A stretch of 64,000 nt of DNA from the NCBI RefSeq assembly GCF_021026375.1, contig NZ_JAJNDB010000004.1, positions 248,001-312,000 of the forward strand. The letters run 5' to 3'. A program made the position numbers and the translations under genes. The DNA is from Actinomycetospora endophytica. GTDB taxonomy: Bacteria; Actinomycetota; Actinomycetes; Mycobacteriales; Pseudonocardiaceae. Under the pieces are notes generated by a model. The model saw only the letters and a program-made list of their open reading frames with translations, made no database searches and was not told the origin of the DNA. Shown here one piece after another: positions 1 to 64,000 of this stretch (position 1 is its first letter; each line of letters starts with the position of its first letter).

Positions 1-324
1 GCCCTGATCGACGACCTCCGCAGCCGGCGCGTGCTCCTGCCGGAGTCCGAACTGCACGACGCCGAGCGCCTGCTCGGTGGCGAGGGCATGGACGCCGCCA
101 CCCGCCTGGGCCTGGACGCCCAGGCCGACGGGGAGACCGTGCGACGCGTGGCGGCCGAGCAGCACCTGCGCTGGCAGCGCCGGGCGGAGAACCCCGCGGC
201 CACCCGTGAGCGCGCTCAGGCGGCACGCGTGCTCGTCCGGACGTGCGAGGGGATTCTCAGCCGGCGACCCGCTGAGTACTCCGCCGCGGCGCCCGCCCCA
301 GGGGGAGTAGGGCGCTACTCATGA
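1..324 (+). CDS. C-terminal fragment, possibly a dynamin-like GTPase (IniC type)
   Basis: Frame 1 is open from the first base to the TGA at 322-324, so this is the last 107 residues of a gene that starts upstream. The fragment is charged and alpha-helical, with a tail containing LVRTCEGIL. I associate that kind of ending with the helical C-termini of actinobacterial dynamin-like proteins of the IniA/IniC group, but no GTPase motif lies in the window. The context supports it: the next two genes encode a repeat-rich membrane protein and a membrane Hsp70, a combination I recall beside dynamin genes in related genomes. The family call is inference; the open frame and the partial status are seen directly. 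Confidence 0.45.
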   Translation, partial: ALIDDLRSRRVLLPESELHDAERLLGGEGMDAATRLGLDAQADGETVRRVAAEQHLRWQRRAENPAATRERAQAARVLVRTCEGILSRRPAEYSAAAPAPGGVGRYS

Positions 325-355
325 CTTCCCGCCCCGCTGATCGCAGGGTGGAACC

Positions 356-2560
356 GTGAGCGAACAGGGAGGTGACGGCCCCGCCGACCGGGCCATCCGG
401 GCGGTGGAGGGCGTGCGCGCCGTCGAGGCCGCGACCGAGGGTGGCGCGACGCCGCCGACCCGGTGGCAGGCCCACGCGCCGCTGCTCAAGCTCGCGGGCG
501 CCGTCGGAGCCGCCGCGTACGCCGCCGGAGTGGGGTACGGCCTGTCCGAGGGGACCGCATCGGCCGAGCTGGTCGACCACCAGACCCCGCTCGGCCCGGG
601 CGACGGCCCCGCCGCGGGAGCGGACGGCCCCGGGCCGGCCGGAGGCGGACCGGGCGACCCGGGCGGTCCCGGGCCGGGGGCGCCGGGTGCACCGGGCGGC
701 GCCGAGGGCGGCGGTCACGTCACGGTCGAGCAGGAGGTCGGCGGGGCGGGGGTGACCCCGGACCACGTCTCGAGCTCGGTCGGGCACGGCGCCGACGGCT
801 CCGTCGTCGCGAGCGTCTCCAGCAGCTACCACGTCGGCGGCTCCGGAGGCGCGCAGCACGGCGGGGGCGGCCCGACCGGTCGCGGCCACGAGGGCGGCGG
901 ACAGTCCGGGGCCGGCCAGCAGGGCGGGCACGACGACGGCGGGATTCTCGTCCAGCAGTACGAGACGGTCGTCGTCAAGGAGGACGCCGCGGGGAACTTC
1001 GTCGTCGACAGCCACCTCGTCGTCGTCGTGCACTACGGCGGGCACGAGTACAGCTACGACGGCCACGACGTCTACACCGTGAGCCCCTCCGAGCACGCCG
1101 ACCTGGTGGTGCACCAGCACGAGGACGTCGTCGTCCACGAGCGGCCGGACGGCAGCTACTCGGTCGCCGTCGACGCCCACACGACGGTCGCCGTCGTCCC
1201 CGACACCGACGGCCACTTCGACGCGAACGTCACCCAGGAGGAGTCGACCACCGCCGACGGCGGGCACGGCCACGGGCAGGGCCACGGCGACGGGCACCTG
1301 ACCACCGACCAGTACGAGGGCGCGGACGACCGCGGCGGGCACGGCACGATCACCCAGATCGAGCACACCGACGGCCACGGCACGCAGACCGAGGACGCGG
1401 ACGGCCGCGGCACCGGGGACGTCACCCAGGACCAGGACGGCGGCGACGGCGTCGACCAGACCCAGAACGCCGACACCCGCGACGGCGGGCACACCACCCA
1501 GAACCAGTCCGGCGGCAAGGGCTCGCACCAGGAGCAGAACGACGACGGCCGCGGTGGGCGGGGGAGCTCGCAGAACCAGAGCGGCGGCAAGGGTTCGCAC
1601 CAGACCCAGAACGCCGACGACCGCGGCGGCGGCCGCTCGACCCAGAACCAGTCCGGCGGCAAGGGCTCGCAGCAGGAGCAGAACGCGGACGACCGCGACG
1701 GCGCGGGGAGCTCCCAGAGCCAGGCCGCCGGGCGGGGCTCGCACCAGGAGCAGAACGCCGACGACCGCGGCGGCGGCGCGGGCACCCAGAGCCAGACCGC
1801 CGGGGCCGGGTCGCAGCAGTCGCACCGCCTCGACGAGCGCGACCTCCCGACCGGGACCCCCGGCGGCACCCCGGTCCCGACGACGACGGGTGCGGCTCCC
1901 GTCGGCGCGGCCGGCGCCGGGGCGCCGGTGGAGGCCGCGAACGGAGCGGTCGCCGCGGCCGCGACCGGGCTGGACACGGCCGGAACCGGCGCGGCGGCCC
2001 ACGCCGGCACCACGCTCCCGGAACTGCAGAGCTTCGCGCGTGTAGCGGACACCTCCGGCACGGCAGGTGGTCAGGGGACCGGTCAGGCGGCGAGCGACGC
2101 CCTGCACGCCCCGCCGCCGCGCGGGCTCGACGACGGCCCCCTGGTCGGCGTCCCGTCCCACGGCCCCGATGGGACCCCGGTCGTCGGGACCCCGCCGACG
2201 GCCGCCGGGGCCGGCGTGCCGACCACGCCGACGGGTGTCGACCCGCCCGCGCAGACCGGGCACTTCGGCGCCGCCGGGGATCCCGCCCCGACCACACCCT
2301 TCGGGGAGCATCCCGCCACGGGGGGCACCGCGACGCGGGCCGGGGACACGCCGGCGACCCACCCCACCGAGGACGGGAGCGCCGCCCACGACACCCACAC
2401 CGCGGCCACCACCCCCGAGCACCCGACGCCGACGCACGACACCACGAGCGCCGACACCGCGACCGACACGCACGAGGCCCAGCACGCGCACGACGCCCAG
2501 GACGGGCACGACGCGTCGGCCCACCCCGCCCCCGACCACGCCCTCGCACACCATGCGTAG
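356..2560 (+). CDS. Membrane-anchored Gly/Gln/Asn/His-rich tandem-repeat protein
   Basis: 734 residues from a GTG preceded by AGGGTGG. One hydrophobic segment lies at about residues 43-63, after a short charged N-terminus. A Gly/Pro linker follows, then a valine/histidine-rich beta-like region (about 200-300), then five perfect-length 24-residue repeats (residues 367-486) built on QNQSGGKGS and QNADDRGG. The protein ends in an Ala/Thr/Pro/His-rich tail. Its position before an Hsp70 gene recalls iniB loci, but I do not see the IniB N-terminal domain, so I do not name it. The Q/N/G/S repeat spacing loosely recalls curlin repeats; that is speculation. Coding on this strand is supported by the downstream gene only 12 nt away. 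Confidence 0.75.
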   Translation: MSEQGGDGPADRAIRAVEGVRAVEAATEGGATPPTRWQAHAPLLKLAGAVGAAAYAAGVGYGLSEGTASAELVDHQTPLGPGDGPAAGADGPGPAGGGPGDPGGPGPGAPGAPGGAEGGGHVTVEQEVGGAGVTPDHVSSSVGHGADGSVVASVSSSYHVGGSGGAQHGGGGPTGRGHEGGGQSGAGQQGGHDDGGILVQQYETVVVKEDAAGNFVVDSHLVVVVHYGGHEYSYDGHDVYTVSPSEHADLVVHQHEDVVVHERPDGSYSVAVDAHTTVAVVPDTDGHFDANVTQEESTTADGGHGHGQGHGDGHLTTDQYEGADDRGGHGTITQIEHTDGHGTQTEDADGRGTGDVTQDQDGGDGVDQTQNADTRDGGHTTQNQSGGKGSHQEQNDDGRGGRGSSQNQSGGKGSHQTQNADDRGGGRSTQNQSGGKGSQQEQNADDRDGAGSSQSQAAGRGSHQEQNADDRGGGAGTQSQTAGAGSQQSHRLDERDLPTGTPGGTPVPTTTGAAPVGAAGAGAPVEAANGAVAAAATGLDTAGTGAAAHAGTTLPELQSFARVADTSGTAGGQGTGQAASDALHAPPPRGLDDGPLVGVPSHGPDGTPVVGTPPTAAGAGVPTTPTGVDPPAQTGHFGAAGDPAPTTPFGEHPATGGTATRAGDTPATHPTEDGSAAHDTHTAATTPEHPTPTHDTTSADTATDTHEAQHAHDAQDGHDASAHPAPDHALAHHA
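1454..1813 (+). repeat. Five tandem 72-bp in-frame repeats
   Basis: Five consecutive 72-nt units begin at 1454, 1526, 1598, 1670 and 1742. Each encodes 24 residues with QxQN near the start and, in the first three, QNQSGGKGS at the end. Units 4 and 5 diverge to SQAAGRGS and SQTAGAGS. More degenerate copies seem to precede the array from about 1320. Unit length is constant with no indels, which suggests selection on a regular fold. Confidence 0.9.
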
Positions 2561-2572
2561 CTGGAGCAGACG

Positions 2573-4642
2573 ATGACCTTCGGACTCGGCGTCGACCTGG
2601 GGACGACGTTCACGGCGGCCGCCGTCTCCCGGGCCGAGGGCCTCGACATGGTGACCCTGGGGGACCGTTCCGCGGCCATCCCCTCGGTGGTCCTGGTCCG
2701 CGACGGCGACACCGCGCTCGTCGGCGACGCGGCGAACCGTCGCGCGGCGGCCGAGCCGGCTCGGGTCGCGCGCGAGGTGAAGCGCCGGCTCGGCGACCCC
2801 ACCCCGCTCATCCTGGGCGGCGAGCCCCACTCGGCGGCCCAGATCATGTCCCGGCTGCTGCGCTCCGTCGTGGACTCGGTCGCCAAGCGCGAGGGCGGCC
2901 GCCCGGACGCGCTCGTGCTCACCCACCCCGCGAACTGGGGCCCCTACAAGCGGGAGCTGTTCGCATCGGTGCCGCGGCTCGCCGACCTCAGCGCGGTCAC
3001 GATGGTCACCGAGCCGGAGGCCGCCGCCGCCCACTACGCGTCCACCGCGCGGGTCCCCGAGGGGTCGCTCGTCGCGGTCTACGACCTCGGCGGCGGCACG
3101 TTCGACGCCACCGTGCTGCGCCAGCTCGAGGACGGGTTCGAGTTCCTCGGGCCGCCGGAGGGCATCGAGGGGCTCGGCGGGATCGACTTCGACGAGGCGG
3201 TGTTCGCGCACGTCGACCGCAGCGTGGACGGCGCCCTGTCCGAGCTCGACCTCGACGACCCGCAGGCCGCGGCGAGCCTGGTCCGGGTGCGCCAGGACTG
3301 CGTGCTGGCCAAGGAGGCGCTCTCCGCCGACACCGAGACGTCCGTGCCGGTGATGCTCCCCGGCCTGCACACCGAGGTGCGTCTGACCCGGGCCGAGTTC
3401 GAGGAGATGATCCGGGCACCGATCGAGGCCACGGTGTCGGCGCTGCGTCGTGCGCTGGCGGCCGCCGAGGTCACCCCGGAGGATCTCAGCAACGTCCTGC
3501 TGGTCGGCGGGTCCTCCCGCATCCCGATCGTCTCGCAGATGCTCTCCGCCGAGCTCGGGCGGCCGACCGCGGTGGACACCCACCCCAAGCACGCGGTCGC
3601 GCTGGGCGCGGCGCTGCTGGCCGGGCGCCGGCGCGCGGCCCGGCGGCCCGCGGGCCCGGGGACGCCGTCGCGGGGGCGCCCGGCCGGGCCGCCGCCCGGG
3701 TCGACCCGCGGGCGCAGCGGTGCGCCCGCCCCGTCCGCTCCGTCGTCGACGCCGCCGGGCGGGATCCGTACCCCGGGGCGCGGTCCCGGGGTCCCGGCCG
3801 CGGCCGCCGGGGCGGCGGGGGCCGGGGCGGCCGCTGCAGCAGGGGCGGCCGCGCTCGGAGGCGGGAAGGCGGCGGACTCCACCGAGACCGTGGTGTCCTC
3901 GCCGTCGCGCACGGGCAGCCGGTCGAGCTCGGACTCCACCGAGACCGTCGTCGCCTCCCCGTCGCGACCGAAGGAGCGGCCGAGCACGGGGTCGGGTCCC
4001 CACTCCGGGCTCCTGCCGGTCGTCGGGCCCTCGTCGAGCGGGGTGCCGGTGACGCGGCCGTCGAGCGGTGCCGTGCCGATGCCGGCACCGTCGCGGCCCT
4101 TCCGCGCGACGCCCCCGACCGGTCCGGGCCCGTCCCAGGGGAGCCCCGGCGGTCCGGGTGGCCCGGGCGGTCCGGGTGGTCCGTCGCGGCCGAACGGGAT
4201 GAACGGGGTGCCGGAGCCGTCCGGCGCCTCGGCGGCCGGCAGCGCTCCGCCCACCCTCGGGAAGCACGATCAGGCCGGCGCCGAGACCCGTCGTCGCCGG
4301 ATCCGGATCGCCGTGATCTGCGCGGCGGTCGCGGTGGTGCTCGGGGTCGGCGGTGTCGCCACCGCGGCGGCGCTCACCGACAAGAGCGGACTCTCCTCGA
4401 CGGTCCCGCCTCCCTCGCCCGCCGTGGCGACGCCGACCGTGACCAGCACGGCGGCGCCCGACAGCGGCGGCGGCGCGGCCCCCGTGGCGCACGCGCCGGC
4501 GGAGCAGCCGGCCGACACCCCGGGGCACGCGGCGACGCACAGCCGGGAGCACCCGACGACGACGGCACCGCCCACGACGACCTCGAAGGCGAGCTCGTCG
4601 GGCGGGGGCAGCACGAACGGCGGGGGCCAGGGCGGCGGCTGA
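2573..4642 (+). CDS. Hsp70-family ATPase with C-terminal transmembrane helix
   Basis: 689 residues. The N-terminal about 350 residues are an actin-fold Hsp70 ATPase: DLGTTF at residues 8-13, DLGGGTFD at about 169-176, and a VGGSSRIP motif near 310. The usual substrate-binding beta-sandwich and helical lid are missing. Instead there is a Pro/Gly/Ser linker with GGP repeats (4147-4190), one transmembrane helix at about residues 577-600, and a Thr/Pro/Ser-rich tail. This predicts a cytosolic ATPase tied to the membrane with an exported tail. It starts 12 nt after the repeat protein and probably works with it. Known actinobacterial proteins of this build are annotated only as Hsp70 family; client and partner are unknown. 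Confidence 0.85.
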   Translation: MTFGLGVDLGTTFTAAAVSRAEGLDMVTLGDRSAAIPSVVLVRDGDTALVGDAANRRAAAEPARVAREVKRRLGDPTPLILGGEPHSAAQIMSRLLRSVVDSVAKREGGRPDALVLTHPANWGPYKRELFASVPRLADLSAVTMVTEPEAAAAHYASTARVPEGSLVAVYDLGGGTFDATVLRQLEDGFEFLGPPEGIEGLGGIDFDEAVFAHVDRSVDGALSELDLDDPQAAASLVRVRQDCVLAKEALSADTETSVPVMLPGLHTEVRLTRAEFEEMIRAPIEATVSALRRALAAAEVTPEDLSNVLLVGGSSRIPIVSQMLSAELGRPTAVDTHPKHAVALGAALLAGRRRAARRPAGPGTPSRGRPAGPPPGSTRGRSGAPAPSAPSSTPPGGIRTPGRGPGVPAAAAGAAGAGAAAAAGAAALGGGKAADSTETVVSSPSRTGSRSSSDSTETVVASPSRPKERPSTGSGPHSGLLPVVGPSSSGVPVTRPSSGAVPMPAPSRPFRATPPTGPGPSQGSPGGPGGPGGPGGPSRPNGMNGVPEPSGASAAGSAPPTLGKHDQAGAETRRRRIRIAVICAAVAVVLGVGGVATAAALTDKSGLSSTVPPPSPAVATPTVTSTAAPDSGGGAAPVAHAPAEQPADTPGHAATHSREHPTTTAPPTTTSKASSSGGGSTNGGGQGGG

Positions 4643-4648
4643 CCGCGG

Positions 4649-5293
4649 TCAGGGGTGGGCGGCGCCGAGGGCGTGGAGGCTCACGGCATATCCGCCGCCG
4701 TCGTAGGGCTCGGTGGCGTCCCAGTCCGCGGTCCGGGTGCGCAGGGTGAGCCCGGCGCCGACGCAGGCGGTGTCGTAGGCGACGAGGTCGGGGAACGCGA
4801 CGCCGTCGGGGAGTGTGAACGGCACGTGCGCGGCGTCCAGTCCGAAGCCGAGCAGCAGCAGGCCGCCCGGGCGCAGGTGCGCGGCCAACCGCGCGATCAC
4901 CCGCGCGTGGGTGCCCGGCGTCAGGAGCGGCCAGAGGTTGCCCGCGCCGACCACGAGGTCGAAGCGGCGGCCGAGGTCGAGCCGCGCGAGGTCGGCGAGG
5001 TGCCAGTCCAGCTCGGGGCGCGCCCGGCGGGCCTCGGCGAGCATCGATGCGTCGAGGTCCGTGCCGACGACGTGGTGGCCCAGGTCGGCCAGGTGGGCGG
5101 CGACCCGGCCGGTGCCGCACCCGGCGTCGAGCACGTCGCCCGGGTGGCGCCCCGCGGCGGTCAGGAGCCGGTCGACGCGCCGGGCCTCACCGTGCAGGTC
5201 GGCGCCCTCGGCGGCGAGGGCCTCGAAGCGGGCGGCGTAGCCGGGGCCGGCGGTGCCGCCGGTGACGGCGAGCCAGGGGTTCTGCTGGGTCAC
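4649..5293 (-). CDS. Class I SAM-dependent methyltransferase
   Basis: 214 residues from a GTG at 5293 (MTQQNPWLAV). The Rossmann SAM-binding motif VLDAGCGTGR lies near residue 45, followed by GTDLDASML (acidic residue for the ribose) and LVVGAGNLWPLL, in the order usual for small class I methyltransferases. Substrate unknown. It is convergent with the Hsp70 gene, 6 nt from its stop, and lies 11 nt downstream of the GNAT gene, so the two minus-strand genes probably form an operon. In-frame sequence continues upstream, but the methyltransferase similarity begins about here. Confidence 0.8.
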   Translation of the reverse strand: MTQQNPWLAVTGGTAGPGYAARFEALAAEGADLHGEARRVDRLLTAAGRHPGDVLDAGCGTGRVAAHLADLGHHVVGTDLDASMLAEARRARPELDWHLADLARLDLGRRFDLVVGAGNLWPLLTPGTHARVIARLAAHLRPGGLLLLGFGLDAAHVPFTLPDGVAFPDLVAYDTACVGAGLTLRTRTADWDATEPYDGGGYAVSLHALGAAHP

Positions 5294-5304
5294 GGACCCG
5301 GACC

Positions 5305-5841
5305 CTACGTCCGGAGGCGCCGGTAGACGCGCTGCTCCGGCGGGTCGACGGGGTTGTCGGGCTCGACCCGCGCGACGGTGACGAACACGAACCCCGCCTT
5401 CTCGAGCACCCGCTGCGAGGCGACGTTGCCCGCGGCGACCGGGACGAGGAGCTGCCCGCAGGTCGGGTGGCCGGCGAGGGTGTCGTCGGCGAGCGCCCGG
5501 ACGAGCGCGGAGCCGCGGCCGCGCCCGACGTCGGCGGGGTCCCCGACGAGGTAGTCGATGGTCATGGCGTCCGGCGGGACCAGCAGGAACGGGGCGAACT
5601 CGGCGACCTCGTCCGGATAGGAGGCCCAGAACGAGCGCTGGCAGAGGCCGAGCGGCCGGCCGTCGTCGAGGGCGATCAGGTCCTCGTTGGGCTCCTCGCC
5701 GCGCACCGTGGGACCGAAGTCGCGCTCCACCGCCTCCGGGCCGGTCTCGTGCGCCCACCACCGGGCCACGTGCGCCTGGGCGAGCCAGTGCCCGATCAGC
5801 CCGAAGTCGTCCCTGGTGACGGGGCGGAAGGTGATCCCCAC
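5305..5841 (-). CDS. GNAT-family acetyltransferase, AAC(6')-like
   Basis: About 178 residues from a GTG at 5841, giving the family-typical beginning ITFRPVTRDDFGLIGHWL. Other in-frame starts reach 5910. The GNAT fold shows in motif A (VGRGRGSALVRAL) and the later NxxSQRVLEKAGF segment, both characteristic of acetyl-CoA binding. The sequence WLAQAHVARWW resembles aminoglycoside 6'-N-acetyltransferases and siderophore-type acetyltransferases of the same subgroup, so the substrate could be an aminoglycoside, another amine, or a hydroxamate precursor. Resistance is not demonstrated. It lies directly upstream of the methyltransferase on the same strand. Confidence 0.75.
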   Translation of the reverse strand: MGITFRPVTRDDFGLIGHWLAQAHVARWWAHETGPEAVERDFGPTVRGEEPNEDLIALDDGRPLGLCQRSFWASYPDEVAEFAPFLLVPPDAMTIDYLVGDPADVGRGRGSALVRALADDTLAGHPTCGQLLVPVAAGNVASQRVLEKAGFVFVTVARVEPDNPVDPPEQRVYRRLRT

Positions 5842-5964
5842 GGGCGTCCACGCTAGTCCGGCGCGGCCCGGCACCGTGGAACGATCGCTGCCCGCCGGTT
5901 CCTGGAGCACGACGACGTCGGCCCCGTCCCCGTGCTGGGGGCGGGGCCGACGTTCCGCGAGGAT

Positions 5965-6906
5965 CTACTTCCGGCAGCCGCAGTGGCCGTCGTCGCCCTG
6001 GTCCTCGTCGCCCCAGCTCCCGCCGTGTCCGTGGTCGTCGCCGGAATGACCGTCGCCGCCCCACTGCCCGCCGCCGTGTTCACCGGGGGTCCCGGGGTGG
6101 GTGGTGGGAGTGCTCGGCGACGTGGGCGGCTCGGTGACCGGCGGGACGATCACCGGCTTCGTCAGCTCGAAGTCGTACGTCGTGCTCGGCGTGGTGATGA
6201 GGTCGACCGCCGACTCGAGGCCCGGGTTACCCGAGCCCTGGTTGACGTAGACCGCGTTCACGATGATGTCCGGGTCCGCCGCGATGTAGTCCGAGAGCGG
6301 CTTCGCGCCGTCGTTCGAGCACGAGCGCTGGTCCTCGGTGATGACGCCCGGGATGGCACGCGTCGAGCACCACTTGCCCGCCCCCGCCTGGTAGCGGTGC
6401 CATTCGCCCGGTGTGAGGCTGTCGCCGGTGTTGTAGACCGGCTCGTAGGTGAGTGTCGAGAAGCCACCGTCGGCCGCGCCGTTGTAGTCGACGACGAGCT
6501 GGAGGCTCGGGAACTGCTGGGCCTGGTCGGCCTCGCCCTGGTAGGCGGAGTAGGCCGCGGCGGGGATCCAGTCGGCGAGCGGGGTCCCGGCGTCCTCGGT
6601 CGTGTAGTAGTTGACCTTGTCGGACGCGCCCGGCGTGGACAGGCGCAGCGCCGCCTTGCCGCCGCCGGTCGGTGCGCCGTACTCGTCGGACACCTCGGCC
6701 TTGCCCGCCCCGCGGTTGTCGTCGGCCTTGAACGGCGCCAGATCCGGCAGCACCGTCGTCGTGGTGGTCCCGGCCGTCAGGGCGTCGAGGACGTCCGCGT
6801 TGCCGGTACCGATCATCGTCGCGGTCGCGCCACCGATCACGAGCGCCCCGGCCGCCGCGAGCGCCGCGATCCCCCGGCGCCCGAGCGTCACCCTGTGCTT
6901 GGCCAT
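5965..6906 (-). CDS. Secreted protein with a His/Gly/Asp-rich C-terminus
   Basis: 313 residues from an ATG at 6906, chosen because it is followed by a clear signal peptide (MAKHRVTLGRRG then an Ala/Gly-rich hydrophobic core) and preceded by a purine-rich GGGAAGGGCGGG. The mature part (about 40-240) is beta-rich and aromatic, with two cysteines (KWCSTR, RSCSND), and could be a carbohydrate- or wall-binding domain; I do not recognise a named family. After a Pro/Thr linker, the last 40 residues are Gly/His/Asp-rich and end in HCGCRK, a plausible metal-binding tail. A CDF metal exporter is divergent from it, which makes a metal link attractive but unproven. Confidence 0.65.
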   Translation of the reverse strand: MAKHRVTLGRRGIAALAAAGALVIGGATATMIGTGNADVLDALTAGTTTTTVLPDLAPFKADDNRGAGKAEVSDEYGAPTGGGKAALRLSTPGASDKVNYYTTEDAGTPLADWIPAAAYSAYQGEADQAQQFPSLQLVVDYNGAADGGFSTLTYEPVYNTGDSLTPGEWHRYQAGAGKWCSTRAIPGVITEDQRSCSNDGAKPLSDYIAADPDIIVNAVYVNQGSGNPGLESAVDLITTPSTTYDFELTKPVIVPPVTEPPTSPSTPTTHPGTPGEHGGGQWGGDGHSGDDHGHGGSWGDEDQGDDGHCGCRK

Positions 6907-7035
6907 ATGTGTCCCGCCCTTCCCCCATGGAGTGGCGGAGCTCTCCTCCGGCCACGGGGGAGTAACGAGGAGGACTCGACTGGGTGACGTCGGCTTTACC
7001 CTCGACTGGAGGAATCGGCGCCAGGTCTCCGGCGT

Positions 7036-7102
7036 CATGATCGCCAGGATGACGAGGATTTGGACGCCCAGGCCTCAGGAGCTCGTCATCTTGGTGATCA
7101 TG
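7036..7102. repeat. Imperfect 21-bp inverted repeat
   Basis: The arms at 7036-7056 and 7082-7102 match at 19 of 21 positions when one is reverse complemented, separated by 25 nt. Both arms begin or end in CATGATC/GATCATG. The size and quality of the arms suggest a dispersed palindromic element or a strong RNA hairpin rather than chance. Confidence 0.75.
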
Positions 7103-7184
7103 GTCGGGTGGCCGGGGTCCCGGTGTTCATGGCCCGGGTGACGGCCCCGGGCGGCCGACCGTGACACGCGACCCTCGCGATTCC

Positions 7185-7204
7185 ACATGCGCATCCGTGC
7201 ATGT
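7185..7204. promoter_or_regulatory. Candidate metalloregulator operator at the CDF gene start
   Basis: ACATGC and GCATGT form an inverted repeat separated by 8 nt, ending 12 nt before the chosen ATG at 7217. ArsR/SmtB-type repressors bind such dyads at metal-efflux genes. No regulator gene is adjacent, so this is only suggestive. Confidence 0.3.
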
Positions 7205-7216
7205 ATGGTCGCGCCC

Positions 7217-8209
7217 ATGGGGCAGGGAGGCCACGACGCGCACGGCCACGGACACGGCGGTCATGCGGGCCACGCCCACGGGGCCGACGCCGACGGCCGA
7301 CGACTCACCGTCGCGCTCGTCATCACCGCGCTGGTCCTGCTCAGCGGGGCGGTCGGCGCCTGGGTCACCGGGTCGCTGTCGCTGCTCGCCGACCTCGGTC
7401 ACCAGGTCACCGACGTCGCCGCGCTGCTGACCGCCGTCGTGGCCGCGCGGCTCGCGCAGCGGCCCCCGAGCGCGCAGCGGACGTTCGGGCTCGGGCGGTC
7501 GGAGGTGCTCGGCGCCGCGGTCAACGCGCTCCTGCTGCTGGCGGTGACCGTCTGGGTCGCGGTCGAGGCCGTCGAACGGCTGCTCGCGGACACCCCACCC
7601 GAGATCCCGGGCCTCGCGCTGCTGCTCTTCGGCGCGGTCGGCCTCGTCGGGAACCTGATCTCGCTGGCGGTGCTCTCCGGGGGCGATCGGGGCAACCTCA
7701 ACGTCCGCGGCGCCGCTCTGCACGTGCTGGGCGATGCGCTGGGCTCGGTCGCGGTCATGGTGGCCGCCGGGGCGGTGCTGCTGACCGGCTGGCCCTACGC
7801 AGATGTCGTCGCGTCCCTCGTCATCGTCCTCATCCTGCTGCCGCGCACGCTGGCGCTGTTGCGGGCGACCGCGCACGTGCTGCTCGAGGGCGCGCCGCCC
7901 GGGATGGACGTGGAGGAGGTCCGCGCCGCCCTCGCCGAGGTCCCCGGCGTGCGCGAGGTGCACGACCTGCACGTGTGGGTGATCAGCGACCGGGTCCCCG
8001 CGGCGTCGGCCCACCTCGTCGTCGAGGACCACGCGACACCGCACTGCGAGGGGCGCGCCGCCGGCGGGAGCGTGCTCGACTGCGCCGCCGAAGCGCTGCG
8101 CGAGCGCTTCGGGCTCGAGCACTCGACGCTGCAGATCGAGACGGTCGACCACGCCGACCACGAGGAGCACTGTGCTCCTCCGGCGGTCGTCCAGAGTCCG
8201 TTCCGGTGA
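7217..8209 (+). CDS. Cation diffusion facilitator (Zn/Co/Cd exporter)
   Basis: 330 residues from the ATG at 7217, which puts the His-rich leader HDAHGHGHGGHAGHAHG at the N-terminus; an in-frame ATG at 7187 would add ten unlikely residues. Six transmembrane segments are followed by a cytosolic domain of about 90 residues. The metal-site motifs are present: LADLGHQVTD in TM2 and ALHVLGDALG (HxxxD) in TM5. CDF proteins exchange cytosolic Zn2+, Co2+ or Cd2+ for protons across the inner membrane as dimers; the C-terminal domain has the expected HDLHVW and late histidines. The gene stands alone, with a possible operator just upstream. Confidence 0.9.
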   Translation: MGQGGHDAHGHGHGGHAGHAHGADADGRRLTVALVITALVLLSGAVGAWVTGSLSLLADLGHQVTDVAALLTAVVAARLAQRPPSAQRTFGLGRSEVLGAAVNALLLLAVTVWVAVEAVERLLADTPPEIPGLALLLFGAVGLVGNLISLAVLSGGDRGNLNVRGAALHVLGDALGSVAVMVAAGAVLLTGWPYADVVASLVIVLILLPRTLALLRATAHVLLEGAPPGMDVEEVRAALAEVPGVREVHDLHVWVISDRVPAASAHLVVEDHATPHCEGRAAGGSVLDCAAEALRERFGLEHSTLQIETVDHADHEEHCAPPAVVQSPFR

Positions 8210-8242
8210 TCGCGGGCCGATCCAACGGCTCTGACTCCACGC

Positions 8243-8271
8243 GTTAACGAAGCGGTGACATCGCGGCAAAC
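8243..8271 (+). promoter_or_regulatory. GlnR-like nitrogen box upstream of the permease-urease locus
   Basis: Three half-sites recur at an 11-bp period: TTAAC at 8244, GTGAC at 8255 and GCAAA at 8266. GlnR of actinobacteria binds alternating GTnAC and GnAAC half-sites with 6-nt gaps, giving this same period. The location, about 90 nt before the start of a nitrogen locus, fits. The half-sites are imperfect, so confidence is limited. Confidence 0.4.
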
Positions 8272-8357
8272 GCCTTCACCGACTGCTCACGCAGGATGCC
8301 TGGGTGGTTGCCCCGGACGGGGTGCCGACCCGGTCCAGGGCGTGGAGGAACACCAGC

Positions 8358-10022
8358 GTGTCACAGGATGTGGAGCCCGCGGCGGCGCAGTCCGCGCCGC
8401 CGACCGGCACACGGACGAAGGCCAACGAGACCCTCGAGGACTACACCCTCCGGTTCGCGCCGCGCAGCTACCGGAAGTGGTCGGTGGGGGTCGTCGCGAC
8501 CTCGGCGCTCGGCGGCATCGCCTACCTCGCCGACTTCGCGATCGGCGCGAACATCGGCATCTCCTACGGCACGGTGAACGCACTGTGGGGAATCCTCGTG
8601 TTCGCCGTCGTGATCTTCCTGTCGGGCTTCCCGCTCGCCTACTACGCGGCGCGCTACAACCTCGACCTCGACCTGATCACCCGCGGCAGCGGCTTCGGCT
8701 ACTACGGCTCGGTGGTCACGAACGTCATCTTCGCGACGTTCACGTTCATCTTCTTCGCGCTCGAGGGCTCGATCATGGCCCAGGGCCTGGAGCTCGGGCT
8801 CGGGATCCCGCTCTGGATCGGCTACGCGGTCTCGACGATCATCATCTTCCCGCTGGTCGTCTACGGGATGAGCCTGCTCTCCACACTGCAGCTCTGGACG
8901 ACGCCGATCTGGCTGATCCTGATGGTGCTGCCGTTCGTCTACCTGCTCATCAGCCACCCGGACTCGGTCTCCACCTTCTTCGCCTACCAGGGTGAGAAGG
9001 GCCAGGGCTCAGCGAGCCTCGGGTCGGTCATGCTCGCCGCGGGCGTCTGCCTCTCGCTCATCGCGCAGATCGCCGAGCAGATCGACTACCTGCGCTTCAT
9101 GCCGCCGCGGACGCCGGAGAACTCGCGGCGCTGGTGGTGCGCGATGGTCCTCGCTGGGCCCGGCTGGGTGATCTTCGGGGCCGCGAAGCAGGTCATCGGC
9201 CTGTTCCTCGCCGTCTACCTGATCGCGAACGTCGCGGGCGGCGCCGGCTTCGCCAACGAGCCGGTGCAGCAGTTCTTGATCACCTACACGAACATCATGC
9301 CCGCGTGGCTGGCGCTGACCCTCGCGGTGATCCTCGTCGTGATCAGCCAGATCAAGATCAACGTCACCAACGCCTACTCCGGCTCGCTGGCCTGGACGAA
9401 CTCGTTCACGCGGATCACCAAGCACTACCCGGGCAGGCTGGTGTTCCTCGGCGTGAACCTGGTGATCGCGCTGATCCTCATGGAAGCGAACATGTTCGAC
9501 TTCCTGAACACGATCCTCGGCTTCTACGCGAACTGCGGCATGGCGTGGGTCGTCGTCGTGGCCTCGGACATCGTCATCAACAAGTACGTGCTCGGCCTCT
9601 CGCCGAAGCAGCCCGAGTTCCGGCGCGGGATGCTCTACGCGGTCAACCCGGTCGGGTTCGGCTCGATGATCATTGCCGCGGGTGTCTCGATCCTGGCGTT
9701 CTTCGGGGTGCTGGGCGAGACGCTCGCGTCGTACTCCCCGCTCGTCGCGATCGTGCTGGCGTTCGTGTTCCCGCCGATCATCGCGCTGGCCACCGGGGGT
9801 AAGTACTACCTGCGGCGCACCGACGACGGCATCGAGCACGCGATGCACGACGAGTACGGCAACCCCTCGGGCGAGACGTTGCGCTGCGAGGCCTGTGAGC
9901 AGGACTTCGAGCGCCCGGACATGACCGCCTCGGGGACCGGGGCCGGGTACGTCTGCTCGCTGTGCCTGTCCACCGACCGCGCCGGGGCGCACGTCCTCCC
10001 GGAGCAGACCGCTGCGCCGTAG
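8358..10022 (+). CDS. NCS1-family nucleobase/urea-type permease with zinc-ribbon tail
   Basis: 554 residues from a GTG at 8358, placed 9 nt after GGAGG (8344-8348). The body has about twelve transmembrane segments and the NCS1 (purine/cytosine permease) look, including the N-terminal [20 protein letters not shown] stretch. NCS1 proteins import cytosine, uracil, allantoin, hydantoins or uric acid with cations. After the last helix comes an unusual cytosolic extension with two CxxC pairs (CEAC and CSLC, about 27 residues apart), which looks like a zinc ribbon. The urease genes begin 84 nt downstream, so the substrate is likely urea or a precursor that yields urea, such as allantoin or a purine. 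Substrate is inferred from context only. Confidence 0.8.
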
Positions 10023-10038
10023 TTTGTCTGGCCGACAT

Positions 10039-10078
10039 GTGCGTGCGTTTCCGTGCTGGGGCACGGAAACGCACGCAC
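10039..10078. terminator. 18-bp perfect hairpin between permease and ureA
   Basis: GTGCGTGCGTTTCCGTGC (10039-10056), a TGGG loop, then its exact reverse complement to 10078. There is no T-tract on either side. It may be a factor-dependent terminator, a processing or stability hairpin that sets the permease-to-urease ratio, or a dispersed palindrome. Confidence 0.7.
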
Positions 10079-10105
10079 GAGGCGAAGCCGAAGGAGTCGA
10101 CACCG

Positions 10106-10404
10106 GTGCTGCTCTCGCCGCACGAACAGGAGAAGCTGCTGCTGCACGTGGCGGCGAACCTGGCCCGGGAACGCCGGGGCCGGGGGCTGCGCCTCAACCA
10201 TCCCGAGGCGGTCGCCCTGATCAGCTCCTGGATCCTCGAGGGCGCCCGGGACGGTCGCACCGTGGGGGAGCTCATGGACGGCGGTCAGCACGTGCTGACC
10301 CGTGACGACGTCATGGATGGCGTGCCCGAGATGCTGCCGAGCGTCGCGGTGGAGGCGACCTTCCCGGACGGCACGAAGCTCATCACCGTGCACGAGCCGA
10401 TCCA

Positions 10405-10408
<4 letters not shown>
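10106..10408 (+). CDS. ureA: Urease gamma subunit
   Basis: 100 residues, the usual length. The GTG at 10106 is preceded by AAGGAG with a 9-nt gap and gives the family start [15 protein letters not shown]. The following [14 protein letters not shown] and [19 protein letters not shown] are classical UreA sequence. UreA packs with the beta and alpha parts to form the urease trimer that hydrolyses urea to ammonia and carbamate. Its stop overlaps the ureBC start by 4 nt (GTGA), so translation is coupled. The 18-bp hairpin lies just upstream. Confidence 0.97.
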
Positions 10409-12468
<2,060 letters not shown>

Positions 12469-13023
12469 GTGTCGGTGGGTTCTGCGAGGGTGCCTGGTGT
12501 GACGACGACACATTCGGTGTGTAGCCATTCCGTGCACGACAGCCCGCTCGGCCCGCTGACGCTCCGCGCGCGGGACGGCGTGCTCGACGGGCTCTACATG
12601 GTCGAGCATCGGCACGGGCCGGCGGCAGAGCAGCTCGGGGAGCGGGTGGCCGATGCGGTGCCCGCCGCCCGGGAGCAGCTCGCCGCCTACTTCGCGGGCG
12701 AGCTGCGCGAGTTCTCGCTCGAGGTCGCACTGCGGGGCACCGAGTTCCAGCAGCGGGTGTGGGCGGCGCTGCGCGAGATCCCCTTCGGTGAGACGTGCAG
12801 CTACGCCGAGCTCGCGGTGGCGATCGGGCAGCCGACCGCGGTGCGCGCGGTGGGGCTCGCGAACGGGAAGAACCCGGTGAGCATCGTGGTGCCGTGCCAC
12901 CGGGTGGTCGGGTCGAACGGCTCGCTCACCGGCTACGGCGGCGGGACGGACCGCAAGCGGGCGCTGCTCGAGCTGGAGGGGGCGGGCGTCGTGTGTGGTG
13001 AGCCCGCGCTGTTCGCCACGTGA
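12469..13023 (+). CDS. ogt: Methylated-DNA--protein-cysteine methyltransferase
   Basis: Up to 184 residues. The GTG at 12469 directly follows the ureC stop; GTG at 12490 or 12499 are alternatives. The active site PCHRV (C143) and the preceding NGKNPVSIVV, with FQQRVWAALREIPFGETCSY for the helix-turn-helix and arginine finger, identify the Ogt/MGMT family, which transfers O6-alkyl groups from guanine to its own cysteine. It has no known urease role, yet its stop overlaps the ureF start (GTGA), so it is embedded in the urease operon. It could be an operon passenger or a sign of past rearrangement. Confidence 0.95.
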   Translation: MSVGSARVPGVTTTHSVCSHSVHDSPLGPLTLRARDGVLDGLYMVEHRHGPAAEQLGERVADAVPAAREQLAAYFAGELREFSLEVALRGTEFQQRVWAALREIPFGETCSYAELAVAIGQPTAVRAVGLANGKNPVSIVVPCHRVVGSNGSLTGYGGGTDRKRALLELEGAGVVCGEPALFAT

Positions 13024-13844
13024 GCGGACTCTGGCTGCTCGCCGACTCCCGGCTGCCCACCGGAGGGCACGCCCACTCCGGTGGGATCGAAGCCGCGGTG
13101 CGCCGGGGTCTGGTGAGCGCGCCGGACGACGTCGCGGGCTGGCTCGGCGGCCGGGTCCCGACGGCGGGTCTGGTCACCGCGGCGCCGTCGGCGGCGGCGT
13201 GCGCGCTGGCCGCCGCCGCCCCCGCCCCCGCCCGCGCACTTTCGGCACGAGGGGAACCCTCGGACGCTCTAGTCGATCGAACCTTCCCCTCGCGTACGGG
13301 GGTCTCGGAGCGAGGGGAGGAATCCGCCGCTCTAGCAGGCCGAGGGTTCCCCTCGTGCGGTGAGCTGCGGAGCCCGGACTGGGCGCGCTGGGACGCCGCG
13401 ATCTCGGCGCGCACCCCGGTCGCGGCGCTGCGGGAGGTCTCGCGGACCCAGGGGCGCGCGATGCTGCGGACCGTCCGCTCGGCCTGGCCGGACGCCGCGA
13501 TCGACGGTCTGGGTGCTCGTCCGCATCAGGCGCTCGTGCTCGGGGTCGCCACGGCCGCAGCCAACGGGTCACCCCACGACGCGGCCGCTCTCGCCGTCCA
13601 CCACCTCGTCGGCCAGGTGTGCTCGGCCGCCGTCCGCCTGCTGGGGCTCGACCCGCTCGCGCTCGCCGGCGTCCACGCCCGCGCCCTCGACGAGCACCGC
13701 GACGTCATCGACCGGGCCGCCGACGCCGGGACCGATGCGGCCGCGCTGGACGACCCGGACCACCTGCCCTCCGCGACGACGCCGTTGCCCGAGGTGCTCG
13801 CCGTCCTGCACGCCCGATCCGAGGGGGCCCTCTTTGCTTCATAG
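13020..13844 (+). CDS. ureF: Urease accessory protein UreF with an in-frame palindromic insertion
   Basis: 274 residues, longer than the usual 210-230. The start [19 protein letters not shown] and the later region with [29 protein letters not shown] and [14 protein letters not shown] match UreF, the chaperone that with UreD and UreG inserts nickel into urease. Residues about 76-115 do not fit the family: they are encoded by a palindromic element (13245-13358) that keeps the frame open. The insertion replaces the linker between the first helices. Whether the protein works is unknown, but the frame and downstream coupling are intact. The end overlaps ureG by 11 nt. Confidence 0.9.
13245..13358. 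repeat. Twin-hairpin palindromic element inside ureF
   Basis: Outer arms of 19 nt at 13245-13263 and 13340-13358 are perfect inverted repeats (GCACGAGGGGAACCCTCGG). Inside, TCCCCTCGC and GCGAGGGGA form a second inverted pair, so the element can fold as two adjacent hairpins or one long one. CTCTAG occurs in both loops. The same two-hairpin plan is found at 61153-61287. Confidence 0.85.
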
Positions 13845-14496
13845 ACTCGACGATCAGGACCTCGGCGGCGGGGCGCACGATCATCCGCCGCACCGGGGGC
13901 GGGCCGTCCGGATCGGGATCGGCGGGCCGGTGGGGTGCGGCAAGACCGCGCTGGTCGCCGCGCTGTGCCGGGCGCTGCGCGACGAGCTCTCGGTCGCCGT
14001 CGTCACCAACGACATCTACACCACCGAGGACGCCGACTTCCTGCGCCGCGAGGCGGTGCTCCCGACCGAGCGGATCGTCGCCGTGCGGACCGGGTGCTGC
14101 CCGCACACCGCGATCCGCGACGACATCACCGCCAACCTCGACGCGGTCGAGGATCTCGTGGACCAGTTCGACCCGGACGTGGTGCTCGTCGAGTCCGGCG
14201 GCGACAACCTCACCGCCACGTTCAGCTACGGGCTGGTCGACCGGCAGATCTTCGTCGTCGACACGGCGGGTGGCGACGACGTGCCGCGCAAGGGCGGTCC
14301 GGGCGTCGCGGGCGCCGACCTCCTGGTGATCAACAAGGTGGACCTGGGCCCGCTGGTCGGGGCCGACACCGAGCGCATGGCCGCCGATGCGGAGCGGGTC
14401 CGCGACGGCAAGCCGACCGCGCTGACCTCGGTGCGGACCCAGCCGATCACCGAGGTCGTCGACTGGGTGCGCGCGCAGGTGCCGGTGGCGGCGTGA
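13834..14496 (+). CDS. ureG: Urease accessory GTPase UreG
   Basis: 220 residues from a TTG at 13834, the only reasonable start, with GAGGGGG upstream. The P-loop GGPVGCGKT lies near residue 30. It also carries [12 protein letters not shown], the nickel-binding CCPH motif ([11 protein letters not shown]), VESGGDNL, and NKVD for guanine specificity. A short His-containing leader (HDHPPHRG) precedes the P-loop, as in many UreG proteins. UreG hydrolyses GTP to deliver nickel to apo-urease with UreF and UreD. It overlaps ureF and, by 4 nt, ureD. Confidence 0.95.
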
Positions 14497-15314
14497 CGCC
14501 GGTGGTCGGCGGCCCGGCGGCCGGCAGGTCGGCGGCCGAGAGCTCGCCGGCCGTCGACACCACAGCCGGCTCAGCGGTCGGGGGAGGGGCCGTCGAGGCG
14601 ACCGCCCGGCTGCGGCTCGTCGACGGCCGCCTGACCTGGGCCTCGGCCCCGCCGATCGTGCTCCGGCGGACCGGGCATCGCCGGGTGCACCTGGTCGCGG
14701 TCGGTGGAGGGCCACTCGGCGGGGACCGGCTCCGGCTGGAGGTGGAGCTCGGGCCCGGCGAGCGGTTGTCGCTGCACAGTGCCGCCGCGACAGTGGTCCA
14801 GCCGGGCCGGGATCCCGGGCGGACCGCGTCGATGGCGGTGACGGCCTCGCTGGCGACCGGGTCCGCGCTCGACTGGCGCCCCGAGCCGACCGTGGTGTGC
14901 GACGCCGCGGCCTGGGAGCCGTCGGTGCGGCTCGACCTGGCCGACGGCGCCCGGGCGCGGGTGGTCGAGCAGCTGGTGCTCGGCCGCAGCGGGCAGGTCG
15001 GTGGCCGGTGTGCCTCGACGATGAGGGCGGCGGTCGGCGGCACGCCGATCCTCGCGACGACGACCGTGCTCGACGGCGCGGACGCCGCCCTGATCGGCCT
15101 CGGCGGCACCGGGGGCGCTCGCTCGGTGGGCTCGGTGCTCGTCGTCGGGACCGACTCCGACCGGTGCGACGAGGACGCCGGCGAGGACGGCGAGGTCACC
15201 TGGGCGCGCAGCCCGCTCGCCGGGCCCGGTGCCCTGACCACGGCGGTCGGCAGCACCCGGGCGGTCGCGGCCCTGCTCGCCCGGGAGGGTGGAGCTCAGC
15301 CGCCCTGGTGGTGA
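14493..15314 (+). CDS. ureD: Urease accessory protein UreD
   Basis: 273 residues from a GTG at 14493 that overlaps the ureG stop. The beta-rich body with [33 protein letters not shown] and [10 protein letters not shown] is typical of UreD (UreH), which binds apo-urease and forms the nickel tunnel with UreF and UreG. The N-terminal about 30 residues are a Gly/Ala/Ser-rich extension. It is the last gene of the operon; its 3' end overlaps the convergent membrane-protein gene by 19 nt. No ureE is visible, which is common in actinobacteria. Confidence 0.92.
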
Positions 15315-17263
15315 CCGTTCGACGGCGGCTCCTCGCGGGCCTCCTCGGGACGGTCGAAGCCGCCGTCACCGCTGCCGGTCACCGGCTCGAACCACCCCGC
15401 GACCTGCGCCTTCGCCCGGTTCACGACACCGGAGCGCTCCGCGGGATCGGGCTCGCCCGCCTCGGACCCGGACGCCGGCGCTTCGGACGCGGGCGCCTCG
15501 GACGTCTCGGAGGCGCTCGTGGGGGTGCCGCCGACCCCCTCCTCGGCGACCGGGGTCCCGGCCGCCCGGGACACCGTGGAGGCGATCTCGCCGGTGTCCG
15601 GGCGGGGCGTGCCGAGGCCGTTGCCCGGGGGTGTCGTGGGTGTGCCGGCCGGTACCGCAGCAGGTCCGCCGGCCGAGGTGGCGGCCGGTGCAGCGTGGGA
15701 CGGTCCGCCGGGCCGGGTGGCGCCCGGCGCTGTCGGTGACGCGCCGGCCGACTCCGCGGTCGGGCCGGTGGGCGCCGCGGAGGCGGGTCGGAAGAGATCG
15801 TCGCCCGGAGCCGCACTCTGGGCCGTGGCGCCCGCCTGCCGGTCGGACCGGGCCGCGTCCGGAGCACGGACCGAGGAGTCGCCTGCCGGGAGATCGTCGT
15901 CGGCCGCCGCGTGCCTGCTCGGGTCGTGCGCGTCGGAGCCCTCGCCGGGCTCGTCGGCGGCGTGGGTCGGCACCCCGCCGAGTGCTCCCTCGTCGACGCT
16001 CACCGGGCTCGGGTCCGGGGGCGGGTCGGCCGCCACCGCGGGCGTACCGCCGACCGCCGCCTCGTCGACGCCCGCAGCACCGGGCTCCGATGCCTGCTCG
16101 GTCACCGCCGGAGTGGGGCCGGGCGCCGTCGCACCGGGCCGGTGCAGGGTCTCGGTCGCGGCGTCGTCGTCGGCGGCGCGGCCCGCGGGACCGGAGCCGG
16201 CTCGCGTCGGGTCCCGGGTCTCCTCGGGATCGTGACCGGCCGGGGTTCCCCCCACCGCCGCGTCCGCGGCCCCGGAGCCGGCGACGGCGGCCGCGCCCGT
16301 CAGACCGGCCGCTCCAGCGGCGCCGGCGATTCCGGCCGCTCCGGCCAGGGCTCCATGCCCGGGACCCGACCCGGCTCCGGCCGAGCCCGCCGTCGGCACT
16401 CCGGTCGATCCCGGCGCCGAGCCTGCCGCCGACGCCGACCCCGCGGCCGGCGCGGACTCTGCCGCCGGACCCTCGGCCTCCGTGCTCGCGCCGGTGGGCA
16501 CCCCGCCCACGGCCGCCTCGGCGACGCCCGCCGGGCCGTCCTCGGCGACCGGCACCGCCTCGTCGTCGGGAGCAGCATCGCCGGGAACAGCATCGCCGGC
16601 AACAGCGGCGTCGGAGCCCGTCGTGGTGCGCGGGTGACCGATGATCGGCACCGCCTCGGTCGGCATCTCCTCGGCGTGCCCAGCATGGTCGGAGTCGCCC
16701 TCGCCGGACGCGGCGAGCCCACCCGCCACGCCGGCGGCCGCGGCCCCGCCGCCGATCGCGGTCGCCCGCGGGGACAGGCGGACCCCTTCCTGCGCGACGA
16801 CCTGCTGGCCGCGTTCGTCGAGCAGGGCGTGCCGCCCGGTCGGGGCGTCGTCGCCGGGCGGCTGCTGCCAGGCCGGCGCAGCGGGGGCGGGCGGCGCGGG
16901 CGTCCCGGCGGCCGGGGTGGGCGCGGACACCGCCGTGGGCGCCGTGGCCGGCAGCCGCCGGAACAGCGCCATGAGCAGCAGCACCCAGCCGAGCACGTTG
17001 AGGAGAGCCGTGAGGATCCCGATCAGGCTGGAGGCGGTGTACACGGTCTCGGGGGTGGACCCACTGCTCAGCAGGGCGGGCAGGACCACGACCGTCGACG
17101 CGCTGAGCAGCACCGCGACCAGCAGCAGGGCGAGGCCCCCGATGGCGGGCGTCGACACCGCGGGCAGCACGCGGCGGCGCTGGACGGCCAGCACGAGGCC
17201 GACCACGATCGCCACTCCCGCCGGGAGGAAGGCGAAGGCGAAGCGGAGACCCGAGTCGAGCAT
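15296..17263 (-). CDS. Ala/Pro-rich membrane protein with recurring GG[VT]P motifs
   Basis: 655 residues. Three transmembrane segments occupy the first about 110 residues (starting MLDSGLRFAFAFLPAG), followed by more than 500 residues of Ala/Gly/Pro/Asp/Glu-rich low-complexity sequence without cysteines. In that tail a short motif recurs five times: AAVGGVPTG, AAVGGTPAG, AAVGGTPAV, GALGGVPTH and EGVGGTPTS. I recognise no family. Repeated short motifs in a disordered tail suggest multivalent binding to a partner. Coding is supported by the ATG start after a clear gap, the strong hydrophobic pattern, and the absence of a better frame. Confidence 0.65.
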   Translation of the reverse strand: MLDSGLRFAFAFLPAGVAIVVGLVLAVQRRRVLPAVSTPAIGGLALLLVAVLLSASTVVVLPALLSSGSTPETVYTASSLIGILTALLNVLGWVLLLMALFRRLPATAPTAVSAPTPAAGTPAPPAPAAPAWQQPPGDDAPTGRHALLDERGQQVVAQEGVRLSPRATAIGGGAAAAGVAGGLAASGEGDSDHAGHAEEMPTEAVPIIGHPRTTTGSDAAVAGDAVPGDAAPDDEAVPVAEDGPAGVAEAAVGGVPTGASTEAEGPAAESAPAAGSASAAGSAPGSTGVPTAGSAGAGSGPGHGALAGAAGIAGAAGAAGLTGAAAVAGSGAADAAVGGTPAGHDPEETRDPTRAGSGPAGRAADDDAATETLHRPGATAPGPTPAVTEQASEPGAAGVDEAAVGGTPAVAADPPPDPSPVSVDEGALGGVPTHAADEPGEGSDAHDPSRHAAADDDLPAGDSSVRAPDAARSDRQAGATAQSAAPGDDLFRPASAAPTGPTAESAGASPTAPGATRPGGPSHAAPAATSAGGPAAVPAGTPTTPPGNGLGTPRPDTGEIASTVSRAAGTPVAEEGVGGTPTSASETSEAPASEAPASGSEAGEPDPAERSGVVNRAKAQVAGWFEPVTGSGDGGFDRPEEAREEPPSNGHHQGG

Positions 17264-17403
17264 GCGCCGAACCTAACGAATCACCCCGACACCCCGAACC
17301 ACGTGCCACCGATCACCGCACTCCGGACGGCCGACCCGGCCCCTCGGAGAGGGCCGAACGGGTGAGAGCCACGTCCCGGAGGAGCGTCCGGGACGATGGA
17401 TAC

Positions 17404-18105
17404 ATGGCCGGCGACCTCACCATCGGGATCGACGACGTCGTGGCCCTCGAGGGCTTCTTCGGGCTGGCCACCGGCCCGGCCGAGGGCGCCGACCCGTCGT
17501 GGCGGCCGTTCCACCAGTTCACCGGTGCGCCCCTCGACCAGCGCATCGACCAGGTCGCCGAGCAGCTCGGCGGGGTGCCGCGGCGGATCGCGGGGTCGCT
17601 GCTCTCGCTGTCGGTGTCCGCGCGGATCACCGCCCTCGTCCTCGGGACCGGCGCCCTGTACCGCACCGTCCCGCGGCTGCACGACCGGCTGCACTGGCGA
17701 CCCTGGTCCGGCGGCCCGGCGCCGATGTGGATCGAGCGTCCGGAGGCCGTCCCGCACGACGACGATCTCCCCGCCGCCGCGGCCCGCGAGCTCGACGCCA
17801 CGCTGCGCCCGGTGCTCGACGCGGTCGGCGCCCAGGCCTCGGTCTCGAGCCAGGTGACCTGGGGAAACGTCGCGTCCTCGCTCGGCGGGGCCCTCCGGAT
17901 GCTGCTGACCCAGCGCCCGGACTCGTCGTCGGAAGCCCTGGCCCTCGCCGTCGGGATGACCGAGGAGCCGCCGCTCGCCGGGCTCGGCGGGTTCGTCCAC
18001 GAGCCGTCCCATCCCACCGGTGTCGGGTTCGCCCGGAGGACCTGCTGCCTGTTCTACCGGGTCCCCGGCGGCGGGACCTGCGGCGACTGCGTCCTGGGCC
18101 GCTGA
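17404..18105 (+). CDS. FhuF-like (2Fe-2S)-binding protein
   Basis: 233 residues from the ATG at 17404; GTG at 17362 is possible. The C-terminus has the diagnostic cysteine pattern CC-x10-C-x2-C (RRTCCLFYRV then GTCGDC) of the FhuF family, whose members bind an unusual 2Fe-2S cluster and reduce ferric siderophores in the cytosol. The rest is helical with no known motif, as usual for this family, and includes a conserved-looking WGNVASSLGGALRML. No siderophore transport gene is adjacent, so the partner siderophore is unknown. Confidence 0.8.
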   Translation: MAGDLTIGIDDVVALEGFFGLATGPAEGADPSWRPFHQFTGAPLDQRIDQVAEQLGGVPRRIAGSLLSLSVSARITALVLGTGALYRTVPRLHDRLHWRPWSGGPAPMWIERPEAVPHDDDLPAAAARELDATLRPVLDAVGAQASVSSQVTWGNVASSLGGALRMLLTQRPDSSSEALALAVGMTEEPPLAGLGGFVHEPSHPTGVGFARRTCCLFYRVPGGGTCGDCVLGR

Positions 18106-18117
18106 GACCCCGACATC

Positions 18118-18891
18118 TCAGCTCAACGGGGGCCAGGACAGCAGCAGGTTCCCGGAGATGATCAGCGAGATCACGCCGATCAGCGAGTACAACGCGATGA
18201 AGATCCCCGCCGGGACGCCGGTGAGCCGTTCGAGCTGGTCGGGGTCGGAGTCCGCGGCGCGGCGCCCGGCGCGCTTGCGCTGCACCTCGAGCACCGTCTT
18301 GAGCCCGCCGACGATGAGGAACCACGTGACGAAGCAGGCGAAGCCGTACTGCACCGTCGGGGTGCCGTAGGCGATCACCACGGCGACGACGGCGCCCGTC
18401 AGGACCACCGACGCGACGCCGTAGACGTTGCGGATGAGGACGAGCGTGCCGAGCAGCACCATGATCGTCAGGCCGAGCATCGTCTGCACGGCGCCGCCCG
18501 CCACCAGCGCGCCGGCCCCGAGGCCCAGCAGCGGCGGCGTGGCGTAGCCCGCGAACGCCGTCGCGGCCATCCCCGGCCCGTCCCGGCGGCCCTTGGAGAC
18601 CGTGACGCCCGAGGTGTCGGAGTGCAGCAGGATGCGCGTCAGCGTCCGGCCGGAGGCGATCGCGACCAGCGCGTGCCCGCCTTCGTGGGCGATCGTCACG
18701 ACGTTGCGCGCGACCCGCCACGTGGCCCCGCCCGCGATGACGGACAGCGCGACGAGTCCCGCGGCGATCACGAGCGCGACCTGGGTCTGGGCGGCGGTCA
18801 GGTCGCCCACGGGTTGGATCTGGACAGGCGTGGTCGAGGTGAGGGCGGCGATGCGGCGAACCGTAGCGCGCGGGTGTGGGCCTGCCGTCAT
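18118..18891 (-). CDS. M50-type membrane metallopeptidase
   Basis: Up to 257 residues from an ATG at 18891; a GTG at 18810 giving MGDLTAAQTQ is also credible and would remove an overlap with the divergent MFS start. The zinc-binding HEGGH lies at residues 69-73 (long start), inside a hydrophobic helix preceded by ARNVVTIA. There are five or six transmembrane segments and LLGLGAGALVAGG in the membrane core. The family (M50B-like) cleaves substrates within or next to the membrane; small actinobacterial members are uncharacterised. A second metal ligand (the NPDG-type motif) is not evident. Confidence 0.8.
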   Translation of the reverse strand: MTAGPHPRATVRRIAALTSTTPVQIQPVGDLTAAQTQVALVIAAGLVALSVIAGGATWRVARNVVTIAHEGGHALVAIASGRTLTRILLHSDTSGVTVSKGRRDGPGMAATAFAGYATPPLLGLGAGALVAGGAVQTMLGLTIMVLLGTLVLIRNVYGVASVVLTGAVVAVVIAYGTPTVQYGFACFVTWFLIVGGLKTVLEVQRKRAGRRAADSDPDQLERLTGVPAGIFIALYSLIGVISLIISGNLLLSWPPLS

Positions 18892-18901
18892 GCTGGGCGG
18901 T

Positions 18902-20389
18902 GTGAGCAGCGAGGAGCCGGGGCAGGGCGCCGCGGATCTGCGGTTGGGGTCGCCGGCGGGCCGGTGGGTCCTGGCGACGACGGTGCTGGGTTCGGGTCTG
19001 GCGATGCTCGACTCGACCGTGGTGAACGTGGCCCTCGAACGCATCGGGGCCGACTTCGGGGCGTCCTTCGCCGGCCTGCAGTGGACGATCAACGCGTACA
19101 CGCTGACCCTGGCCGGGTTCATCCTGCTGGGCGGTTCGCTGGGGGACCGGTTCGGCCGCCGGCGGATCTTCCTGGTGGGCGTGGTGTGGTTCGCGCTCGC
19201 CTCGGCGCTCTGCGGGTTCGCGCCGTCGATCGAGGTGCTGATCGCGGCGCGGGCGCTGCAGGGGATCGGCGGCGCGCTGCTCACGCCCGGCTCGCTCGCG
19301 CTGATCTCGGCGTCGTTCCACGGTGACGACCGCGCGGCGGCCATCGGGGCGTGGTCGGGTCTCGCGGGCGTCGCCGGTGCGGTCGGGCCGTTCGTCGGGG
19401 GCTGGCTCGTGGAGTGGAACTGGCGGGCGGTGTTCCTGATCAACCTGCCGGTGGCCGCCGTCGTGGTGGCCGCGGCGCTGCGCCATGTGCCGGAGTCGCG
19501 CGACCCGCAGGCCGTCCCACACCTCGACATCCCGGGCACCGCGCTGGCCCTGCTCGGGCTCGGGACGCTGACGTGGTCGCTGACCGAGGCCGGGACGTCG
19601 GGGGCGTCGGTGGGAGTCGTCGCGACCGGGGTGGCCGGGGTGGCCGCGCTCGTGGCGTTCGCGTTCGTCGAGCGGCGGTCCCGCTCCCCGCTGGTCCCGA
19701 CCGACCTGTTCGCCAACCCCCGCTTCACCGCGCTCAACGTGGTGACGCTGCTGGTCTACGCCGCGCTCGGGGTGCTCTTCGTACTGCTGGTGCTCCAGTT
19801 GCAGGTGGTTGCGGGGTTCTCCCCGTTGGCGGCGGGGGTGTCGACGCTGCCGATCACGGTGATCATGCTGCTGCTCTCCGCCCGTGCCGGACGGCTCGCC
19901 ACGAAGATCGGGCCGCGGATCCCCATGACCGTCGGCCTCGTCACGGCGGCCGCCGGCATGCTCCTGCTGCTGCGGGTCGGCGTCGGGGCGTCGTACCTGT
20001 TCGACGTGCTGCCCGCGGTGCTGCTGTTCGGCCTGGGCCTCGCCGCCACGGTGGCACCCCTGACGGCGACGGTCCTCGACGCCGCCGACGACCGCCACGC
20101 CGGCGTCGCCTCGGGCGTCAACAACGCGGTGGCCCGGGCGGCCGGGCTCCTCGCGGTGGCGGTGATCCCGGCGGCGGCGGGGATCGCGGGCGCGGACTAC
20201 ACGAACCCGGTCGCGTTCTCGGCGGGCTACCACCGCGCCGTCGTGATCGCCGCGTGCCTGCTGCTCGGCGGCGCGCTGCTCTCCGGGCTGCTGCTGCGTC
20301 CGCTGCGGCCGCGTCCTCCTGGCGAGGTGAACGTGTCCGAGTGCGCCCACTGCGGCGTCAGCAGTCCGCAGCAGTCACCGCGGTCGTGA
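18902..20389 (+). CDS. MFS multidrug transporter, DHA2 (14-TM) family
   Basis: 495 residues from a GTG at 18902; an ATG 12 nt upstream overlaps the divergent peptidase start. The order LDSTVVNVALERIG, QWTINAYTLTLAG, LGDRFGRRR and ARALQGIGGALLTPGSLALI is the EmrB/QacA-type DHA2 signature, and 14 hydrophobic segments are visible. These proton antiporters export drugs or other amphiphiles. The C-terminus carries CAHCG, which is odd for this family. The stop overlaps the ACT gene start (GTGA), implying a two-gene operon. Confidence 0.9.
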   Translation: MSSEEPGQGAADLRLGSPAGRWVLATTVLGSGLAMLDSTVVNVALERIGADFGASFAGLQWTINAYTLTLAGFILLGGSLGDRFGRRRIFLVGVVWFALASALCGFAPSIEVLIAARALQGIGGALLTPGSLALISASFHGDDRAAAIGAWSGLAGVAGAVGPFVGGWLVEWNWRAVFLINLPVAAVVVAAALRHVPESRDPQAVPHLDIPGTALALLGLGTLTWSLTEAGTSGASVGVVATGVAGVAALVAFAFVERRSRSPLVPTDLFANPRFTALNVVTLLVYAALGVLFVLLVLQLQVVAGFSPLAAGVSTLPITVIMLLLSARAGRLATKIGPRIPMTVGLVTAAAGMLLLLRVGVGASYLFDVLPAVLLFGLGLAATVAPLTATVLDAADDRHAGVASGVNNAVARAAGLLAVAVIPAAAGIAGADYTNPVAFSAGYHRAVVIAACLLLGGALLSGLLLRPLRPRPPGEVNVSECAHCGVSSPQQSPRS

Positions 20390-20781
20390 GCTCCTCGGGG
20401 GAGTCGGACCTGGCGGTGCTGCTGGCCGGGATGACCCCGCGGTTGCGTCCCGGCCGGTACCTGTACGCCGCGGTTCCCGACGGAGGCCCGGTGCCGTCGG
20501 GCGCGGTGGTGACGGTCGCCGAGGACGAGGGGACCACCGTCGTCGTGCGGGACTCCGAGGCGGCCGGGCTCGAGGCCGAGTACCCGTGCGCGTGGATCAC
20601 GCTCGAGGTGCGGTCGTCGCTGGCGGCGGTCGGGTTCCTCGCGGCGGTGTGCGCGCGGCTGGCCGAGGCCGGGATCAGCGTGAACCCGGTGAGCGGGTTC
20701 CACCACGACCACCTGTTCGTCCCGTGGGAGCGACGGGACGAGGCGCTCGCCGTGCTCGAGCGGCGGGCGACCGGTCCATGA
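20386..20781 (+). CDS. ACT domain protein
   Basis: 131 residues from a GTG overlapping the MFS stop. The N-terminal half (LLAGMTPRLRPGRYLYAAV then AVVTVAEDEGTTVVV) and the C-terminal ACT half (WITLEVRSSLAAVGFLAAV, then GISVNPVSGFHHDHLFVPW) match small stand-alone ACT proteins of about 130 residues related to amino-acid sensors. Likely role: binding a small ligand, perhaps an amino acid. Coupling to an exporter suggests it may sense the exported compound, but this is inference. Confidence 0.8.
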   Translation: MSSSGESDLAVLLAGMTPRLRPGRYLYAAVPDGGPVPSGAVVTVAEDEGTTVVVRDSEAAGLEAEYPCAWITLEVRSSLAAVGFLAAVCARLAEAGISVNPVSGFHHDHLFVPWERRDEALAVLERRATGP

Positions 20782-20839
20782 TCACGACGGGTGCGGCGGT
20801 ACGCGTCAGATCTGCGCTGTTCCGCCGCGCGGAAGTCGA

Positions 20840-22117
20840 TCAGGGCCGGGCCCAGGGGCTGACGGCGTCGTCGGGCACCCCCTCCGATGTCAGCGAAGGG
20901 CCGTCGCTGACGTCGGCCGGGCCGTCCTGCCGACCGACCAGCCAGCACAACGGCACCGCGATCAGCGGCCCGGCCGCGAGCGTCACGAACACCGCCGGGA
21001 ACGATCCGCCGCTCGCCGCGAACACCACCCCGACGGCGGCCGGCGCGAGCACGCTCCCGACCTGCCACACCCCGTTCGCCAGCCCGGCCGCCGCCCCGAC
21101 CATCGCGTCCGGCATCACCTCGGTGACCATCGAGTTCATCAGCGGGCTGTAGCCGAACGCCACGACCCCGAGCAGCGGGGCCGCGACGAAGAACGCGCCC
21201 GGCGTCGTCAGGAACCCGAACCCGACCAGCCCAGCCGTGAACAGCGCCAGGATCACGACCATCGGGACGACGCGGGCGGCCCCGAGCCGGTCGCACACCG
21301 CACCGATGATCGGCTTGGCCACCACCGCGCCCAGCCCGAACGCCGAGACCACCAGCCCGGCACGCGAGGGGCTCAGGCCGTGGCCGAGGACCATGAGGTT
21401 CTGCATCCAGGTCGTCGTGCCCCAGGTCCCCCACAGCGCGCCGAATCCGCCGAGGGCGAGCAGCAGCCAGCGCGGCGACCGGGTCAGGGTCGGGAGCGCC
21501 GCACGCCAGGCGGGCCGCTCCACGTCAGCCGCGGCGGCCACGTCGGCCGCAGCGGCCACGTCCGTCACGACGACCCGCACGGCGACCGCCACCAGCAGCG
21601 TGACCGCCCCGAACACGACGAACACCCACGTCCACGAGCCGAGCCCGGTCAGCGGCGCCGCCACCAGCCCGACGACGAGCACGCCGGCCGACGACGCCAT
21701 CATCAGCACGCCGGTCGCGCTCGCCCGGCGGGCGCGCTCGAAGCGTTCCGCGAGCAGCCGCATGCAGGCCGCGAAGTCGACGCCCGCCGCGAGCCCCATG
21801 AGCAGCTGGATCGCCGCGCCCGCGGCCGCCGACCGGACGAATCCGAACCCGATCGTCAGCAGCCCCAGCGGCACGAGCGCCGCGACCAGCGTCCGCCGCG
21901 CGCCGAACCGGTCGACCACGAACCCGCCCAGCAGGCTCGACAGCAGATACCCGACGAAGAACAGCGAGGTGAAGACGCCGAGCGTGGCGACGGGCAGCCC
22001 GAAGTCGTCGGCCGCCGTCGTCGCGACCCCGGACCATCCGAGCCGGTCGAGGAACGAGACGAGGTACGCGAGGGTGGCCACGACGACCACCACCCAACGG
22101 CCGCGGTCGGTGCGCAT
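20840..22117 (-). CDS. MFS transporter (12 TM)
   Basis: 425 residues from an ATG at 22117. Twelve hydrophobic segments; the motif DRFGARRTL after TM2 and DRLGAARVV after TM8 are the two MFS cytosolic loops. The beginning, with DRLGWSGVATTAADDFGL, resembles metabolite/anion transporters of the sialate or hexuronate type. A repeat (DVAAAADVAAAADV) lies in the central loop, from an 18-bp duplication near 21523-21560. The C-terminal tail includes SDGPSLT, encoded by a palindrome (20886-20914) that is also found inside nuoN. Substrate unknown. Confidence 0.85.
   Translation of the reverse strand: MRTDRGRWVVVVVATLAYLVSFLDRLGWSGVATTAADDFGLPVATLGVFTSLFFVGYLLSSLLGGFVVDRFGARRTLVAALVPLGLLTIGFGFVRSAAAGAAIQLLMGLAAGVDFAACMRLLAERFERARRASATGVLMMASSAGVLVVGLVAAPLTGLGSWTWVFVVFGAVTLLVAVAVRVVVTDVAAAADVAAAADVERPAWRAALPTLTRSPRWLLLALGGFGALWGTWGTTTWMQNLMVLGHGLSPSRAGLVVSAFGLGAVVAKPIIGAVCDRLGAARVVPMVVILALFTAGLVGFGFLTTPGAFFVAAPLLGVVAFGYSPLMNSMVTEVMPDAMVGAAAGLANGVWQVGSVLAPAAVGVVFAASGGSFPAVFVTLAAGPLIAVPLCWLVGRQDGPADVSDGPSLTSEGVPDDAVSPWARP
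20886..20914. repeat. GTCAGCGA palindrome at the MFS C-terminus
   Basis: GTCAGCGA (20889-20896), seven nt, then TCGCTGAC (20904-20911), with outer bases extending the pairing to 10 of 11. It encodes SDGPSLT in the MFS tail. The same palindrome and peptide occur in nuoN at 25873-25895. Confidence 0.8.
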
Positions 22118-22240
22118 GCGAAGCACCCTGACACGGCTGCGTGCTTGGCGCCGTTCGCTCCCCGGACGACAGCGACGCGCCCGTGCTGACACCCGGTGGG
22201 CGACGTGTCATCGCGCCCGCGAAGGGGCAGGCTGGGCCCC

Positions 22241-23680
22241 GTGACCGACACCCCGCCGACCGTCTTCGTGCTCTTCGGCGCCAGCGGCGACCTCGCGGCC
22301 CGGCTCGTGCTGCCCGCGTTCTACCGGCTGGCCCAGGAGCGTCTGCTGCCCCCGCGATGGGTGCTGGTCGGCAGCGGGCGTCGACGGCTGTCCGACGACG
22401 AGTTCCGCGAGCACGTCCACGGCGTGCTCGACCAGTTCGGCCCGAAGCCGGCCGAGGGCCCCTGGGAGGAGTTCGCCCCGCGGCTGCGCTTCGCCGGCGA
22501 CGGGTTCTCGGTCGACGACCCCGGGCAGCTCCTGGACCGGGTCGGGGAGGCCGAGGACGAGATCGGCGACGGCGACCGCACCGCGGTCCAGCGGGTGCAC
22601 TACCTCGGTGTGCCCCCCACCGCGTTCGAGCCGATCACGAACGCCCTCGGTGCGCACGGCCTCGCCGAGCGCTCCCGGGTGGTCTACGAGAAGCCGTTCG
22701 GCACCTCGCTCGCGGCGTTCCGCACGCTCGACGTGGCCGTGCACCGGGTCTTCGACGAGTCGGTGATCTACCGGATCGACCACTTCCTGGGCAAGGAGGC
22801 CACCCAGCAGCTGCGGGCGCTGCGCTTCGCCAACGGCCTGTTCGGGTCCGCGTGGGACCGGAACCACGTGGCGGCGGTCCAGATCGACGTCCCGGAGACC
22901 CTCGACGTCGCCGACCGCGCCTCGTTCTACGACGGCACCGGCGCCGTGCTCGACATGCTGGTCACCCACCTGTTCCAGGTCGCCGCCGAGATCGCCATGG
23001 AGCCCCCGCGCAGTCTCGGCGCGGACGACATCGCGCAGGCCCGCGCGGACGCGGTCAAGGCATTCCGGCGGCTCGCCCCCGACGAGGTCGTCCGCGGCCA
23101 GTTCGCGGGCTACCGCGACATCGACGGCATCGCCGACGACTCGGACACCGAGACCTTCGTGGCCGCGAAGATGTTCGTCGACTCGGAGCGCTGGCGCGAC
23201 GTCCCGTTCCTCATGCGGACCGGCAAGATGATGGCCGAGAGCCACCAGAAGGTCACCCTGGTCATGCGCGATCCCGACGACGGGCCCTACCGGGCCGCCG
23301 GTGGGTCGGGCGGCGGCGCCGACATCCCGGTGCGCGGCAACGTGGTGTGCTTCGACCTCGCCGGCGACGGCGCGCTGGCGATCTCGATGAACATCGAGGT
23401 CCCGGGCAGCCAGTCGGAGCTCACGACGCAGTGGACCCAGATCACGCTGCACGACGTCGACGGCGGCGATCCGCTCCCGCCCTACGTGCGGCTGATCCAC
23501 GACATCCTGCTCGGCGACCGCGCCCTGTTCACCCGGCCGGACGGCCTCGAGGAGGTCTGGCACGCTGCCGGCGCCGCCCTCGACCGCTCCGGCGCGCTGT
23601 ACCCGTACCAGCCCGGCACGTGGGGCCCGGCCGAGGCGCTGCGCCTGGCCGAGCCGGTGGGGTGGGCCCTGGGTGGCTGA
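22241..23680 (+). CDS. zwf: Glucose-6-phosphate dehydrogenase
   Basis: 479 residues from a GTG at 22241. The nucleotide-binding motif GASGDLAARL near the start, the substrate motif RIDHFLGKE at about 178-186 and the EKPFG segment (VYEKPFGTSL) are diagnostic. It oxidises glucose-6-phosphate to 6-phosphogluconolactone with NADP+ in the pentose phosphate pathway. It stands alone, without opcA, pgl or transaldolase genes nearby, so it is probably a second, accessory zwf. A palindromic hairpin follows 3 nt after the stop. Confidence 0.95.
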   Translation: MTDTPPTVFVLFGASGDLAARLVLPAFYRLAQERLLPPRWVLVGSGRRRLSDDEFREHVHGVLDQFGPKPAEGPWEEFAPRLRFAGDGFSVDDPGQLLDRVGEAEDEIGDGDRTAVQRVHYLGVPPTAFEPITNALGAHGLAERSRVVYEKPFGTSLAAFRTLDVAVHRVFDESVIYRIDHFLGKEATQQLRALRFANGLFGSAWDRNHVAAVQIDVPETLDVADRASFYDGTGAVLDMLVTHLFQVAAEIAMEPPRSLGADDIAQARADAVKAFRRLAPDEVVRGQFAGYRDIDGIADDSDTETFVAAKMFVDSERWRDVPFLMRTGKMMAESHQKVTLVMRDPDDGPYRAAGGSGGGADIPVRGNVVCFDLAGDGALAISMNIEVPGSQSELTTQWTQITLHDVDGGDPLPPYVRLIHDILLGDRALFTRPDGLEEVWHAAGAALDRSGALYPYQPGTWGPAEALRLAEPVGWALGG

Positions 23681-23683
23681 CGC

Positions 23684-23729
23684 CTTGTGAGCAGAAATTG
23701 ACGCCAGGACGTCAATTTCTGCTCACAGG
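23684..23729. terminator. Palindrome between convergent zwf and aminotransferase (TGAGCAG family)
   Basis: An 18-bp perfect stem (TGTGAGCAGAAATTGACG, 23686-23703) with a 6-nt loop, extended by two further pairs. It can end transcription from both sides and supplies the stop codon of the minus-strand gene (23723-23725). Relatives lie at 51368-51444 and 52579-52652. Confidence 0.85.
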
Positions 23730-24745
23730 CGCGACAGCGCACCCAGCAAGAGCTCCACGTCGGCCTCGGTGTTGTGCAGGTGGAACGCCACGCGGGTCGC
23801 GCCCGCCCGGGGCGCGCAGTGGATGCCCGCGGCGGCCAGGCGGTCCCCGGCGTCCGGCTGCGGGACGGAGACGATCGGCGACGCCGAGGGCGGCAGGTCG
23901 AGGCCCTTGCGGACGAGCGCGGCCAGCCCGACGCCGTGGTCGTGGACGGCGGCGCGGTCGAGCGACGCGTGCCAGCCCAGCGAGGCCGCGGCGCCCACGA
24001 AGGACCCCCACGCGGGCGAGACGTCGAGCCGCCGCGCCCCGGATGCGAGCCCGAGCGGGAGGCCGTAGCAGCGCTGCCAGCGGTCGTCGCCCGCGTACCA
24101 GCCGGCGTTGCTCGGGGTGACGCGCTCGAGCAACCGACCCGAGCACGCCAGCCACGACGCGCCGCGCGGAGCGAGCAGCCACTTGTAGCCGCCCGCGACG
24201 ACGGCGTCGGCCCACGAGAGGTCCGCGGTCGACCAGCCGATCGACTGGGTGCCGTCGAGCACGACGAACGCCGCGCCGGCCGAGGTCCGCAGCGCCTCCA
24301 GATCGACCAGCGCCCCGTCCGCGGACTGCGCGACGCTCACCGCGACGACGTCGTACTCCCCGGCCCGCGCCGGGACCTCGCCGAGCGGGACCTCGTCCAC
24401 GACGTGCCCGCACGCGGCGAACGGCCAGCTCACGCTGGTGAACTCCCGCTCCGCGGTGAGCACCCGGGTCCCGGGCGGGAACGCCGCCGCGATCGGTCCG
24501 AGCAGCCCGGAGACCGACGCGCCGACCGCCACGTCGTCGGGACCGAACCCGGTGAGCTCCGCGAATGCGGCCCGGGTGGCGTCCACGGGGGCGTCCATGG
24601 CGACCGCGGAGATGCCGCCGTGCGCCCAGTCGTCGACCCACCCGCGCACCGCCTCGACGACATGGCGTGGCGGGATGCCGACCGAGGCGGTGTTGAGGTA
24701 CCCGGGCTCGACGTCGAACGACGCCCCGAACGCTGCGACGGTCAT
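23723..24745 (-). CDS. Class V aminotransferase (PLP-dependent)
   Basis: 340 residues. The fold-type I features are VLDGTQSIGW (aspartate for the PLP ring) and GGYKWLLAPRG with the Schiff-base lysine, as in class V aminotransferases and cysteine desulfurase-like or isopenicillin epimerase-like enzymes. The beginning LNTASVGIPP is typical of that group. The exact reaction is unknown; no conserved desulfurase cysteine is apparent. It lies 19 nt after nuoN on the same strand, so it may be the last gene of the copA-nuo operon. Its stop codon lies in the palindrome shared with zwf. Confidence 0.85.
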   Translation of the reverse strand: MTVAAFGASFDVEPGYLNTASVGIPPRHVVEAVRGWVDDWAHGGISAVAMDAPVDATRAAFAELTGFGPDDVAVGASVSGLLGPIAAAFPPGTRVLTAEREFTSVSWPFAACGHVVDEVPLGEVPARAGEYDVVAVSVAQSADGALVDLEALRTSAGAAFVVLDGTQSIGWSTADLSWADAVVAGGYKWLLAPRGASWLACSGRLLERVTPSNAGWYAGDDRWQRCYGLPLGLASGARRLDVSPAWGSFVGAAASLGWHASLDRAAVHDHGVGLAALVRKGLDLPPSASPIVSVPQPDAGDRLAAAGIHCAPRAGATRVAFHLHNTEADVELLLGALSRL

Positions 24746-24764
24746 GCCCCGATGCTGCCCGCGA

Positions 24765-26174
24765 TCACCCCGCGAACGCGACCAGGATCCCGCCCGCCAC
24801 CGAGGCCACGGCCAGCACGACGGCGACCACGGCGGCGCGGGCCCGCAGCGGATCCCGGAGCACGGGGTCGCCGGGCGAGAACACCGGGACGATCCAGCGC
24901 AGGTAGTAGACGAGGCTCGCGACCGAGTTCAGCACCGCGACGGCCGCCAGCCACGTCATGCCGCCGTCGACGGCCGCGGTGAACCCCGCGAGCTTGCCGG
25001 CGAACACCACCGTCGGCGGCGTCCCGACCAGTCCCAGCAGCCCGACGACGAGGGCCACCGCGAGCGCCGGGTGACGCCGGCCGAGGCCGCGCTGATCGGC
25101 GATCTCGAGCGCCTGCGGACGGGCCGCGACGACCGCGAACACGGCCAGGTTGGTCACCGCGTACGCCGCCAGGTAGCCGAGCAGCGCCGGCAGCGCGAGC
25201 GGGGTCCGGGCGGCGACGGCGACCGGGACCAGCAGGTAACCGACCTGGCTGATCGTGGAGTACGCGAGCAGGCGCCGCAGCGAGGTCTGCGCGAACGCCG
25301 CGAGGTTCCCGAGCGTCATCGAGCCCACCGCGAGCACCGCCACCAGCAGCGGCCAGGGCACGGCCGCCGTCGGGACCGCGACCAGCAGCCGCCACGCCGC
25401 GACCAGGCCGCCGACCTTCGCCGTCGTCGTGAGCACCGCCCCGGTGACCGGTGACGTGCCGTCGACGGCGTCCGGCACCCAGAAGTGGGCGGGGACGCCG
25501 CCGATGGTCATGAGCAGACCGGCCAGCACGAGGAGGACGGCGACGGCTGCCGGGAGCGGCGTGGTCACGCGGCTCAGGTCGGAGTACGACGTGGCCCCGG
25601 TCAGGCCCAGCAGCACCGTCACCCCGGTCAGCAGGACCAGCCCGAACAGCGCCGAGGACAGGAAGTACTTGAGCGCCGCCTCGGTGGACCGCCCGTCGCG
25701 CACGAGCCCGGCGAGCGCCGCCAGCGGCAGGCCGGCGAGCAGGACGGCGGCGGCGAGCACCAGCAGGTCCGACGCACCGCCGAGCACCATCGCGCCGACC
25801 GCGGCGAGCTGGACGAGCACGGCGAACGCGGTCTGGGTGCGATGTGAGGATGGCGCCGTTCTGACGTCTGCTGTCAGCGAAGGACCATCGCTGACGGGGC
25901 GGTCGCCCGCCAGCACCATGATCACCACGACGGCCAGCGCGACGACGACCCGCACCGTCGTCGTCGCCGCGTCGACGGTGAACGTCCCCCCGAACGCCGT
26001 CGGCTCGCCCCGCACGGTCAGCGCCACGACGGCCGACCCCAGTCCCGCGACGATCCCCACCCCGCGCACCGCACCCTCACGTCCCGGCGGCAGGAACGAG
26101 CCGACGCACAGCCCGACCACCGCCCCGAGCGCGAGCACGATCTCCGGCAGTAGCGCGAGGGCGTCGGCGGTCAT
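24765..26174 (-). CDS. nuoN: Complex I membrane subunit NuoN (antiporter-like)
   Basis: 469 residues from an ATG at 26174 overlapping the nuoM stop. About 13-14 transmembrane segments carry the antiporter-like features: KYFLSSALFG, GVPAHFWVPDAVDG and SLRRLLAYSTISQVGY. It forms one of the proton channels of the NADH dehydrogenase membrane arm. Between TM3 and TM4 there is a 20-odd residue insertion containing SDGPSLT, encoded by a palindromic element (25873-25895) shared with an MFS gene. NuoN ends the overlapping nuo block; an aminotransferase follows. Confidence 0.93.
   Translation of the reverse strand: MTADALALLPEIVLALGAVVGLCVGSFLPPGREGAVRGVGIVAGLGSAVVALTVRGEPTAFGGTFTVDAATTTVRVVVALAVVVIMVLAGDRPVSDGPSLTADVRTAPSSHRTQTAFAVLVQLAAVGAMVLGGASDLLVLAAAVLLAGLPLAALAGLVRDGRSTEAALKYFLSSALFGLVLLTGVTVLLGLTGATSYSDLSRVTTPLPAAVAVLLVLAGLLMTIGGVPAHFWVPDAVDGTSPVTGAVLTTTAKVGGLVAAWRLLVAVPTAAVPWPLLVAVLAVGSMTLGNLAAFAQTSLRRLLAYSTISQVGYLLVPVAVAARTPLALPALLGYLAAYAVTNLAVFAVVAARPQALEIADQRGLGRRHPALAVALVVGLLGLVGTPPTVVFAGKLAGFTAAVDGGMTWLAAVAVLNSVASLVYYLRWIVPVFSPGDPVLRDPLRARAAVVAVVLAVASVAGGILVAFAG
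25873..25895. repeat. GTCAGCGA palindrome in frame in nuoN
   Basis: GTCAGCGA, seven nt, TCGCTGAC. The element and its flanks add about 22 residues in a loop of NuoN without breaking the frame. It is read in the same frame as the MFS copy, giving the same SDGPSLT peptide. Confidence 0.85.
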
Positions 26175-27724
26175 CGGCTCACCAGGGACACCACCTGCGC
26201 GGCGGCCGGGGCGATCGTCGTCGTGAGCAGGGCCGGCGCCACGCCGATCGCGACCGAGCACGCCAGCAGCAGCCCCACCGCCGTCGTCTCGGCGACCCGC
26301 AGGTCCGGCGACGACGGCGCCCGGAACCGGGAGAGCCGGGCGCGGGGCGTGGGCGGGCGCTCGGCCGCGGGCGGGAGGTGCCGGTCGCCCAGCAGCATCG
26401 ACTGCAGCGCGCGCAGGAAGAGCGCCGCGGTGATCGCCAGACCGAGCGCCGCGAGCACCGTCGCCACCGGGACCGCCGGCAGCGACCCGGCCAGCAGCGA
26501 GAACTCCCCGACGAAGCCCGAGAGCCCCGGCAACCCGAGCGAGGCGAACGCGGCGAGCGCGAACGTCCACGAGAACCGGGGCATCGGCCCCGCGACGCCC
26601 GACCACGACGCGATCTCCGAGGTGCCCCCGCGGTCGCGCAGCACCCCGGCGAGCAGGAACAGCGCCGCGGTGACGAGCCCGTGGCTGACCATCTGCACGG
26701 TCGCGCCGGTGACGGCGAGGGTGCGCGCCTCCGGCCCGGCGGCGACGATCCCGGCCGCGCCGACGGCGAGCACGACGTAGCCGAGGTGCGTCACCGAGGT
26801 GTAGGCGATCATCCGCTTGAGGTCGCGCTGCGCCAGGGCCACGAGCGCACCCCAGAGGACGGACACGACGCCGAGCACCACGAACACCAGCGCCGCCGAG
26901 CGCCACGGCCCCGGCAGCAGCGGCATCGCGATCCGGACGAACCCGTACGTGCCCATCTTCAGCAGCACGGCGGCGAGCACCGCCGACCCGGCCGCGGGCG
27001 CGTCGGTGTGCGCGGGCGGCAGCCAGGTGTGGACGGGCCAGACCGGGGTCTTGATCGCCAGCCCGATCCCGATCGCGACCAGGGCGAGCACCCCGGCCGG
27101 ACCGCTGCCGGCGAGTGGGTCCCGGGCGGCCAGCGTCGGGATGTCGAAGGTGATCCCACCCCGCCCGCCCACCGCGAGCACCAGGAACCCGAGCAGCATC
27201 ACCACCGAGCCGAGGAACGTGTACAGGAAGAACTGCAGCGCCGACGCCGCCCGCGAACCGGACCCCCACCCGGCGATCACGAAGTACATCAGCACGATCG
27301 ACAGGTCGAAGAAGACGAAGAAGAGCACCAGGTCCAGCGCGAGGAACACCCCGACACACACCGCCTCGAGCGCGAGGAAGAGCACCACGAACGCCCGGGT
27401 GCGCCCCGCGTCCTCGTCGGTCGGGCGTCGCAGCGAGTACAGCGCCACGGCCAGGAACACCACCGTCGTCATCGCGACCAGCGGCGCCGAGAACCCGTCC
27501 GCGCCCAGGTGGTACCCGACCCCGAACGCCGGGATCCACGGCAAGGACACCTCGTCGGCGAACCCACCCGCACGAGGCACCGCCGTCCACACCACGACGG
27601 CCCCGGCGACCTCGACCACCGCGAGCACCACCCAGAGCCCCAGCACCACCTCCCGCCGCGCGGCCGGGATCGCCGCCACCACCGCGGCGACCAGCAGCGG
27701 CGCGACCCACAGCGCGGTCAGCAT
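26171..27724 (-). CDS. nuoM: Complex I membrane subunit NuoM (antiporter-like)
   Basis: 517 residues, start ATG at 27724 overlapping the nuoL stop by 1 nt. The conserved lysines are present (GLAIKTPVWPVHTWLPPAH and LLKMGTYGFVRI), as is SVTHLGYVVL. In TM5 the proton-channel glutamate of canonical NuoM (E144 in Escherichia coli) is replaced by aspartate: FFVFFDLSIVLMYFVI. The change is conservative and may keep proton transfer, but it is unusual. The rest of the 14-helix pattern is intact. It belongs to the overlapping nuo block. Confidence 0.94.
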   Translation of the reverse strand: MLTALWVAPLLVAAVVAAIPAARREVVLGLWVVLAVVEVAGAVVVWTAVPRAGGFADEVSLPWIPAFGVGYHLGADGFSAPLVAMTTVVFLAVALYSLRRPTDEDAGRTRAFVVLFLALEAVCVGVFLALDLVLFFVFFDLSIVLMYFVIAGWGSGSRAASALQFFLYTFLGSVVMLLGFLVLAVGGRGGITFDIPTLAARDPLAGSGPAGVLALVAIGIGLAIKTPVWPVHTWLPPAHTDAPAAGSAVLAAVLLKMGTYGFVRIAMPLLPGPWRSAALVFVVLGVVSVLWGALVALAQRDLKRMIAYTSVTHLGYVVLAVGAAGIVAAGPEARTLAVTGATVQMVSHGLVTAALFLLAGVLRDRGGTSEIASWSGVAGPMPRFSWTFALAAFASLGLPGLSGFVGEFSLLAGSLPAVPVATVLAALGLAITAALFLRALQSMLLGDRHLPPAAERPPTPRARLSRFRAPSSPDLRVAETTAVGLLLACSVAIGVAPALLTTTIAPAAAQVVSLVSR

Positions 27725-29613
27725 CAGCGCACCCCCGTGACCACGAGGACCGCCACCAGCGCCGCCAGCGTCCCCAGAGCCACCAGCCCCTGCGCGTAGT
27801 ACTGGTGCTGCTGCCCGGTCTGCGGTCGCCGCGCCAGGTCTCCGAGGCGCCGCACGCTCGACCCGAACCCGACGACGGCGGCCGCGAGCGGGCGTTCGCC
27901 GCGCTCGGCCAGCATCCGGGCCAGCCGGGGCACCGTCGCCGCCGCCCGCGGGAGGGCGGTCCCGAGGGCCCCGTCGGCACGATCCAGCGCCCGGGCGAGT
28001 GCCAGGACCGGACGCACGACGACGGCGCGGGTCGCCGCCTCGAGCCCCAGCCAGCCGCGGGCCGCCGACGCCAGGCGGGGGAGCACGGAGGAACGTAGCC
28101 GGATCGGGTGGGTGTGCAGCGCCCAGGTCGCGACGACGGCGAACAGGGCCACCACCCCCGTCGTCACCAGCTCCCCGACGTCGGCCCGCGGCACCAGCCC
28201 GGTGAGCACCCCGACCCCGCCGACGGCCGCGGCCGGCACCGCGAGCACCACCAGCGCGACGGTGATCGCCAGCGGGACGTGGCGCCGCGGCCGGTCGCTG
28301 CCCCGGCGGATCGACGGCGAGCGGGTGGGCCGCCACACGAACCACGCGGCGCGGGTGGCGTAGACGGCGGCCACCGCCGTGGCGAGCAGCCCGGCCACCG
28401 TGAGCAGACCCGCTCCTCTGAGATCCGGGCTACCCAACGGCACCCCGTCGAGCACCGCGTCCTTGGGCCACCAGATCGACAGCGGCGGCAGCCCGGCCAG
28501 CGCCGCCGCGCCGACGGTGAACGTCACCCCGACCACCGGATGACGCCGGGCCGCCCCGCGCAGCACCGGCAACGACCGCGTCCGGAGCACCAGCAGCCAC
28601 CCGCCGGCGGCGAGGAAGAGCAGCGCCTTCACCGCCGCGTGCGCGACGAGCAGCCCGGCCGCACCCGCCGTCGCGCCCACCCCGGCGCCCAGCACCATGA
28701 GCCCGACCTGCGCGCACGTCGACGCGGCCAGCAGCTGCTTGAGGTCGCGCTGGGTCGCGGCGATCACCCCGAGCACGACGGCGGTGAGCGCGCCGACCCA
28801 GGCGACGACGCCGGCCGCCCAGCCCGTGGCCGCGAGCAGCGGGGCGACGCGGATCAGCAGCACGGCGCCCGCGGCCACCATCGTCGCCGAGTGCAGCAGC
28901 GCCGAGACCGGGCTCGGCCCGACCATCGCGCTCGACAGCCAGGGTGAGAACGGCAGCTGGGCCGACTTGCCGAGCGCGGCGACCACCAGTCCGGCGGCGA
29001 TGAGCGAGCGCCAGCCCTCCCCGGCCTGAGCGGTGGCGCCGAGCGCGAGGCCGGGTACCCCCGCGGCCAGCGCGGCACCGGTGGCGACGTAGAGCCCGAC
29101 GTCGGCGGTGCGCGTCGTCAGGAACGCGCGGGTGGCGGCCGGGCCGACGACGCGGTCGCGGCGGTCGAAAGCGATGAGCACCCAGCTCGCGGCGCCCATC
29201 ACCTCCCACGGAGCGAGCAGCGCGGGCAGCGTCGCGGCGGTGACCGTCCCGAGCATCGCGGCCAGGAAGATCAGCATCGACCCGACGAACCGGCCCTCCC
29301 GCAGCCGGGGCTCCGCCGCGGCGGCGAGCAGCACCAGGGCACCGATCACCGTGACCGTCACCGCGAGCACCGCCCCGAGACCGTCGACGGTGTACCGGAA
29401 GGTGATCTCGCCGAGCAGCGGCACGACGAGCGTCGGGGCCACCGGCGCGCGGGTCACGACCGCGGCGAGCTGGGCGGCCAGCACCGCGGTGACCACGGCG
29501 GCGACCAGCCCGGCGGCGACCACCCGCGCCCCGCCGGCCCGGGGGAAGCCGGTGACGAGCACGAGCCCGGTGAGCAGGGGGAGGGCGAGCAGCAGCGCGA
29601 GGAGCAGGGTCAT
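27724..29613 (-). CDS. nuoL: Complex I membrane subunit NuoL (antiporter-like)
   Basis: 629 residues from an ATG at 29613, overlapping the nuoK stop by 1 nt. The TM5 glutamate (APWEVMGAASWVLIAF), the TM7 lysine (AALGKSAQLPFSPWL) and the PSPVSALLHSATMV motif of NuoL are present. The C-terminus is long and Ala/Arg-rich and includes what may be the lateral helix region. NuoL is the distal proton pump of the membrane arm. Sequence upstream in the same frame (to 29769) is not part of the gene, since the family start MTLLLALLLALPLL fits at 29613. Confidence 0.93.
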   Translation of the reverse strand: MTLLLALLLALPLLTGLVLVTGFPRAGGARVVAAGLVAAVVTAVLAAQLAAVVTRAPVAPTLVVPLLGEITFRYTVDGLGAVLAVTVTVIGALVLLAAAAEPRLREGRFVGSMLIFLAAMLGTVTAATLPALLAPWEVMGAASWVLIAFDRRDRVVGPAATRAFLTTRTADVGLYVATGAALAAGVPGLALGATAQAGEGWRSLIAAGLVVAALGKSAQLPFSPWLSSAMVGPSPVSALLHSATMVAAGAVLLIRVAPLLAATGWAAGVVAWVGALTAVVLGVIAATQRDLKQLLAASTCAQVGLMVLGAGVGATAGAAGLLVAHAAVKALLFLAAGGWLLVLRTRSLPVLRGAARRHPVVGVTFTVGAAALAGLPPLSIWWPKDAVLDGVPLGSPDLRGAGLLTVAGLLATAVAAVYATRAAWFVWRPTRSPSIRRGSDRPRRHVPLAITVALVVLAVPAAAVGGVGVLTGLVPRADVGELVTTGVVALFAVVATWALHTHPIRLRSSVLPRLASAARGWLGLEAATRAVVVRPVLALARALDRADGALGTALPRAAATVPRLARMLAERGERPLAAAVVGFGSSVRRLGDLARRPQTGQQHQYYAQGLVALGTLAALVAVLVVTGVR

Positions 29614-29924
29614 TACCGCGCCAGCTCCGCGGCGTCGTCGGTGAGGTCGACGCGGCGGGCGCGGTAGAGCGCGAGCGCCACCGCGAACCCCATCGCCATC
29701 TCGACGGCCATCACGGTCACCAGGACGACGACGAGCACAGACGCGTTGCCCGGGTGCCCGCCGGACCACCAGATTCCGCCGGCCGCGAGGATCAGCCCGT
29801 TCACGACGAGCTCCAGCCCCATCATGATCATCACGATCGACTGCTGGGACAGCGCGCCGTAGACCCCGGTCGCGACGAGCGCGGCGGCGACGACGAGCAC
29901 CACCCGCAGTGTCACCTCGGTCAT
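29613..29924 (-). CDS. nuoK: Complex I membrane subunit NuoK
   Basis: 103 residues, three transmembrane segments, the normal size. The two membrane glutamates essential for coupling are conserved (GLELVVNG and AVEMAMGF). NuoK links the quinone-side and antiporter-like subunits in the proton path. It overlaps nuoJ by 4 nt and nuoL by 1 nt. The C-terminal tail RRVDLTDDAAELAR is short and soluble. Confidence 0.95.
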   Translation of the reverse strand: MTEVTLRVVLVVAAALVATGVYGALSQQSIVMIMMGLELVVNGLILAAGGIWWSGGHPGNASVLVVVLVTVMAVEMAMGFAVALALYRARRVDLTDDAAELAR

Positions 29925-30418
29925 CGCCGGCTCCCCGGGGAGACCGACAGCGCCACCGTCCCGACGATCGTCGCCAGCAGTGCCAGCCCGAGCACCGTCA
30001 TGGTCAGCATCTGCGGGCCCATGAGGTCGGCGCCGAGGGCCGTCGTCGGGTCGCCGGGTGCCGCGGGCCGCGTCGGCCAGGGGACCAGCAGGGCACCGGC
30101 GGCCAGGACGACGAACACGGCCAGCGCGATCACCCGCGACCCGGCCCGGTTGTGGACCATCGTCATCGGCTCCAGGCCGGCCGGGTTCATCATCAGCATG
30201 ACCATGAAGACCACCATGATCATCATTTCGATCGTCATCATGAGCACGACGACGATCCCGAGGTAGGCCAGCCCGAACGCCAGCAGCAGGACCGCGACCG
30301 CGACGAACGACGCGAGCAGCAGGAACGTCGCCCGCGCCATCGAGTCGACGACGAACACCGCGATCCCGGTGACGACGGCGACCGCGCCGAGCGCCGCGGC
30401 CATGATCAGCAGCGTCAT
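29921..30418 (-). CDS. nuoJ: Complex I membrane subunit NuoJ
   Basis: 165 residues from an ATG at 30418. The hydrophobic pattern and the TM3 region (LAYLGIVVVLMMTIEMMIMVVFMVMLM) identify NuoJ, whose TM3 holds the pi-bulge that switches in coupling; here TM3 is strikingly rich in methionine. The canonical YxGAI motif is altered to YLGIV. It overlaps nuoH and nuoK by 4 nt each. I call it by position as well as sequence. Confidence 0.88.
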   Translation of the reverse strand: MTLLIMAAALGAVAVVTGIAVFVVDSMARATFLLLASFVAVAVLLLAFGLAYLGIVVVLMMTIEMMIMVVFMVMLMMNPAGLEPMTMVHNRAGSRVIALAVFVVLAAGALLVPWPTRPAAPGDPTTALGADLMGPQMLTMTVLGLALLATIVGTVALSVSPGSRR

Positions 30419-31347
30419 ACGAGCACCACCACGGTGACCACCAGCGCCTGCGCCACGGCGAGCGGGATCAGCACGACCCAGGCGAGCGTCGCGAACCGCT
30501 CCATCCGCAGCACCGGCATCACCCGCCGCAGCCCGAGCAGCAGCGCCAGGACCACGAGCAGCTTGATCGCGAACCACGACCACGCCGGGCCGCTGAACGG
30601 ATCGGGCCCGGTGATCGGCGGGGGAGCACCGCCCCCGAGGAACAGCGGCACCGCCATCGCGGCCGCGGCGACCAGCAGCATCCACCGGCCCGCGTGCAGC
30701 AGGAGCCGGTCGAGCCCGGCGTGCTCCGCTCCTGCCCCGCCCGCGAGGTCGCGGCCCAGCGGCGCGGCGAAGGGTCCCCAGAACGCCATCGCCGCCGTCG
30801 AGACCAGGTACAGCAGGAACGCCACCGGCATCCACACGGCGTACCAGAGTCCGTGCTGGGCGGCGGAGATCCTCGCCGGGTCGAGGGAGCCCGCGGCGAT
30901 CGCCGGGGTGATGATCGCGAGCATGTGCGGCAGCTCGTAGGCCAGCCCGAGCGGCAGCGTCCGGTAGCCGCCGACCAGCGCGGTGACGGCGTTCGGTCCC
31001 CACCCCGCCGTCCACACCGCGAACCAGGCCAGGACCTCCATCGCGTTGAACCAGACGACCCCGACCTCGAGATCCACCGGCGCGCCCGTGCCCGGCAGGC
31101 CGACCGGGACGACGGCGAGCGCGAGGACCGCCGCGACCGGGAGCACCGTGAGCCCGATCCGGGCGAGCAGCGGATCGTCGGCCGGCGTCCGCCGCCGTTG
31201 CTTCGTCAGGAGCCGGAGGGTCTCGACGACGGGTGCCGTGGCCCGGTCCCCGCTGGTCACCGCACCTCCCGCGGCGGCGAGACCCGCGACGACGACGAGG
31301 GCGGGGGCGAGCAGGAGGAGCGGGAGGAGGGTCGCCGGGTCAGCCAT
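30415..31347 (-). CDS. nuoH: Complex I-like membrane subunit NuoH (degenerate quinone site)
   Basis: 310 residues from an ATG at 31347, with about eight transmembrane segments. The order and the segments NAMEVLAWFAVWTAGWG and LAYELPHMLAIITPAIAAGSL place it in the NuoH/HycD family. The loop of canonical NuoH with its RxGPN motif, which lines the quinone chamber, is not recognisable; the corresponding loop reads LRLLTKQRRRTPADD. This suggests that quinone reduction as in normal complex I is lost or changed. Its start lies inside the end of the nuoB/D-like gene (8-nt overlap). Confidence 0.85.
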   Translation of the reverse strand: MADPATLLPLLLLAPALVVVAGLAAAGGAVTSGDRATAPVVETLRLLTKQRRRTPADDPLLARIGLTVLPVAAVLALAVVPVGLPGTGAPVDLEVGVVWFNAMEVLAWFAVWTAGWGPNAVTALVGGYRTLPLGLAYELPHMLAIITPAIAAGSLDPARISAAQHGLWYAVWMPVAFLLYLVSTAAMAFWGPFAAPLGRDLAGGAGAEHAGLDRLLLHAGRWMLLVAAAAMAVPLFLGGGAPPPITGPDPFSGPAWSWFAIKLLVVLALLLGLRRVMPVLRMERFATLAWVVLIPLAVAQALVVTVVVLV

Positions 31348-32410
31348 GGTGCTCGTGGTGATGGTGCTCGTGTCTCTCCGCGGGGCGGAACGGCTCGACC
31401 GGACCGGCGCCGAGCGCGGTGTCGGGATCCATCGCGGCCAGGGCGAGCCGCGCGGCGCCGAGCTCGAGTCCGACGAGCGCCGCCGCGGCGCGGTGCGGGG
31501 CGGGCCGCACGGGCGGGGCGAGGCTGCCACCGAGGCCGGCCGCGAGTGCCCGGACGCGGGCCTCGACCGTCGGCTCCGGGACGGCGACGTGGTCGGTCGC
31601 CGCGAGCGGGATCCCGCCCAGGGTCCAGGCGAGCGTGCGGGACCGGGCGAGGCGGTGGCCGAAGGCGGCGAGCTCACCGGGCGCGGGCTCGCCGTCGCGC
31701 AGGGCACGGGCCCGTGCGGCGGCCCGGTCGGCGCCGGCGAGGCCGAGGACGCGGACGAGCGAGTCGAGGCGGACGTGGTCGGGTGTGTACGCGTCGCGGC
31801 GGCGGGTGACCTCGCGGGGGCCGGGGACGTCGAGGACCTCGGCGCGGGCGTCCGTGACGAGGTCGCCGGCGAGGAGGGCGTGCACGACGAGCGCGGCCGG
31901 CCAGTGGGGGAGGACCGGCCCGAGCGCGACGTGCAGTGCGTCGAGGGCGAGCCCGTCGCGGTCGTCGTCGGCGAGCCCGGCCATCACGGGCGCACCGGCC
32001 CCGCCCATGATCACCCCGGGTGGACCGTCGTTGTCGTCCGTGAGATCGACATCGGCACTGCGGGCCCACTCGACGCGATCACGGTCCGAGGAATCACCCC
32101 CGCGTGCGAGCCGCTCCTGAGCGCTGTCCAGCCCCGGCCCCAGCTCGCCGGCCGACCGGACCGTCACGAGCACCCGCGGCCGCGGCACCGTCGCCCACAC
32201 GGAGCGCACCAGCGCCGTCATGCGCCGGCCCAGCCCACCGGCCACGAGCACCACGTCGGCGTCGGCCGGGGAGTCGGCGACCGGCCAGCCACGGCGCGCG
32301 ATCTCGGACTCGGCCGCGAGCCGGACGGCGAGGAGGTCGTCGGTGACGGGGGCGGGCGCGATCGTGAGGACGTGCGGGCGCCGGGCGGCGATCCGCGGCA
32401 GCACGCTCAC
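31340..32410 (-). CDS. Degenerate NuoB/NuoD-like fusion subunit without cysteines
   Basis: 356 residues from a GTG at 32410 overlapping the nuoA stop. The first about 110 residues echo NuoB (DADVVLVAGGLGRRMTALVR, then VPRPRVLVTV), and a later part echoes NuoD/NuoC (DALHVALGPVLPHWP then VVHALLAGDLVTDA). There is no cysteine in the whole protein, so no N2 iron-sulfur cluster can form, and the NuoD quinone-site motifs are not seen. Between the two parts lies a 74-nt palindromic element read in frame. The protein ends HEHHHHEHHG, a likely metal-binding tail. It may be a structural cap for the membrane arm. The family reading is my own alignment by eye. Confidence 0.65.
   Translation of the reverse strand: MSVLPRIAARRPHVLTIAPAPVTDDLLAVRLAAESEIARRGWPVADSPADADVVLVAGGLGRRMTALVRSVWATVPRPRVLVTVRSAGELGPGLDSAQERLARGGDSSDRDRVEWARSADVDLTDDNDGPPGVIMGGAGAPVMAGLADDDRDGLALDALHVALGPVLPHWPAALVVHALLAGDLVTDARAEVLDVPGPREVTRRRDAYTPDHVRLDSLVRVLGLAGADRAAARARALRDGEPAPGELAAFGHRLARSRTLAWTLGGIPLAATDHVAVPEPTVEARVRALAAGLGGSLAPPVRPAPHRAAAALVGLELGAARLALAAMDPDTALGAGPVEPFRPAERHEHHHHEHHG
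32008..32081. repeat. 74-nt palindromic element, copy C, in frame in the nuoB/D-like gene
   Basis: Same length and TGATC...GATCA ends as the copies at 43732 and 44727. When reverse complemented, it matches the 44727 copy at 54 of 74 positions without gaps. It encodes ADVD, DN and GP in the same frame as the open reading of the other copies. It joins the NuoB-like and NuoD-like halves. Confidence 0.8.
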
Positions 32411-32757
32411 GACCACCGGAACGCCCCCTCCCGCCACGCGTAGAGGACTCCCACGAGCAGCACCCCGAGGAACGCGAACATCTCGACCGCGGCGCTCGGC
32501 CCGCTGCGCGCCAGCACGAGCGTCCACGGGTACATGAAGATCATCTCCATGTCGAAGGCGAGGAAGACCAGCGCGATCGTGGACCACCGCACGTGGAAGC
32601 GCGAGACCGCGTGCTCCACCGGGGGGAATCCACCCGAGTGCGGCCACGCGACCAGCGGCCGCCGAGACACCCGTACCAGCCATGACGCCGCGACGACCAG
32701 CCCGACCCCGACGACCGCCGCTCCGGCGACGACCGCGAGGCCGAGCAGGGCGGTCAC
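32407..32757 (-). CDS. nuoA: Complex I membrane subunit NuoA
   Basis: 116 residues, three transmembrane segments, start GTG at 32757. The family signature is clear: HVRWSTIALVFLAFDMEM followed by FMYPWTLV, with the conserved acidic pair of TM2. It overlaps the copA stop by 4 nt (GTGA) and the nuoB/D-like start by 4 nt. NuoA normally forms part of the quinone-side interface with NuoH and NuoJ. Confidence 0.94.
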   Translation of the reverse strand: MTALLGLAVVAGAAVVGVGLVVAASWLVRVSRRPLVAWPHSGGFPPVEHAVSRFHVRWSTIALVFLAFDMEMIFMYPWTLVLARSGPSAAVEMFAFLGVLLVGVLYAWREGAFRWS

Positions 32758-34982
32758 GCGCGGGCCTGCGGGGCGAACCGGCGCAGCCGCAGGCTGTTGC
32801 CGACGACGAACACGCTCGAGAACGCCATCGCGGCGCCCGCGACCATGGGGTTGAGCAGGCCGGACGCGGCGAGCGGGATCGCGGCGACGTTGTAGGCGAA
32901 CGCCCAGAACAGGTTGCTCTTGATCGTCGCCAGGGTGCGTCGCGCCAGCCGCAGGGCATCGGGAACGGCGCTGAGGTCCTCCCGGACCAGCGTCACGTCG
33001 CCGGCCTCGATCGCCGCGTCGGTGCCCGCGCCCATGGCCAGCCCGAGGTCGGCGCGGGCGAGCGCCGCGGCGTCGTTGACCCCGTCGCCCACCATCGCGA
33101 CGACGTGCCCGTCGGCCTGCAGCGCCGCGATCGCGTCGGCCTTCTGCTCGGGCAGCACCCCAGCGTGCACCTCGTCGATCCCTGCCCGGGTCGCCATGGC
33201 GCGGGCGACGGCCTCGTGGTCGCCGGTGAGCAGCACCGGCCGCACCCCGAGAGCGCGCAGCGACGCGACCGCGCCCGGCGCCGACCCGCGCAGCGTGTCG
33301 GTCACGGCCAGGACCTCGCGGGCCTCACCGCCCCACCCGACGACGACGGCCGTCGCCCCACCGGCGCGAGCCGCCTCGATCCGCGCCGAGAGCTCCGCCG
33401 GCACCGGCATCCCGCGCTCGGCCAGCAGGGCGGGGCGACCGACGACGACGTCGTGCGCCGCCTCGCCGTCGTGCACCGTCCCGGTCACGCCGAGCCCGTC
33501 GACGGTGCGCGCGCCGGTCACGGGGGGCAACGCCCCGGATCCCCGGGCGGCCTCGGTGATCGCCCGCGCGATCGGGTGGGTCGATCCGTCCTCGACCGCT
33601 CCGGCCAGCCGCAGCGCCGTCGGGTCGACCCGGTCGGGCTCGGCGAGGCGCATCACGCCGGTCGTGAGCGTGCCGGTCTTGTCGAGCACCACGGTGTCGA
33701 CCCGGCGGGTGGACTCCAGCACCTCCGGGCCCCGCAGCAGGATCCCCAGCTGGGCGCCGCGTCCGGTGCCGACCATGAGCGCGGTCGGCGTCGCGAGACC
33801 GAGCGCGCACGGGCAGGCGATCACCAGGACCGCGACGGCGGCGGTGAACGCGGCGGTCAGCCCGCCGCCGAGCAGCACCCACCCGGCGAAGGTGAGCACC
33901 GCGATCACCACGACGACCGGCACGAACACCGCCGACACCCGGTCCGCGAGCCGCTGGACCTGCGCCTTGCCGTTCTGCGCCTCGGCCACCCGGCGGGCGA
34001 TCCGCGCGAGCTGGGTGTCGGCACCGACCCGCCTCGCGCGCACCACCAGCCGCGACCCGACGGCCACCGTCGCCCCCACGACCTCGTCGCCGGGCGCCAC
34101 CTCCACCGGCACCGACTCGCCGGTCACCGTGCTCGCGTCGACCGCGCCGACCCCGTCGACGACGACGCCGTCGGTCGCCACCCGCTCCCCGGGCCGCACC
34201 ACGAACTCGTCGCCGACGACGAGCTCGTCGACCGGGACCCGGTGCTCGAGACCGTCGCGCAGCACCGCCACGTCCTTCGCCCCGAGGTCCAGCAGCGCGC
34301 GCAGGGCGGCGCCGGCGCGGCGTTTGGCCCGGGCCTCGGCGTAGCGCCCGGCGAGCACGAACGTCGTCACCGCGGCCGCGGTCTCGAGGTAGATCGCGTC
34401 GCCCGAGGTCGGCGCAAACGTGAACGGGTGCCGCATCCCGATCATTCCGGCGTCGCCGAACACCAGCGCCCAGACCGACCAGGCGAGCGCGGCGAGCGTG
34501 CCGAGCGAGATCAGCGTGTCCATCGTCGCCGCGCCGTGGCGCAGGTTCACCGCGGCCGCCCGGTGGAACCGCGCACCGCCCAGCAGGACCACCGGGGCCG
34601 CCAGGACCAGCGAGACCCACTGCCACGCGGGGAACTGCCAGGCGGGGACCATCGCCAGCGCGACGACCGGGACGGACAGCACCAGGCTCATGACGAGCCG
34701 GGTGCGCAGGACGTCGGTGTCCTCCTCGTCGTCCGCGTCGTCGGCGGCCGGCCGGGCGGCGCCGTAGCCGAGGTGCTCGACCGTGCCCACGAGGTCGTCG
34801 ACCGCCACCGAACCGGGGTGGGAGACGTGGGCGTGGGCGGTCGCGTAGTTGACGGTCGCGGTCACGCCGTCGAGCCGATTGAGCTTCTTCTCGATGCGGG
34901 CCGCGCAGGACGCACACGTCATCCCGGTGATCGCCAGCTCGGTGGTGCTGCGCCCGTCGGTGGGCACCGCGGCCGTCGTCAT
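32754..34982 (-). CDS. copA: Copper-exporting P1B-type ATPase
   Basis: 742 residues from an ATG at 34982 with GGAGG upstream. One N-terminal heavy-metal-binding domain (GMTCASC, C23/C26), eight transmembrane segments, the CPC metal-site motif ([11 protein letters not shown]), the phosphorylation motif DKTGTLT, the HP motif and GDGVND are all present: a complete Cu+ ATPase that pumps copper out of the cytosol. It is divergent from csoR, and CsoR-type operators lie between. Its stop overlaps the start of nuoA, so the copper pump is the first gene of the complex I-like operon. Confidence 0.96.
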
Positions 34983-35012
34983 CGTCGCTCCCTCCGGTGA
35001 ACCGCACCAGGA

Positions 35013-35028
35013 ATACCCCGAGGGGGTA
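35013..35028. promoter_or_regulatory. CsoR-type operator 1 (copA side)
   Basis: ATACCCCGAGGGGGTA, a G-tract dyad of the TACCCC/GGGGTA type that CsoR repressors bind. It lies 31 nt upstream of the copA start, where it would block the copA promoter until Cu(I) releases CsoR. Confidence 0.75.
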
Positions 35029-35049
35029 CCGACGTCAACGCCCGGAGGG

Positions 35050-35066
35050 ATACCCCACCTGGGTAT
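35050..35066. promoter_or_regulatory. CsoR-type operator 2 (csoR side) overlapping a -10 element
   Basis: ATACCCCACCTGGGTAT, a second dyad of the same type. Its right end overlaps TATGAT (35064-35069), a good -10 hexamer for csoR. This suggests autoregulation. Confidence 0.7.
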
Positions 35067-35076
35067 GATGGCAAGC

Positions 35077-35391
35077 GTGACCGAGACACCGGACGAGGCC
35101 CCCGCCCCGCCGCACGGCTACTCCCCGCACAAGGAGGCGCACCTGCGGCGCCTCAAGCGGGTCGAGGGCCAGGTCCGCGGGATCGCACGGATGATCGAGG
35201 ACGACAAGTACTGCATCGACGTGCTCACCCAGGTCTCCGCGGTGAACGGCGCGCTGCAGACCCTCGCACTCTCGCTGCTCGAGGAGCACATGGGATCGTG
35301 CGTGGTCGACGCCGCGAAGGCGGGCGACGAGCAGGCCAAGGAGAAGGTCGCGGAGGCCTCGGCCGCGATCGCGCGGCTGGTGCGCTCCTAG
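35077..35391 (+). CDS. csoR: Copper-sensing repressor CsoR
   Basis: 104 residues from a GTG at 35077. This start sits 8 nt after the -10 TATGAT, so the mRNA is probably leaderless; ATG at 35065 or 35068 would fall on the promoter. The Cu(I) ligands are C46, H71 and C75 ([14 protein letters not shown]), with the same spacing as CsoR of Mycobacterium tuberculosis. The helical start [19 protein letters not shown] is the DUF156/CsoR signature. It represses copA and itself until copper is bound. Its stop overlaps the convergent small gene by 4 nt. Confidence 0.93.
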
Positions 35392-35747
35392 GAGGTCAGA
35401 GCGTCGACCCGGGTGCGCAACTGGGCCGCCAGGTTCTCGACCCCGCCGAAGCGCCGGTCGACGACGAACTGGCCCAGGCACCCGAGCAGCACCGCCGGCC
35501 AGTCCATCAGGCCGACGAGGCCCGCGCCCACGAAGAGCCCGTAGAGCAGCAGGCTCTCCGGCTCGGGGGTGTGGGCGACGATCCAGGCGCGGACCGCCTC
35601 GTCGTCCCCGGCGTCCAGCGCGGCGAGCAGGTCCGGGGCCGTCTCCGGCGCACCGTGCCGCTCCGGGGGCAGGGCGGGGGCGGCGTCGGCCTCGGCCGCC
35701 CAGGCGGCCGTCCCGGTCGGGACACTCGTCAGCGCGCGGTCGGCCAT
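35388..35747 (-). CDS. Small conserved-looking protein of unknown function
   Basis: 119 residues from an ATG at 35747. The N-terminal 40 residues are Ala/Pro-rich, then a helical part ([20 protein letters not shown]), one hydrophobic stretch ([25 protein letters not shown]) and a soluble tail. I do not recognise it. It overlaps the csoR stop tail to tail and stands alone on its strand. Coding is plausible from the amphipathic pattern and codon use, but not certain. Confidence 0.5.
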
Positions 35748-35835
35748 GCGGTCCTCCGGAAGGTCGGTGGATCAACCACGCTACCCGGCGTCCACCTCCG
35801 ATGTCCCTGCTCGAACCCGCGATGTCACCGGGCCG

Positions 35836-37047
35836 TCACGTGGCCGGGTCCCACACCTCGCGCAGCGCCGCGCGGCGCTCGGGGCGGTCCCGGCCGCGCA
35901 GGTCGGCGACGCCGTGCTCGGTGACCATGACGTCGACGTCGTGGCTCGCCGTCGTCACCGGGCGGGAGAGGTGCTCGACCAGGGTCGGGACGCCGCGGTG
36001 GGTGCTGGCGAGCGCCACCACTGACAGGCCGCGCCGCGAGCGGGTGGCGGCCGCGGCGTAGTCCGGGTGCCCGCCGACGCCCCCGACGACCGCCCGCGCG
36101 GTGCCCTCCACGTTGATCTGCCCGTCGAGGTCCACCTCGACGGCGGTGTTCACCGCGACCAGGGGAGGGTCGGCGGCCAGCCGGACCGGGTCGTGGGTGT
36201 GCTCGACACCGTGCAGGACCGGGTGCCCGGCGCGGCCGCGGGCATCGGCCCAGTCGTAGAGCCGACGGGTGCCGACGAGGTAGGTGGCGACGGCGTCGGA
36301 GGCCAGCAGTCCCGCGTCGTCGAGGTCGACCACGCCGTCGCCGAGCAGGCCCGAGTCGACGTGCACCGGCCGGCCGCGCTCGAGGACCGCGCCGACCACG
36401 GCCTGTCCGAGCTGGCCCGGCGCCCACTGCAGCCGCGCGCCGTCGGGGAGGAGTCGGGCGACGTGGCGCCCGATCGCCCGGTGCTCGTCGCTCGGCTCCC
36501 CGGCGGCCGGGACCTCGTTCGGGCCGAGCCGGGCATGCCCGATCACGTGGGTGTGGTCGTCGGGCAACGGTGACCCGGCGGCAGCGCGGGGGAGTGCCTC
36601 GTCGACGACCGCCGCGATCGGTACGCCCGCCTCGATCACCGCGCGTACCCACGACACCTCGCTGCCGAGCACCAGCCCGCGGGGGTCGGGCGCCGCGCCG
36701 ACGAGCAGCAGGTCGGGGCGCAGCGGACCGGTGACCAGCGCGGGCGTGGCCGAGAGGCGTGCCGGGACGGAGCGCACGTGGCCGTCCGCGACCCCGTGGC
36801 GCAGGCCCCACCCGGGCATCACGGTGCGTACGTCGGCGAATGCGGCGAGGTCCAGCCCCTCGGGGAACGCGGGCATCCACCCGAGGAGCAGCCGCAGATC
36901 ACCCCGGTCCCGGGCCAACGCCGACAGGGCGGCGAAGGCGGCGCGGGGCGTCCCGCAGCCGTCGGCGATCGCGATGCGGGCGCCGGGACGCACCAGCGCC
37001 GCGAGCGCGGCGGCGTCGATGGTTCCGGGCGAGGACGGTTCGGTCAC
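35836..37047 (-). CDS. Acetyl-CoA hydrolase/CoA-transferase family protein
   Basis: 403 residues from a GTG at 37047. Two-domain CoA-transferase: the N-terminal half has IADGCGTPRAAFAALSAL and the lobe with LLVGAAPDP, and the C-terminal half has NTAVEVDLDGQINVEG, GVGGHPDYAAAA and TEHGVADLRG, which is diagnostic of the acetyl-CoA hydrolase/4-hydroxybutyrate CoA-transferase family. These enzymes move CoA between carboxylic acids through a glutamyl-CoA intermediate. The length, about 400, is slightly short. Substrate unknown; no neighbours suggest a pathway. Confidence 0.85.
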   Translation of the reverse strand: MTEPSSPGTIDAAALAALVRPGARIAIADGCGTPRAAFAALSALARDRGDLRLLLGWMPAFPEGLDLAAFADVRTVMPGWGLRHGVADGHVRSVPARLSATPALVTGPLRPDLLLVGAAPDPRGLVLGSEVSWVRAVIEAGVPIAAVVDEALPRAAAGSPLPDDHTHVIGHARLGPNEVPAAGEPSDEHRAIGRHVARLLPDGARLQWAPGQLGQAVVGAVLERGRPVHVDSGLLGDGVVDLDDAGLLASDAVATYLVGTRRLYDWADARGRAGHPVLHGVEHTHDPVRLAADPPLVAVNTAVEVDLDGQINVEGTARAVVGGVGGHPDYAAAATRSRRGLSVVALASTHRGVPTLVEHLSRPVTTASHDVDVMVTEHGVADLRGRDRPERRAALREVWDPAT

Positions 37048-37206
37048 GGACGAGTGCTCCGGAAAGGTGTGATGGGGCGGGACATCGGCGCACCGTGATC
37101 ATGCCGGACGGGTGCCGTACTGCTCGGGTGGTCCGTGGGACACCTGTGAGTGAGAGTGCGTGGCGCGACGCCGCCATGTCCGATTCGGTTCCTAGCGTGC
37201 GCCCAC

Positions 37207-38628
37207 ATGGGGGTTCAAACTCGTCCGAACGGGCGCACCCGGCGTCGCCCGCTGCTGGTGCTCGCCGTCGCGACCGCCGCAGCCATCGTCTTCGCGGTCG
37301 GCACGGCCGCGCTGGCGGCCCCCGCACCGGTCGTCCCGACGACGGGTTCGTCGGGCTCCGGTCCCCGGGCGGCGGGTGCCGGCGGGCGGGTCCCGTCCTC
37401 GCTGCCCGTCGCCGTGGCGCGCTCGGCGACCGCGAAGGTCGCGGATCTCGTCGGGACGGGATCCGCGAACGACACGGGCCGACGGTACGGCGTCGAGGGC
37501 ACCGACCTCGGGCACATGTTCATGGTCGGGTCCCGGATGGCGATGGTCTTCGGCGACACCTACGGCGGCCCGCCCGCCCAGAACTTCTACTCGGTTCGCC
37601 ACGGCGACTGGCGGTCCAACGCGATCGCTTCCATCGACCCGCCCGCGACCCCCACCGGCGGCCTGCCCTTCCGCGGGATGATCACCGACCGCCCCGGGCA
37701 CGCCAAGGAGCTGATCCCCTCCCGGAAGGTCAAGGGCGTCCAGGAGACCGTGATCCCCACCTACGGGATCGCGACCGGCCCGAAGAACGCGACGATGGCC
37801 CTGCAGTACATGTCGGTGCAGTCGTTCGACGGGCCCGGCCGCTGGCGGCTCACCGGCTCGGGCATCACCACCTCGAACGACGGCGGCGTCACGTGGGTGG
37901 ACCAGCCGACCGCCCGGTGGCCCGCGACCTCGAAGTTCGGCCAGGTCGCCTACGTCCGCCCTGGTGGTCCGGACGACCCGAGCTCACCCGTCCCCGACGG
38001 GTCGTCGCCCGGCGGCACGGTCTACGTCTACGGCATCCCCGGCGGGCGCTACGGGGATCTGTCCCTGGCGAAGGTCCCGGCCGCCCAGCTCACCGACGCC
38101 TCGGCCTACCGCTACTGGAACGGCTCGGACTGGGCGGCGGGCGAGGCGAACGCGACGCCGGTGGTCAAGGGACCGGTCGGCGAGCTGTCCGTGCGCTGGT
38201 CGTCGTACTACCAGCGCTGGATCATGATGTACCTCGTCGACGACACCGGCGAGATCGTCCTGCGCACGGCGCCGTCGCCCACCGGACCGTGGGGGCCGGC
38301 GCAGACGGTCACGACGACCAAGGACTTCCCGATGGCCTACGCGCCCTACCTGACGCCGCGCTGGACCGACGGGCCCGACATCTGGTTCACGATGTCGCAG
38401 TACACGAGCTACCGGGTGGAGCTGATGAAGACCCGGCTCTCGCCGCTGACGGCCGGTGGGTCGGCGCCCGCGTCGGTGCTGCCGCAGTCGTTGCCCGCGC
38501 GGTCGGGGTCGCTCTCGGCGCCGCCGGTGCCCGTGACGACCGTGCCGACGAGGTCGCCGGCGACCTCGCCGACCCGGAACCCGCCGCGGTCGACGCCGTC
38601 GAGCGCGGCACCGACCTCGACCGGCTGA
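37207..38628 (+). CDS. Secreted DUF4185 protein, candidate endo-D-arabinanase (GH183-like)
   Basis: 473 residues from an ATG at 37207; a -10-like TAGCGT lies at 37193-37198, close enough for a very short leader. It has a basic start, a hydrophobic signal or anchor segment, and a DUF4185 body recognisable from MVFGDTYGG, WRSNAIASI and TSNDGGVTW, then a Pro/Thr/Ser tail. Mycobacterial DUF4185 proteins were shown to be endo-D-arabinanases (family GH183) acting on arabinogalactan or lipoarabinomannan. An actinobacterium with arabinan walls could use it for its own wall turnover. Activity here is inferred from the family. Confidence 0.75.
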   Translation: MGVQTRPNGRTRRRPLLVLAVATAAAIVFAVGTAALAAPAPVVPTTGSSGSGPRAAGAGGRVPSSLPVAVARSATAKVADLVGTGSANDTGRRYGVEGTDLGHMFMVGSRMAMVFGDTYGGPPAQNFYSVRHGDWRSNAIASIDPPATPTGGLPFRGMITDRPGHAKELIPSRKVKGVQETVIPTYGIATGPKNATMALQYMSVQSFDGPGRWRLTGSGITTSNDGGVTWVDQPTARWPATSKFGQVAYVRPGGPDDPSSPVPDGSSPGGTVYVYGIPGGRYGDLSLAKVPAAQLTDASAYRYWNGSDWAAGEANATPVVKGPVGELSVRWSSYYQRWIMMYLVDDTGEIVLRTAPSPTGPWGPAQTVTTTKDFPMAYAPYLTPRWTDGPDIWFTMSQYTSYRVELMKTRLSPLTAGGSAPASVLPQSLPARSGSLSAPPVPVTTVPTRSPATSPTRNPPRSTPSSAAPTSTG

Positions 38629-38641
38629 TCCCGGGGGCCGG

Positions 38642-40351
38642 TCAGCCGTCGGTCGCGTCCGCGTCCGGGTCGGGGGTGACCGTGACCGTCGGGAGCGCCG
38701 GCCGGGTCACCGGGGCCGTCGCGGCGGGCGCGGGCGTGGCCACCAGGGGCTTGGTGACCGGGGCCTTGGTGACCGGGGGCTTGACGACGCTCGTGCGGCT
38801 GCGCTTGTGGGCGGTGGGTCCCGGGTGGTGCACCGCGGTCGGGTCGCCGGACTTCACGACGACGGGCGCCTTCGTCGTGGGCTGAGCGCCGGTGCCGGTG
38901 CCGGCGGTGTTGCTGCTGCCGCCAGCGCCGGTGCCGGCGTTGCTGTTGCTCGTGCCGGTGCCGGCGTTGCTGTTGCTCGTGCCGGCGCCGCCGGTGTTGT
39001 TGCCGGTGCCGTTGTCGGTGACGGGGGCCTTCGTCCCGGTCCGGGTGACGCTGCCGGTCCCGGAGCCGCCCGTCGCCGCGCGCGAGCGGGCCGAGCCGGT
39101 GGCGGGAGAGGTCTTGTTGTTCCGCGTCGCCGTCCTGTCCACGGCCGTCCCGTCCGTGGTCGTCCGGTCCCGGACGGTCGAGCTCCCGGACCCCGATGTC
39201 TCGCGCACGGAGACGTCGCGCGTCTCCCGCGACGGCGTGACCGTGCGGCTGGAGGCGGCGGCCACCGCCTCGGTCCGCGGCGCGGGCGTGACCGTGCTCC
39301 TCACCCGGGTCGCCTCGGTCCGCTGCTCCAGCAGGGCCTGGCGGACCATCGGCGGGATCAGCAGGGGCAGCGGCCCGGGCAGGTCCGGATCGGCGGACGA
39401 GGTCGCCACCGTGGCGCCACCCGCGACGGACTCCGGAGCGGCGTCCGAGGGATGCACGAGGAACGTCCCGAGGGCGAGCGCCGCGGCGACGGCGAGCCCG
39501 CCGAGCGCCGCGATGGTCGGGGCCGCCCGCTCGGTCGCACGGGGGCGCCGCAGGACGACCACCCGCTGGCCGGTGGGGGCCGGCGACGGCGGGTTGGTCG
39601 GCGCCCCCAGCAGCCGCAGCACCTCCTCGGTGGAGGGGCGGTCGGCCGGGTCGTCGGCGCGCATCCGCCGCAGCAGCGCGACCAGCGGGTCGGACCGGGG
39701 CAACGGTTCGGCGGCCTCCGCGAGCAGTTCCCCGAGCGCGAAGACGTCCGTGGCCGGGGAGATCTCCCGCTCGGCCAGCTGCTCGGGCGCGGGGTGGCGC
39801 GGATGGTCCTCGACCTGGGCCCAGTGCGCGAGCCACTCGCCCACGCCGAGCCCGGCCACCGTCACGCGCTCCGGTCCGAGGACCACCGTGTCGGCCTCGA
39901 GGGCGCCGTGCGTCCAGCCCCGGCGGTGGGCGGGCAGGAGGGCGCGGGCGATCCCGGCCCCGAGCTCGCGGACCTCGTCGGCGCTCAGGTGGTGCCGGTC
40001 CAGTTCGTCGGCGAGCGTCCCGGCCTCGGGAGGCTGGGTGATCAGGTACAGCGTGCCGTGGTCGTCCCCGCCGTCGTAGATCTCGCCGAGTCCGGGGCCG
40101 TGCCCGTGCTGCGCGCTCGTGGGCAGCGGGAGCGTCGTCGGGATCGCGATGCCGTGCTGCGGCGTCGCGAGGGTCACGCTCACCGCGCGTCGCAGGAGGG
40201 CGTCGTGGCCCTCGTGGATGCAGCACCGTCCGTCGGTCCGGACGAGGGAGCCGACGCGGTAGCGCCCACCCGCCAGGTCGGCGCCGTGCGCGCACGTTCG
40301 ATGGAGGGCGGGGGCGGGCCGTTGGCCTCGCTCCCGGGCGCCGCTGACCAT
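38642..40351 (-). CDS. Membrane-anchored pseudokinase (PknB-like fold, no catalytic residues)
   Basis: 569 residues from an ATG at 40351, preceded by GGGGG with a good gap. Residues about 20-260 follow the PknB-type kinase fold (GGRYRVGSLVRTDGRCCIHE, later the PAPEQLAER and SPATDVFALGELL segments). However, the lysine of VAVK is absent (RRAVSVTL), the HRD loop reads WTHGALEADTVVL, and DFG reads AGLG. It cannot be an active kinase. A transmembrane helix follows at about 275-295, then about 270 Thr/Ser/Gly-rich residues with NSNAGTGTS repeats. MviN of mycobacteria carries a comparable pseudokinase that binds an FHA protein. Confidence 0.8.
   Translation of the reverse strand: MVSGARERGQRPAPALHRTCAHGADLAGGRYRVGSLVRTDGRCCIHEGHDALLRRAVSVTLATPQHGIAIPTTLPLPTSAQHGHGPGLGEIYDGGDDHGTLYLITQPPEAGTLADELDRHHLSADEVRELGAGIARALLPAHRRGWTHGALEADTVVLGPERVTVAGLGVGEWLAHWAQVEDHPRHPAPEQLAEREISPATDVFALGELLAEAAEPLPRSDPLVALLRRMRADDPADRPSTEEVLRLLGAPTNPPSPAPTGQRVVVLRRPRATERAAPTIAALGGLAVAAALALGTFLVHPSDAAPESVAGGATVATSSADPDLPGPLPLLIPPMVRQALLEQRTEATRVRSTVTPAPRTEAVAAASSRTVTPSRETRDVSVRETSGSGSSTVRDRTTTDGTAVDRTATRNNKTSPATGSARSRAATGGSGTGSVTRTGTKAPVTDNGTGNNTGGAGTSNSNAGTGTSNSNAGTGAGGSSNTAGTGTGAQPTTKAPVVVKSGDPTAVHHPGPTAHKRSRTSVVKPPVTKAPVTKPLVATPAPAATAPVTRPALPTVTVTPDPDADATDG
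38930..38992. repeat. Tandem 27-bp repeats in the pseudokinase tail
   Basis: About two copies of a 27-nt unit encoding AGTGTSNSN, inside the extracytoplasmic tail. Copy number is likely to vary between strains. Confidence 0.7.
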
Positions 40352-40637
40352 GCCGACCCCCTGACTGCGACACACCGACGAGACTCGCCGAGGTCCAGGG
40401 CGCCTTTCTGCTCCCCACGTTACCGCCGTGACGGTGCTCCGCGCACCGACGGAACGGTTGCCGGTTCCACGGACGCGCGGCTAACGTGGCCGCCGAATCC
40501 CCCGACGGCAGCCCCAGCCCCCGGTGACCGCGGGTCACGGAACGACATGGCTGGAGCACCGGGGACATGACCGCCCAACACGTCGCCGTGGGCGCCGGCC
40601 CCGGTTCATGTCGTGCGGCGGCCCCGTACCGCACCGC

Positions 40638-40686
40638 GCGTCGGTGACTCCGCACGCGCGTCGGTGACGGAGCACCCGTCGGTGAC
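40638..40686. repeat. Three iteron-like direct repeats CGTCGGTGAC
   Basis: Copies of TCGGTGAC begin at 40641, 40661 and 40679, spaced 20 and 18 nt, about two helical turns. The first two are longer (GCGTCGGTGAC). Spaced direct repeats on one face of the helix suggest binding of a multimeric regulator. Confidence 0.5.
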
Positions 40687-40783
40687 GATCGTCGGCGGGG
40701 GATCGATGAGACCGGCGGCGGCCACACGTCGGCCGTCGCGGCCAGGGGGAGGGGGTGTGGGCGCGCAGGGGGCGGGCGTCCAC

Positions 40784-40809
40784 ACCCCCGGGCCGGCCGG
40801 CCCGGGGGT
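40784..40809. terminator. GC-rich palindrome after the GAF-ANTAR operon
   Basis: ACCCCCGGGCCGG followed at once by CCGGCCCGGGGGT, a perfect 26-bp palindrome 32 nt beyond the stop of the minus-strand GAF-ANTAR gene. It is probably a terminator, without a T-tract. Confidence 0.55.
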
Positions 40810-40841
40810 GGAGATCGGCTGTCCGCCCCCGCGGATCACGC

Positions 40842-41576
40842 CTACGAACCGGTCAACGGATCCGTCGGGACGGAGCCGTCGACGACGCCCCGGGCGAGTC
40901 CCGTCAGCTGGGTCCGGGTCCGCCGCGCGTAGCCGCGCAGGATCACGAACGCCTCGTCGACGGAGATCCCGGCCCGCTCGGCGACGACCCCCTTGGCCTG
41001 CTCGATGACGATGCGACTCGTCAGCGCGGACTGCAGTTGTTCGGTCAGCAGCTCGCGTTCCCGGGCGCTGCGGTCGGAGAGGATGGCGATCGTGGCGACG
41101 TCGGCCAGCGCCTGGCCGACGCCGAGCTCGCTCGACTGCATCGCGTGCGGCCGGCGGTGGAACAGGTTCAGCGCCCCGATCGTCTCGCCCCGCAGCCGCA
41201 TCGGGAGGGCGTGCACCGCGGCGAACCCCTCCTCGACCGCGCGCCGGGCGAAGAGCGGCCAGCGGCCGTCCCCGTCGAGGTCGCTCGACCGGACCTGGGT
41301 GCTCGTGCGGAAGCACTCGAGGCACGGACCCTGGTCGGCCTGCAGCGCGAAGAGTTCGACGAGGTGCGCCTGTTCGGTGGAGGCCGAGACGACCTGCAGG
41401 CTCCCGCGCTGGTCGGAGATCAGGAGCCCGGCGGCGTCCGCGCCGAGCAGGTCGACGCAGTCCGTGCACAGCCCCTGGAAGAGATCGATGACGTCGAAGT
41501 CGGTCACCAGGGTGTCCGCGAGGCGGACGAACGCCTCGAGGAGAGCCTGTTCGGAGCTCGCGGCAGGTGTGGTCAT
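40842..41576 (-). CDS. GAF-ANTAR domain regulator
   Basis: 244 residues from an ATG at 41576 with AAGGGGGA upstream. The N-terminal GAF domain (about 15-155) includes ADAAGLLISDQRG and ADQGPCLECFRT; the C-terminal ANTAR domain (about 170-230) has SRIVIEQAKGVVAERAGIS, the RNA-binding three-helix motif. ANTAR proteins bind paired hairpins in mRNA and act as antiterminators when the sensory domain is triggered. It overlaps the preceding GAF-ANTAR gene by 4 nt (ATGA), so both are co-expressed. Ligand unknown. Confidence 0.9.
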   Translation of the reverse strand: MTTPAASSEQALLEAFVRLADTLVTDFDVIDLFQGLCTDCVDLLGADAAGLLISDQRGSLQVVSASTEQAHLVELFALQADQGPCLECFRTSTQVRSSDLDGDGRWPLFARRAVEEGFAAVHALPMRLRGETIGALNLFHRRPHAMQSSELGVGQALADVATIAILSDRSARERELLTEQLQSALTSRIVIEQAKGVVAERAGISVDEAFVILRGYARRTRTQLTGLARGVVDGSVPTDPLTGS

Positions 41577-42451
41577 GGATCCCCCTTGCTCGACGCCGGC
41601 CCGGCCGGGTCCTCGTGATCCGGCAGGCCGATGCCCCTGTCGCCCGTGCCGGTCGTGTCGTCGGTGGTACTGGCCTCGCCGTCCTCCCCGCCCAGCCAGA
41701 TCCCGTCGGGATCGAGCCGGAGCCGGCGGGCGAGGACGTCGCCGGCGATCGCGGTGATGGGTCGTTCCTGGGTGAACGCGGCCGCCCGCAGCCGCGCCAG
41801 CGCGGCCGGGGGTGGCACGCCGGCCTGGGCGCAGAGCATCCCGGTCGCCTGGTGGACCTCCGCCCGGGCCAGTCCGTGGCCGGCGAACCAGCCCTCGGCG
41901 CCCTCGTTCCCGGCCGTTCCGTCGTCCGCGTCGGTGCCCCGTTCGCCCTGGTCCAGCAGGGTCCACACCGCGGCGTCGGCGGCGCGCAGCGCCCCGGCGA
42001 GCTCGTCGACCGCCAGCGGTCCCGGCGTGTTCCGGTAGCAGTCCAGGACCCCGATCCTGGACGCGCCGACATGCAGCGGGAACACGTACAACCCGCGGGC
42101 CCCGGCGGCGGACGCCGCGGCCGCGAACATCGGCCACCGGCCCTCCGCCGGCGCGGCGATGTCGTCCACGAGCACGGCGCGCCCGGTCGTGAACGACTCC
42201 ACGCACGGGCCGTCACCGAGGCTGAACTGCAGCTCGTCGATGCGCGCCGCGCCCGGATCGGTGGCGCACACCGGCTCCTGGGCTCCCTGCAGCTCGGACA
42301 TGATGGTGATCGCGACGCCGGTCATCGGCAGCCAGCTCACGCACGCCCGGCACACCTTCAGCGACGAGTCGGGAGTCCCGGCCCGGACCGCGGCGACGAG
42401 AGCCCGGTCGAGCCGGTCGAGATCAACCACGCGGACCGCCGCTCGCCTCAC
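41573..42451 (-). CDS. GAF-ANTAR domain regulator, upstream paralogue
   Basis: Up to 292 residues. GTG starts at 42451 and 42430 are both possible; the second gives VVDLDRLDRALVAAV. A GAF domain (LPMTGVAITIMSELQ, LGDGPCVESFTTG) is followed by an ANTAR-like helical domain (RAEVHQATGMLCAQAGV, then ITAIAGDVLARRL) and a Gly/Asp/Thr-rich tail. The GPCxE motif is shared with the neighbour and suggests recent duplication followed by divergence. The two could form heterodimers; RNA targets are unknown. Confidence 0.85.
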   Translation of the reverse strand: MRRAAVRVVDLDRLDRALVAAVRAGTPDSSLKVCRACVSWLPMTGVAITIMSELQGAQEPVCATDPGAARIDELQFSLGDGPCVESFTTGRAVLVDDIAAPAEGRWPMFAAAASAAGARGLYVFPLHVGASRIGVLDCYRNTPGPLAVDELAGALRAADAAVWTLLDQGERGTDADDGTAGNEGAEGWFAGHGLARAEVHQATGMLCAQAGVPPPAALARLRAAAFTQERPITAIAGDVLARRLRLDPDGIWLGGEDGEASTTDDTTGTGDRGIGLPDHEDPAGPASSKGDP

Positions 42452-42714
42452 CGACCCGCGTCATGGCGGCTGCTCCGGTGCGAGCGGACACGGCCTGCCT
42501 CTCCCGTGGGTGGATGGTGCGAATGGCTGGTCCACGCCCGACAGGGTCTGGGTCGAGCACCCGCGGACCCGGGATCACGCCCGGGTGCACGGACGGGCGA
42601 ACCGTACACCCGGACGGCGTTCCGGTAGGGGTTCCGCGGCCACACCGTGTCCGTTTCTCCGCGATTGCGCCAGGATCGTCGTCGACCTGATCGACCACAC
42701 GACGGGGCAGCCGC

Positions 42715-43722
42715 ATGCGCTACGACGACGACGCCCAGCTCGACACCTCCGAGGTGACCGACACCCGGGGCGAGGGCGGCGGCGGGCCGGTCGGCCTGGG
42801 CGGGGGAGGGCTGGGCGGCGGGCTCCTGCCGCTGCTCATCGGCTTCCTGTTCCGCGGGCGCAGCGGGAAGGCGAGCTGGGTGGTCATCCTCGTGGCGGTC
42901 GTCGGCTTCGTCGCGGTGCAGTACCTCGGTGGCGGTACCGGGTCGTCGTCCTCGGTGGCCGGCGGGTTCGGGGCTCCGGGCGGACCGGGGCGCGCGGGCG
43001 CCTCCGACCTCGCGAGTGAGTGCCGCACCGGCGCGGACGCCAACGCCAAGCTCGACTGCGCGATCGTCGCCGACATCAACTCCATCCAGGCCTACTGGTC
43101 GGGCGGCGGGTACGCCCAGATCGCGCCGACGGTGCGCGGGGCGGCGCCGCGCTACCAGAACGTCGACACGGTCTTCTTCTCCAACTCCGTGAACACCCGC
43201 TGCGGCAGCGCGAACTCCAGCGCCGGCCCGTTCTACTGCCCGGGCGACCACCTCGTCTACATCGACCTGAGCTTCTACGACCAGCTGAAGTCGCAGTTCG
43301 GGGCCGAGGGCGGGCCGCTGGTGAACGCCTACGTCCTCGCCCACGAGTACGGCCACCACGTGCAGGACCTGCTCGGGACCGAGGCGAAGCTCCAGACGCT
43401 GAAGGGTGCCTCGTCGGACTCGGTGCGCCTCGAGCTCCAGGCCGACTGCTTCGCGGGAGTCTGGATGAACCACGCGTCCCAGCCGGTCGGTGGGAAGCCC
43501 GCGCTGATCAGCGACATCACGCAGGCCGACCTGAACAGCACCGTGGACGCCGCTCAGCGCATCGGCGACGACTACATCCAGGGCAAGCTCGGCGGCGGGA
43601 CGGTCAACCCCGACTCGTTCACGCACGGGTCCTCCGCCCAGCGCAAGAAGTGGCTGACCACGGGGTTCACCACCGGCGACGCCCGGCGCTGCGACACGTT
43701 CAGCACGAACAACCTGGGCTGA
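42715..43722 (+). CDS. Membrane-anchored neutral zinc metallopeptidase (YpfJ family)
   Basis: 335 residues starting MRYDDDAQLDTSEVTDTRG, the family beginning. A Gly-rich stretch and one transmembrane helix (about 58-75) anchor it. The catalytic motif HEYGHH (H210, E211, H214) and the third-ligand region ELQADCFAGVW are present, with four further cysteines for disulfides outside the cell. The family is widespread but physiologically uncharacterised. Its stop codon lies in the 15-bp direct repeat that bounds the DUF559 cassette. Confidence 0.9.
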   Translation: MRYDDDAQLDTSEVTDTRGEGGGGPVGLGGGGLGGGLLPLLIGFLFRGRSGKASWVVILVAVVGFVAVQYLGGGTGSSSSVAGGFGAPGGPGRAGASDLASECRTGADANAKLDCAIVADINSIQAYWSGGGYAQIAPTVRGAAPRYQNVDTVFFSNSVNTRCGSANSSAGPFYCPGDHLVYIDLSFYDQLKSQFGAEGGPLVNAYVLAHEYGHHVQDLLGTEAKLQTLKGASSDSVRLELQADCFAGVWMNHASQPVGGKPALISDITQADLNSTVDAAQRIGDDYIQGKLGGGTVNPDSFTHGSSAQRKKWLTTGFTTGDARRCDTFSTNNLG

Positions 43723-43728
43723 CCCGCT
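43714..43728 (+). repeat. 15-bp direct repeat, left boundary of the DUF559 cassette
   Basis: CTGGGCTGACCCGCT, identical to 44807-44821. It covers the stop codon of the zinc peptidase. The pair encloses the cassette like a target duplication or an attachment core. Confidence 0.75.
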
Positions 43729-43731
43729 CAA

Positions 43732-43805
43732 TGATCACACCGGGAGGACCGGCATTGCGGATGTGGATCACCATACCGACAACGCCCGTCCTCTCGACGC
43801 GATCA
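43732..43805. repeat. 74-nt palindromic element, copy A
   Basis: Begins TGATCACACCGGGAGGACCG and ends CGACGCGATCA. The whole unit is an imperfect palindrome with a core GATGTGGATCACC. It supplies the stop codon (43803-43805) of the DUF559 gene. Confidence 0.85.
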
Positions 43806-44678
43806 GGGACGCCAGCCACGAGCCCGGAGCTCGGCGAGTGCTCGCGCCGCCACCCCGTCGAGATCACGCATCTGGTCGGCCATCACGCGCAGGACGAGCC
43901 AGCCCATCGCGCGCAGGCGATCATCGCGGTCGATGTCGCGCGCTCGCCGTTCCCGGCTCAGGTGGACCTCGCCGTCGTACTCCAGCGCGAGCCGGAACTC
44001 CCGCCATGCGAGGTCCGGACGGGCGATCACCACCCGCCGACGGTCGAGGACCCGGAGCTGAACGGTCGGTTCGGGCACCCCGCGCAGGACCAGGCCGACA
44101 CGGAGCCTCGATTCGGGGAGGGACTCCGCTCCGGGGCGAACCAGACGGGCGACCTCGAAGACCCGACGAACGCCACGCACGCCCGGATGCGCCCACCCGA
44201 GGTCACGCAGCCCCGCGCCGGTGACGGGATGCCACCGCCCCAGGGCGTCCGCCATGGCCACGCCGTCGACGACGGCGAGGCGACGCGCCAGATCGAAGGC
44301 CGTCCGCTCCGGTGACGTCACGAGGACACCGTCGACCTCGCAGACCTCGCCCGGGGCCAATGCGTCCCGACGGACCCGGACCGACGGATGCCGGAGGCGA
44401 CGGTCCGGCCGGACGACGACCTCGACGAGCTCGTCCACGGTCGGGGCGCCGTACGCGTCCGCGGCGAGCGCGCCGCCCACGACGGCGTCCGGGCCGAGCC
44501 ACTCCCGCAGCGCGAGGCGCCGCACCGCCAGGGTGACCAGCGCGAGCGAGCCGACGTAGGTGTCCGGGTAGAGCGGGACGAAGCTCGGCCCTCGGAGCGC
44601 TCCGAGCGTCACCCGGCCCTCGCGGCGGGCGTGGGAGCCCCGGAAGGGGACGGCGGTGCTCGCGTCGAGGGACGTCAC
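43803..44678 (-). CDS. DUF559/AbiEi-like protein with a PD-(D/E)xK-type nuclease domain
   Basis: About 291 residues from a GTG at 44678; the frame is open to 44750. The N-terminal part (WLGPDAVVGGALAADAYGA and later VLVTSPERTAFDLAR) resembles AbiEi-type antitoxin proteins, and the C-terminal part is a DUF559 domain: LALEYDGEVH, then RARDIDRDDRLRAMGW, ending in VLRV. DUF559 is related to very-short-patch-repair endonucleases. It stands alone without an AbiEii toxin. It is bracketed by palindromes and direct repeats, so it may be a selfish or defence-related nuclease. Target and activity are unknown. Confidence 0.75.
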   Translation of the reverse strand: MTSLDASTAVPFRGSHARREGRVTLGALRGPSFVPLYPDTYVGSLALVTLAVRRLALREWLGPDAVVGGALAADAYGAPTVDELVEVVVRPDRRLRHPSVRVRRDALAPGEVCEVDGVLVTSPERTAFDLARRLAVVDGVAMADALGRWHPVTGAGLRDLGWAHPGVRGVRRVFEVARLVRPGAESLPESRLRVGLVLRGVPEPTVQLRVLDRRRVVIARPDLAWREFRLALEYDGEVHLSRERRARDIDRDDRLRAMGWLVLRVMADQMRDLDGVAARALAELRARGWRP

Positions 44679-44726
44679 GGGGCATGGACGTGGCCCGCCC
44701 GCGCGTCGGTTCCCCGTGCCGGTAGG

Positions 44727-44800
44727 TGATCGTGCCGAGAGGACCGGCATTGCGGATGTGGATCACCACACCGACAACGCCGGTCCGCTCGACGCGATCA
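44727..44800. repeat. 74-nt palindromic element, copy B
   Basis: Direct copy of the 43732 element with seven substitutions. It lies just upstream of the DUF559 gene and could carry its promoter. Its forward reading gives ADVDHHTDNAGPLDAI, similar to the peptide made from copy C inside the nuo gene. Confidence 0.85.
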
Positions 44801-44806
44801 TGCAGG

Positions 44807-44821
44807 CTGGGCTGACCCGCT
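44807..44821 (+). repeat. 15-bp direct repeat, right boundary of the DUF559 cassette
   Basis: CTGGGCTGACCCGCT, identical to 43714-43728, overlapping the last codon (stop) of the POT transporter gene. Confidence 0.75.
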
Positions 44822-46352
44822 ACCGCACCCCGCGCATCGCCCGGCGCACCCACGGCGCCAGCAGCACGAGGACCCCGGCCAGCACGAGGGCCACGATCCC
44901 CAGCGTGGAGAAGTAGGTGCCCTCGACCGAGGGGTCGTAGTAGTCGGCCAGCGTCCCGGCGAGCGCGGACCCGAGCGATACGGAGAGGTAGTACAGCGCG
45001 ATCGTCTGCGAGCGGAAGAGCTCCGGGCCGATACGGGTCGAGAGCGACAGGCCGACCGGCGACAGGTTGAGCTCCGCCAGCGCGAACACCAGCATGATCA
45101 GGACGATCGCGAGCACCGGCGTCGTCGGGCCCGATCCGCCGGCCCACGGCAGGAACAGCAGGAACGCGACGCCCATCCCGCCGGCGCCGAGCGCGAACTT
45201 GATCGGCGTCGACGGCGCCCGGGTCCCGAGCTTGGTCCACATCAGCGCGAACAGGGGCGCCAGCACGATCACGAAGAACGGCTCGAGGGAGTTCACCCAC
45301 TCCGTCGGCATCTCCCAACCGCCGAGCACCCGGTTCAGCCGCTCGTCCGCGTAGAGCTCGACGACCGTGAACTGCTGCTGGAAGAGCGACCAGAACACCA
45401 CACTCGCCAGCCACAGCGGGATGAACGACCGGACCCGGCTGCGCTCGTCGGCGGTCACCCGCCCGTTGGTGAGCAGCAGGACGAAGAGCCCGAGGGCGAT
45501 GAGGGCGACGACGATCGCGACGGCCGTCGACAGGTTGTCCGGGGTGAGCACGCCGAACACGAACAGCAGCACGACGACGACCGCCGCGACCACGACGCCG
45601 ACCACCGGACGGATCCAGGCGCCGGGCGTCAGCGGGTTGGGCACCGTCGACGCGGTGACCGGGAGGTTCCGCCGCCCGGTCACGTAGATCCCGAGCCCGA
45701 TCGCCATCCCGACCGCGGCCAGCCCGAACGCGAAGTGGAAGCCCAGCGTCTGCCGGGTGAGCCCGGTGAGCAGCGGGCCGACCAGCGCGCCGATGTTGAC
45801 GCCCATGTAGAAGATCGAGAAGCCGGCGTCGGCGCGGGGGTCGTCGCGACGGTAGAGCGACCCGACGACGGCGGTCGCCGCGGTCTTCACCCCGCCGGAG
45901 CCGAACGCGACCAGCACGAGGCCGACCGCGACGCCCCCGAGACCCGGGATCAGCGCCAGCGCGATGTGCCCGAGCATGACGGTGCACGCCGCGAAGAAGA
46001 GCGTGCGCTCGGCGCCGAGCACCCGGTCGGCGATCCAGGCGCCCGCGACGCACGCCAGGTACACCATCCCGCCGTAGGCGCCGATGATGCTGGTGGCCTC
46101 GCCCTTGTCGAGCGCGAGTCCGCCCTGGGTGACGCTGTAGTAAAGGTACAGCGTCATCACGGCCTGCATGCCGTAGAAGCTGAAGCGCTCCCACAGCTCG
46201 ACCGAGAACAGGTTGGCCAGCGCGAGCGGGTGGCCGAAGAAGCGGCGATCGGCGGAGAAGTCCTCGCCGGCGTGCGGGGTGCTGGTCGCGACGGAGCCGT
46301 CGGCGGGGTCGTCCGCCGTGGGGCCGTCCGGGGAACCGGGGGTCGTGGTCAC
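44820..46352 (-). CDS. Proton-dependent oligopeptide (POT/PTR) transporter
   Basis: 510 residues from a GTG at 46352; the frame remains open to 46442. After a Thr/Pro/Asp-rich start, FSVELWERFSFYGMQA carries the ExxERF motif of proton-coupled peptide transporters, and GGVKTAATAVVGSLYRRDD follows with the PTR signature-like FSIFYMGVNIGALVGPLL. Fourteen transmembrane segments. It imports di- and tripeptides with protons. No peptidase gene is adjacent on the same strand, although a peptidase lies beyond the DUF559 cassette. Confidence 0.93.
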   Translation of the reverse strand: MTTTPGSPDGPTADDPADGSVATSTPHAGEDFSADRRFFGHPLALANLFSVELWERFSFYGMQAVMTLYLYYSVTQGGLALDKGEATSIIGAYGGMVYLACVAGAWIADRVLGAERTLFFAACTVMLGHIALALIPGLGGVAVGLVLVAFGSGGVKTAATAVVGSLYRRDDPRADAGFSIFYMGVNIGALVGPLLTGLTRQTLGFHFAFGLAAVGMAIGLGIYVTGRRNLPVTASTVPNPLTPGAWIRPVVGVVVAAVVVVLLFVFGVLTPDNLSTAVAIVVALIALGLFVLLLTNGRVTADERSRVRSFIPLWLASVVFWSLFQQQFTVVELYADERLNRVLGGWEMPTEWVNSLEPFFVIVLAPLFALMWTKLGTRAPSTPIKFALGAGGMGVAFLLFLPWAGGSGPTTPVLAIVLIMLVFALAELNLSPVGLSLSTRIGPELFRSQTIALYYLSVSLGSALAGTLADYYDPSVEGTYFSTLGIVALVLAGVLVLLAPWVRRAMRGVR

Positions 46353-46559
46353 GGGCGCACAGCGTGGCCCATCCGAGAGGTCCGCACCAGTGGTCGTCAC
46401 CGAAATGTCACTGCGCGTGGGTGGACGGGACCGCCGTGTCACGCCGTCGGGGTCGTCTCGGCCAGCGGAACGCGGCTCGACGTGGCCGGGTGCCTCCGTC
46501 AGGATGCGGCACGCGTCACATTCGTCACCGACCGAAGTCGCGACGACACGGAGGGCTCC

Positions 46560-48305
46560 ATGTACGTCCAGCAGTACGCGCCGGTACTGGGTTCGCTCGG
46601 CTGGAGCTCACTGGTCGCGGCGTTGCCGCTCCTGGTGCTGTTCGTGCTCCTCGGCGGCCTGCGGGTGCGGGCGTGGCTGGCATCGCTGATCGGCCTCGCG
46701 GTGTCGTTGCTGGTCGCGGTGCTCGTGTACCGCATGCCGGTGGGACAGGCCGTCCTGTCCGGCACCGAGGGCGCCGCGTTCGGCGTCTTCCCGATCCTCT
46801 GGATCGTCGTCAACGCCCTGTGGATCTACCGCATGACGGTGCGGAGCGGCCACTTCGACGTGCTGCGCCGCTCGTTCGGTTCGGTGTCGGACGACCAGCG
46901 GGTCCAGGCGGTCATCATCGCCTTCTCCTTCGGCGCGCTGCTCGAGGCGCTCGCCGGGTTCGGGGCGCCGGTCGCGATCTGCACGATCATGCTCATCGGG
47001 CTGCGCTTCGCCCCGCTCAAGGCGGCGGTGGTGGCCCTCGTCGCGAACACCGCGCCGGTCGCGTTCGGTGCGATCGCGGTGCCGATCACCACGTTGGCGC
47101 AGGTCACCGGCCTGCCGGAGGACGCTCTCGGCGCGGTGATCGGGCGCCAGACCCCGGTGCTCGCGGTCTTCGTGCCGTTCGTGCTGATCGCCCTCGTGGA
47201 CGGGACGCGCGGGCTGCGGCAGGCGTGGCCGGCGGCGCTCGTCGGTGGGCTGTCCTTCGCCATCGCGCAGTTCCTGGTGTCGAACTACCTGTCCGTGCCG
47301 CTGACCGACATCGTCGCCGCACTGGTCTCGGCGGGCGCCGTCGTCCTGCTGGTCCGGGTCACGACGACGACCGCCCCGGCGCCGGTGACGGTGCCCGCTG
47401 GCGCCGACGGCGCCGTCGTCGGGAACGCCGCCGTCGGGAGCGGTGGCGGCGGGACCGGTGACGTCGGGAGCGCTCGCGGCGGGAGCGGTGGCGACGGCCC
47501 CGTCGTCGGGGACGACCTCGACCGGCACGACGACGACGTTCTGGACCGGCCGGCGCGCGACTCGCGCCGCGACGTGCTCCTCGCCTACCTCCCGTACGTG
47601 ATCATCATCGTGCTGTTCTCGGTGCAGCAGATCCCGGCCGTGACGAAGGCCCTCGGCGCCGTGACGGTGAAGTTCGGCTGGCCCGGGCTGGACGTCCGCA
47701 CGCCGTCGGGCTCGCAGGCGTCGTCGGTGGCGTTCTCCTTCAACTGGCTCGCCGCGGCCGGGACGATCCTGCTGATCGCGGGGGTGCTCACCGCGCTCGC
47801 CCTGCGGGTGCGGGGCGGCGACGCGGTCCGCGCGTACGGGGAGACCCTGCGTGAGCTCCGGGCCGCGATCGTGACCGTGATGGCGGTGCTGGCGCTGGCC
47901 TACGTCATGAACCTGTCCGGCCAGACGATCACCATCGGGCAGTGGCTCGCGGCGACCGGAGGGTTCTTCGCGGTGCTCTCCCCGGTGCTGGGGTGGTTGG
48001 GCACCGCGGTCACCGGATCCGACACGTCCGCGAACTCGCTGTTCGGCGCGCTGCAGACCGCCGCCGCACAGCGCTCCGGCCTCGACCCGGTCCTGCTGGC
48101 GTCCGCGAACTCGTCGGGCGGGGTGCTCGGCAAGATGATCTCGCCGCAGAACCTCGCGATCGCCGCGGCGGCCGTCGGGATGGCCGGGAAGGAAGGCGAG
48201 ATCTTCCGACGGGTGCTCCCGTGGAGCGTGATCTTCCTGGCCGGGATGTGCGTGCTGGTGTTCCTGCAGTCCACGCCGGTGCTGGGCTGGATGCTCCCGG
48301 GGTGA
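46560..48305 (+). CDS. lldP: L-lactate permease (LctP family)
   Basis: 581 residues from an ATG at 46560 with GGAGGG just upstream. Twelve or more transmembrane segments and the family motifs GALLEALAGFGAPVAICT, ANTAPVAFGAIAVP, GSDTSANSLFGALQ and SSGGVLGKMISPQNLAIA are clear. It is an H+/L-lactate (glycolate) symporter. A Gly-rich hydrophilic loop of about 60 residues (near 275-335) is longer than usual, with several GxxGS repeats. No lactate dehydrogenase gene or regulator is adjacent. Confidence 0.95.
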   Translation: MYVQQYAPVLGSLGWSSLVAALPLLVLFVLLGGLRVRAWLASLIGLAVSLLVAVLVYRMPVGQAVLSGTEGAAFGVFPILWIVVNALWIYRMTVRSGHFDVLRRSFGSVSDDQRVQAVIIAFSFGALLEALAGFGAPVAICTIMLIGLRFAPLKAAVVALVANTAPVAFGAIAVPITTLAQVTGLPEDALGAVIGRQTPVLAVFVPFVLIALVDGTRGLRQAWPAALVGGLSFAIAQFLVSNYLSVPLTDIVAALVSAGAVVLLVRVTTTTAPAPVTVPAGADGAVVGNAAVGSGGGGTGDVGSARGGSGGDGPVVGDDLDRHDDDVLDRPARDSRRDVLLAYLPYVIIIVLFSVQQIPAVTKALGAVTVKFGWPGLDVRTPSGSQASSVAFSFNWLAAAGTILLIAGVLTALALRVRGGDAVRAYGETLRELRAAIVTVMAVLALAYVMNLSGQTITIGQWLAATGGFFAVLSPVLGWLGTAVTGSDTSANSLFGALQTAAAQRSGLDPVLLASANSSGGVLGKMISPQNLAIAAAAVGMAGKEGEIFRRVLPWSVIFLAGMCVLVFLQSTPVLGWMLPG

Positions 48306-48310
48306 GCTCG

Positions 48311-49216
48311 TCAGGGCGTGCCGACGCGGTGCAGCGCCAGCATCCCGTCGGCCGGCCCGGTCGGGGCCCAGGCCCCGGAGGCCGCCGTCCACGTCTGGCC
48401 GTCGTAGGTCACCCGGTCCAGGGCCAGCCGCGTGGAGTGCCCGACCAGCCACGACGCGATCGACCACCCCGCGGCCGGCTCCTGGCGCCCGGAGAGGCGG
48501 GCGTTGCCCAGCTCGGAGCTCGCCAGCTTGACCACGGACTCCTGCGGCGGCGCGGAGAGGCTCAGCGCCGAGCAGGTCAGCGCGCCCGGCGCCTGCCCGA
48601 GGAACGCGAGGGCGAGGGTCCGCGCCTCGGGTTCGTGGTCGGCGTAGGCCTCGGGGTAGCCGCTGCGCTGCACCTGCTGCGCGGCCTGGGTGACGTCCAT
48701 GGTCGACCAGCCCGGGATGGCGAGCAGGGCGTCGTAGAACTTCGTCGTCGCCGTGACGGTGTCGGTGAGCTGCGCGACGGTGCCCCAGCCCTGGCTCGGC
48801 CGCTGCTGGAAGAGCCCGACCGAGTCGCGGTCCCCGCCCGAGAGGTTCGCGAGCCCGGACTCCTGGATCGCCGTCGAGAGCGCGATGGTGATCGCACGAT
48901 CGGGCGCGCCGAGCTTGCGGCCGACCCCGGCGATGGTCGCCGCGTTGTCCATCTGCTCGGGCGAACCGCTCCACGACGCCCGCAGCCCGGGGGAGTTGGG
49001 CGGCGCGGTGACGGTGCACTGCGGGCTCGCGATGACTCCGGACACCCCGTTCACGACCGCGACGATGATCCCGACGATCGCGAGGACCACCACGACGCCC
49101 AGCGCGACCGGGAGGAGCCACCGCGGCCGGCGGGCCCACAGGTCGCCGGGTCGCGTCGTTCCGGTCACTGTCGGCCCCCGGGTCGTCCTCGCACTCGGTG
49201 ATCCGCAGTCTGTCAT
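48311..49216 (-). CDS. Membrane-anchored lysozyme-like (peptidoglycan hydrolase) protein
   Basis: About 301 residues from the ATG at 49216, or 285 from a GTG at 49168. One transmembrane helix (about 36-58) and an external domain of about 130 residues: DNAATIAGVGRKLG, AITIALSTAIQESGLANL with a candidate catalytic glutamate, and DSVGLFQQRPSQGWG. This pattern marks the lysozyme-like fold of many actinobacterial proteins. The C-terminal part (about 210-300) is unrecognised. The gene is convergent with the lactate permease, 5 nt apart. Substrate is probably peptidoglycan. Confidence 0.75.
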   Translation of the reverse strand: MTDCGSPSARTTRGPTVTGTTRPGDLWARRPRWLLPVALGVVVVLAIVGIIVAVVNGVSGVIASPQCTVTAPPNSPGLRASWSGSPEQMDNAATIAGVGRKLGAPDRAITIALSTAIQESGLANLSGGDRDSVGLFQQRPSQGWGTVAQLTDTVTATTKFYDALLAIPGWSTMDVTQAAQQVQRSGYPEAYADHEPEARTLALAFLGQAPGALTCSALSLSAPPQESVVKLASSELGNARLSGRQEPAAGWSIASWLVGHSTRLALDRVTYDGQTWTAASGAWAPTGPADGMLALHRVGTP

Positions 49217-49405
49217 CCTCGCCGGTTCTGTCCGTGCGAGGCGGGGCCGTCGGGGCCGCCCGGCACCGTTCATCGCACGGCGGACGGCCCAACGACCACT
49301 CGCCGAACGGCCCACACCGTGCTCCCACACCACTCGGCGTCCGCACAGGGTGCGCACAGCGAACGCCCAGCCCGCGGTGATGTGCCCCCCTGATGGTCGG
49401 GGCCC

Positions 49406-51370
49406 GTGACCACCTCCGTGATCCACGCGCCGCCCGTCGACCCGGCGTCCCCGCAGCAGTCCCGGGCCACCGCCCGATGGTTCCGACCAGGGTTCGCCGG
49501 CGTCCTGGTGCTCGCCGGCCTCGTCGACCTGTGGGACCTCGGCGCCAACGGCGACGCGAACACCTTCTACGCCGCCGCGGTGCAGGCCTCGACCCGCAAC
49601 CCGGTGGCCTGGCTGTTCGCCGCGGTCGACGCTCCCGGGTTCATCACCGTCGACAAGCCGCCGGCCGACAACTGGTGGATGGGCCTGTGGGCGAACCTGC
49701 TCGGGTTCTCACCGTGGTCGATGCTGCTGCCGCAGGCGGTGCTCGGGATCGCCTCGGTGGCGCTGCTGGTGCTCACGGTGCGCCGCTGGTCGGGCCCGGG
49801 CGCGGCGCTGACGGCGGGCGTCGTGCTGGCGCTCACCCCCGTCGCGGTGATCATGTTCCGGTTCGACGACCCGGAGCCGATGCTGACGTTCCTGCTGGTC
49901 GCGGCCGCCTACGCGCTCGTGCGGGCGGTCGATGCCGCGGACCGCGCGGCCGGGACCTGGTGGCTCGTCGGCTGCGGGGCGCTCATCGGGCTCGGGTTCC
50001 TGGCCAAGATGGGCGTGGCGATGCTGGTGGTGCCGGCGTTCGCGCTGGTGCACCTCGTCGCGTCCGGGGTGTCCTGGCGGCGCCGCATCGGGCAGCTCGC
50101 CGCCGGCCTCGCAGGCATCGTCGTGGGCGCCGGGTGGTTCCTGGCGCTCGTCGACCTCTGGCCTGCCTCCTCGCGCCCCTGGATCGGCGGTTCGACCGAC
50201 AACTCCCTGCTCCAGCTCGCGGTCGGCTACAACGGCCTGGCGCGCATCGTCGGGCGCTCGGGCGGCGGTCCTGGTGGGGGCGGAGGTCCCGGCCGGGGTG
50301 GTCCCCCCGAGGGGTTCGGTGGCTTCGGCGGTCAGGCCGGCCTCGGCCGGATGTTCTCCGCGGAGTTCGGCGGTCAGATCGCGTGGCTGCTGCCCGCGGC
50401 GCTGCTGGCGCTGGTCGCACTGCTCTGGGTGACCCGCCGGGCCCCCGCGTCCGACCGGCTGCGCGCCGCCGCCGTCCTGTGGGGCGGGTGGCTCGTCGTC
50501 AGCACCGCGGTCTTCTCCTTCATGGAGGGGATCGTCCACTCCTACTACACGATCGTCATGGCGCCCGCGATCGCCGCGCTCGTCGCGATCGGGGCCCGGG
50601 AGGCCTGGCAGCGGCGTGAGGACACGGTGGCCCGCGCGGTGCTGGCCGTCGGGATCCTCGGTACGGCCGTGTGGTCGGCCGTCCTGCTGTGGCGCAGCCC
50701 GACGTTCCTGCCCTGGCTGCCCGCGGCGGTCCTCGTGGCCGGCGTGCTCGCCGCGGCCGTCGTCGTGCTCCCGACGGTGCTCGCGCGCCGCGCCGGGATC
50801 GTCGCGGCGGTGGTGCTCGGCCTCGTCGCAACCCTCGGCGGGGCGAGCGCCTACGCCGTCGAGACCGTCGTGACCCCGCACGCCGGCGCCGAGGCGAGCG
50901 CCGGGCCGACGGTGCGCGACTCCCGCACGGCCCGTTTCGCGGCGATGATGCGGGGCGGTCAGCCGGGCCAGCCGGGTCACGGCGGCGGCTTCGGTGGGTT
51001 CCGCCAGGCCGACCCGCAGGTGGCGTCGCTGCTGCGCGGCACGACCACCGAGTGGTCCGCGGCGACCCCGACGACCATGGCCGCGGCCGGGCTCGAGCTC
51101 GGCAGCAACACGTCGGTCATGGGCCTCGGCGGGTTCTCCGGCTCCGACCCGACGCCGACGCTGCAGCAGTTCCAGGCCGACGTCGCCTCCCACCAGGTGC
51201 GCTACTACGTGGCGCCGGCGGCGAACGGTCGCGGTGGTCGCGGCGGGTTCGGCGGGTTCGGTGGCCGCGGCGCCGCGGTCGCGCCGATCCAGTCGTGGGT
51301 GCAGGCGCACTGGGCCGGCCGCCCGGTCGGCGCCGACACCGTCTACGACCTGGCGGTGGCGCCTCATTAG
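49406..51370 (+). CDS. GT39-type membrane glycosyltransferase (ArnT/PMT-like)
   Basis: 654 residues from a GTG at 49406. Eleven to thirteen transmembrane segments. The first external loop after TM1 has LGANGDANTFYAAAVQAS and VDKPPADNWW, where the acidic residue is the expected catalytic base of polyprenol-phosphate-dependent transferases; RFDDPEPMLTFLL follows. A Gly/Pro-rich loop (near 285-312) and another near 520 interrupt the helices. The external C-terminal domain ends in GG/FGGFGGRG repeats. Such proteins add sugars from lipid carriers to wall polymers or proteins. Substrate unknown. The stop codon lies in a palindromic element. Confidence 0.82.
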   Translation: MTTSVIHAPPVDPASPQQSRATARWFRPGFAGVLVLAGLVDLWDLGANGDANTFYAAAVQASTRNPVAWLFAAVDAPGFITVDKPPADNWWMGLWANLLGFSPWSMLLPQAVLGIASVALLVLTVRRWSGPGAALTAGVVLALTPVAVIMFRFDDPEPMLTFLLVAAAYALVRAVDAADRAAGTWWLVGCGALIGLGFLAKMGVAMLVVPAFALVHLVASGVSWRRRIGQLAAGLAGIVVGAGWFLALVDLWPASSRPWIGGSTDNSLLQLAVGYNGLARIVGRSGGGPGGGGGPGRGGPPEGFGGFGGQAGLGRMFSAEFGGQIAWLLPAALLALVALLWVTRRAPASDRLRAAAVLWGGWLVVSTAVFSFMEGIVHSYYTIVMAPAIAALVAIGAREAWQRREDTVARAVLAVGILGTAVWSAVLLWRSPTFLPWLPAAVLVAGVLAAAVVVLPTVLARRAGIVAAVVLGLVATLGGASAYAVETVVTPHAGAEASAGPTVRDSRTARFAAMMRGGQPGQPGHGGGFGGFRQADPQVASLLRGTTTEWSAATPTTMAAAGLELGSNTSVMGLGGFSGSDPTPTLQQFQADVASHQVRYYVAPAANGRGGRGGFGGFGGRGAAVAPIQSWVQAHWAGRPVGADTVYDLAVAPH

Positions 51371-51444
51371 GTGCGCTGTCGCGCTCGTGAGCAGTAATTG
51401 ACGCCAGAGCATCAATTACTGCTCACGAGCGCGGAGCGCACCTA
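51368..51444. repeat. Long palindrome of the TGAGCAG-AATTGA family, left of the hydrolase gene
   Basis: Inner 21-bp perfect arms (51381-51401 and 51412-51432) and outer 10-bp arms TAGGTGCGCT/AGCGCACCTA (51368-51377, 51435-51444). It includes the stop of the glycosyltransferase gene and ends 15 nt before the next start. It is probably also a terminator. Confidence 0.88.
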
Positions 51445-51459
51445 CGGCATGATCGGGAG

Positions 51460-52599
51460 GTGACGCTCGCCCGGATCGCGCTCGGCACGATCGGGGCCGC
51501 CGGTGGGGTGGCGCTGCTCGTCGTCGTGGTGGGGACGTTCCTGCCGCGCATCCCGGTGATCGGGTTCCTGGGGTCGTTCGTCTCCGGCCAGTACCCGGTG
51601 CACGTCGTCGCGGCGGCGTGCGCCGGGGTCGGGGTGGGCCTCGGGCTGATCGCGCTGGACGTGCCGCGGCTCGGGGTGGTCGTGGCCGTCGTCGCCGGGA
51701 TGGCCCTGGTCGGCGGGCTCGTCGTGCTCGGCGCGCTGCAGGCGACGGCCCGGGCCGAGGGGGTGCGGATCCACTGGCTCGAGGCCCTCACGGCGGTCGA
51801 CCAGTCCGGCGCGGCCCCCGACGCCACGGTGCGCTACCGGCCCGGTCTCGACCTCGACGTCACGCTGCCGCCCGGCCCGGGCCCGCATCCGGTGATGGTG
51901 TGGGTGCACGGCGGCAGCTGGGTGCGCGGCGAGCGGACCGACCGCGAGCGCAGCAACCGCTGGTACGCCGACCACGGCCTGGCGGTGGTCTCGGTGCAGT
52001 ACCGGCTGCCCGGCGATCCCGGACTGCCCGGCGCCACCCTCGGCGAGGCCCAGCGCGACGACGTGGCCGCGGCGCTCGCGTGGGTCCGCGGTCCGGGTCA
52101 GGAGTACGGGCTCGATCCGGCGGCCGTGACGTTGGCGGGTCAGTCGGCCGGGGCCACGCTGGCGCTGTCGACGGCGGCGGCGCTGGTCGGGGTGCCCGGC
52201 GCGACCCTCCCGACGTCGGCCCCGCCGCAGCCGCCCGCCGCCGTCGTCGCCTTCTACCCGGTCGTCGACATGCGGCTGATCGCGCCCGGACTGCAGGACG
52301 CCGTCTTCGGCGGGCCGGCGGGGTCCGTGCCCGCGCTGACCCGGGCCGCGTCGCCCACCGACCTCGTCGCCGGGAACCTGCCGCCGACGATGCTCGTCGT
52401 GGGGGCCGCGGACAACTTCATCCGCGCCGACCTCGTCCGCGGCCTCGACGCCGACCTGCGCGCCGCGGGCGTTCCCGGCCGGCTGCTGCAGATCCCGTAC
52501 GCCGACCACGTCTTCGACCATCCCTACGGCTCGCCGGGCGGCCAGATCGCCCGCCCCGCAGTGATCGCGTTCGCCAGGAGGTGCGCTCCGCGCCTGTGA
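51460..52599 (+). CDS. Membrane-anchored alpha/beta hydrolase (HSL-type)
   Basis: 379 residues from a GTG at 51460, with GGGAGG touching it. Three or four N-terminal transmembrane segments (residues 1-95) precede a hydrolase domain with the oxyanion motif WVHGGSW, the nucleophile elbow GQSAG and late Asp/His (GAADNFIRADL and YADHVFDHP). This is the hormone-sensitive-lipase branch; an ester of a lipid or drug is a likely substrate. The last residues (RCAPRL) and the stop come from a palindromic element, and a related palindrome lies just before the gene. Confidence 0.85.
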   Translation: MTLARIALGTIGAAGGVALLVVVVGTFLPRIPVIGFLGSFVSGQYPVHVVAAACAGVGVGLGLIALDVPRLGVVVAVVAGMALVGGLVVLGALQATARAEGVRIHWLEALTAVDQSGAAPDATVRYRPGLDLDVTLPPGPGPHPVMVWVHGGSWVRGERTDRERSNRWYADHGLAVVSVQYRLPGDPGLPGATLGEAQRDDVAAALAWVRGPGQEYGLDPAAVTLAGQSAGATLALSTAAALVGVPGATLPTSAPPQPPAAVVAFYPVVDMRLIAPGLQDAVFGGPAGSVPALTRAASPTDLVAGNLPPTMLVVGAADNFIRADLVRGLDADLRAAGVPGRLLQIPYADHVFDHPYGSPGGQIARPAVIAFARRCAPRL

Positions 52600-52652
52600 G
52601 CAGAAATTGATGCCATAGCGTCAATGTGTGCTCACGAGCGCGCAGCGCACCT
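52579..52652. repeat. Palindrome of the TGAGCAG-AATTGA family, right of the hydrolase gene
   Basis: Outer arms AGGTGCGCT and AGCGCACCT (52579-52587, 52644-52652), with inner partial arms around ATTGA...TCAAT. It shares the outer arms and the order of motifs with 51368-51444 but is less regular. It encodes the hydrolase C-terminus and stop. Confidence 0.85.
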
Positions 52653-52678
52653 ACGTCGAGACCTCAGGAGGAAACCGC

Positions 52679-53503
52679 ATGACCAGCCCCGTCCTCGTCA
52701 CCGGTGCCCGCGGCACGGTCGGCTCCGGCGTCGTCGCGGGCCTGCGCGCCGCCGGGGTCGCGGTCCGCGCCGCGGGCCGCGACCCCGAGCAGCTCGAGGT
52801 GCCCGACGACGTGGCCCGGGTCCGGCTCGACCTCGCCGACCCGACGTCGTTCGGCCCGGCGCTCGACGGCGTCCGCGCGGTGTTCTGTTACGTGACCGGG
52901 GAGCTCGACGGCTTCGCCGCGGCGGCCGCCCGGGCGGGGGTCGAGCACGTCGTCCTGCTGTCCTCGGAGTCGGTGCTCACCGAGACCGACCCGGTCCCCG
53001 GCGGGCTCGCCGCCCATCACGCCGACGCGGAGGTCGCGCTGCGGGGCGCGGGGCTCCCGACGACGGCGCTGCGCCCGGGCGCGTTCGACCGCAACACCTT
53101 TCAGTGGTGGTCCGGGATCCAGGCCGGCGTGGTGGAGCTGCCCTACCCGCACGCGTCGACGTCCCCGATCGACGAGCGCGACATCGCCGACGTCGCCGTG
53201 GCGGCCCTGCTCGGCCCGCCCGCGGACGAGTCGCCGCACCTGACCGGGCCGGAGTCGATGACCTTCGCGGAGCAGGTCGGGATCGTCGCGACCCACCTCG
53301 GCCGGGCGGTCGAGGTCCGGGACGAGGGCCCGACGGCGGCCCGGCAGCGGATGACCGCGTTCGTACCCGGGCCGGTGGTCGACTCGCTGCTCCGCTACTG
53401 GGCGGAGTTCGCCGACGGCCCCGCTCCGATCACCACCGAGGTCGCCGAACGCACCGGTCACCCGGGCAGGAGCTACGCCTCCTGGGTCGCCGACACGCTG
53501 TGA
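52679..53503 (+). CDS. NmrA-like NAD(P)-binding protein (atypical SDR)
   Basis: 274 residues from an ATG at 52679 with AGGAGG. The Rossmann motif is VTGARGTVGSGVV near the start, followed by RDPEQLE and VRLDLADPTSFGPAL. There is no YxxxK catalytic pair, as in NmrA/HSCARG-type proteins and quinone oxidoreductase QOR2-like enzymes. They bind NADP(H) and either reduce quinones or sense redox state. It stands alone after the hydrolase palindrome. Confidence 0.85.
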   Translation: MTSPVLVTGARGTVGSGVVAGLRAAGVAVRAAGRDPEQLEVPDDVARVRLDLADPTSFGPALDGVRAVFCYVTGELDGFAAAAARAGVEHVVLLSSESVLTETDPVPGGLAAHHADAEVALRGAGLPTTALRPGAFDRNTFQWWSGIQAGVVELPYPHASTSPIDERDIADVAVAALLGPPADESPHLTGPESMTFAEQVGIVATHLGRAVEVRDEGPTAARQRMTAFVPGPVVDSLLRYWAEFADGPAPITTEVAERTGHPGRSYASWVADTL

Positions 53504-53545
53504 TCGCGACGCGCCGGACCGCTCACGTTCACTATCCGGTAACCC

Positions 53546-53573
53546 TTGACGCTGTCCGGCCAACGAGTAGTGT
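53546..53573 (+). promoter_or_regulatory. Promoter-like -35/-10 pair
   Basis: TTGACG and TAGTGT with a 16-nt spacer, reading right into a stretch with no evident gene. Confidence 0.45.
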
Positions 53574-53847
53574 CGGCCCGGTCGATGTGGTCCCGATCAC
53601 ATGGTTTGAGCCGATACCGAGAGTCCGTGGATCGACCGCAGAGGCTGGCCGAGAGCCCCGACGAGGAGGCAGGTGATCCATTGATCGCAGGGACCATCCC
53701 GTACCGGACCGGCCAGTCACGCTCGTCGGAGCCAGACCGCCCGTAGCCCCCGAGGCACGGAAGCGGCACGCCCACGAGAGCGCAACCCCACGAGCGGTGG
53801 GCCGGTGACCTGGAACGGGTCCCGAATCCGAACGTTCCTCCGAGAAC

Positions 53848-53884
53848 GGGACGGCGTCACCCCGACACGGGGAGGCGCCGTCCC
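53848..53884. terminator. Hairpin after the SDR gene
   Basis: GGGACGGCG pairs with CGCCGTCCC, and inside it CCCCG pairs with CGGGG around an ACA loop. It lies 23 nt beyond the minus-strand SDR stop and would also end a transcript from the 53546 promoter. Confidence 0.65.
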
Positions 53885-53906
53885 GGCATGTCCGGGGTCG
53901 TTCGCC

Positions 53907-54695
53907 TCAGTAGTGCACGACGCCGGGCTGCCCGCCCCCGGCGCCGATCGAGTCGCCGTTGACCGCGACCGAGCGCGGCGAGGCCAGGAACGTCACGACG
54001 TCGGCCACTTCCTCCGCGGTGATCAACCGCTTCAGGCTCGTCGAGGCCGCGAGCCCACTCCGCACCTCGTCCTCCGAGACCCCCCGTGCGGCCGCCTGGT
54101 CGGCCAGCAGCTGCGGGATGCGCTCGGTCTCGGTCATCCCCGGGTGCACGCAGGTCGCGCGGACGCCGTGCGGGCCGAGCTCGTCGGCGAGGTTGGCGGT
54201 GAGCGCGGCGACCGCGACGTTGCGGATGGTCCCGGCGATCGACCCGGTCCGGCGCGCGTTGAGCCCGCTGATGTTCACGATGTGCCCCGCGCCCTGGGCG
54301 ATCATCGAGGGGGCGACGGCGCGGGCGGTCCGCAGGTAGCCCATCACCTTCGTGTCGAACTCGGAGGTCACGGCGTCGTCGGAGAGCTCGGTTAGCGGCG
54401 GGATCGGGCCGCCACCCGCCGGGCGCGCCGCTGCGTTGACCAGCACGTCCACGCCGCCCCACTCGCCGACCACCCGCGCGACCATCGCCCGCACCGCCGC
54501 ATCGTCGGTCGTGTCCGCGACGGCGGTCAGCGTGGTGCCGTCCACCGACGCGGCCGCCGTCGCGAGATCGTCCGCCGAGCGGGCGACGAGCGCGACCGAC
54601 GCGCCCTCCGCGGCGAGCGTCCGGGCGCACGCCAGCCCGATCCCGCGCGACGCTCCCGAGACGATCGCCCGTGCACCAGCCAGTCCGAGGTCCAT
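53907..54695 (-). CDS. SDR-family protein lacking the catalytic YxxxK
   Basis: 262 residues from an ATG at 54695. The cofactor motif SGASRGIGLA, the VNAAARPAGGG segment and HPGMTETERI are classical SDR. At the active site, however, the tyrosine and lysine are replaced (region SGLNARRTGSIAGTIRNVAV, then AALTANLADELG). I believe a related group with GSIRN at this place exists in actinobacteria, but cannot check it. Dehydrogenase activity by the usual mechanism is unlikely. It lies 29 nt after the sensor kinase gene on the same strand. Confidence 0.8.
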   Translation of the reverse strand: MDLGLAGARAIVSGASRGIGLACARTLAAEGASVALVARSADDLATAAASVDGTTLTAVADTTDDAAVRAMVARVVGEWGGVDVLVNAAARPAGGGPIPPLTELSDDAVTSEFDTKVMGYLRTARAVAPSMIAQGAGHIVNISGLNARRTGSIAGTIRNVAVAALTANLADELGPHGVRATCVHPGMTETERIPQLLADQAAARGVSEDEVRSGLAASTSLKRLITAEEVADVVTFLASPRSVAVNGDSIGAGGGQPGVVHY

Positions 54696-54724
54696 GCGCC
54701 CCGCCTTCCCCGGCGGGGCCCGTC

Positions 54725-56071
54725 TCACGCCCCGACGATCGTGCCCTCGCCCGGATCCTCGTCGGCGACCTCGCTCGCGGGCAGCAGGAGCGTGACGGTG
54801 GTGGGCGCCGACGATCGCAGTCGCAGCCGCCCGCCCTGGGCCTCGGCCAGCCGGCGGGCCAGCGCCAGCCCGATGCCGTGGCCGTCCGAGTCGCCGGACC
54901 GGTTCGCGAACAGCGCGGTCTCGTCCTCGGCGAGCGAGCCCTCGTCGGCGACGTCCACCGCGACCGCCGGGCCCGCGTCCCGGACGGTCACCGTCACCTG
55001 GCCCGATCCGTGGGTCAGGGCGTTCTCCATCAGGACCGCGAGGATCTGACGGACGGCGGCCGTCGAGGCGCGGGCGCGCAGGTCCGGGTCCTCCGCGGCC
55101 GCCGCGATCGAACGGCCGTCCGGGACGCCGTCCGCGCGAACCTCGGCGGCCACCCGCTCCACCAGGTCCTGGACGTCGAGCTCCTCGGGCGGCGTCCCGG
55201 CCGGTTCGCGGGCCAGGCGCAGGAGCTCCTCGACGGTGCGGTCCAGCCGGTCGGCGGCATCGAGCGCGCCGTCGACGGCGGCCGCCACCTGCGGGGAGCC
55301 GGGCGGGAGGCTGGCCGCCTCCTCGAGACGCAGTCGCAGTCCCGCGAGCGGGGTGCGCAGCTGGTGCGACGTCTCGGCGGAGAACGCGCGCTCGCGGGTG
55401 AGCAGCTCGTCGAGACGGGTCGCGGTGACGGCGAGGGAGTGGTGCACCGCCGCGATCTCCGGGACCGGGTCGCGCCGGCCCGCCGGGACCGGCTCGGACA
55501 CGGTGAAGTCGCCGTCACCGAGGCGCGCGGCGTCGGCGGCGAGCACCTCGAGCGGCGCGGAGAGCCGGACGGCGAGACGCCGCGCCACCAGGCGGGAGCC
55601 GCCGACCGCCGCGGCCGCGAGGACGACCATCACGCCCCACGTGACGGCGGTGCGCTCCTCGGCCTGGTTCTCCTCGTGGGACGCGCGCAGCACGCCCACG
55701 CGCCGGTCGCCGACGAGGATCGGGACGGCCACGACGTACTCGCCGCCGGCGCTCGCGCGGACCACCCGCCCGTTCAGCGCCCCGGCGAGCGCCGGGGCGA
55801 GCCGGTCCGGCCCGTCCCCGGTGATCTTGTGTCCGTCGAGTCCGTACACCGCGCCCGGGCTGTCGGCCGAGACGGGGGAGACGTTCAGTGGGACATTGCC
55901 CGCCGCGAGCAGCGGCGCGACGCCGTCGGCCGCGGCCTGGGCGTCGTCCTCGAGCCCGCTCTGCTCGTCGACGACGTAGTACCGCGCCGCGCCGATGGCC
56001 AGCGGCAGTCCGAACACCGCGATCGCGACGAGCGAGACCACCATGGCGAACCGGATGATCCGCGCCTGCAC
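54725..56071 (-). CDS. Two-component sensor histidine kinase
   Basis: 448 residues from a GTG at 56071, 1 nt after the response-regulator stop. Two transmembrane helices (about 5-30 and 145-165) flank an external sensory domain. Then HAMP (RRLAVRLSAPLEVLAADAARL), the dimerisation helix with the phospho-histidine (FSAETSHQLRTPLAGLRLRL) and an HATPase domain with N-, G1- and G2-box-like sequences (MENALTHGSG, DVADEGSLAED, GHGIGLALAR). The signal is unknown. It works with the adjacent OmpR-type regulator. Confidence 0.93.
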   Translation of the reverse strand: MQARIIRFAMVVSLVAIAVFGLPLAIGAARYYVVDEQSGLEDDAQAAADGVAPLLAAGNVPLNVSPVSADSPGAVYGLDGHKITGDGPDRLAPALAGALNGRVVRASAGGEYVVAVPILVGDRRVGVLRASHEENQAEERTAVTWGVMVVLAAAAVGGSRLVARRLAVRLSAPLEVLAADAARLGDGDFTVSEPVPAGRRDPVPEIAAVHHSLAVTATRLDELLTRERAFSAETSHQLRTPLAGLRLRLEEAASLPPGSPQVAAAVDGALDAADRLDRTVEELLRLAREPAGTPPEELDVQDLVERVAAEVRADGVPDGRSIAAAAEDPDLRARASTAAVRQILAVLMENALTHGSGQVTVTVRDAGPAVAVDVADEGSLAEDETALFANRSGDSDGHGIGLALARRLAEAQGGRLRLRSSAPTTVTLLLPASEVADEDPGEGTIVGA

Positions 56072-56072
56072 C

Positions 56073-56759
56073 TCAGCCCCCCGGCCGCTCGAGGCGGTAC
56101 CCGTGCCCGCGCACGGTCGCGATCGTCGGCTGAGGACCGAGCTTGCGGCGCAGCGCCGCGATGTGGACGTCGAGGGTCTTCGTCGACCCCGCCCAGTGCT
56201 CGTCCCACACGTCGCTCATCAGCGTCTCCCGGGTGACCACGGCACCCGCCTCGGCGGCGAGCCGCGCGAGGAGGTCGAACTCCTTGGCCCGCAGTCCCAG
56301 CTCGGCGCCCTCACGGGTGACGGTGCGGGCGGCCACGTCGATGATCAGATCGTCGAGCACGATCCGCCCGCCGCGGGCGGATCCCTCGGGCAGCGCCGCA
56401 CCCGCCCGCCGCAGGTGCGCGCGCAGCCGGGCGGTCAGCTCGGTGTAGCGGACCGGCTTGGTGAGGTAGTCGTCGGCGCCCGCCTCGAGGGCCACGACGA
56501 CGTCCATCTCGTCGGCGCGCGCGGTGAGCACCACGATCACGGTCTCCGGGTGGGCGAGGCGTAGCCGGCGACACACCTCGGCGCCCTCCAGGTCGGGGAG
56601 CCCGAGGTCGAGCAGCACCAGATCCGGGCCCGGGAGGGAGCGGTCCAGGGACGAGCCGCCGTCCGCGAAGGAGCGCACCCGGTGTCCCTCGGCCTCGAAC
56701 CGGGACGCCAGTACCCCGCGGATGGTCTCGTCGTCCTCGACGACCCACAGCTCGGCCAC
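56073..56759 (-). CDS. OmpR-family response regulator
   Basis: 228 residues from a GTG at 56759. Receiver domain with the acidic pair VEDDE, the phospho-acceptor aspartate in LLDLGLPD, and LTKP with the conserved lysine. The C-terminal winged helix (TKTLDVHIAALRRKLG, GHGYRLERP) binds DNA. It forms the first gene of a two- or three-gene operon with the kinase and perhaps the SDR. Targets are unknown. Confidence 0.94.
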   Translation of the reverse strand: MAELWVVEDDETIRGVLASRFEAEGHRVRSFADGGSSLDRSLPGPDLVLLDLGLPDLEGAEVCRRLRLAHPETVIVVLTARADEMDVVVALEAGADDYLTKPVRYTELTARLRAHLRRAGAALPEGSARGGRIVLDDLIIDVAARTVTREGAELGLRAKEFDLLARLAAEAGAVVTRETLMSDVWDEHWAGSTKTLDVHIAALRRKLGPQPTIATVRGHGYRLERPGG

Positions 56760-56829
56760 AGCGGACCACCGTACGGTCGCGGGTCGTCTTGCCGACCGTT
56801 AACCCGGCCCCGGCCACGATCTCGCCGTG

Positions 56830-58101
56830 ATGTCCCGACGACCGGCGCGGTTGCCCCTGCGGGCCCGCGCCGCGGTTGCCCTTGCCCGGCTGGTGGGAGG
56901 GCTGGCGCGCTCCGCGGGCCGCCACGGGGCGGTGATCGGCGGCCGGGTCGCGACGATGCTCGACCGTCGCGTGCTCGCCCGCCTCGCGGCCGGTCGGACC
57001 GTGGTCCTGGTCACGGGCACGAACGGCAAGACCACCACCACCTCGATGATCGCCCGGGTGCTCGGCGGCGCGGGCCGCGAGCTCGCCACCAACCACCTCG
57101 GCGCCAACATGCCCGACGGCATCACCACCGCGCTGCTCGACACCTTCTCGGCCGTCGACGCCGGGCCCTCACCGGTGGCCGTCATGGAGGTCGACGAGTC
57201 CTACCTCGGCGAGGTGGCCGCGGCGACCGACCCCCGCGTGATCGTCCTGCTCAACTTCAGCCGCGACCAGCTCGACCGCGTCGGCGAGGTGCGCACCGTG
57301 GCCCGCCGCGTCGGCGACGCGGTCGAGGCCCAGCCGGGAGCGCGGGTCGTCGCGTTCGCCGACGACGTGCTGTGCGCCGGCGCCGGGCTGCGCGCGGCCG
57401 CCCCGCTCTGGGTGTCCTCGCCGACCCGCTGGACCGGCGACGCCGGGGTGTGCCCCCACTGCGACGGCGCGGTCACCCACACCGGGACGCGCTGGGCGTG
57501 CTCGTCGTGCGGGCTCGCCCGCCCGGACGGCGACTGGACGCTCGTCGAGGACGACGGCGGCGTCGCCACCGTGCACGGGCCCGACGGCGACGCCACCTCG
57601 CTCGACCTGCAGCTGCCCGGCCACGCGAACCGGCTCAACGCGGTGTTCGCGCTGGCGGTCGGCGCCGAGCTCGGCGTCACCCCGGCGGTCGCCGCCGCCC
57701 GGCTCCGCGGCCTCGAGCAGGTCGGCGGGCGCTACCGCACCGTCACCCGGCCCGGCGGCACCACGCGGCTGCTGCTGGCCAAGAACCCGGCCGGGTGGGC
57801 GCAGGTCCTGGACCTGCTCGACGAGGGTCCGCCCCGACCCGTCGTCGTCGCCGTCAACTCCCGCGAGGCGGACGGGCGCGACGTGTCCTGGCTCTGGGAC
57901 GTGCCCTTCGAGCGGCTGGAACGCCATCCGCTGGTGGCCGCGGGCGAGCGGGCCGCCGACGTGTCGGTGCGCCTGGCCTACGCCGGGGTCGGTCACCGGA
58001 TGGCCGACGACGCGGTCGCCGCGACGCGGGACACCGTCGGCGAGGTCGACCTCGTCGGCAACTACACGGCCTTCCACGACGCCGCCCGGGCCCTCACGTG
58101 A
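56830..58101 (+). CDS. murT: Lipid II isoglutaminyl synthase, MurT subunit
   Basis: 423 residues from an ATG at 56830; a GTG 3 nt upstream is equally possible. Mur-ligase fold with the ATP motif VTGTNGKTTTTSMIA near residue 60. A small zinc ribbon (CPHC at 208-211 and CSSC at 224-227), characteristic of MurT, interrupts the central domain, and the DUF1727 C-terminal domain follows. MurT activates the alpha-carboxyl of D-glutamate in lipid II; GatD supplies ammonia from glutamine. The stop overlaps gatD by 4 nt (GTGA). Confidence 0.95.
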   Translation: MSRRPARLPLRARAAVALARLVGGLARSAGRHGAVIGGRVATMLDRRVLARLAAGRTVVLVTGTNGKTTTTSMIARVLGGAGRELATNHLGANMPDGITTALLDTFSAVDAGPSPVAVMEVDESYLGEVAAATDPRVIVLLNFSRDQLDRVGEVRTVARRVGDAVEAQPGARVVAFADDVLCAGAGLRAAAPLWVSSPTRWTGDAGVCPHCDGAVTHTGTRWACSSCGLARPDGDWTLVEDDGGVATVHGPDGDATSLDLQLPGHANRLNAVFALAVGAELGVTPAVAAARLRGLEQVGGRYRTVTRPGGTTRLLLAKNPAGWAQVLDLLDEGPPRPVVVAVNSREADGRDVSWLWDVPFERLERHPLVAAGERAADVSVRLAYAGVGHRMADDAVAATRDTVGEVDLVGNYTAFHDAARALT

Positions 58102-58886
58102 GCGCCCCGGTCACCGTCGTCCTGCTGCTGCCCGAGGTGCTGGGCACCTACGGCGACGCCGGCAACGCGGAGGTCCTCGCCACCCGGCTGCGCTGGCGCG
58201 GCATCGAGGGGCGCGTGCTCACCGTGGGCTGGACCGACGCGGTCCCCTCGGGCGGCGACGTCTACGTGCTCGGCGGGGGAGAGGACGCGGCCCAGGTCCT
58301 CGCCTGCGACCGGCTGCGCGACTCCATCGGCCTGCGCCGCGCCCTGGACCGCGGCGCGCCGACCCTCGCGGTGTGCGCGGGGCTGCAGATCCTCGGCACG
58401 GCGTTCACGATCGCCGACGGGACCCGGGTGCCCGGGGTGGGCGTGCTCGACGTCGAGACCCGGCCCGGTGGCGGACCGCGCCGGATCGGCGACGTCGTCG
58501 CGGACCCGCTGGTCGACGGGCTGGACGTCCCGCTGGAGGGGTTCGAGAACCACGGCGGGATCACCGAGCTCGGGCCGGACGCGGCGCCGCTGGCCCGGGT
58601 GCGAGAGGTCGGGCGCGGTCCCGGCGGCGCGGGCAACGGGACCGGCGACCGGCTGGAGGGCGCGGTCTCCGACCGGGGCCGCGGCACCGTCGTCGGGACC
58701 TACCTGCACGGTCCCGTCCTCGCCCGGAACCCGGCGCTGGCGGACCTGTTGCTCACCAAGGCGGTCGGCGAGCTGCCCCCGCTGGAGCTCCCGGAGGGCA
58801 TGCCGGCGGCCACGGCGGCGCGGCTGCGCGGCACCGGCGACGACCTCGGCGTCAGGACAGGCGCTCGGCGACGTGCGGGGGCATGA
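58098..58886 (+). CDS. gatD: Lipid II isoglutaminyl synthase, glutamine amidotransferase GatD
   Basis: 262 residues from a GTG overlapping the murT stop. Class I amidotransferase of the CobB/CobQ type: LPEVLGTYGDAGNAEVLA at the start, nucleophile C93 (VCAGLQILG), FENHGG, and H204 (YLHGPVLARNP). It deaminates glutamine and passes ammonia to MurT. The C-terminus overlaps the convergent LysR gene by 35 nt. Confidence 0.95.
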   Translation: MSAPVTVVLLLPEVLGTYGDAGNAEVLATRLRWRGIEGRVLTVGWTDAVPSGGDVYVLGGGEDAAQVLACDRLRDSIGLRRALDRGAPTLAVCAGLQILGTAFTIADGTRVPGVGVLDVETRPGGGPRRIGDVVADPLVDGLDVPLEGFENHGGITELGPDAAPLARVREVGRGPGGAGNGTGDRLEGAVSDRGRGTVVGTYLHGPVLARNPALADLLLTKAVGELPPLELPEGMPAATAARLRGTGDDLGVRTGARRRAGA

Positions 58887-59757
58887 GGACGGCGCTGCGG
58901 GCCAGGAGGGCCACGAAGCGTGACGTGAGGGTGTCGGGCTCGGCACCCGTCGTCGCCGCCAGCTCCCGCTCGACCGCGGGGACCGGGCGCGCGATCCGCC
59001 CGCTGAACGAGGACGGCACGATGCCCGCGGGCACCAGCGCGGGCCCGATCCCGGCGTCCACGAGCTGCGGGGCCATGGCGGTCTGCTCGGTGCGCACCGC
59101 GACCTTCGGCCGGAACCCGGCCGCCTGGGCCGCGGCGTCCAGCTCCGCGGAGAGCTCGTGGCCCGCGCCGTACTGCACCCATGCCACGTCGGCGAGGCGC
59201 TGCAGCGCGATCTCGTGGCCCCGGATGTCCGGCGGCCCCTGCGCGGGGAGGAGCACGACGAGCTCCTCGGCGCCCAGGACGCGGACCCGGCCGCGCCATC
59301 CGGTCGGTGTCGGACCGATTCCGACGTCGGCCTGCCCGCCCTGCATCGCGGCGGTGAGGGTCTCGGCGGTCCGGTGCTCGAGCAGCCGGACCCCGACCCC
59401 GGGGTGGTCGGCGCGCCACCGGGTGAGCACCCCGGGCAGCAGGCCGAGCCCCACCGAGTAGACCGCCGCGATCCGGAGCTCGCCGGCCGACGTGCCGGCG
59501 ACCGAGCGCGCCGCCGTCGTCGCGCGGGCGGCCGCGTCCACCGAAGCCCGGGCGTGGGGGAGCAGCGCGCGGCCGGTCGGGGTGAGGCTCACCGAGCGGG
59601 GCAGCCGGCTGAACAACGAGGCCCCCAGCTCGCGCTCCAGGGCCGCGACCTGCTGCGACAGCCCCGGCTGGGAGACCCCGAGCTGTTGCGCGGCGCGTGT
59701 GAACGAGCCCTCGTCGACGACCGTGAGGTAGGCCTCGAACTGGCGGAGCGTCGGCAT
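58852..59757 (-). CDS. LysR-family transcriptional regulator
   Basis: 301 residues from an ATG at 59757. The N-terminal winged helix-turn-helix (LRQFEAYLTVVDEGSFTRAA, QPGLSQQVAALERELGA) and a periplasmic-binding-like effector domain are complete. It is divergent from an MFS exporter gene 118 nt away, the standard layout for a regulator and its target. The effector is unknown. Confidence 0.93.
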   Translation of the reverse strand: MPTLRQFEAYLTVVDEGSFTRAAQQLGVSQPGLSQQVAALERELGASLFSRLPRSVSLTPTGRALLPHARASVDAAARATTAARSVAGTSAGELRIAAVYSVGLGLLPGVLTRWRADHPGVGVRLLEHRTAETLTAAMQGGQADVGIGPTPTGWRGRVRVLGAEELVVLLPAQGPPDIRGHEIALQRLADVAWVQYGAGHELSAELDAAAQAAGFRPKVAVRTEQTAMAPQLVDAGIGPALVPAGIVPSSFSGRIARPVPAVERELAATTGAEPDTLTSRFVALLARSAVLMPPHVAERLS

Positions 59758-59785
59758 CTGACCAGTGTGGATCAGCCCAGCTTAT

Positions 59786-59805
59786 GAACTCAACGCCTGA
59801 GGTTC
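59786..59805. promoter_or_regulatory. Imperfect dyad between LysR and MFS genes
   Basis: GAAC and GTTC ends with TCA/TGA inside (59786-59805), plus CTTATG repeated at 59781 and 59811. It lies midway between divergent starts, where a LysR site is expected. Confidence 0.35.
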
Positions 59806-59875
59806 TTCGACTTATGGCTCGCAGCGTCGAACCATGGTCCACAGCGTTGCTGGATCGATCCCGAAAGGACCTGCC

Positions 59876-61141
59876 GTGCTCCCCTCCCACCTCGTCGACG
59901 CGCTCCGGCCCGGTGGTGACCGCACTCGTCTCCCCGTGGGCCTGTCGCTGTTCGCCCTCGCCGTCGGCACGTTCGGCATCGGCACCACCGAGTTCGTGAT
60001 CATGGGACTGCTGCCCCAGGTCGCTGCCGGGCTCGGTGTCACCGTGACCGAGGCCGGCCACCTGATCTCGGCCTACGCGCTCGGCGTCGTCGTCGGCGCG
60101 CCGCTGCTCGCGGGCGCCACGGTGTCCTTCTCCCGCCGCACCCTGCTCATCGCGCTGATGGGCACGTTCGCGGTCGGCAACCTGCTCTCCGCGCTCGCCC
60201 CGGAGATGGGCTCGCTGCTGCTCATCCGCTTCCTCACCGGGCTGCCGCACGGCGCGTTCTTCGGCGCCGCGTCGGTGGCCGGGGCGTCGATGGTGACGCG
60301 GTCGCACCGGGCGCGGGCCGTCTCGAAGGTCTTCCTCGGCCTGACCATCGCGAACGTGGCCGGCGTCCCGCTCGGCACGCTGATCGGCCAGGTGGCCGGG
60401 TGGCGCGCGACGTTCGCGCTGATCGGCGTGATCGGGCTGCTCGCGGTCGCCGCGGTGTGGGCGTTCGTGCCCGACGCCGCCCCGGTCGAGGGCGGCCGTG
60501 CCGCGCTGAAGAGCGAGCTCGGCGCGATGCGGAACCCGCAGGTGCTGCTCGCGCTCGGCGCCGTCGTGTTCGGGTTCGGCGCGATGTTCGCCTGCTACTC
60601 CTACGTGACCCCGATGCTCACCCAGGTCGGCGGCTTCTCCCCGTCGATCGTCACGGTGCTGCTGGCCGTCGTCGGGCTGGGCATGACCGCCGGCTCGGTG
60701 CTCGGCGGGCGGTTCTCCGACCGGGCGCCGCTGAAGACGCTGTGCGGCTGCCTGGTCGCGCTCGCCGTGGTGCTCGCGACGTTCCCGCTCACCGTCGGCA
60801 CGCCGTGGCTGGCCGTCCTGTCGCTGTTCGGGGCCGGGATGTTCTCGCTCGCCCTCGGCCCGGCCATCCAGACCCGGATCATGGACATCGTGGGCGAGGC
60901 CCCGACCATGGCCTCGGCGGCGATCCAGTCGGCGTCCAACGTGGCCAACTCGCTCGGCGCCTGGCTCGGCGGCATGGTGATCGCGGCCGGGTTCGGGCTG
61001 CTGGCGCCCGCGCTGGTCGGGGCGGCACTCGCCGTCGTCGGGCTCGCCGTGCTCATGGTCAGCGGCGGACTGCAGGTGCACGCCCGGCGGGTGCGGCGCC
61101 GTGAGGCGGGGGTCGGCGCCGTGACGCTCGCGGCGGCCTGA
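59876..61141 (+). CDS. MFS exporter, DHA1 (AraJ-like) family
   Basis: 421 residues from a GTG at 59876 with AAAGGAC upstream. Twelve transmembrane segments; FGIGTTEFVIMGLLPQVAAG, then ISAYALGVVVGAPLLA and RFLTGLPHGAFFG, match the arabinose-efflux/chloramphenicol-resistance-like DHA1 group. It probably exports a small molecule under control of the divergent LysR protein. A twin-hairpin palindromic element follows 11 nt after the stop. Confidence 0.92.
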   Translation: MLPSHLVDALRPGGDRTRLPVGLSLFALAVGTFGIGTTEFVIMGLLPQVAAGLGVTVTEAGHLISAYALGVVVGAPLLAGATVSFSRRTLLIALMGTFAVGNLLSALAPEMGSLLLIRFLTGLPHGAFFGAASVAGASMVTRSHRARAVSKVFLGLTIANVAGVPLGTLIGQVAGWRATFALIGVIGLLAVAAVWAFVPDAAPVEGGRAALKSELGAMRNPQVLLALGAVVFGFGAMFACYSYVTPMLTQVGGFSPSIVTVLLAVVGLGMTAGSVLGGRFSDRAPLKTLCGCLVALAVVLATFPLTVGTPWLAVLSLFGAGMFSLALGPAIQTRIMDIVGEAPTMASAAIQSASNVANSLGAWLGGMVIAAGFGLLAPALVGAALAVVGLAVLMVSGGLQVHARRVRRREAGVGAVTLAAA

Positions 61142-61152
61142 CCTCCCGGCAC

Positions 61153-61287
61153 GTTCTGAGCGAAGGGCACCTTCGGTCGATCTGGTCGACCGAAGGTGCC
61201 CTTCGCTCGTGTCCGGGCGGGGACCGCGTTCTGGCGAGGGGCGCCCCTGGCCCATCTATTCGACCGAAGGTGCCCTTCGCTCAGAAC
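61153..61287. repeat. Twin-hairpin palindromic element after the MFS gene
   Basis: Hairpin 1: perfect 23-bp arms at 61158-61180 and 61186-61208 with a TCTGG loop. Hairpin 2: 61228-61287, imperfect. The outermost arms (61153-61180 and 61260-61287) are perfect 28-bp inverted repeats. The plan, two hairpins with a spacer of about 17-19 nt and GTCGA-type loops, is that of the element in ureF. It can terminate the MFS transcript and that of the convergent gene. Confidence 0.88.
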
Positions 61288-61324
61288 GGGGTGAACGGGG
61301 TGAGCGGGCTCGGCGGAGATCCAC

Positions 61325-61735
61325 TCACGACGCCGTCCACCCCGACCAACGCTCGACGCTCACCTCGATCACCGGGCCCTCCGGCGGGTCGGCCACGTGC
61401 TGGGGGTACCGCGATCCCAGCGCCGACCGTGCCTCGGCCAGCGCCTCGTCGTCGTCACGCACCACCGCGGTGCCGTCGACCCGGACCCACCACAGCTCCG
61501 ACCAGTCCTCGTCGTACTCGTCGGCGAGCAGGCACACGGCGGGGTTGTCGGTGATGTTCGCGAGGCGGCGCAGGGCCCGCGTGCGCTTGGGCTTGCCGTC
61601 GATCGCGACGAGCACCCGGTGGTCCACCACCGCGAACACCACGGGCACGAGGTGCGGCACGCCGGCGCCCGAGACGGTGGCCAGCCGGGCGACGCGCGCC
61701 GCGGCGAACCGCGCCCGCGCGTCGTCCCGCTGCAT
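61325..61735 (-). CDS. PPOX-class flavin/F420-dependent oxidoreductase
   Basis: 136 residues from an ATG at 61735; GTG at 61744 is an alternative. The split beta-barrel of the pyridoxamine-oxidase-like superfamily is indicated by RFAAARVARLATVSGAGVPH, VFAVVDHRVLVAIDGKPKRT and VRVDGTAVV. This subgroup resembles Rv0121-type proteins, annotated as F420-dependent. It lies 15 nt downstream of an LLM-class enzyme gene, so two cofactor-related oxidoreductases share an operon. Substrate unknown. Confidence 0.82.
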   Translation of the reverse strand: MQRDDARARFAAARVARLATVSGAGVPHLVPVVFAVVDHRVLVAIDGKPKRTRALRRLANITDNPAVCLLADEYDEDWSELWWVRVDGTAVVRDDDEALAEARSALGSRYPQHVADPPEGPVIEVSVERWSGWTAS

Positions 61736-61750
61736 GGTCGGCACCTGGAC

Positions 61751-62593
61751 TCAGCTCCGCACCAGCGGCGCGAGCTCGTCGAGCTCCTTGAGCACGGTGT
61801 CGCGGTCGGACGAGCTGACCCCGTAGATCACGCGGTCCATCCCGACCCGGTGGTACCCCTCGATCGCCTCCTTCGAGGTCTCCCCACCGAAGAGCGACAT
61901 CGGGATTCGGCCGCGCCCGGCGTCGGCGGCGCGCTGCTGCAGGGTGTCCGCGCGCTGAGCGAACTCGTCGATGTTGTCCGGTCCGACCCGCTGGGGCATC
62001 CACTCGTCGCCGTAGTCGAGGATGCGGTCCTCGACGCCGGGGCCCATGCCGCCGATCAGCACCGGCGGGTGCGGCGCCGTGACCGGCTTGGGCCACGACC
62101 ACGAGCGCGAGAAGTCCACGAACTCGCCGTGGAACTCGGCCTCGTCCTGGGTCCAGAGCTCCTTCATGGCCTTGACCTGCTCGGCCATCAGCCGCATGCG
62201 GGTCTTCGGGTCGGTGCCGTGGTCGGCCATCTCCTCACGGTTCCACCCGGCGCCGATCCCGAACAGGAAGCGCCCGCCGGAGAGCCGGTCCAGCGACGCG
62301 ACCTCCTTGGCGGTGTGGATCGTGTCGCGCTGGATGACCAGGCAGATGCCGGTCCCGACCTTGAGCGTCGTCGTCGCGCCCGCCGCGGCCATGAGGCCGA
62401 CGAAGGGGTCGTAGGTGTGCACGTACATCCGGGGCAGGTCGCCGCCACCGGGGTACGGGGACGTCCGCGCGACCGGGATGTGCGAGTGCTCGGGGAACCA
62501 CAGCGAGTCGAAGCCGCGGTCCTCCACCTCCTGGGCGAGGCTCGCCGGGTCGATCGCGTCGTCCGTCGGAAACATCATGATGCCGTGATCCAC
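61751..62593 (-). CDS. LLM-class F420-dependent oxidoreductase
   Basis: 280 residues from a GTG at 62593, chosen because the family begins there (VDHGIMMFPTDDAIDP). TIM-barrel luciferase-like monooxygenase fold with SLWFPEHSHIP, LKVGTGICLVIQRD, and GGRFLFGIGAGWNREEM, typical of F420-binding members. Reactions in this family are diverse; no substrate can be named. The gene is divergent from glutaminase, about 50 nt apart, and precedes the PPOX gene. Confidence 0.87.
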   Translation of the reverse strand: MDHGIMMFPTDDAIDPASLAQEVEDRGFDSLWFPEHSHIPVARTSPYPGGGDLPRMYVHTYDPFVGLMAAAGATTTLKVGTGICLVIQRDTIHTAKEVASLDRLSGGRFLFGIGAGWNREEMADHGTDPKTRMRLMAEQVKAMKELWTQDEAEFHGEFVDFSRSWSWPKPVTAPHPPVLIGGMGPGVEDRILDYGDEWMPQRVGPDNIDEFAQRADTLQQRAADAGRGRIPMSLFGGETSKEAIEGYHRVGMDRVIYGVSSSDRDTVLKELDELAPLVRS

Positions 62594-62642
62594 GCCGGGG
62601 GAGTTCCCCGCGCGGGCCTCCGGCCACACGGAACGCGGCGTC

Positions 62643-63770
62643 GTGGTCCATCATGCGCGCGTGGCCTGGGACGAGACGCTCACCGAGCAGGAGGCGCGAC
62701 GCGCGCGCGAGCAGCTCGAGCAGCTGCTGGAACGTCAGGCGCGGATGGGGACGGCCGACGTCGTCACCTACCACCCGCCGGAGGCGATCTCGCAGCGCGA
62801 CCTGTTCGCGCTGGCCGGCACGCATGTCGACGGCACCCAGTGGACCGTCGGCGACTGTGACCACCGCTTCCCGCTCCAGTCGATCTCCAAGGTGTTCACC
62901 TACGCGCTGGCCCTGGAGGACAACGGCCGCGAGGCGACCCTGTCGCGCGTCGGGGTCGAGCCCTCCGGCGACCCGTTCAACTCGCTGGCCTTCGACGAGG
63001 TGAACCGCCGCCCGCACAACCCGATGGTCAACGCGGGGGCGCTCGTCGCGGCGGACATCGTCGGCGGGGCGGACGTGGAGGAGCGGGTCGGGCGGCTGCT
63101 GGAGCGGATGCGGCTCTACACCGGGAATCCCGATCTCGAGGTCGACCAGGAACTGCTCGACGCCCAGCTCGCCGACGCCGACCGCAACCTCGGCATCAGC
63201 TACTACATGCGCTCGCTGGGGATGCTCGTCGGCGAGGTCGCCGAGATCCTGGCGGTGTACCTCTCGGCCTGCTCGGTGATGGTCACGACGGCGGAGCTCT
63301 CCGTCGCGGCGGCGACGCTCGCCCACGGCGGGATCAACCCGCGCACCGAGGAGCGGGCGATGCCCCGGACCTACGTCCGGGACGTCATCGGCGTGATGTT
63401 CACCTGCGGCATGTACGACGCGGCCGGGCAGTGGGCCAACGACGTCGGCATCCCCGCCAAGAGCGGCGTCTCCGGCGGGATCATGGCGAGCATCCCGAAC
63501 CAGGTGGGGCTGGGGGTGTTCTCCCCGGGGCTCGACGTCCACGGCAACTCGGTGCGCGGGGTCAACGTGTGCCGGGAGCTCTCCGACCGCTTCGGTCTGC
63601 ACATCTTCGCCGACCCGGGCGAGACCCAGCTCGGCCGCCTGGGCGGCCGGGTCTGGCCCGAGCCGGAGCCCGAGCCCGAGCCGGGCGCGCTGGATCCCCG
63701 CGAGGAGGACGAGGAGCGCGCTCCCGACGACGACGGCGCGGTGCCCGCCGTCGTGGACGCCCCGGCGTAG
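62643..63770 (+). CDS. glsA: Glutaminase
   Basis: 375 residues from a GTG at 62643; GTG at 62661 is possible. The beta-lactamase-like glutaminase fold is clear: PLQSISKVFTYALAL with the Ser-x-x-Lys pair, NAGALVA, SYYMRSLGML and KSGVSGGIMA. It converts glutamine to glutamate and ammonia. The first 40 residues are an unusual charged helix. The C-terminus carries a PEPEPEPEPG run and an acidic tail not needed for catalysis. Confidence 0.93.
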   Translation: MVHHARVAWDETLTEQEARRAREQLEQLLERQARMGTADVVTYHPPEAISQRDLFALAGTHVDGTQWTVGDCDHRFPLQSISKVFTYALALEDNGREATLSRVGVEPSGDPFNSLAFDEVNRRPHNPMVNAGALVAADIVGGADVEERVGRLLERMRLYTGNPDLEVDQELLDAQLADADRNLGISYYMRSLGMLVGEVAEILAVYLSACSVMVTTAELSVAAATLAHGGINPRTEERAMPRTYVRDVIGVMFTCGMYDAAGQWANDVGIPAKSGVSGGIMASIPNQVGLGVFSPGLDVHGNSVRGVNVCRELSDRFGLHIFADPGETQLGRLGGRVWPEPEPEPEPGALDPREEDEERAPDDDGAVPAVVDAPA

Positions 63771-63786
63771 GGACGGGCCTACGGCC

Positions 63787-63792
63787 TAGGGT
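63787..63792 (+). promoter_or_regulatory. -10 element (TAGGGT) for the last SDR gene
   Basis: TAGGGT lies 8 nt before the GTG at 63800, so the transcript may be leaderless, as is common in actinobacteria. Confidence 0.45.
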
Positions 63793-63799
63793 GCCGGGC

Positions 63800-64000
63800 G
63801 TGGGCATCCTCGATCGTTTCCGACTGGACGACCGCGTCGCGATCGTCACCGGCGCCTCCTCCGGGCTGGGGGCGACGTTCGCGCGCACCCTGGCCGAGGC
63901 GGGGGCCGATGTGGTGCTCGGTGCCCGGCGCATCGAGAAGCTCGACGAGACCCGGGCCGCCGTCGAGAAGCTCGGCCGACGCGCCGTCGCGGTGCGCACC
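63800..64000 (+). CDS. Short-chain dehydrogenase/reductase, 5' part only
   Basis: 67 codons, open to the window end. The start GTG at 63800 (MGILDRFRLDDRVAIVTG) is followed by the cofactor motif GASSGLG and GADVVLGARR, which is classical SDR. A GTG at 63791 is also in frame. The catalytic part lies outside the window, so substrate and subclass cannot be judged. Confidence 0.9.
   Translation, partial: MGILDRFRLDDRVAIVTGASSGLGATFARTLAEAGADVVLGARRIEKLDETRAAVEKLGRRAVAVRT

Follow-up and report, generated by a model that had tools for sequence, protein, structure and literature searches.

AbiEi-DUF559 nuclease genes flanked by copies of their own palindromes in Actinomycetospora and other Actinobacteria: a REP/RAYT-like arrangement with an unrelated enzyme

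Many genes encoding AbiEi-DUF559 nucleases lie between two copies of their own, gene-specific palindromes, and this arrangement is general, extending well beyond the locus at which it was noticed. That locus is part of a 64,000-nucleotide stretch of Actinomycetospora endophytica DNA (the window; contig NZ_JAJNDB010000004.1), where a cassette of this kind has recently been inserted between two convergent genes. Left and right flanks share a gene-specific palindrome at most of the deduplicated homologous loci, and palindrome families co-occur, mostly and with clear exceptions, with matching nuclease clades. One nuclease gene and its two palindrome copies make up the cassette, and we consider it probable that this is a REP/RAYT-like system with an unrelated enzyme, in which the nuclease would spread the palindromes.

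The cassette in the window

The inserted unit and its surroundings are described in Table 1. As originally predicted, the unit lies between identical 15-bp direct repeats (CTGGGCTGACCCGCT, 15/15 positions matching). A match of this length is beyond chance, since the longest exact match among 1,360 random cross-locus outer-flank pairs was 11. Within the repeats are two palindromes in direct orientation with 91% identity over 74 nt (BLAST), in agreement with the 67 of 74 identical positions counted earlier. The predicted fold of the right palindrome on the + strand has an energy of -31 kcal/mol (z -7.3); the left one reaches -17.6 (z -2.9) on the + strand and -21.9 (z -4.2) on the - strand. The zinc peptidase and POT genes converge around the insert. 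Their stop codons had been placed inside the direct repeats; both do touch the repeats, but that of the POT gene (44820-44822) extends one base beyond the right copy.

Table 1. Features of the inserted unit and its neighbours (window positions).
Feature	Position	Strand	Remark
Left 15-bp direct repeat (target-site duplication)	43714..43728	+	Contains zinc peptidase stop codon
Right 15-bp direct repeat (target-site duplication)	44807..44821	+	Sequence match
Left 74-nt palindrome	43732..43805	+	Weaker hairpin; final 3 bases (43803-43805) are the nuclease stop codon
Right 74-nt palindrome	44727..44800	+	Strong hairpin; upstream of nuclease gene
AbiEi-DUF559 (Vsr/I-Bth0305I-like) nuclease gene	43803..44678	-	GTG 44678 likely start
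Whole inserted unit	43729..44821	.	1,093 bp, including one duplication copy
Putative neutral zinc metallopeptidase (PF04228)	42715..43722	+	Flanking, outside unit
POT-family transporter (PF00854)	44820..46442	-	Flanking, outside unit

Within the insert one gene was identified, the DUF559 gene, along with overlapping antisense open reading frames. No transposase was recognised by the family search of this gene, as had been stated before, and an Rfam search of the window gave no match. The longest nuclease reading frame (315 aa) starts at ATG 44750 inside the right palindrome, but comparison with relatives suggests that the GTG of Table 1 is the more likely start. The minus strand has GGAAC at 44709-44713, a motif that may be a promoter -35 box. 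The same motif was found between the left palindrome and the gene start in 18 of 68 leaders of the survey loci described below, compared with 9% of random stretches.

The earlier description of the product as AbiEi/DUF559-like was largely borne out by Pfam: DUF559 passed its cut-off (28.3 vs 20.6 bits) and AbiEi_1 fell just below (21.8 vs 22.2 bits), the remaining matches being MTES_1575 and one at E 0.12. AbiEi models of a defence library matched with E 1.9e-8. No match was found with NCBIfam, and Foldseek comparison of the modelled protein with the PDB gave none under E 0.001; the fold was assigned by realignment of the Foldseek hits. On this basis the protein is modelled as an AbiEi-like half joined to a C-terminal nuclease domain of the Vsr/I-Bth0305I (EDxHD) type, and the model comparison places that domain nearest to the homing endonuclease I-Bth0305I. 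The D, E, H and D columns are conserved in an alignment of 147 proteins, save for one clade (the degenerate clade) and a small number of individual rows.

The copy in the window was inserted recently. Of the 18 Actinomycetospora genomes, 17 have the zinc peptidase, our own included. At the 16 other loci of the genus, tblastn of 1.5 kb on the far side of the peptidase detected POT beside it in seven and the nuclease in none. These seven relatives thus keep the two genes adjacent and without the insert, as anticipated; the other nine loci carry other genes at this place and are uninformative on the exact peptidase-POT junction. In one relative (G010) the peptidase and POT stop codons are separated by 3 nt; in the window the same two genes are split by the insert and the junction sequence is duplicated. 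Solo palindromes of a different family (R1, below), one or two per site, were observed in the peptidase-POT gap of four relatives (L045 in G002, L048 in G013, L052 in G017 and L054 in G005), and because of these the gap may be a favoured place for such elements.

The 74-nt element itself is rare. At E 1e-5 it was detected in one of 200 sampled genomes of the family, which was our own, where only two weak full-length solo relatives were found (C10:435823, 75%; C10:805070, 73%). A search of a plasmid collection returned four weak partial matches. Searching the genome with the window protein gave seven matches, one of them the protein itself, and searching with the alignment gave 12; several of these homologous genes are flanked by different palindromes of their own. 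The expectation that the 74-nt element would accompany DUF559 genes elsewhere therefore did not hold in its literal form: in our own genome no other examined DUF559 gene has it, each having its own palindrome. The broader expectation of a link between palindromes and DUF559 genes was supported, as palindrome pairs were found at homologous loci, and the original proposal thereby survives the refuting condition set for it on this point.

Palindrome pairs and scattered palindromes in relatives

Every one of the 18 Actinomycetospora genomes has matches to the nuclease family (2-13 per genome, fragments among them), and 18 Mycobacteriaceae genomes selected for having a homologue gave 3-12 apiece. 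Left and right flanks were compared at homologous loci from the genus and from named Actinobacteria (best 80 of 205 relatives), with the flank similarity of cross-locus pairs as the null, at its 95% and 99% levels. Duplicates and one broken frame (L055, L073, L071, L096, L085, L088, L086, L133, L099 and L132) were left out before pairs were counted, and two more duplicates (L087, L196) and loci with too short flanks were removed from the counts. At 96 of the 144 deduplicated loci the two flanks had a gene-specific palindrome in common with a score above the 95% null, and at 84 the score exceeded the 99% null. Mock genes placed in the same loci gave 18/201 and 2/201, respectively. Mycobacteriaceae loci evaluated against their own null gave 13/18 and 9/18. 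At three mycobacterial loci (L299, L300, L303) the flanking unit is a doublet of short near-perfect palindromes, recalling REPIN doublets.

Among 68 strong pairs, 46 were in direct and 22 in inverted orientation. The right palindrome of the survey loci reaches to or into the stop codon (median -5 nt, 10th-90th percentile -15 to +48), and TGATCA was present at the stop codon in 15 of the 68 strong-pair loci. Concerted evolution of left and right palindromes was assessed in ten groups, and the outcome is suggestive only. The mean within-genome left-right score exceeded the between-genome score in groups A, B, D, E, F and H, was lower in C and G, and was level in the two degenerate groups. Except in B, each group had one or more same-side scores between genomes that were higher still, as expected from shared unique flanks.

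Palindromes of the same classes are also scattered in the genomes. Family R1 was searched with a covariance model of 14 sequences, a regular-expression hunt having proved too noisy. At least 135-150 matches, among the matches listed, were found in each of the seven genomes with a nuclease of the L035 clade, and 8-51 in ten other genomes; G002, which has no cassette at one of the compared sites (locus B, below), had 129. This contrast is rough: at most 150 candidates per genome were scored, one palindrome may be counted once on each strand, and genomes that afterwards scored high had supplied 12 of the 14 sequences in the model. Of 27 fetched R1 loci (at least five of which flank nuclease genes, and some of which are identical or neighbouring sites), 26 were extragenic, with 14 between convergent, 10 between tandem and none between divergent genes. 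Selection for a hairpin in R1 was considered and rejected: pairing was high compared with slid structures, but all five measures were below the shuffled mean, leaving folding as such unsupported for this family.

The L069-type palindrome gave 25, 9, 9 and 2 matches in the four genomes with this palindrome at the locus (in G007 next to a truncated gene). After merging by place and removal of gene-adjacent copies, 14, 5, 4 and 0 remained; the other 14 genomes had 0-2 matches. For the L227 type, which belongs to a distant subfamily, seven genomes gave 10, 9, 8, 5, 2, 2 and 1 matches and the remaining eleven gave none. Four of the seven positive genomes (G005, G013, G002, G009) have a fetched gene of the L227 clade; copies also occur in G017 (10) and G008 (5), where weaker homologues were fetched in part. 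In Mycobacteriaceae, the L131 type was present in six of 18 genomes (20, 13, 11, 7, 4 and 1 matches), with a related nuclease beside a copy in five of the six. It was absent from G019, G022, G020 and G030 despite homologues 64-71% identical to L131. G026, the genome of L140, has 11 L131-type matches, and no nuclease match was found at the two loci read there (L266, L271). Matches of the L063 type numbered 15 in G008, 14 in G002, 8 in G013 and 4 in G005, and G000 and G010 each had a single match that was weak and partial; no L063-like gene was among the homologue matches of G002, G013 and G005. The link between palindrome and enzyme, in counts taken over genomes that are not independent of phylogeny, appears to hold for R1 and the L069 type but has exceptions in G002, the L063 type and the four mycobacterial genomes G019, G020, G022 and G030.

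Catalytic residues, inheritance and movement

A palindrome pair was found at 95 of 126 genes outside the degenerate clade (truncated genes included) vs 1 of 18 inside it (Fisher p 1e-8); the degenerate genes belong to one clade, so that this may represent a single event and kinship weakens the p-value. The one pair inside the clade is marginal (L210, score 36 vs 34). The clade comprises L036, L070, L072, L083, L084, L202, L204-L208, L210 and L212-L217, and 17 of these 18 genes formed one clade in a tree from which rows of fewer than 230 residues, L213 among them, were excluded. Both flanks of 14 of the 18 loci are in common with another fetched locus, and these degenerate relatives may have been taken over for another role. 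At locus B, an intact gene is present in ten genomes and a degenerate gene without a palindrome pair in six others; six of the intact loci share both flanks, and four share one flank, with degenerate-gene loci.

Intact full-length genes had a pair in 90 of 118 cases. The 28 without a pair above the 95% null include L033 and L035 of our own genome. A strong pair of 74-nt palindromes, with scattered copies, also accompanies L063, the protein most closely related to that of the window, even though Q replaces its catalytic E.

Outside the degenerate clade, 34 of 55 loci of the genus have both flanks, and 43 have at least one, in common with another fetched locus; given the 34, most cassettes look old and vertically inherited. 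The window copy is one of the 12 loci that share no flank. Target duplication as a general feature was rejected, since among 68 cassettes it was present at the window copy and absent at the other 67, and it was also absent at 23 solo palindrome copies, one tandem array apart. The original proposal of a mobile unit is partly supported: a real insertion has taken place in the window, but this does not apply generally. At sites sharing both flanks, L060 on the one side and L037 and L218-L220 on the other, genes of two different subfamilies were observed, suggesting a hot spot or neighbouring genes.

Two empty sites were read. Besides the G010 junction, the whole cassette is missing from locus B of G002, where 64 other bases are found instead and the flanks align to those of G005 with 92% and 85% identity; in G014 the match at locus B covers an N-terminal stretch only, near a contig end. 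No such palindrome is present at either empty site, and homing into the palindrome, the logic suggested originally, is for this reason rejected as the main reading. Comparison of the fetched genus loci revealed no insertion made up cleanly of a palindrome alone; among the length differences read, one was clear (L181 vs L175), and it is away from the palindrome.

Interpretation and relation to known systems

The comparison with REP/RAYT pairs, also made in the original prediction, fits the genome pattern. The enzyme gene has its own class of palindrome on either side, as at the 96 of 144 loci above the 95% null. Matching palindromes are dispersed in the genome and, with the exceptions given above, tend to be more numerous in genomes with the enzyme; orthologous genes may have switched palindromes, and the gene is mostly single-copy and vertically inherited, as RAYT systems are described (PMC3686654, PMC3116915). 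The palindromes of G002 without a cassette resemble REP copies outlasting a lost RAYT, as described in PMC3686654. The cassette is nevertheless no member of that system. Its enzyme is an AbiEi-DUF559 PD-(D/E)XK/EDxHD protein and not an HUH tyrosine transposase related to IS200/IS605, its palindromes are about 48-74 nt long, and no covariation hinting at recognition of a folded single strand was detected in the one family analysed (R1). The GTAG/GTGG end tetranucleotide of REPs was absent from R1 alignments A2 and A4 and from the window palindromes; other families were inspected by eye.

Other known elements resemble parts of the unit. Short palindromic or inverted ends and the target duplication of the window copy recall MITEs and insertion sequences, but no transposase was recognised and the duplication is absent at the other copies (one of 68 cassettes has it). 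A target duplication of 15 bp is unusually long for such elements. The EDxHD/Vsr-like domain, with its conserved D, E, H and D columns, is shared with I-Bth0305I and Vsr-like homing endonucleases; the DNA-binding half here is AbiEi-like, and the two empty sites have no palindrome, which leaves another target sequence conceivable. No intron or intein was seen at the cassette (Rfam search only). In contrast to the AbiEi antitoxins of type IV AbiE systems, the protein has an extra nuclease domain and its gene has palindromes on both sides; the recognised neighbours at the window locus are the zinc peptidase and POT genes, with no AbiEii nucleotidyltransferase toxin.

Under the reading we favour, the nuclease would bind its own palindrome, probably as a dimer on two inverted half-sites. 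DNA breaks made by the nuclease would lead to repair that copies the palindrome to new positions, chiefly downstream of genes, and any genome holding the nuclease would in this way accumulate a family of scattered copies. The cassette would usually be inherited in place, like RAYT genes, with whole-cassette moves being occasional; the insertion in the window would be one of these and would call for staggered cuts at a distance of 15 nt. The nuclease, in short, would recognise and spread the palindromes. Exceptions to this reading were observed: intact genes without a pair, L063 without the catalytic E, palindromes without a matching nuclease and a nuclease without palindromes.

The same palindromes could instead be regulatory sites, either operators for autoregulation by the AbiEi-like half or bidirectional terminators, next to an ordinary defence or toxin-antitoxin-derived gene that moves nothing. 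According to PMC7319586, the inverted repeats in the promoters of AbiEi antitoxin genes are bound by the antitoxins themselves, and both the position of R1 palindromes at gene 3' ends and the right palindrome lying at the stop codon agree with such a role. We regard it as unlikely, because an operator needs neither a second downstream copy nor many scattered copies, and terminators require no gene-specific sequence common to left and right; the degenerate relatives, though one clade, keep the AbiEi half and are without the pair. Somewhat less likely still is a homing-like selfish gene that spreads by cutting its target and copying itself, with solo palindromes as scars after gene loss between direct copies. 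The affinity of the nuclease domain to I-Bth0305I, the direct orientation of 46 of 68 pairs and the fresh insertion with duplication in the window are in its favour, but the G010 empty site has no palindrome and the loss in G002 left none, where both were counted there are more scattered copies than genes (2-13 gene matches per genome vs up to at least 150 palindrome matches), and most cassettes are syntenic. DUF559 and Vsr folds are common in defence, and AbiEi models of the defence library match the protein; the palindromes could label the chromosome as a self/non-self signal, with the nuclease attacking DNA that lacks or misplaces them. We consider this improbable, the least favoured of the three, as the family search of the recognised genes of the unit and its neighbours turned up no modification gene and the number of marks varies widely between relatives.

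Scattered bacterial palindromes have so far been explained mainly by RAYT transposases, and no description linking DUF559 genes to palindromes was found in the collection of open-access papers that was searched. The chances appear about even that the cassettes represent a second, independently evolved REP system, in which Vsr/homing-type nucleases with an AbiEi-like half maintain and spread long palindromes in Actinobacteria without a transposase, palindromes and enzymes co-diverging and palindromes being lost together with the catalytic residues. Connecting scattered palindromes with an unrelated family of nucleases would provide a concrete role for widespread genes that are annotated as of unknown function. 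If true, REP-like systems arose more than once, and repeat spreading becomes testable with a different enzyme chemistry.
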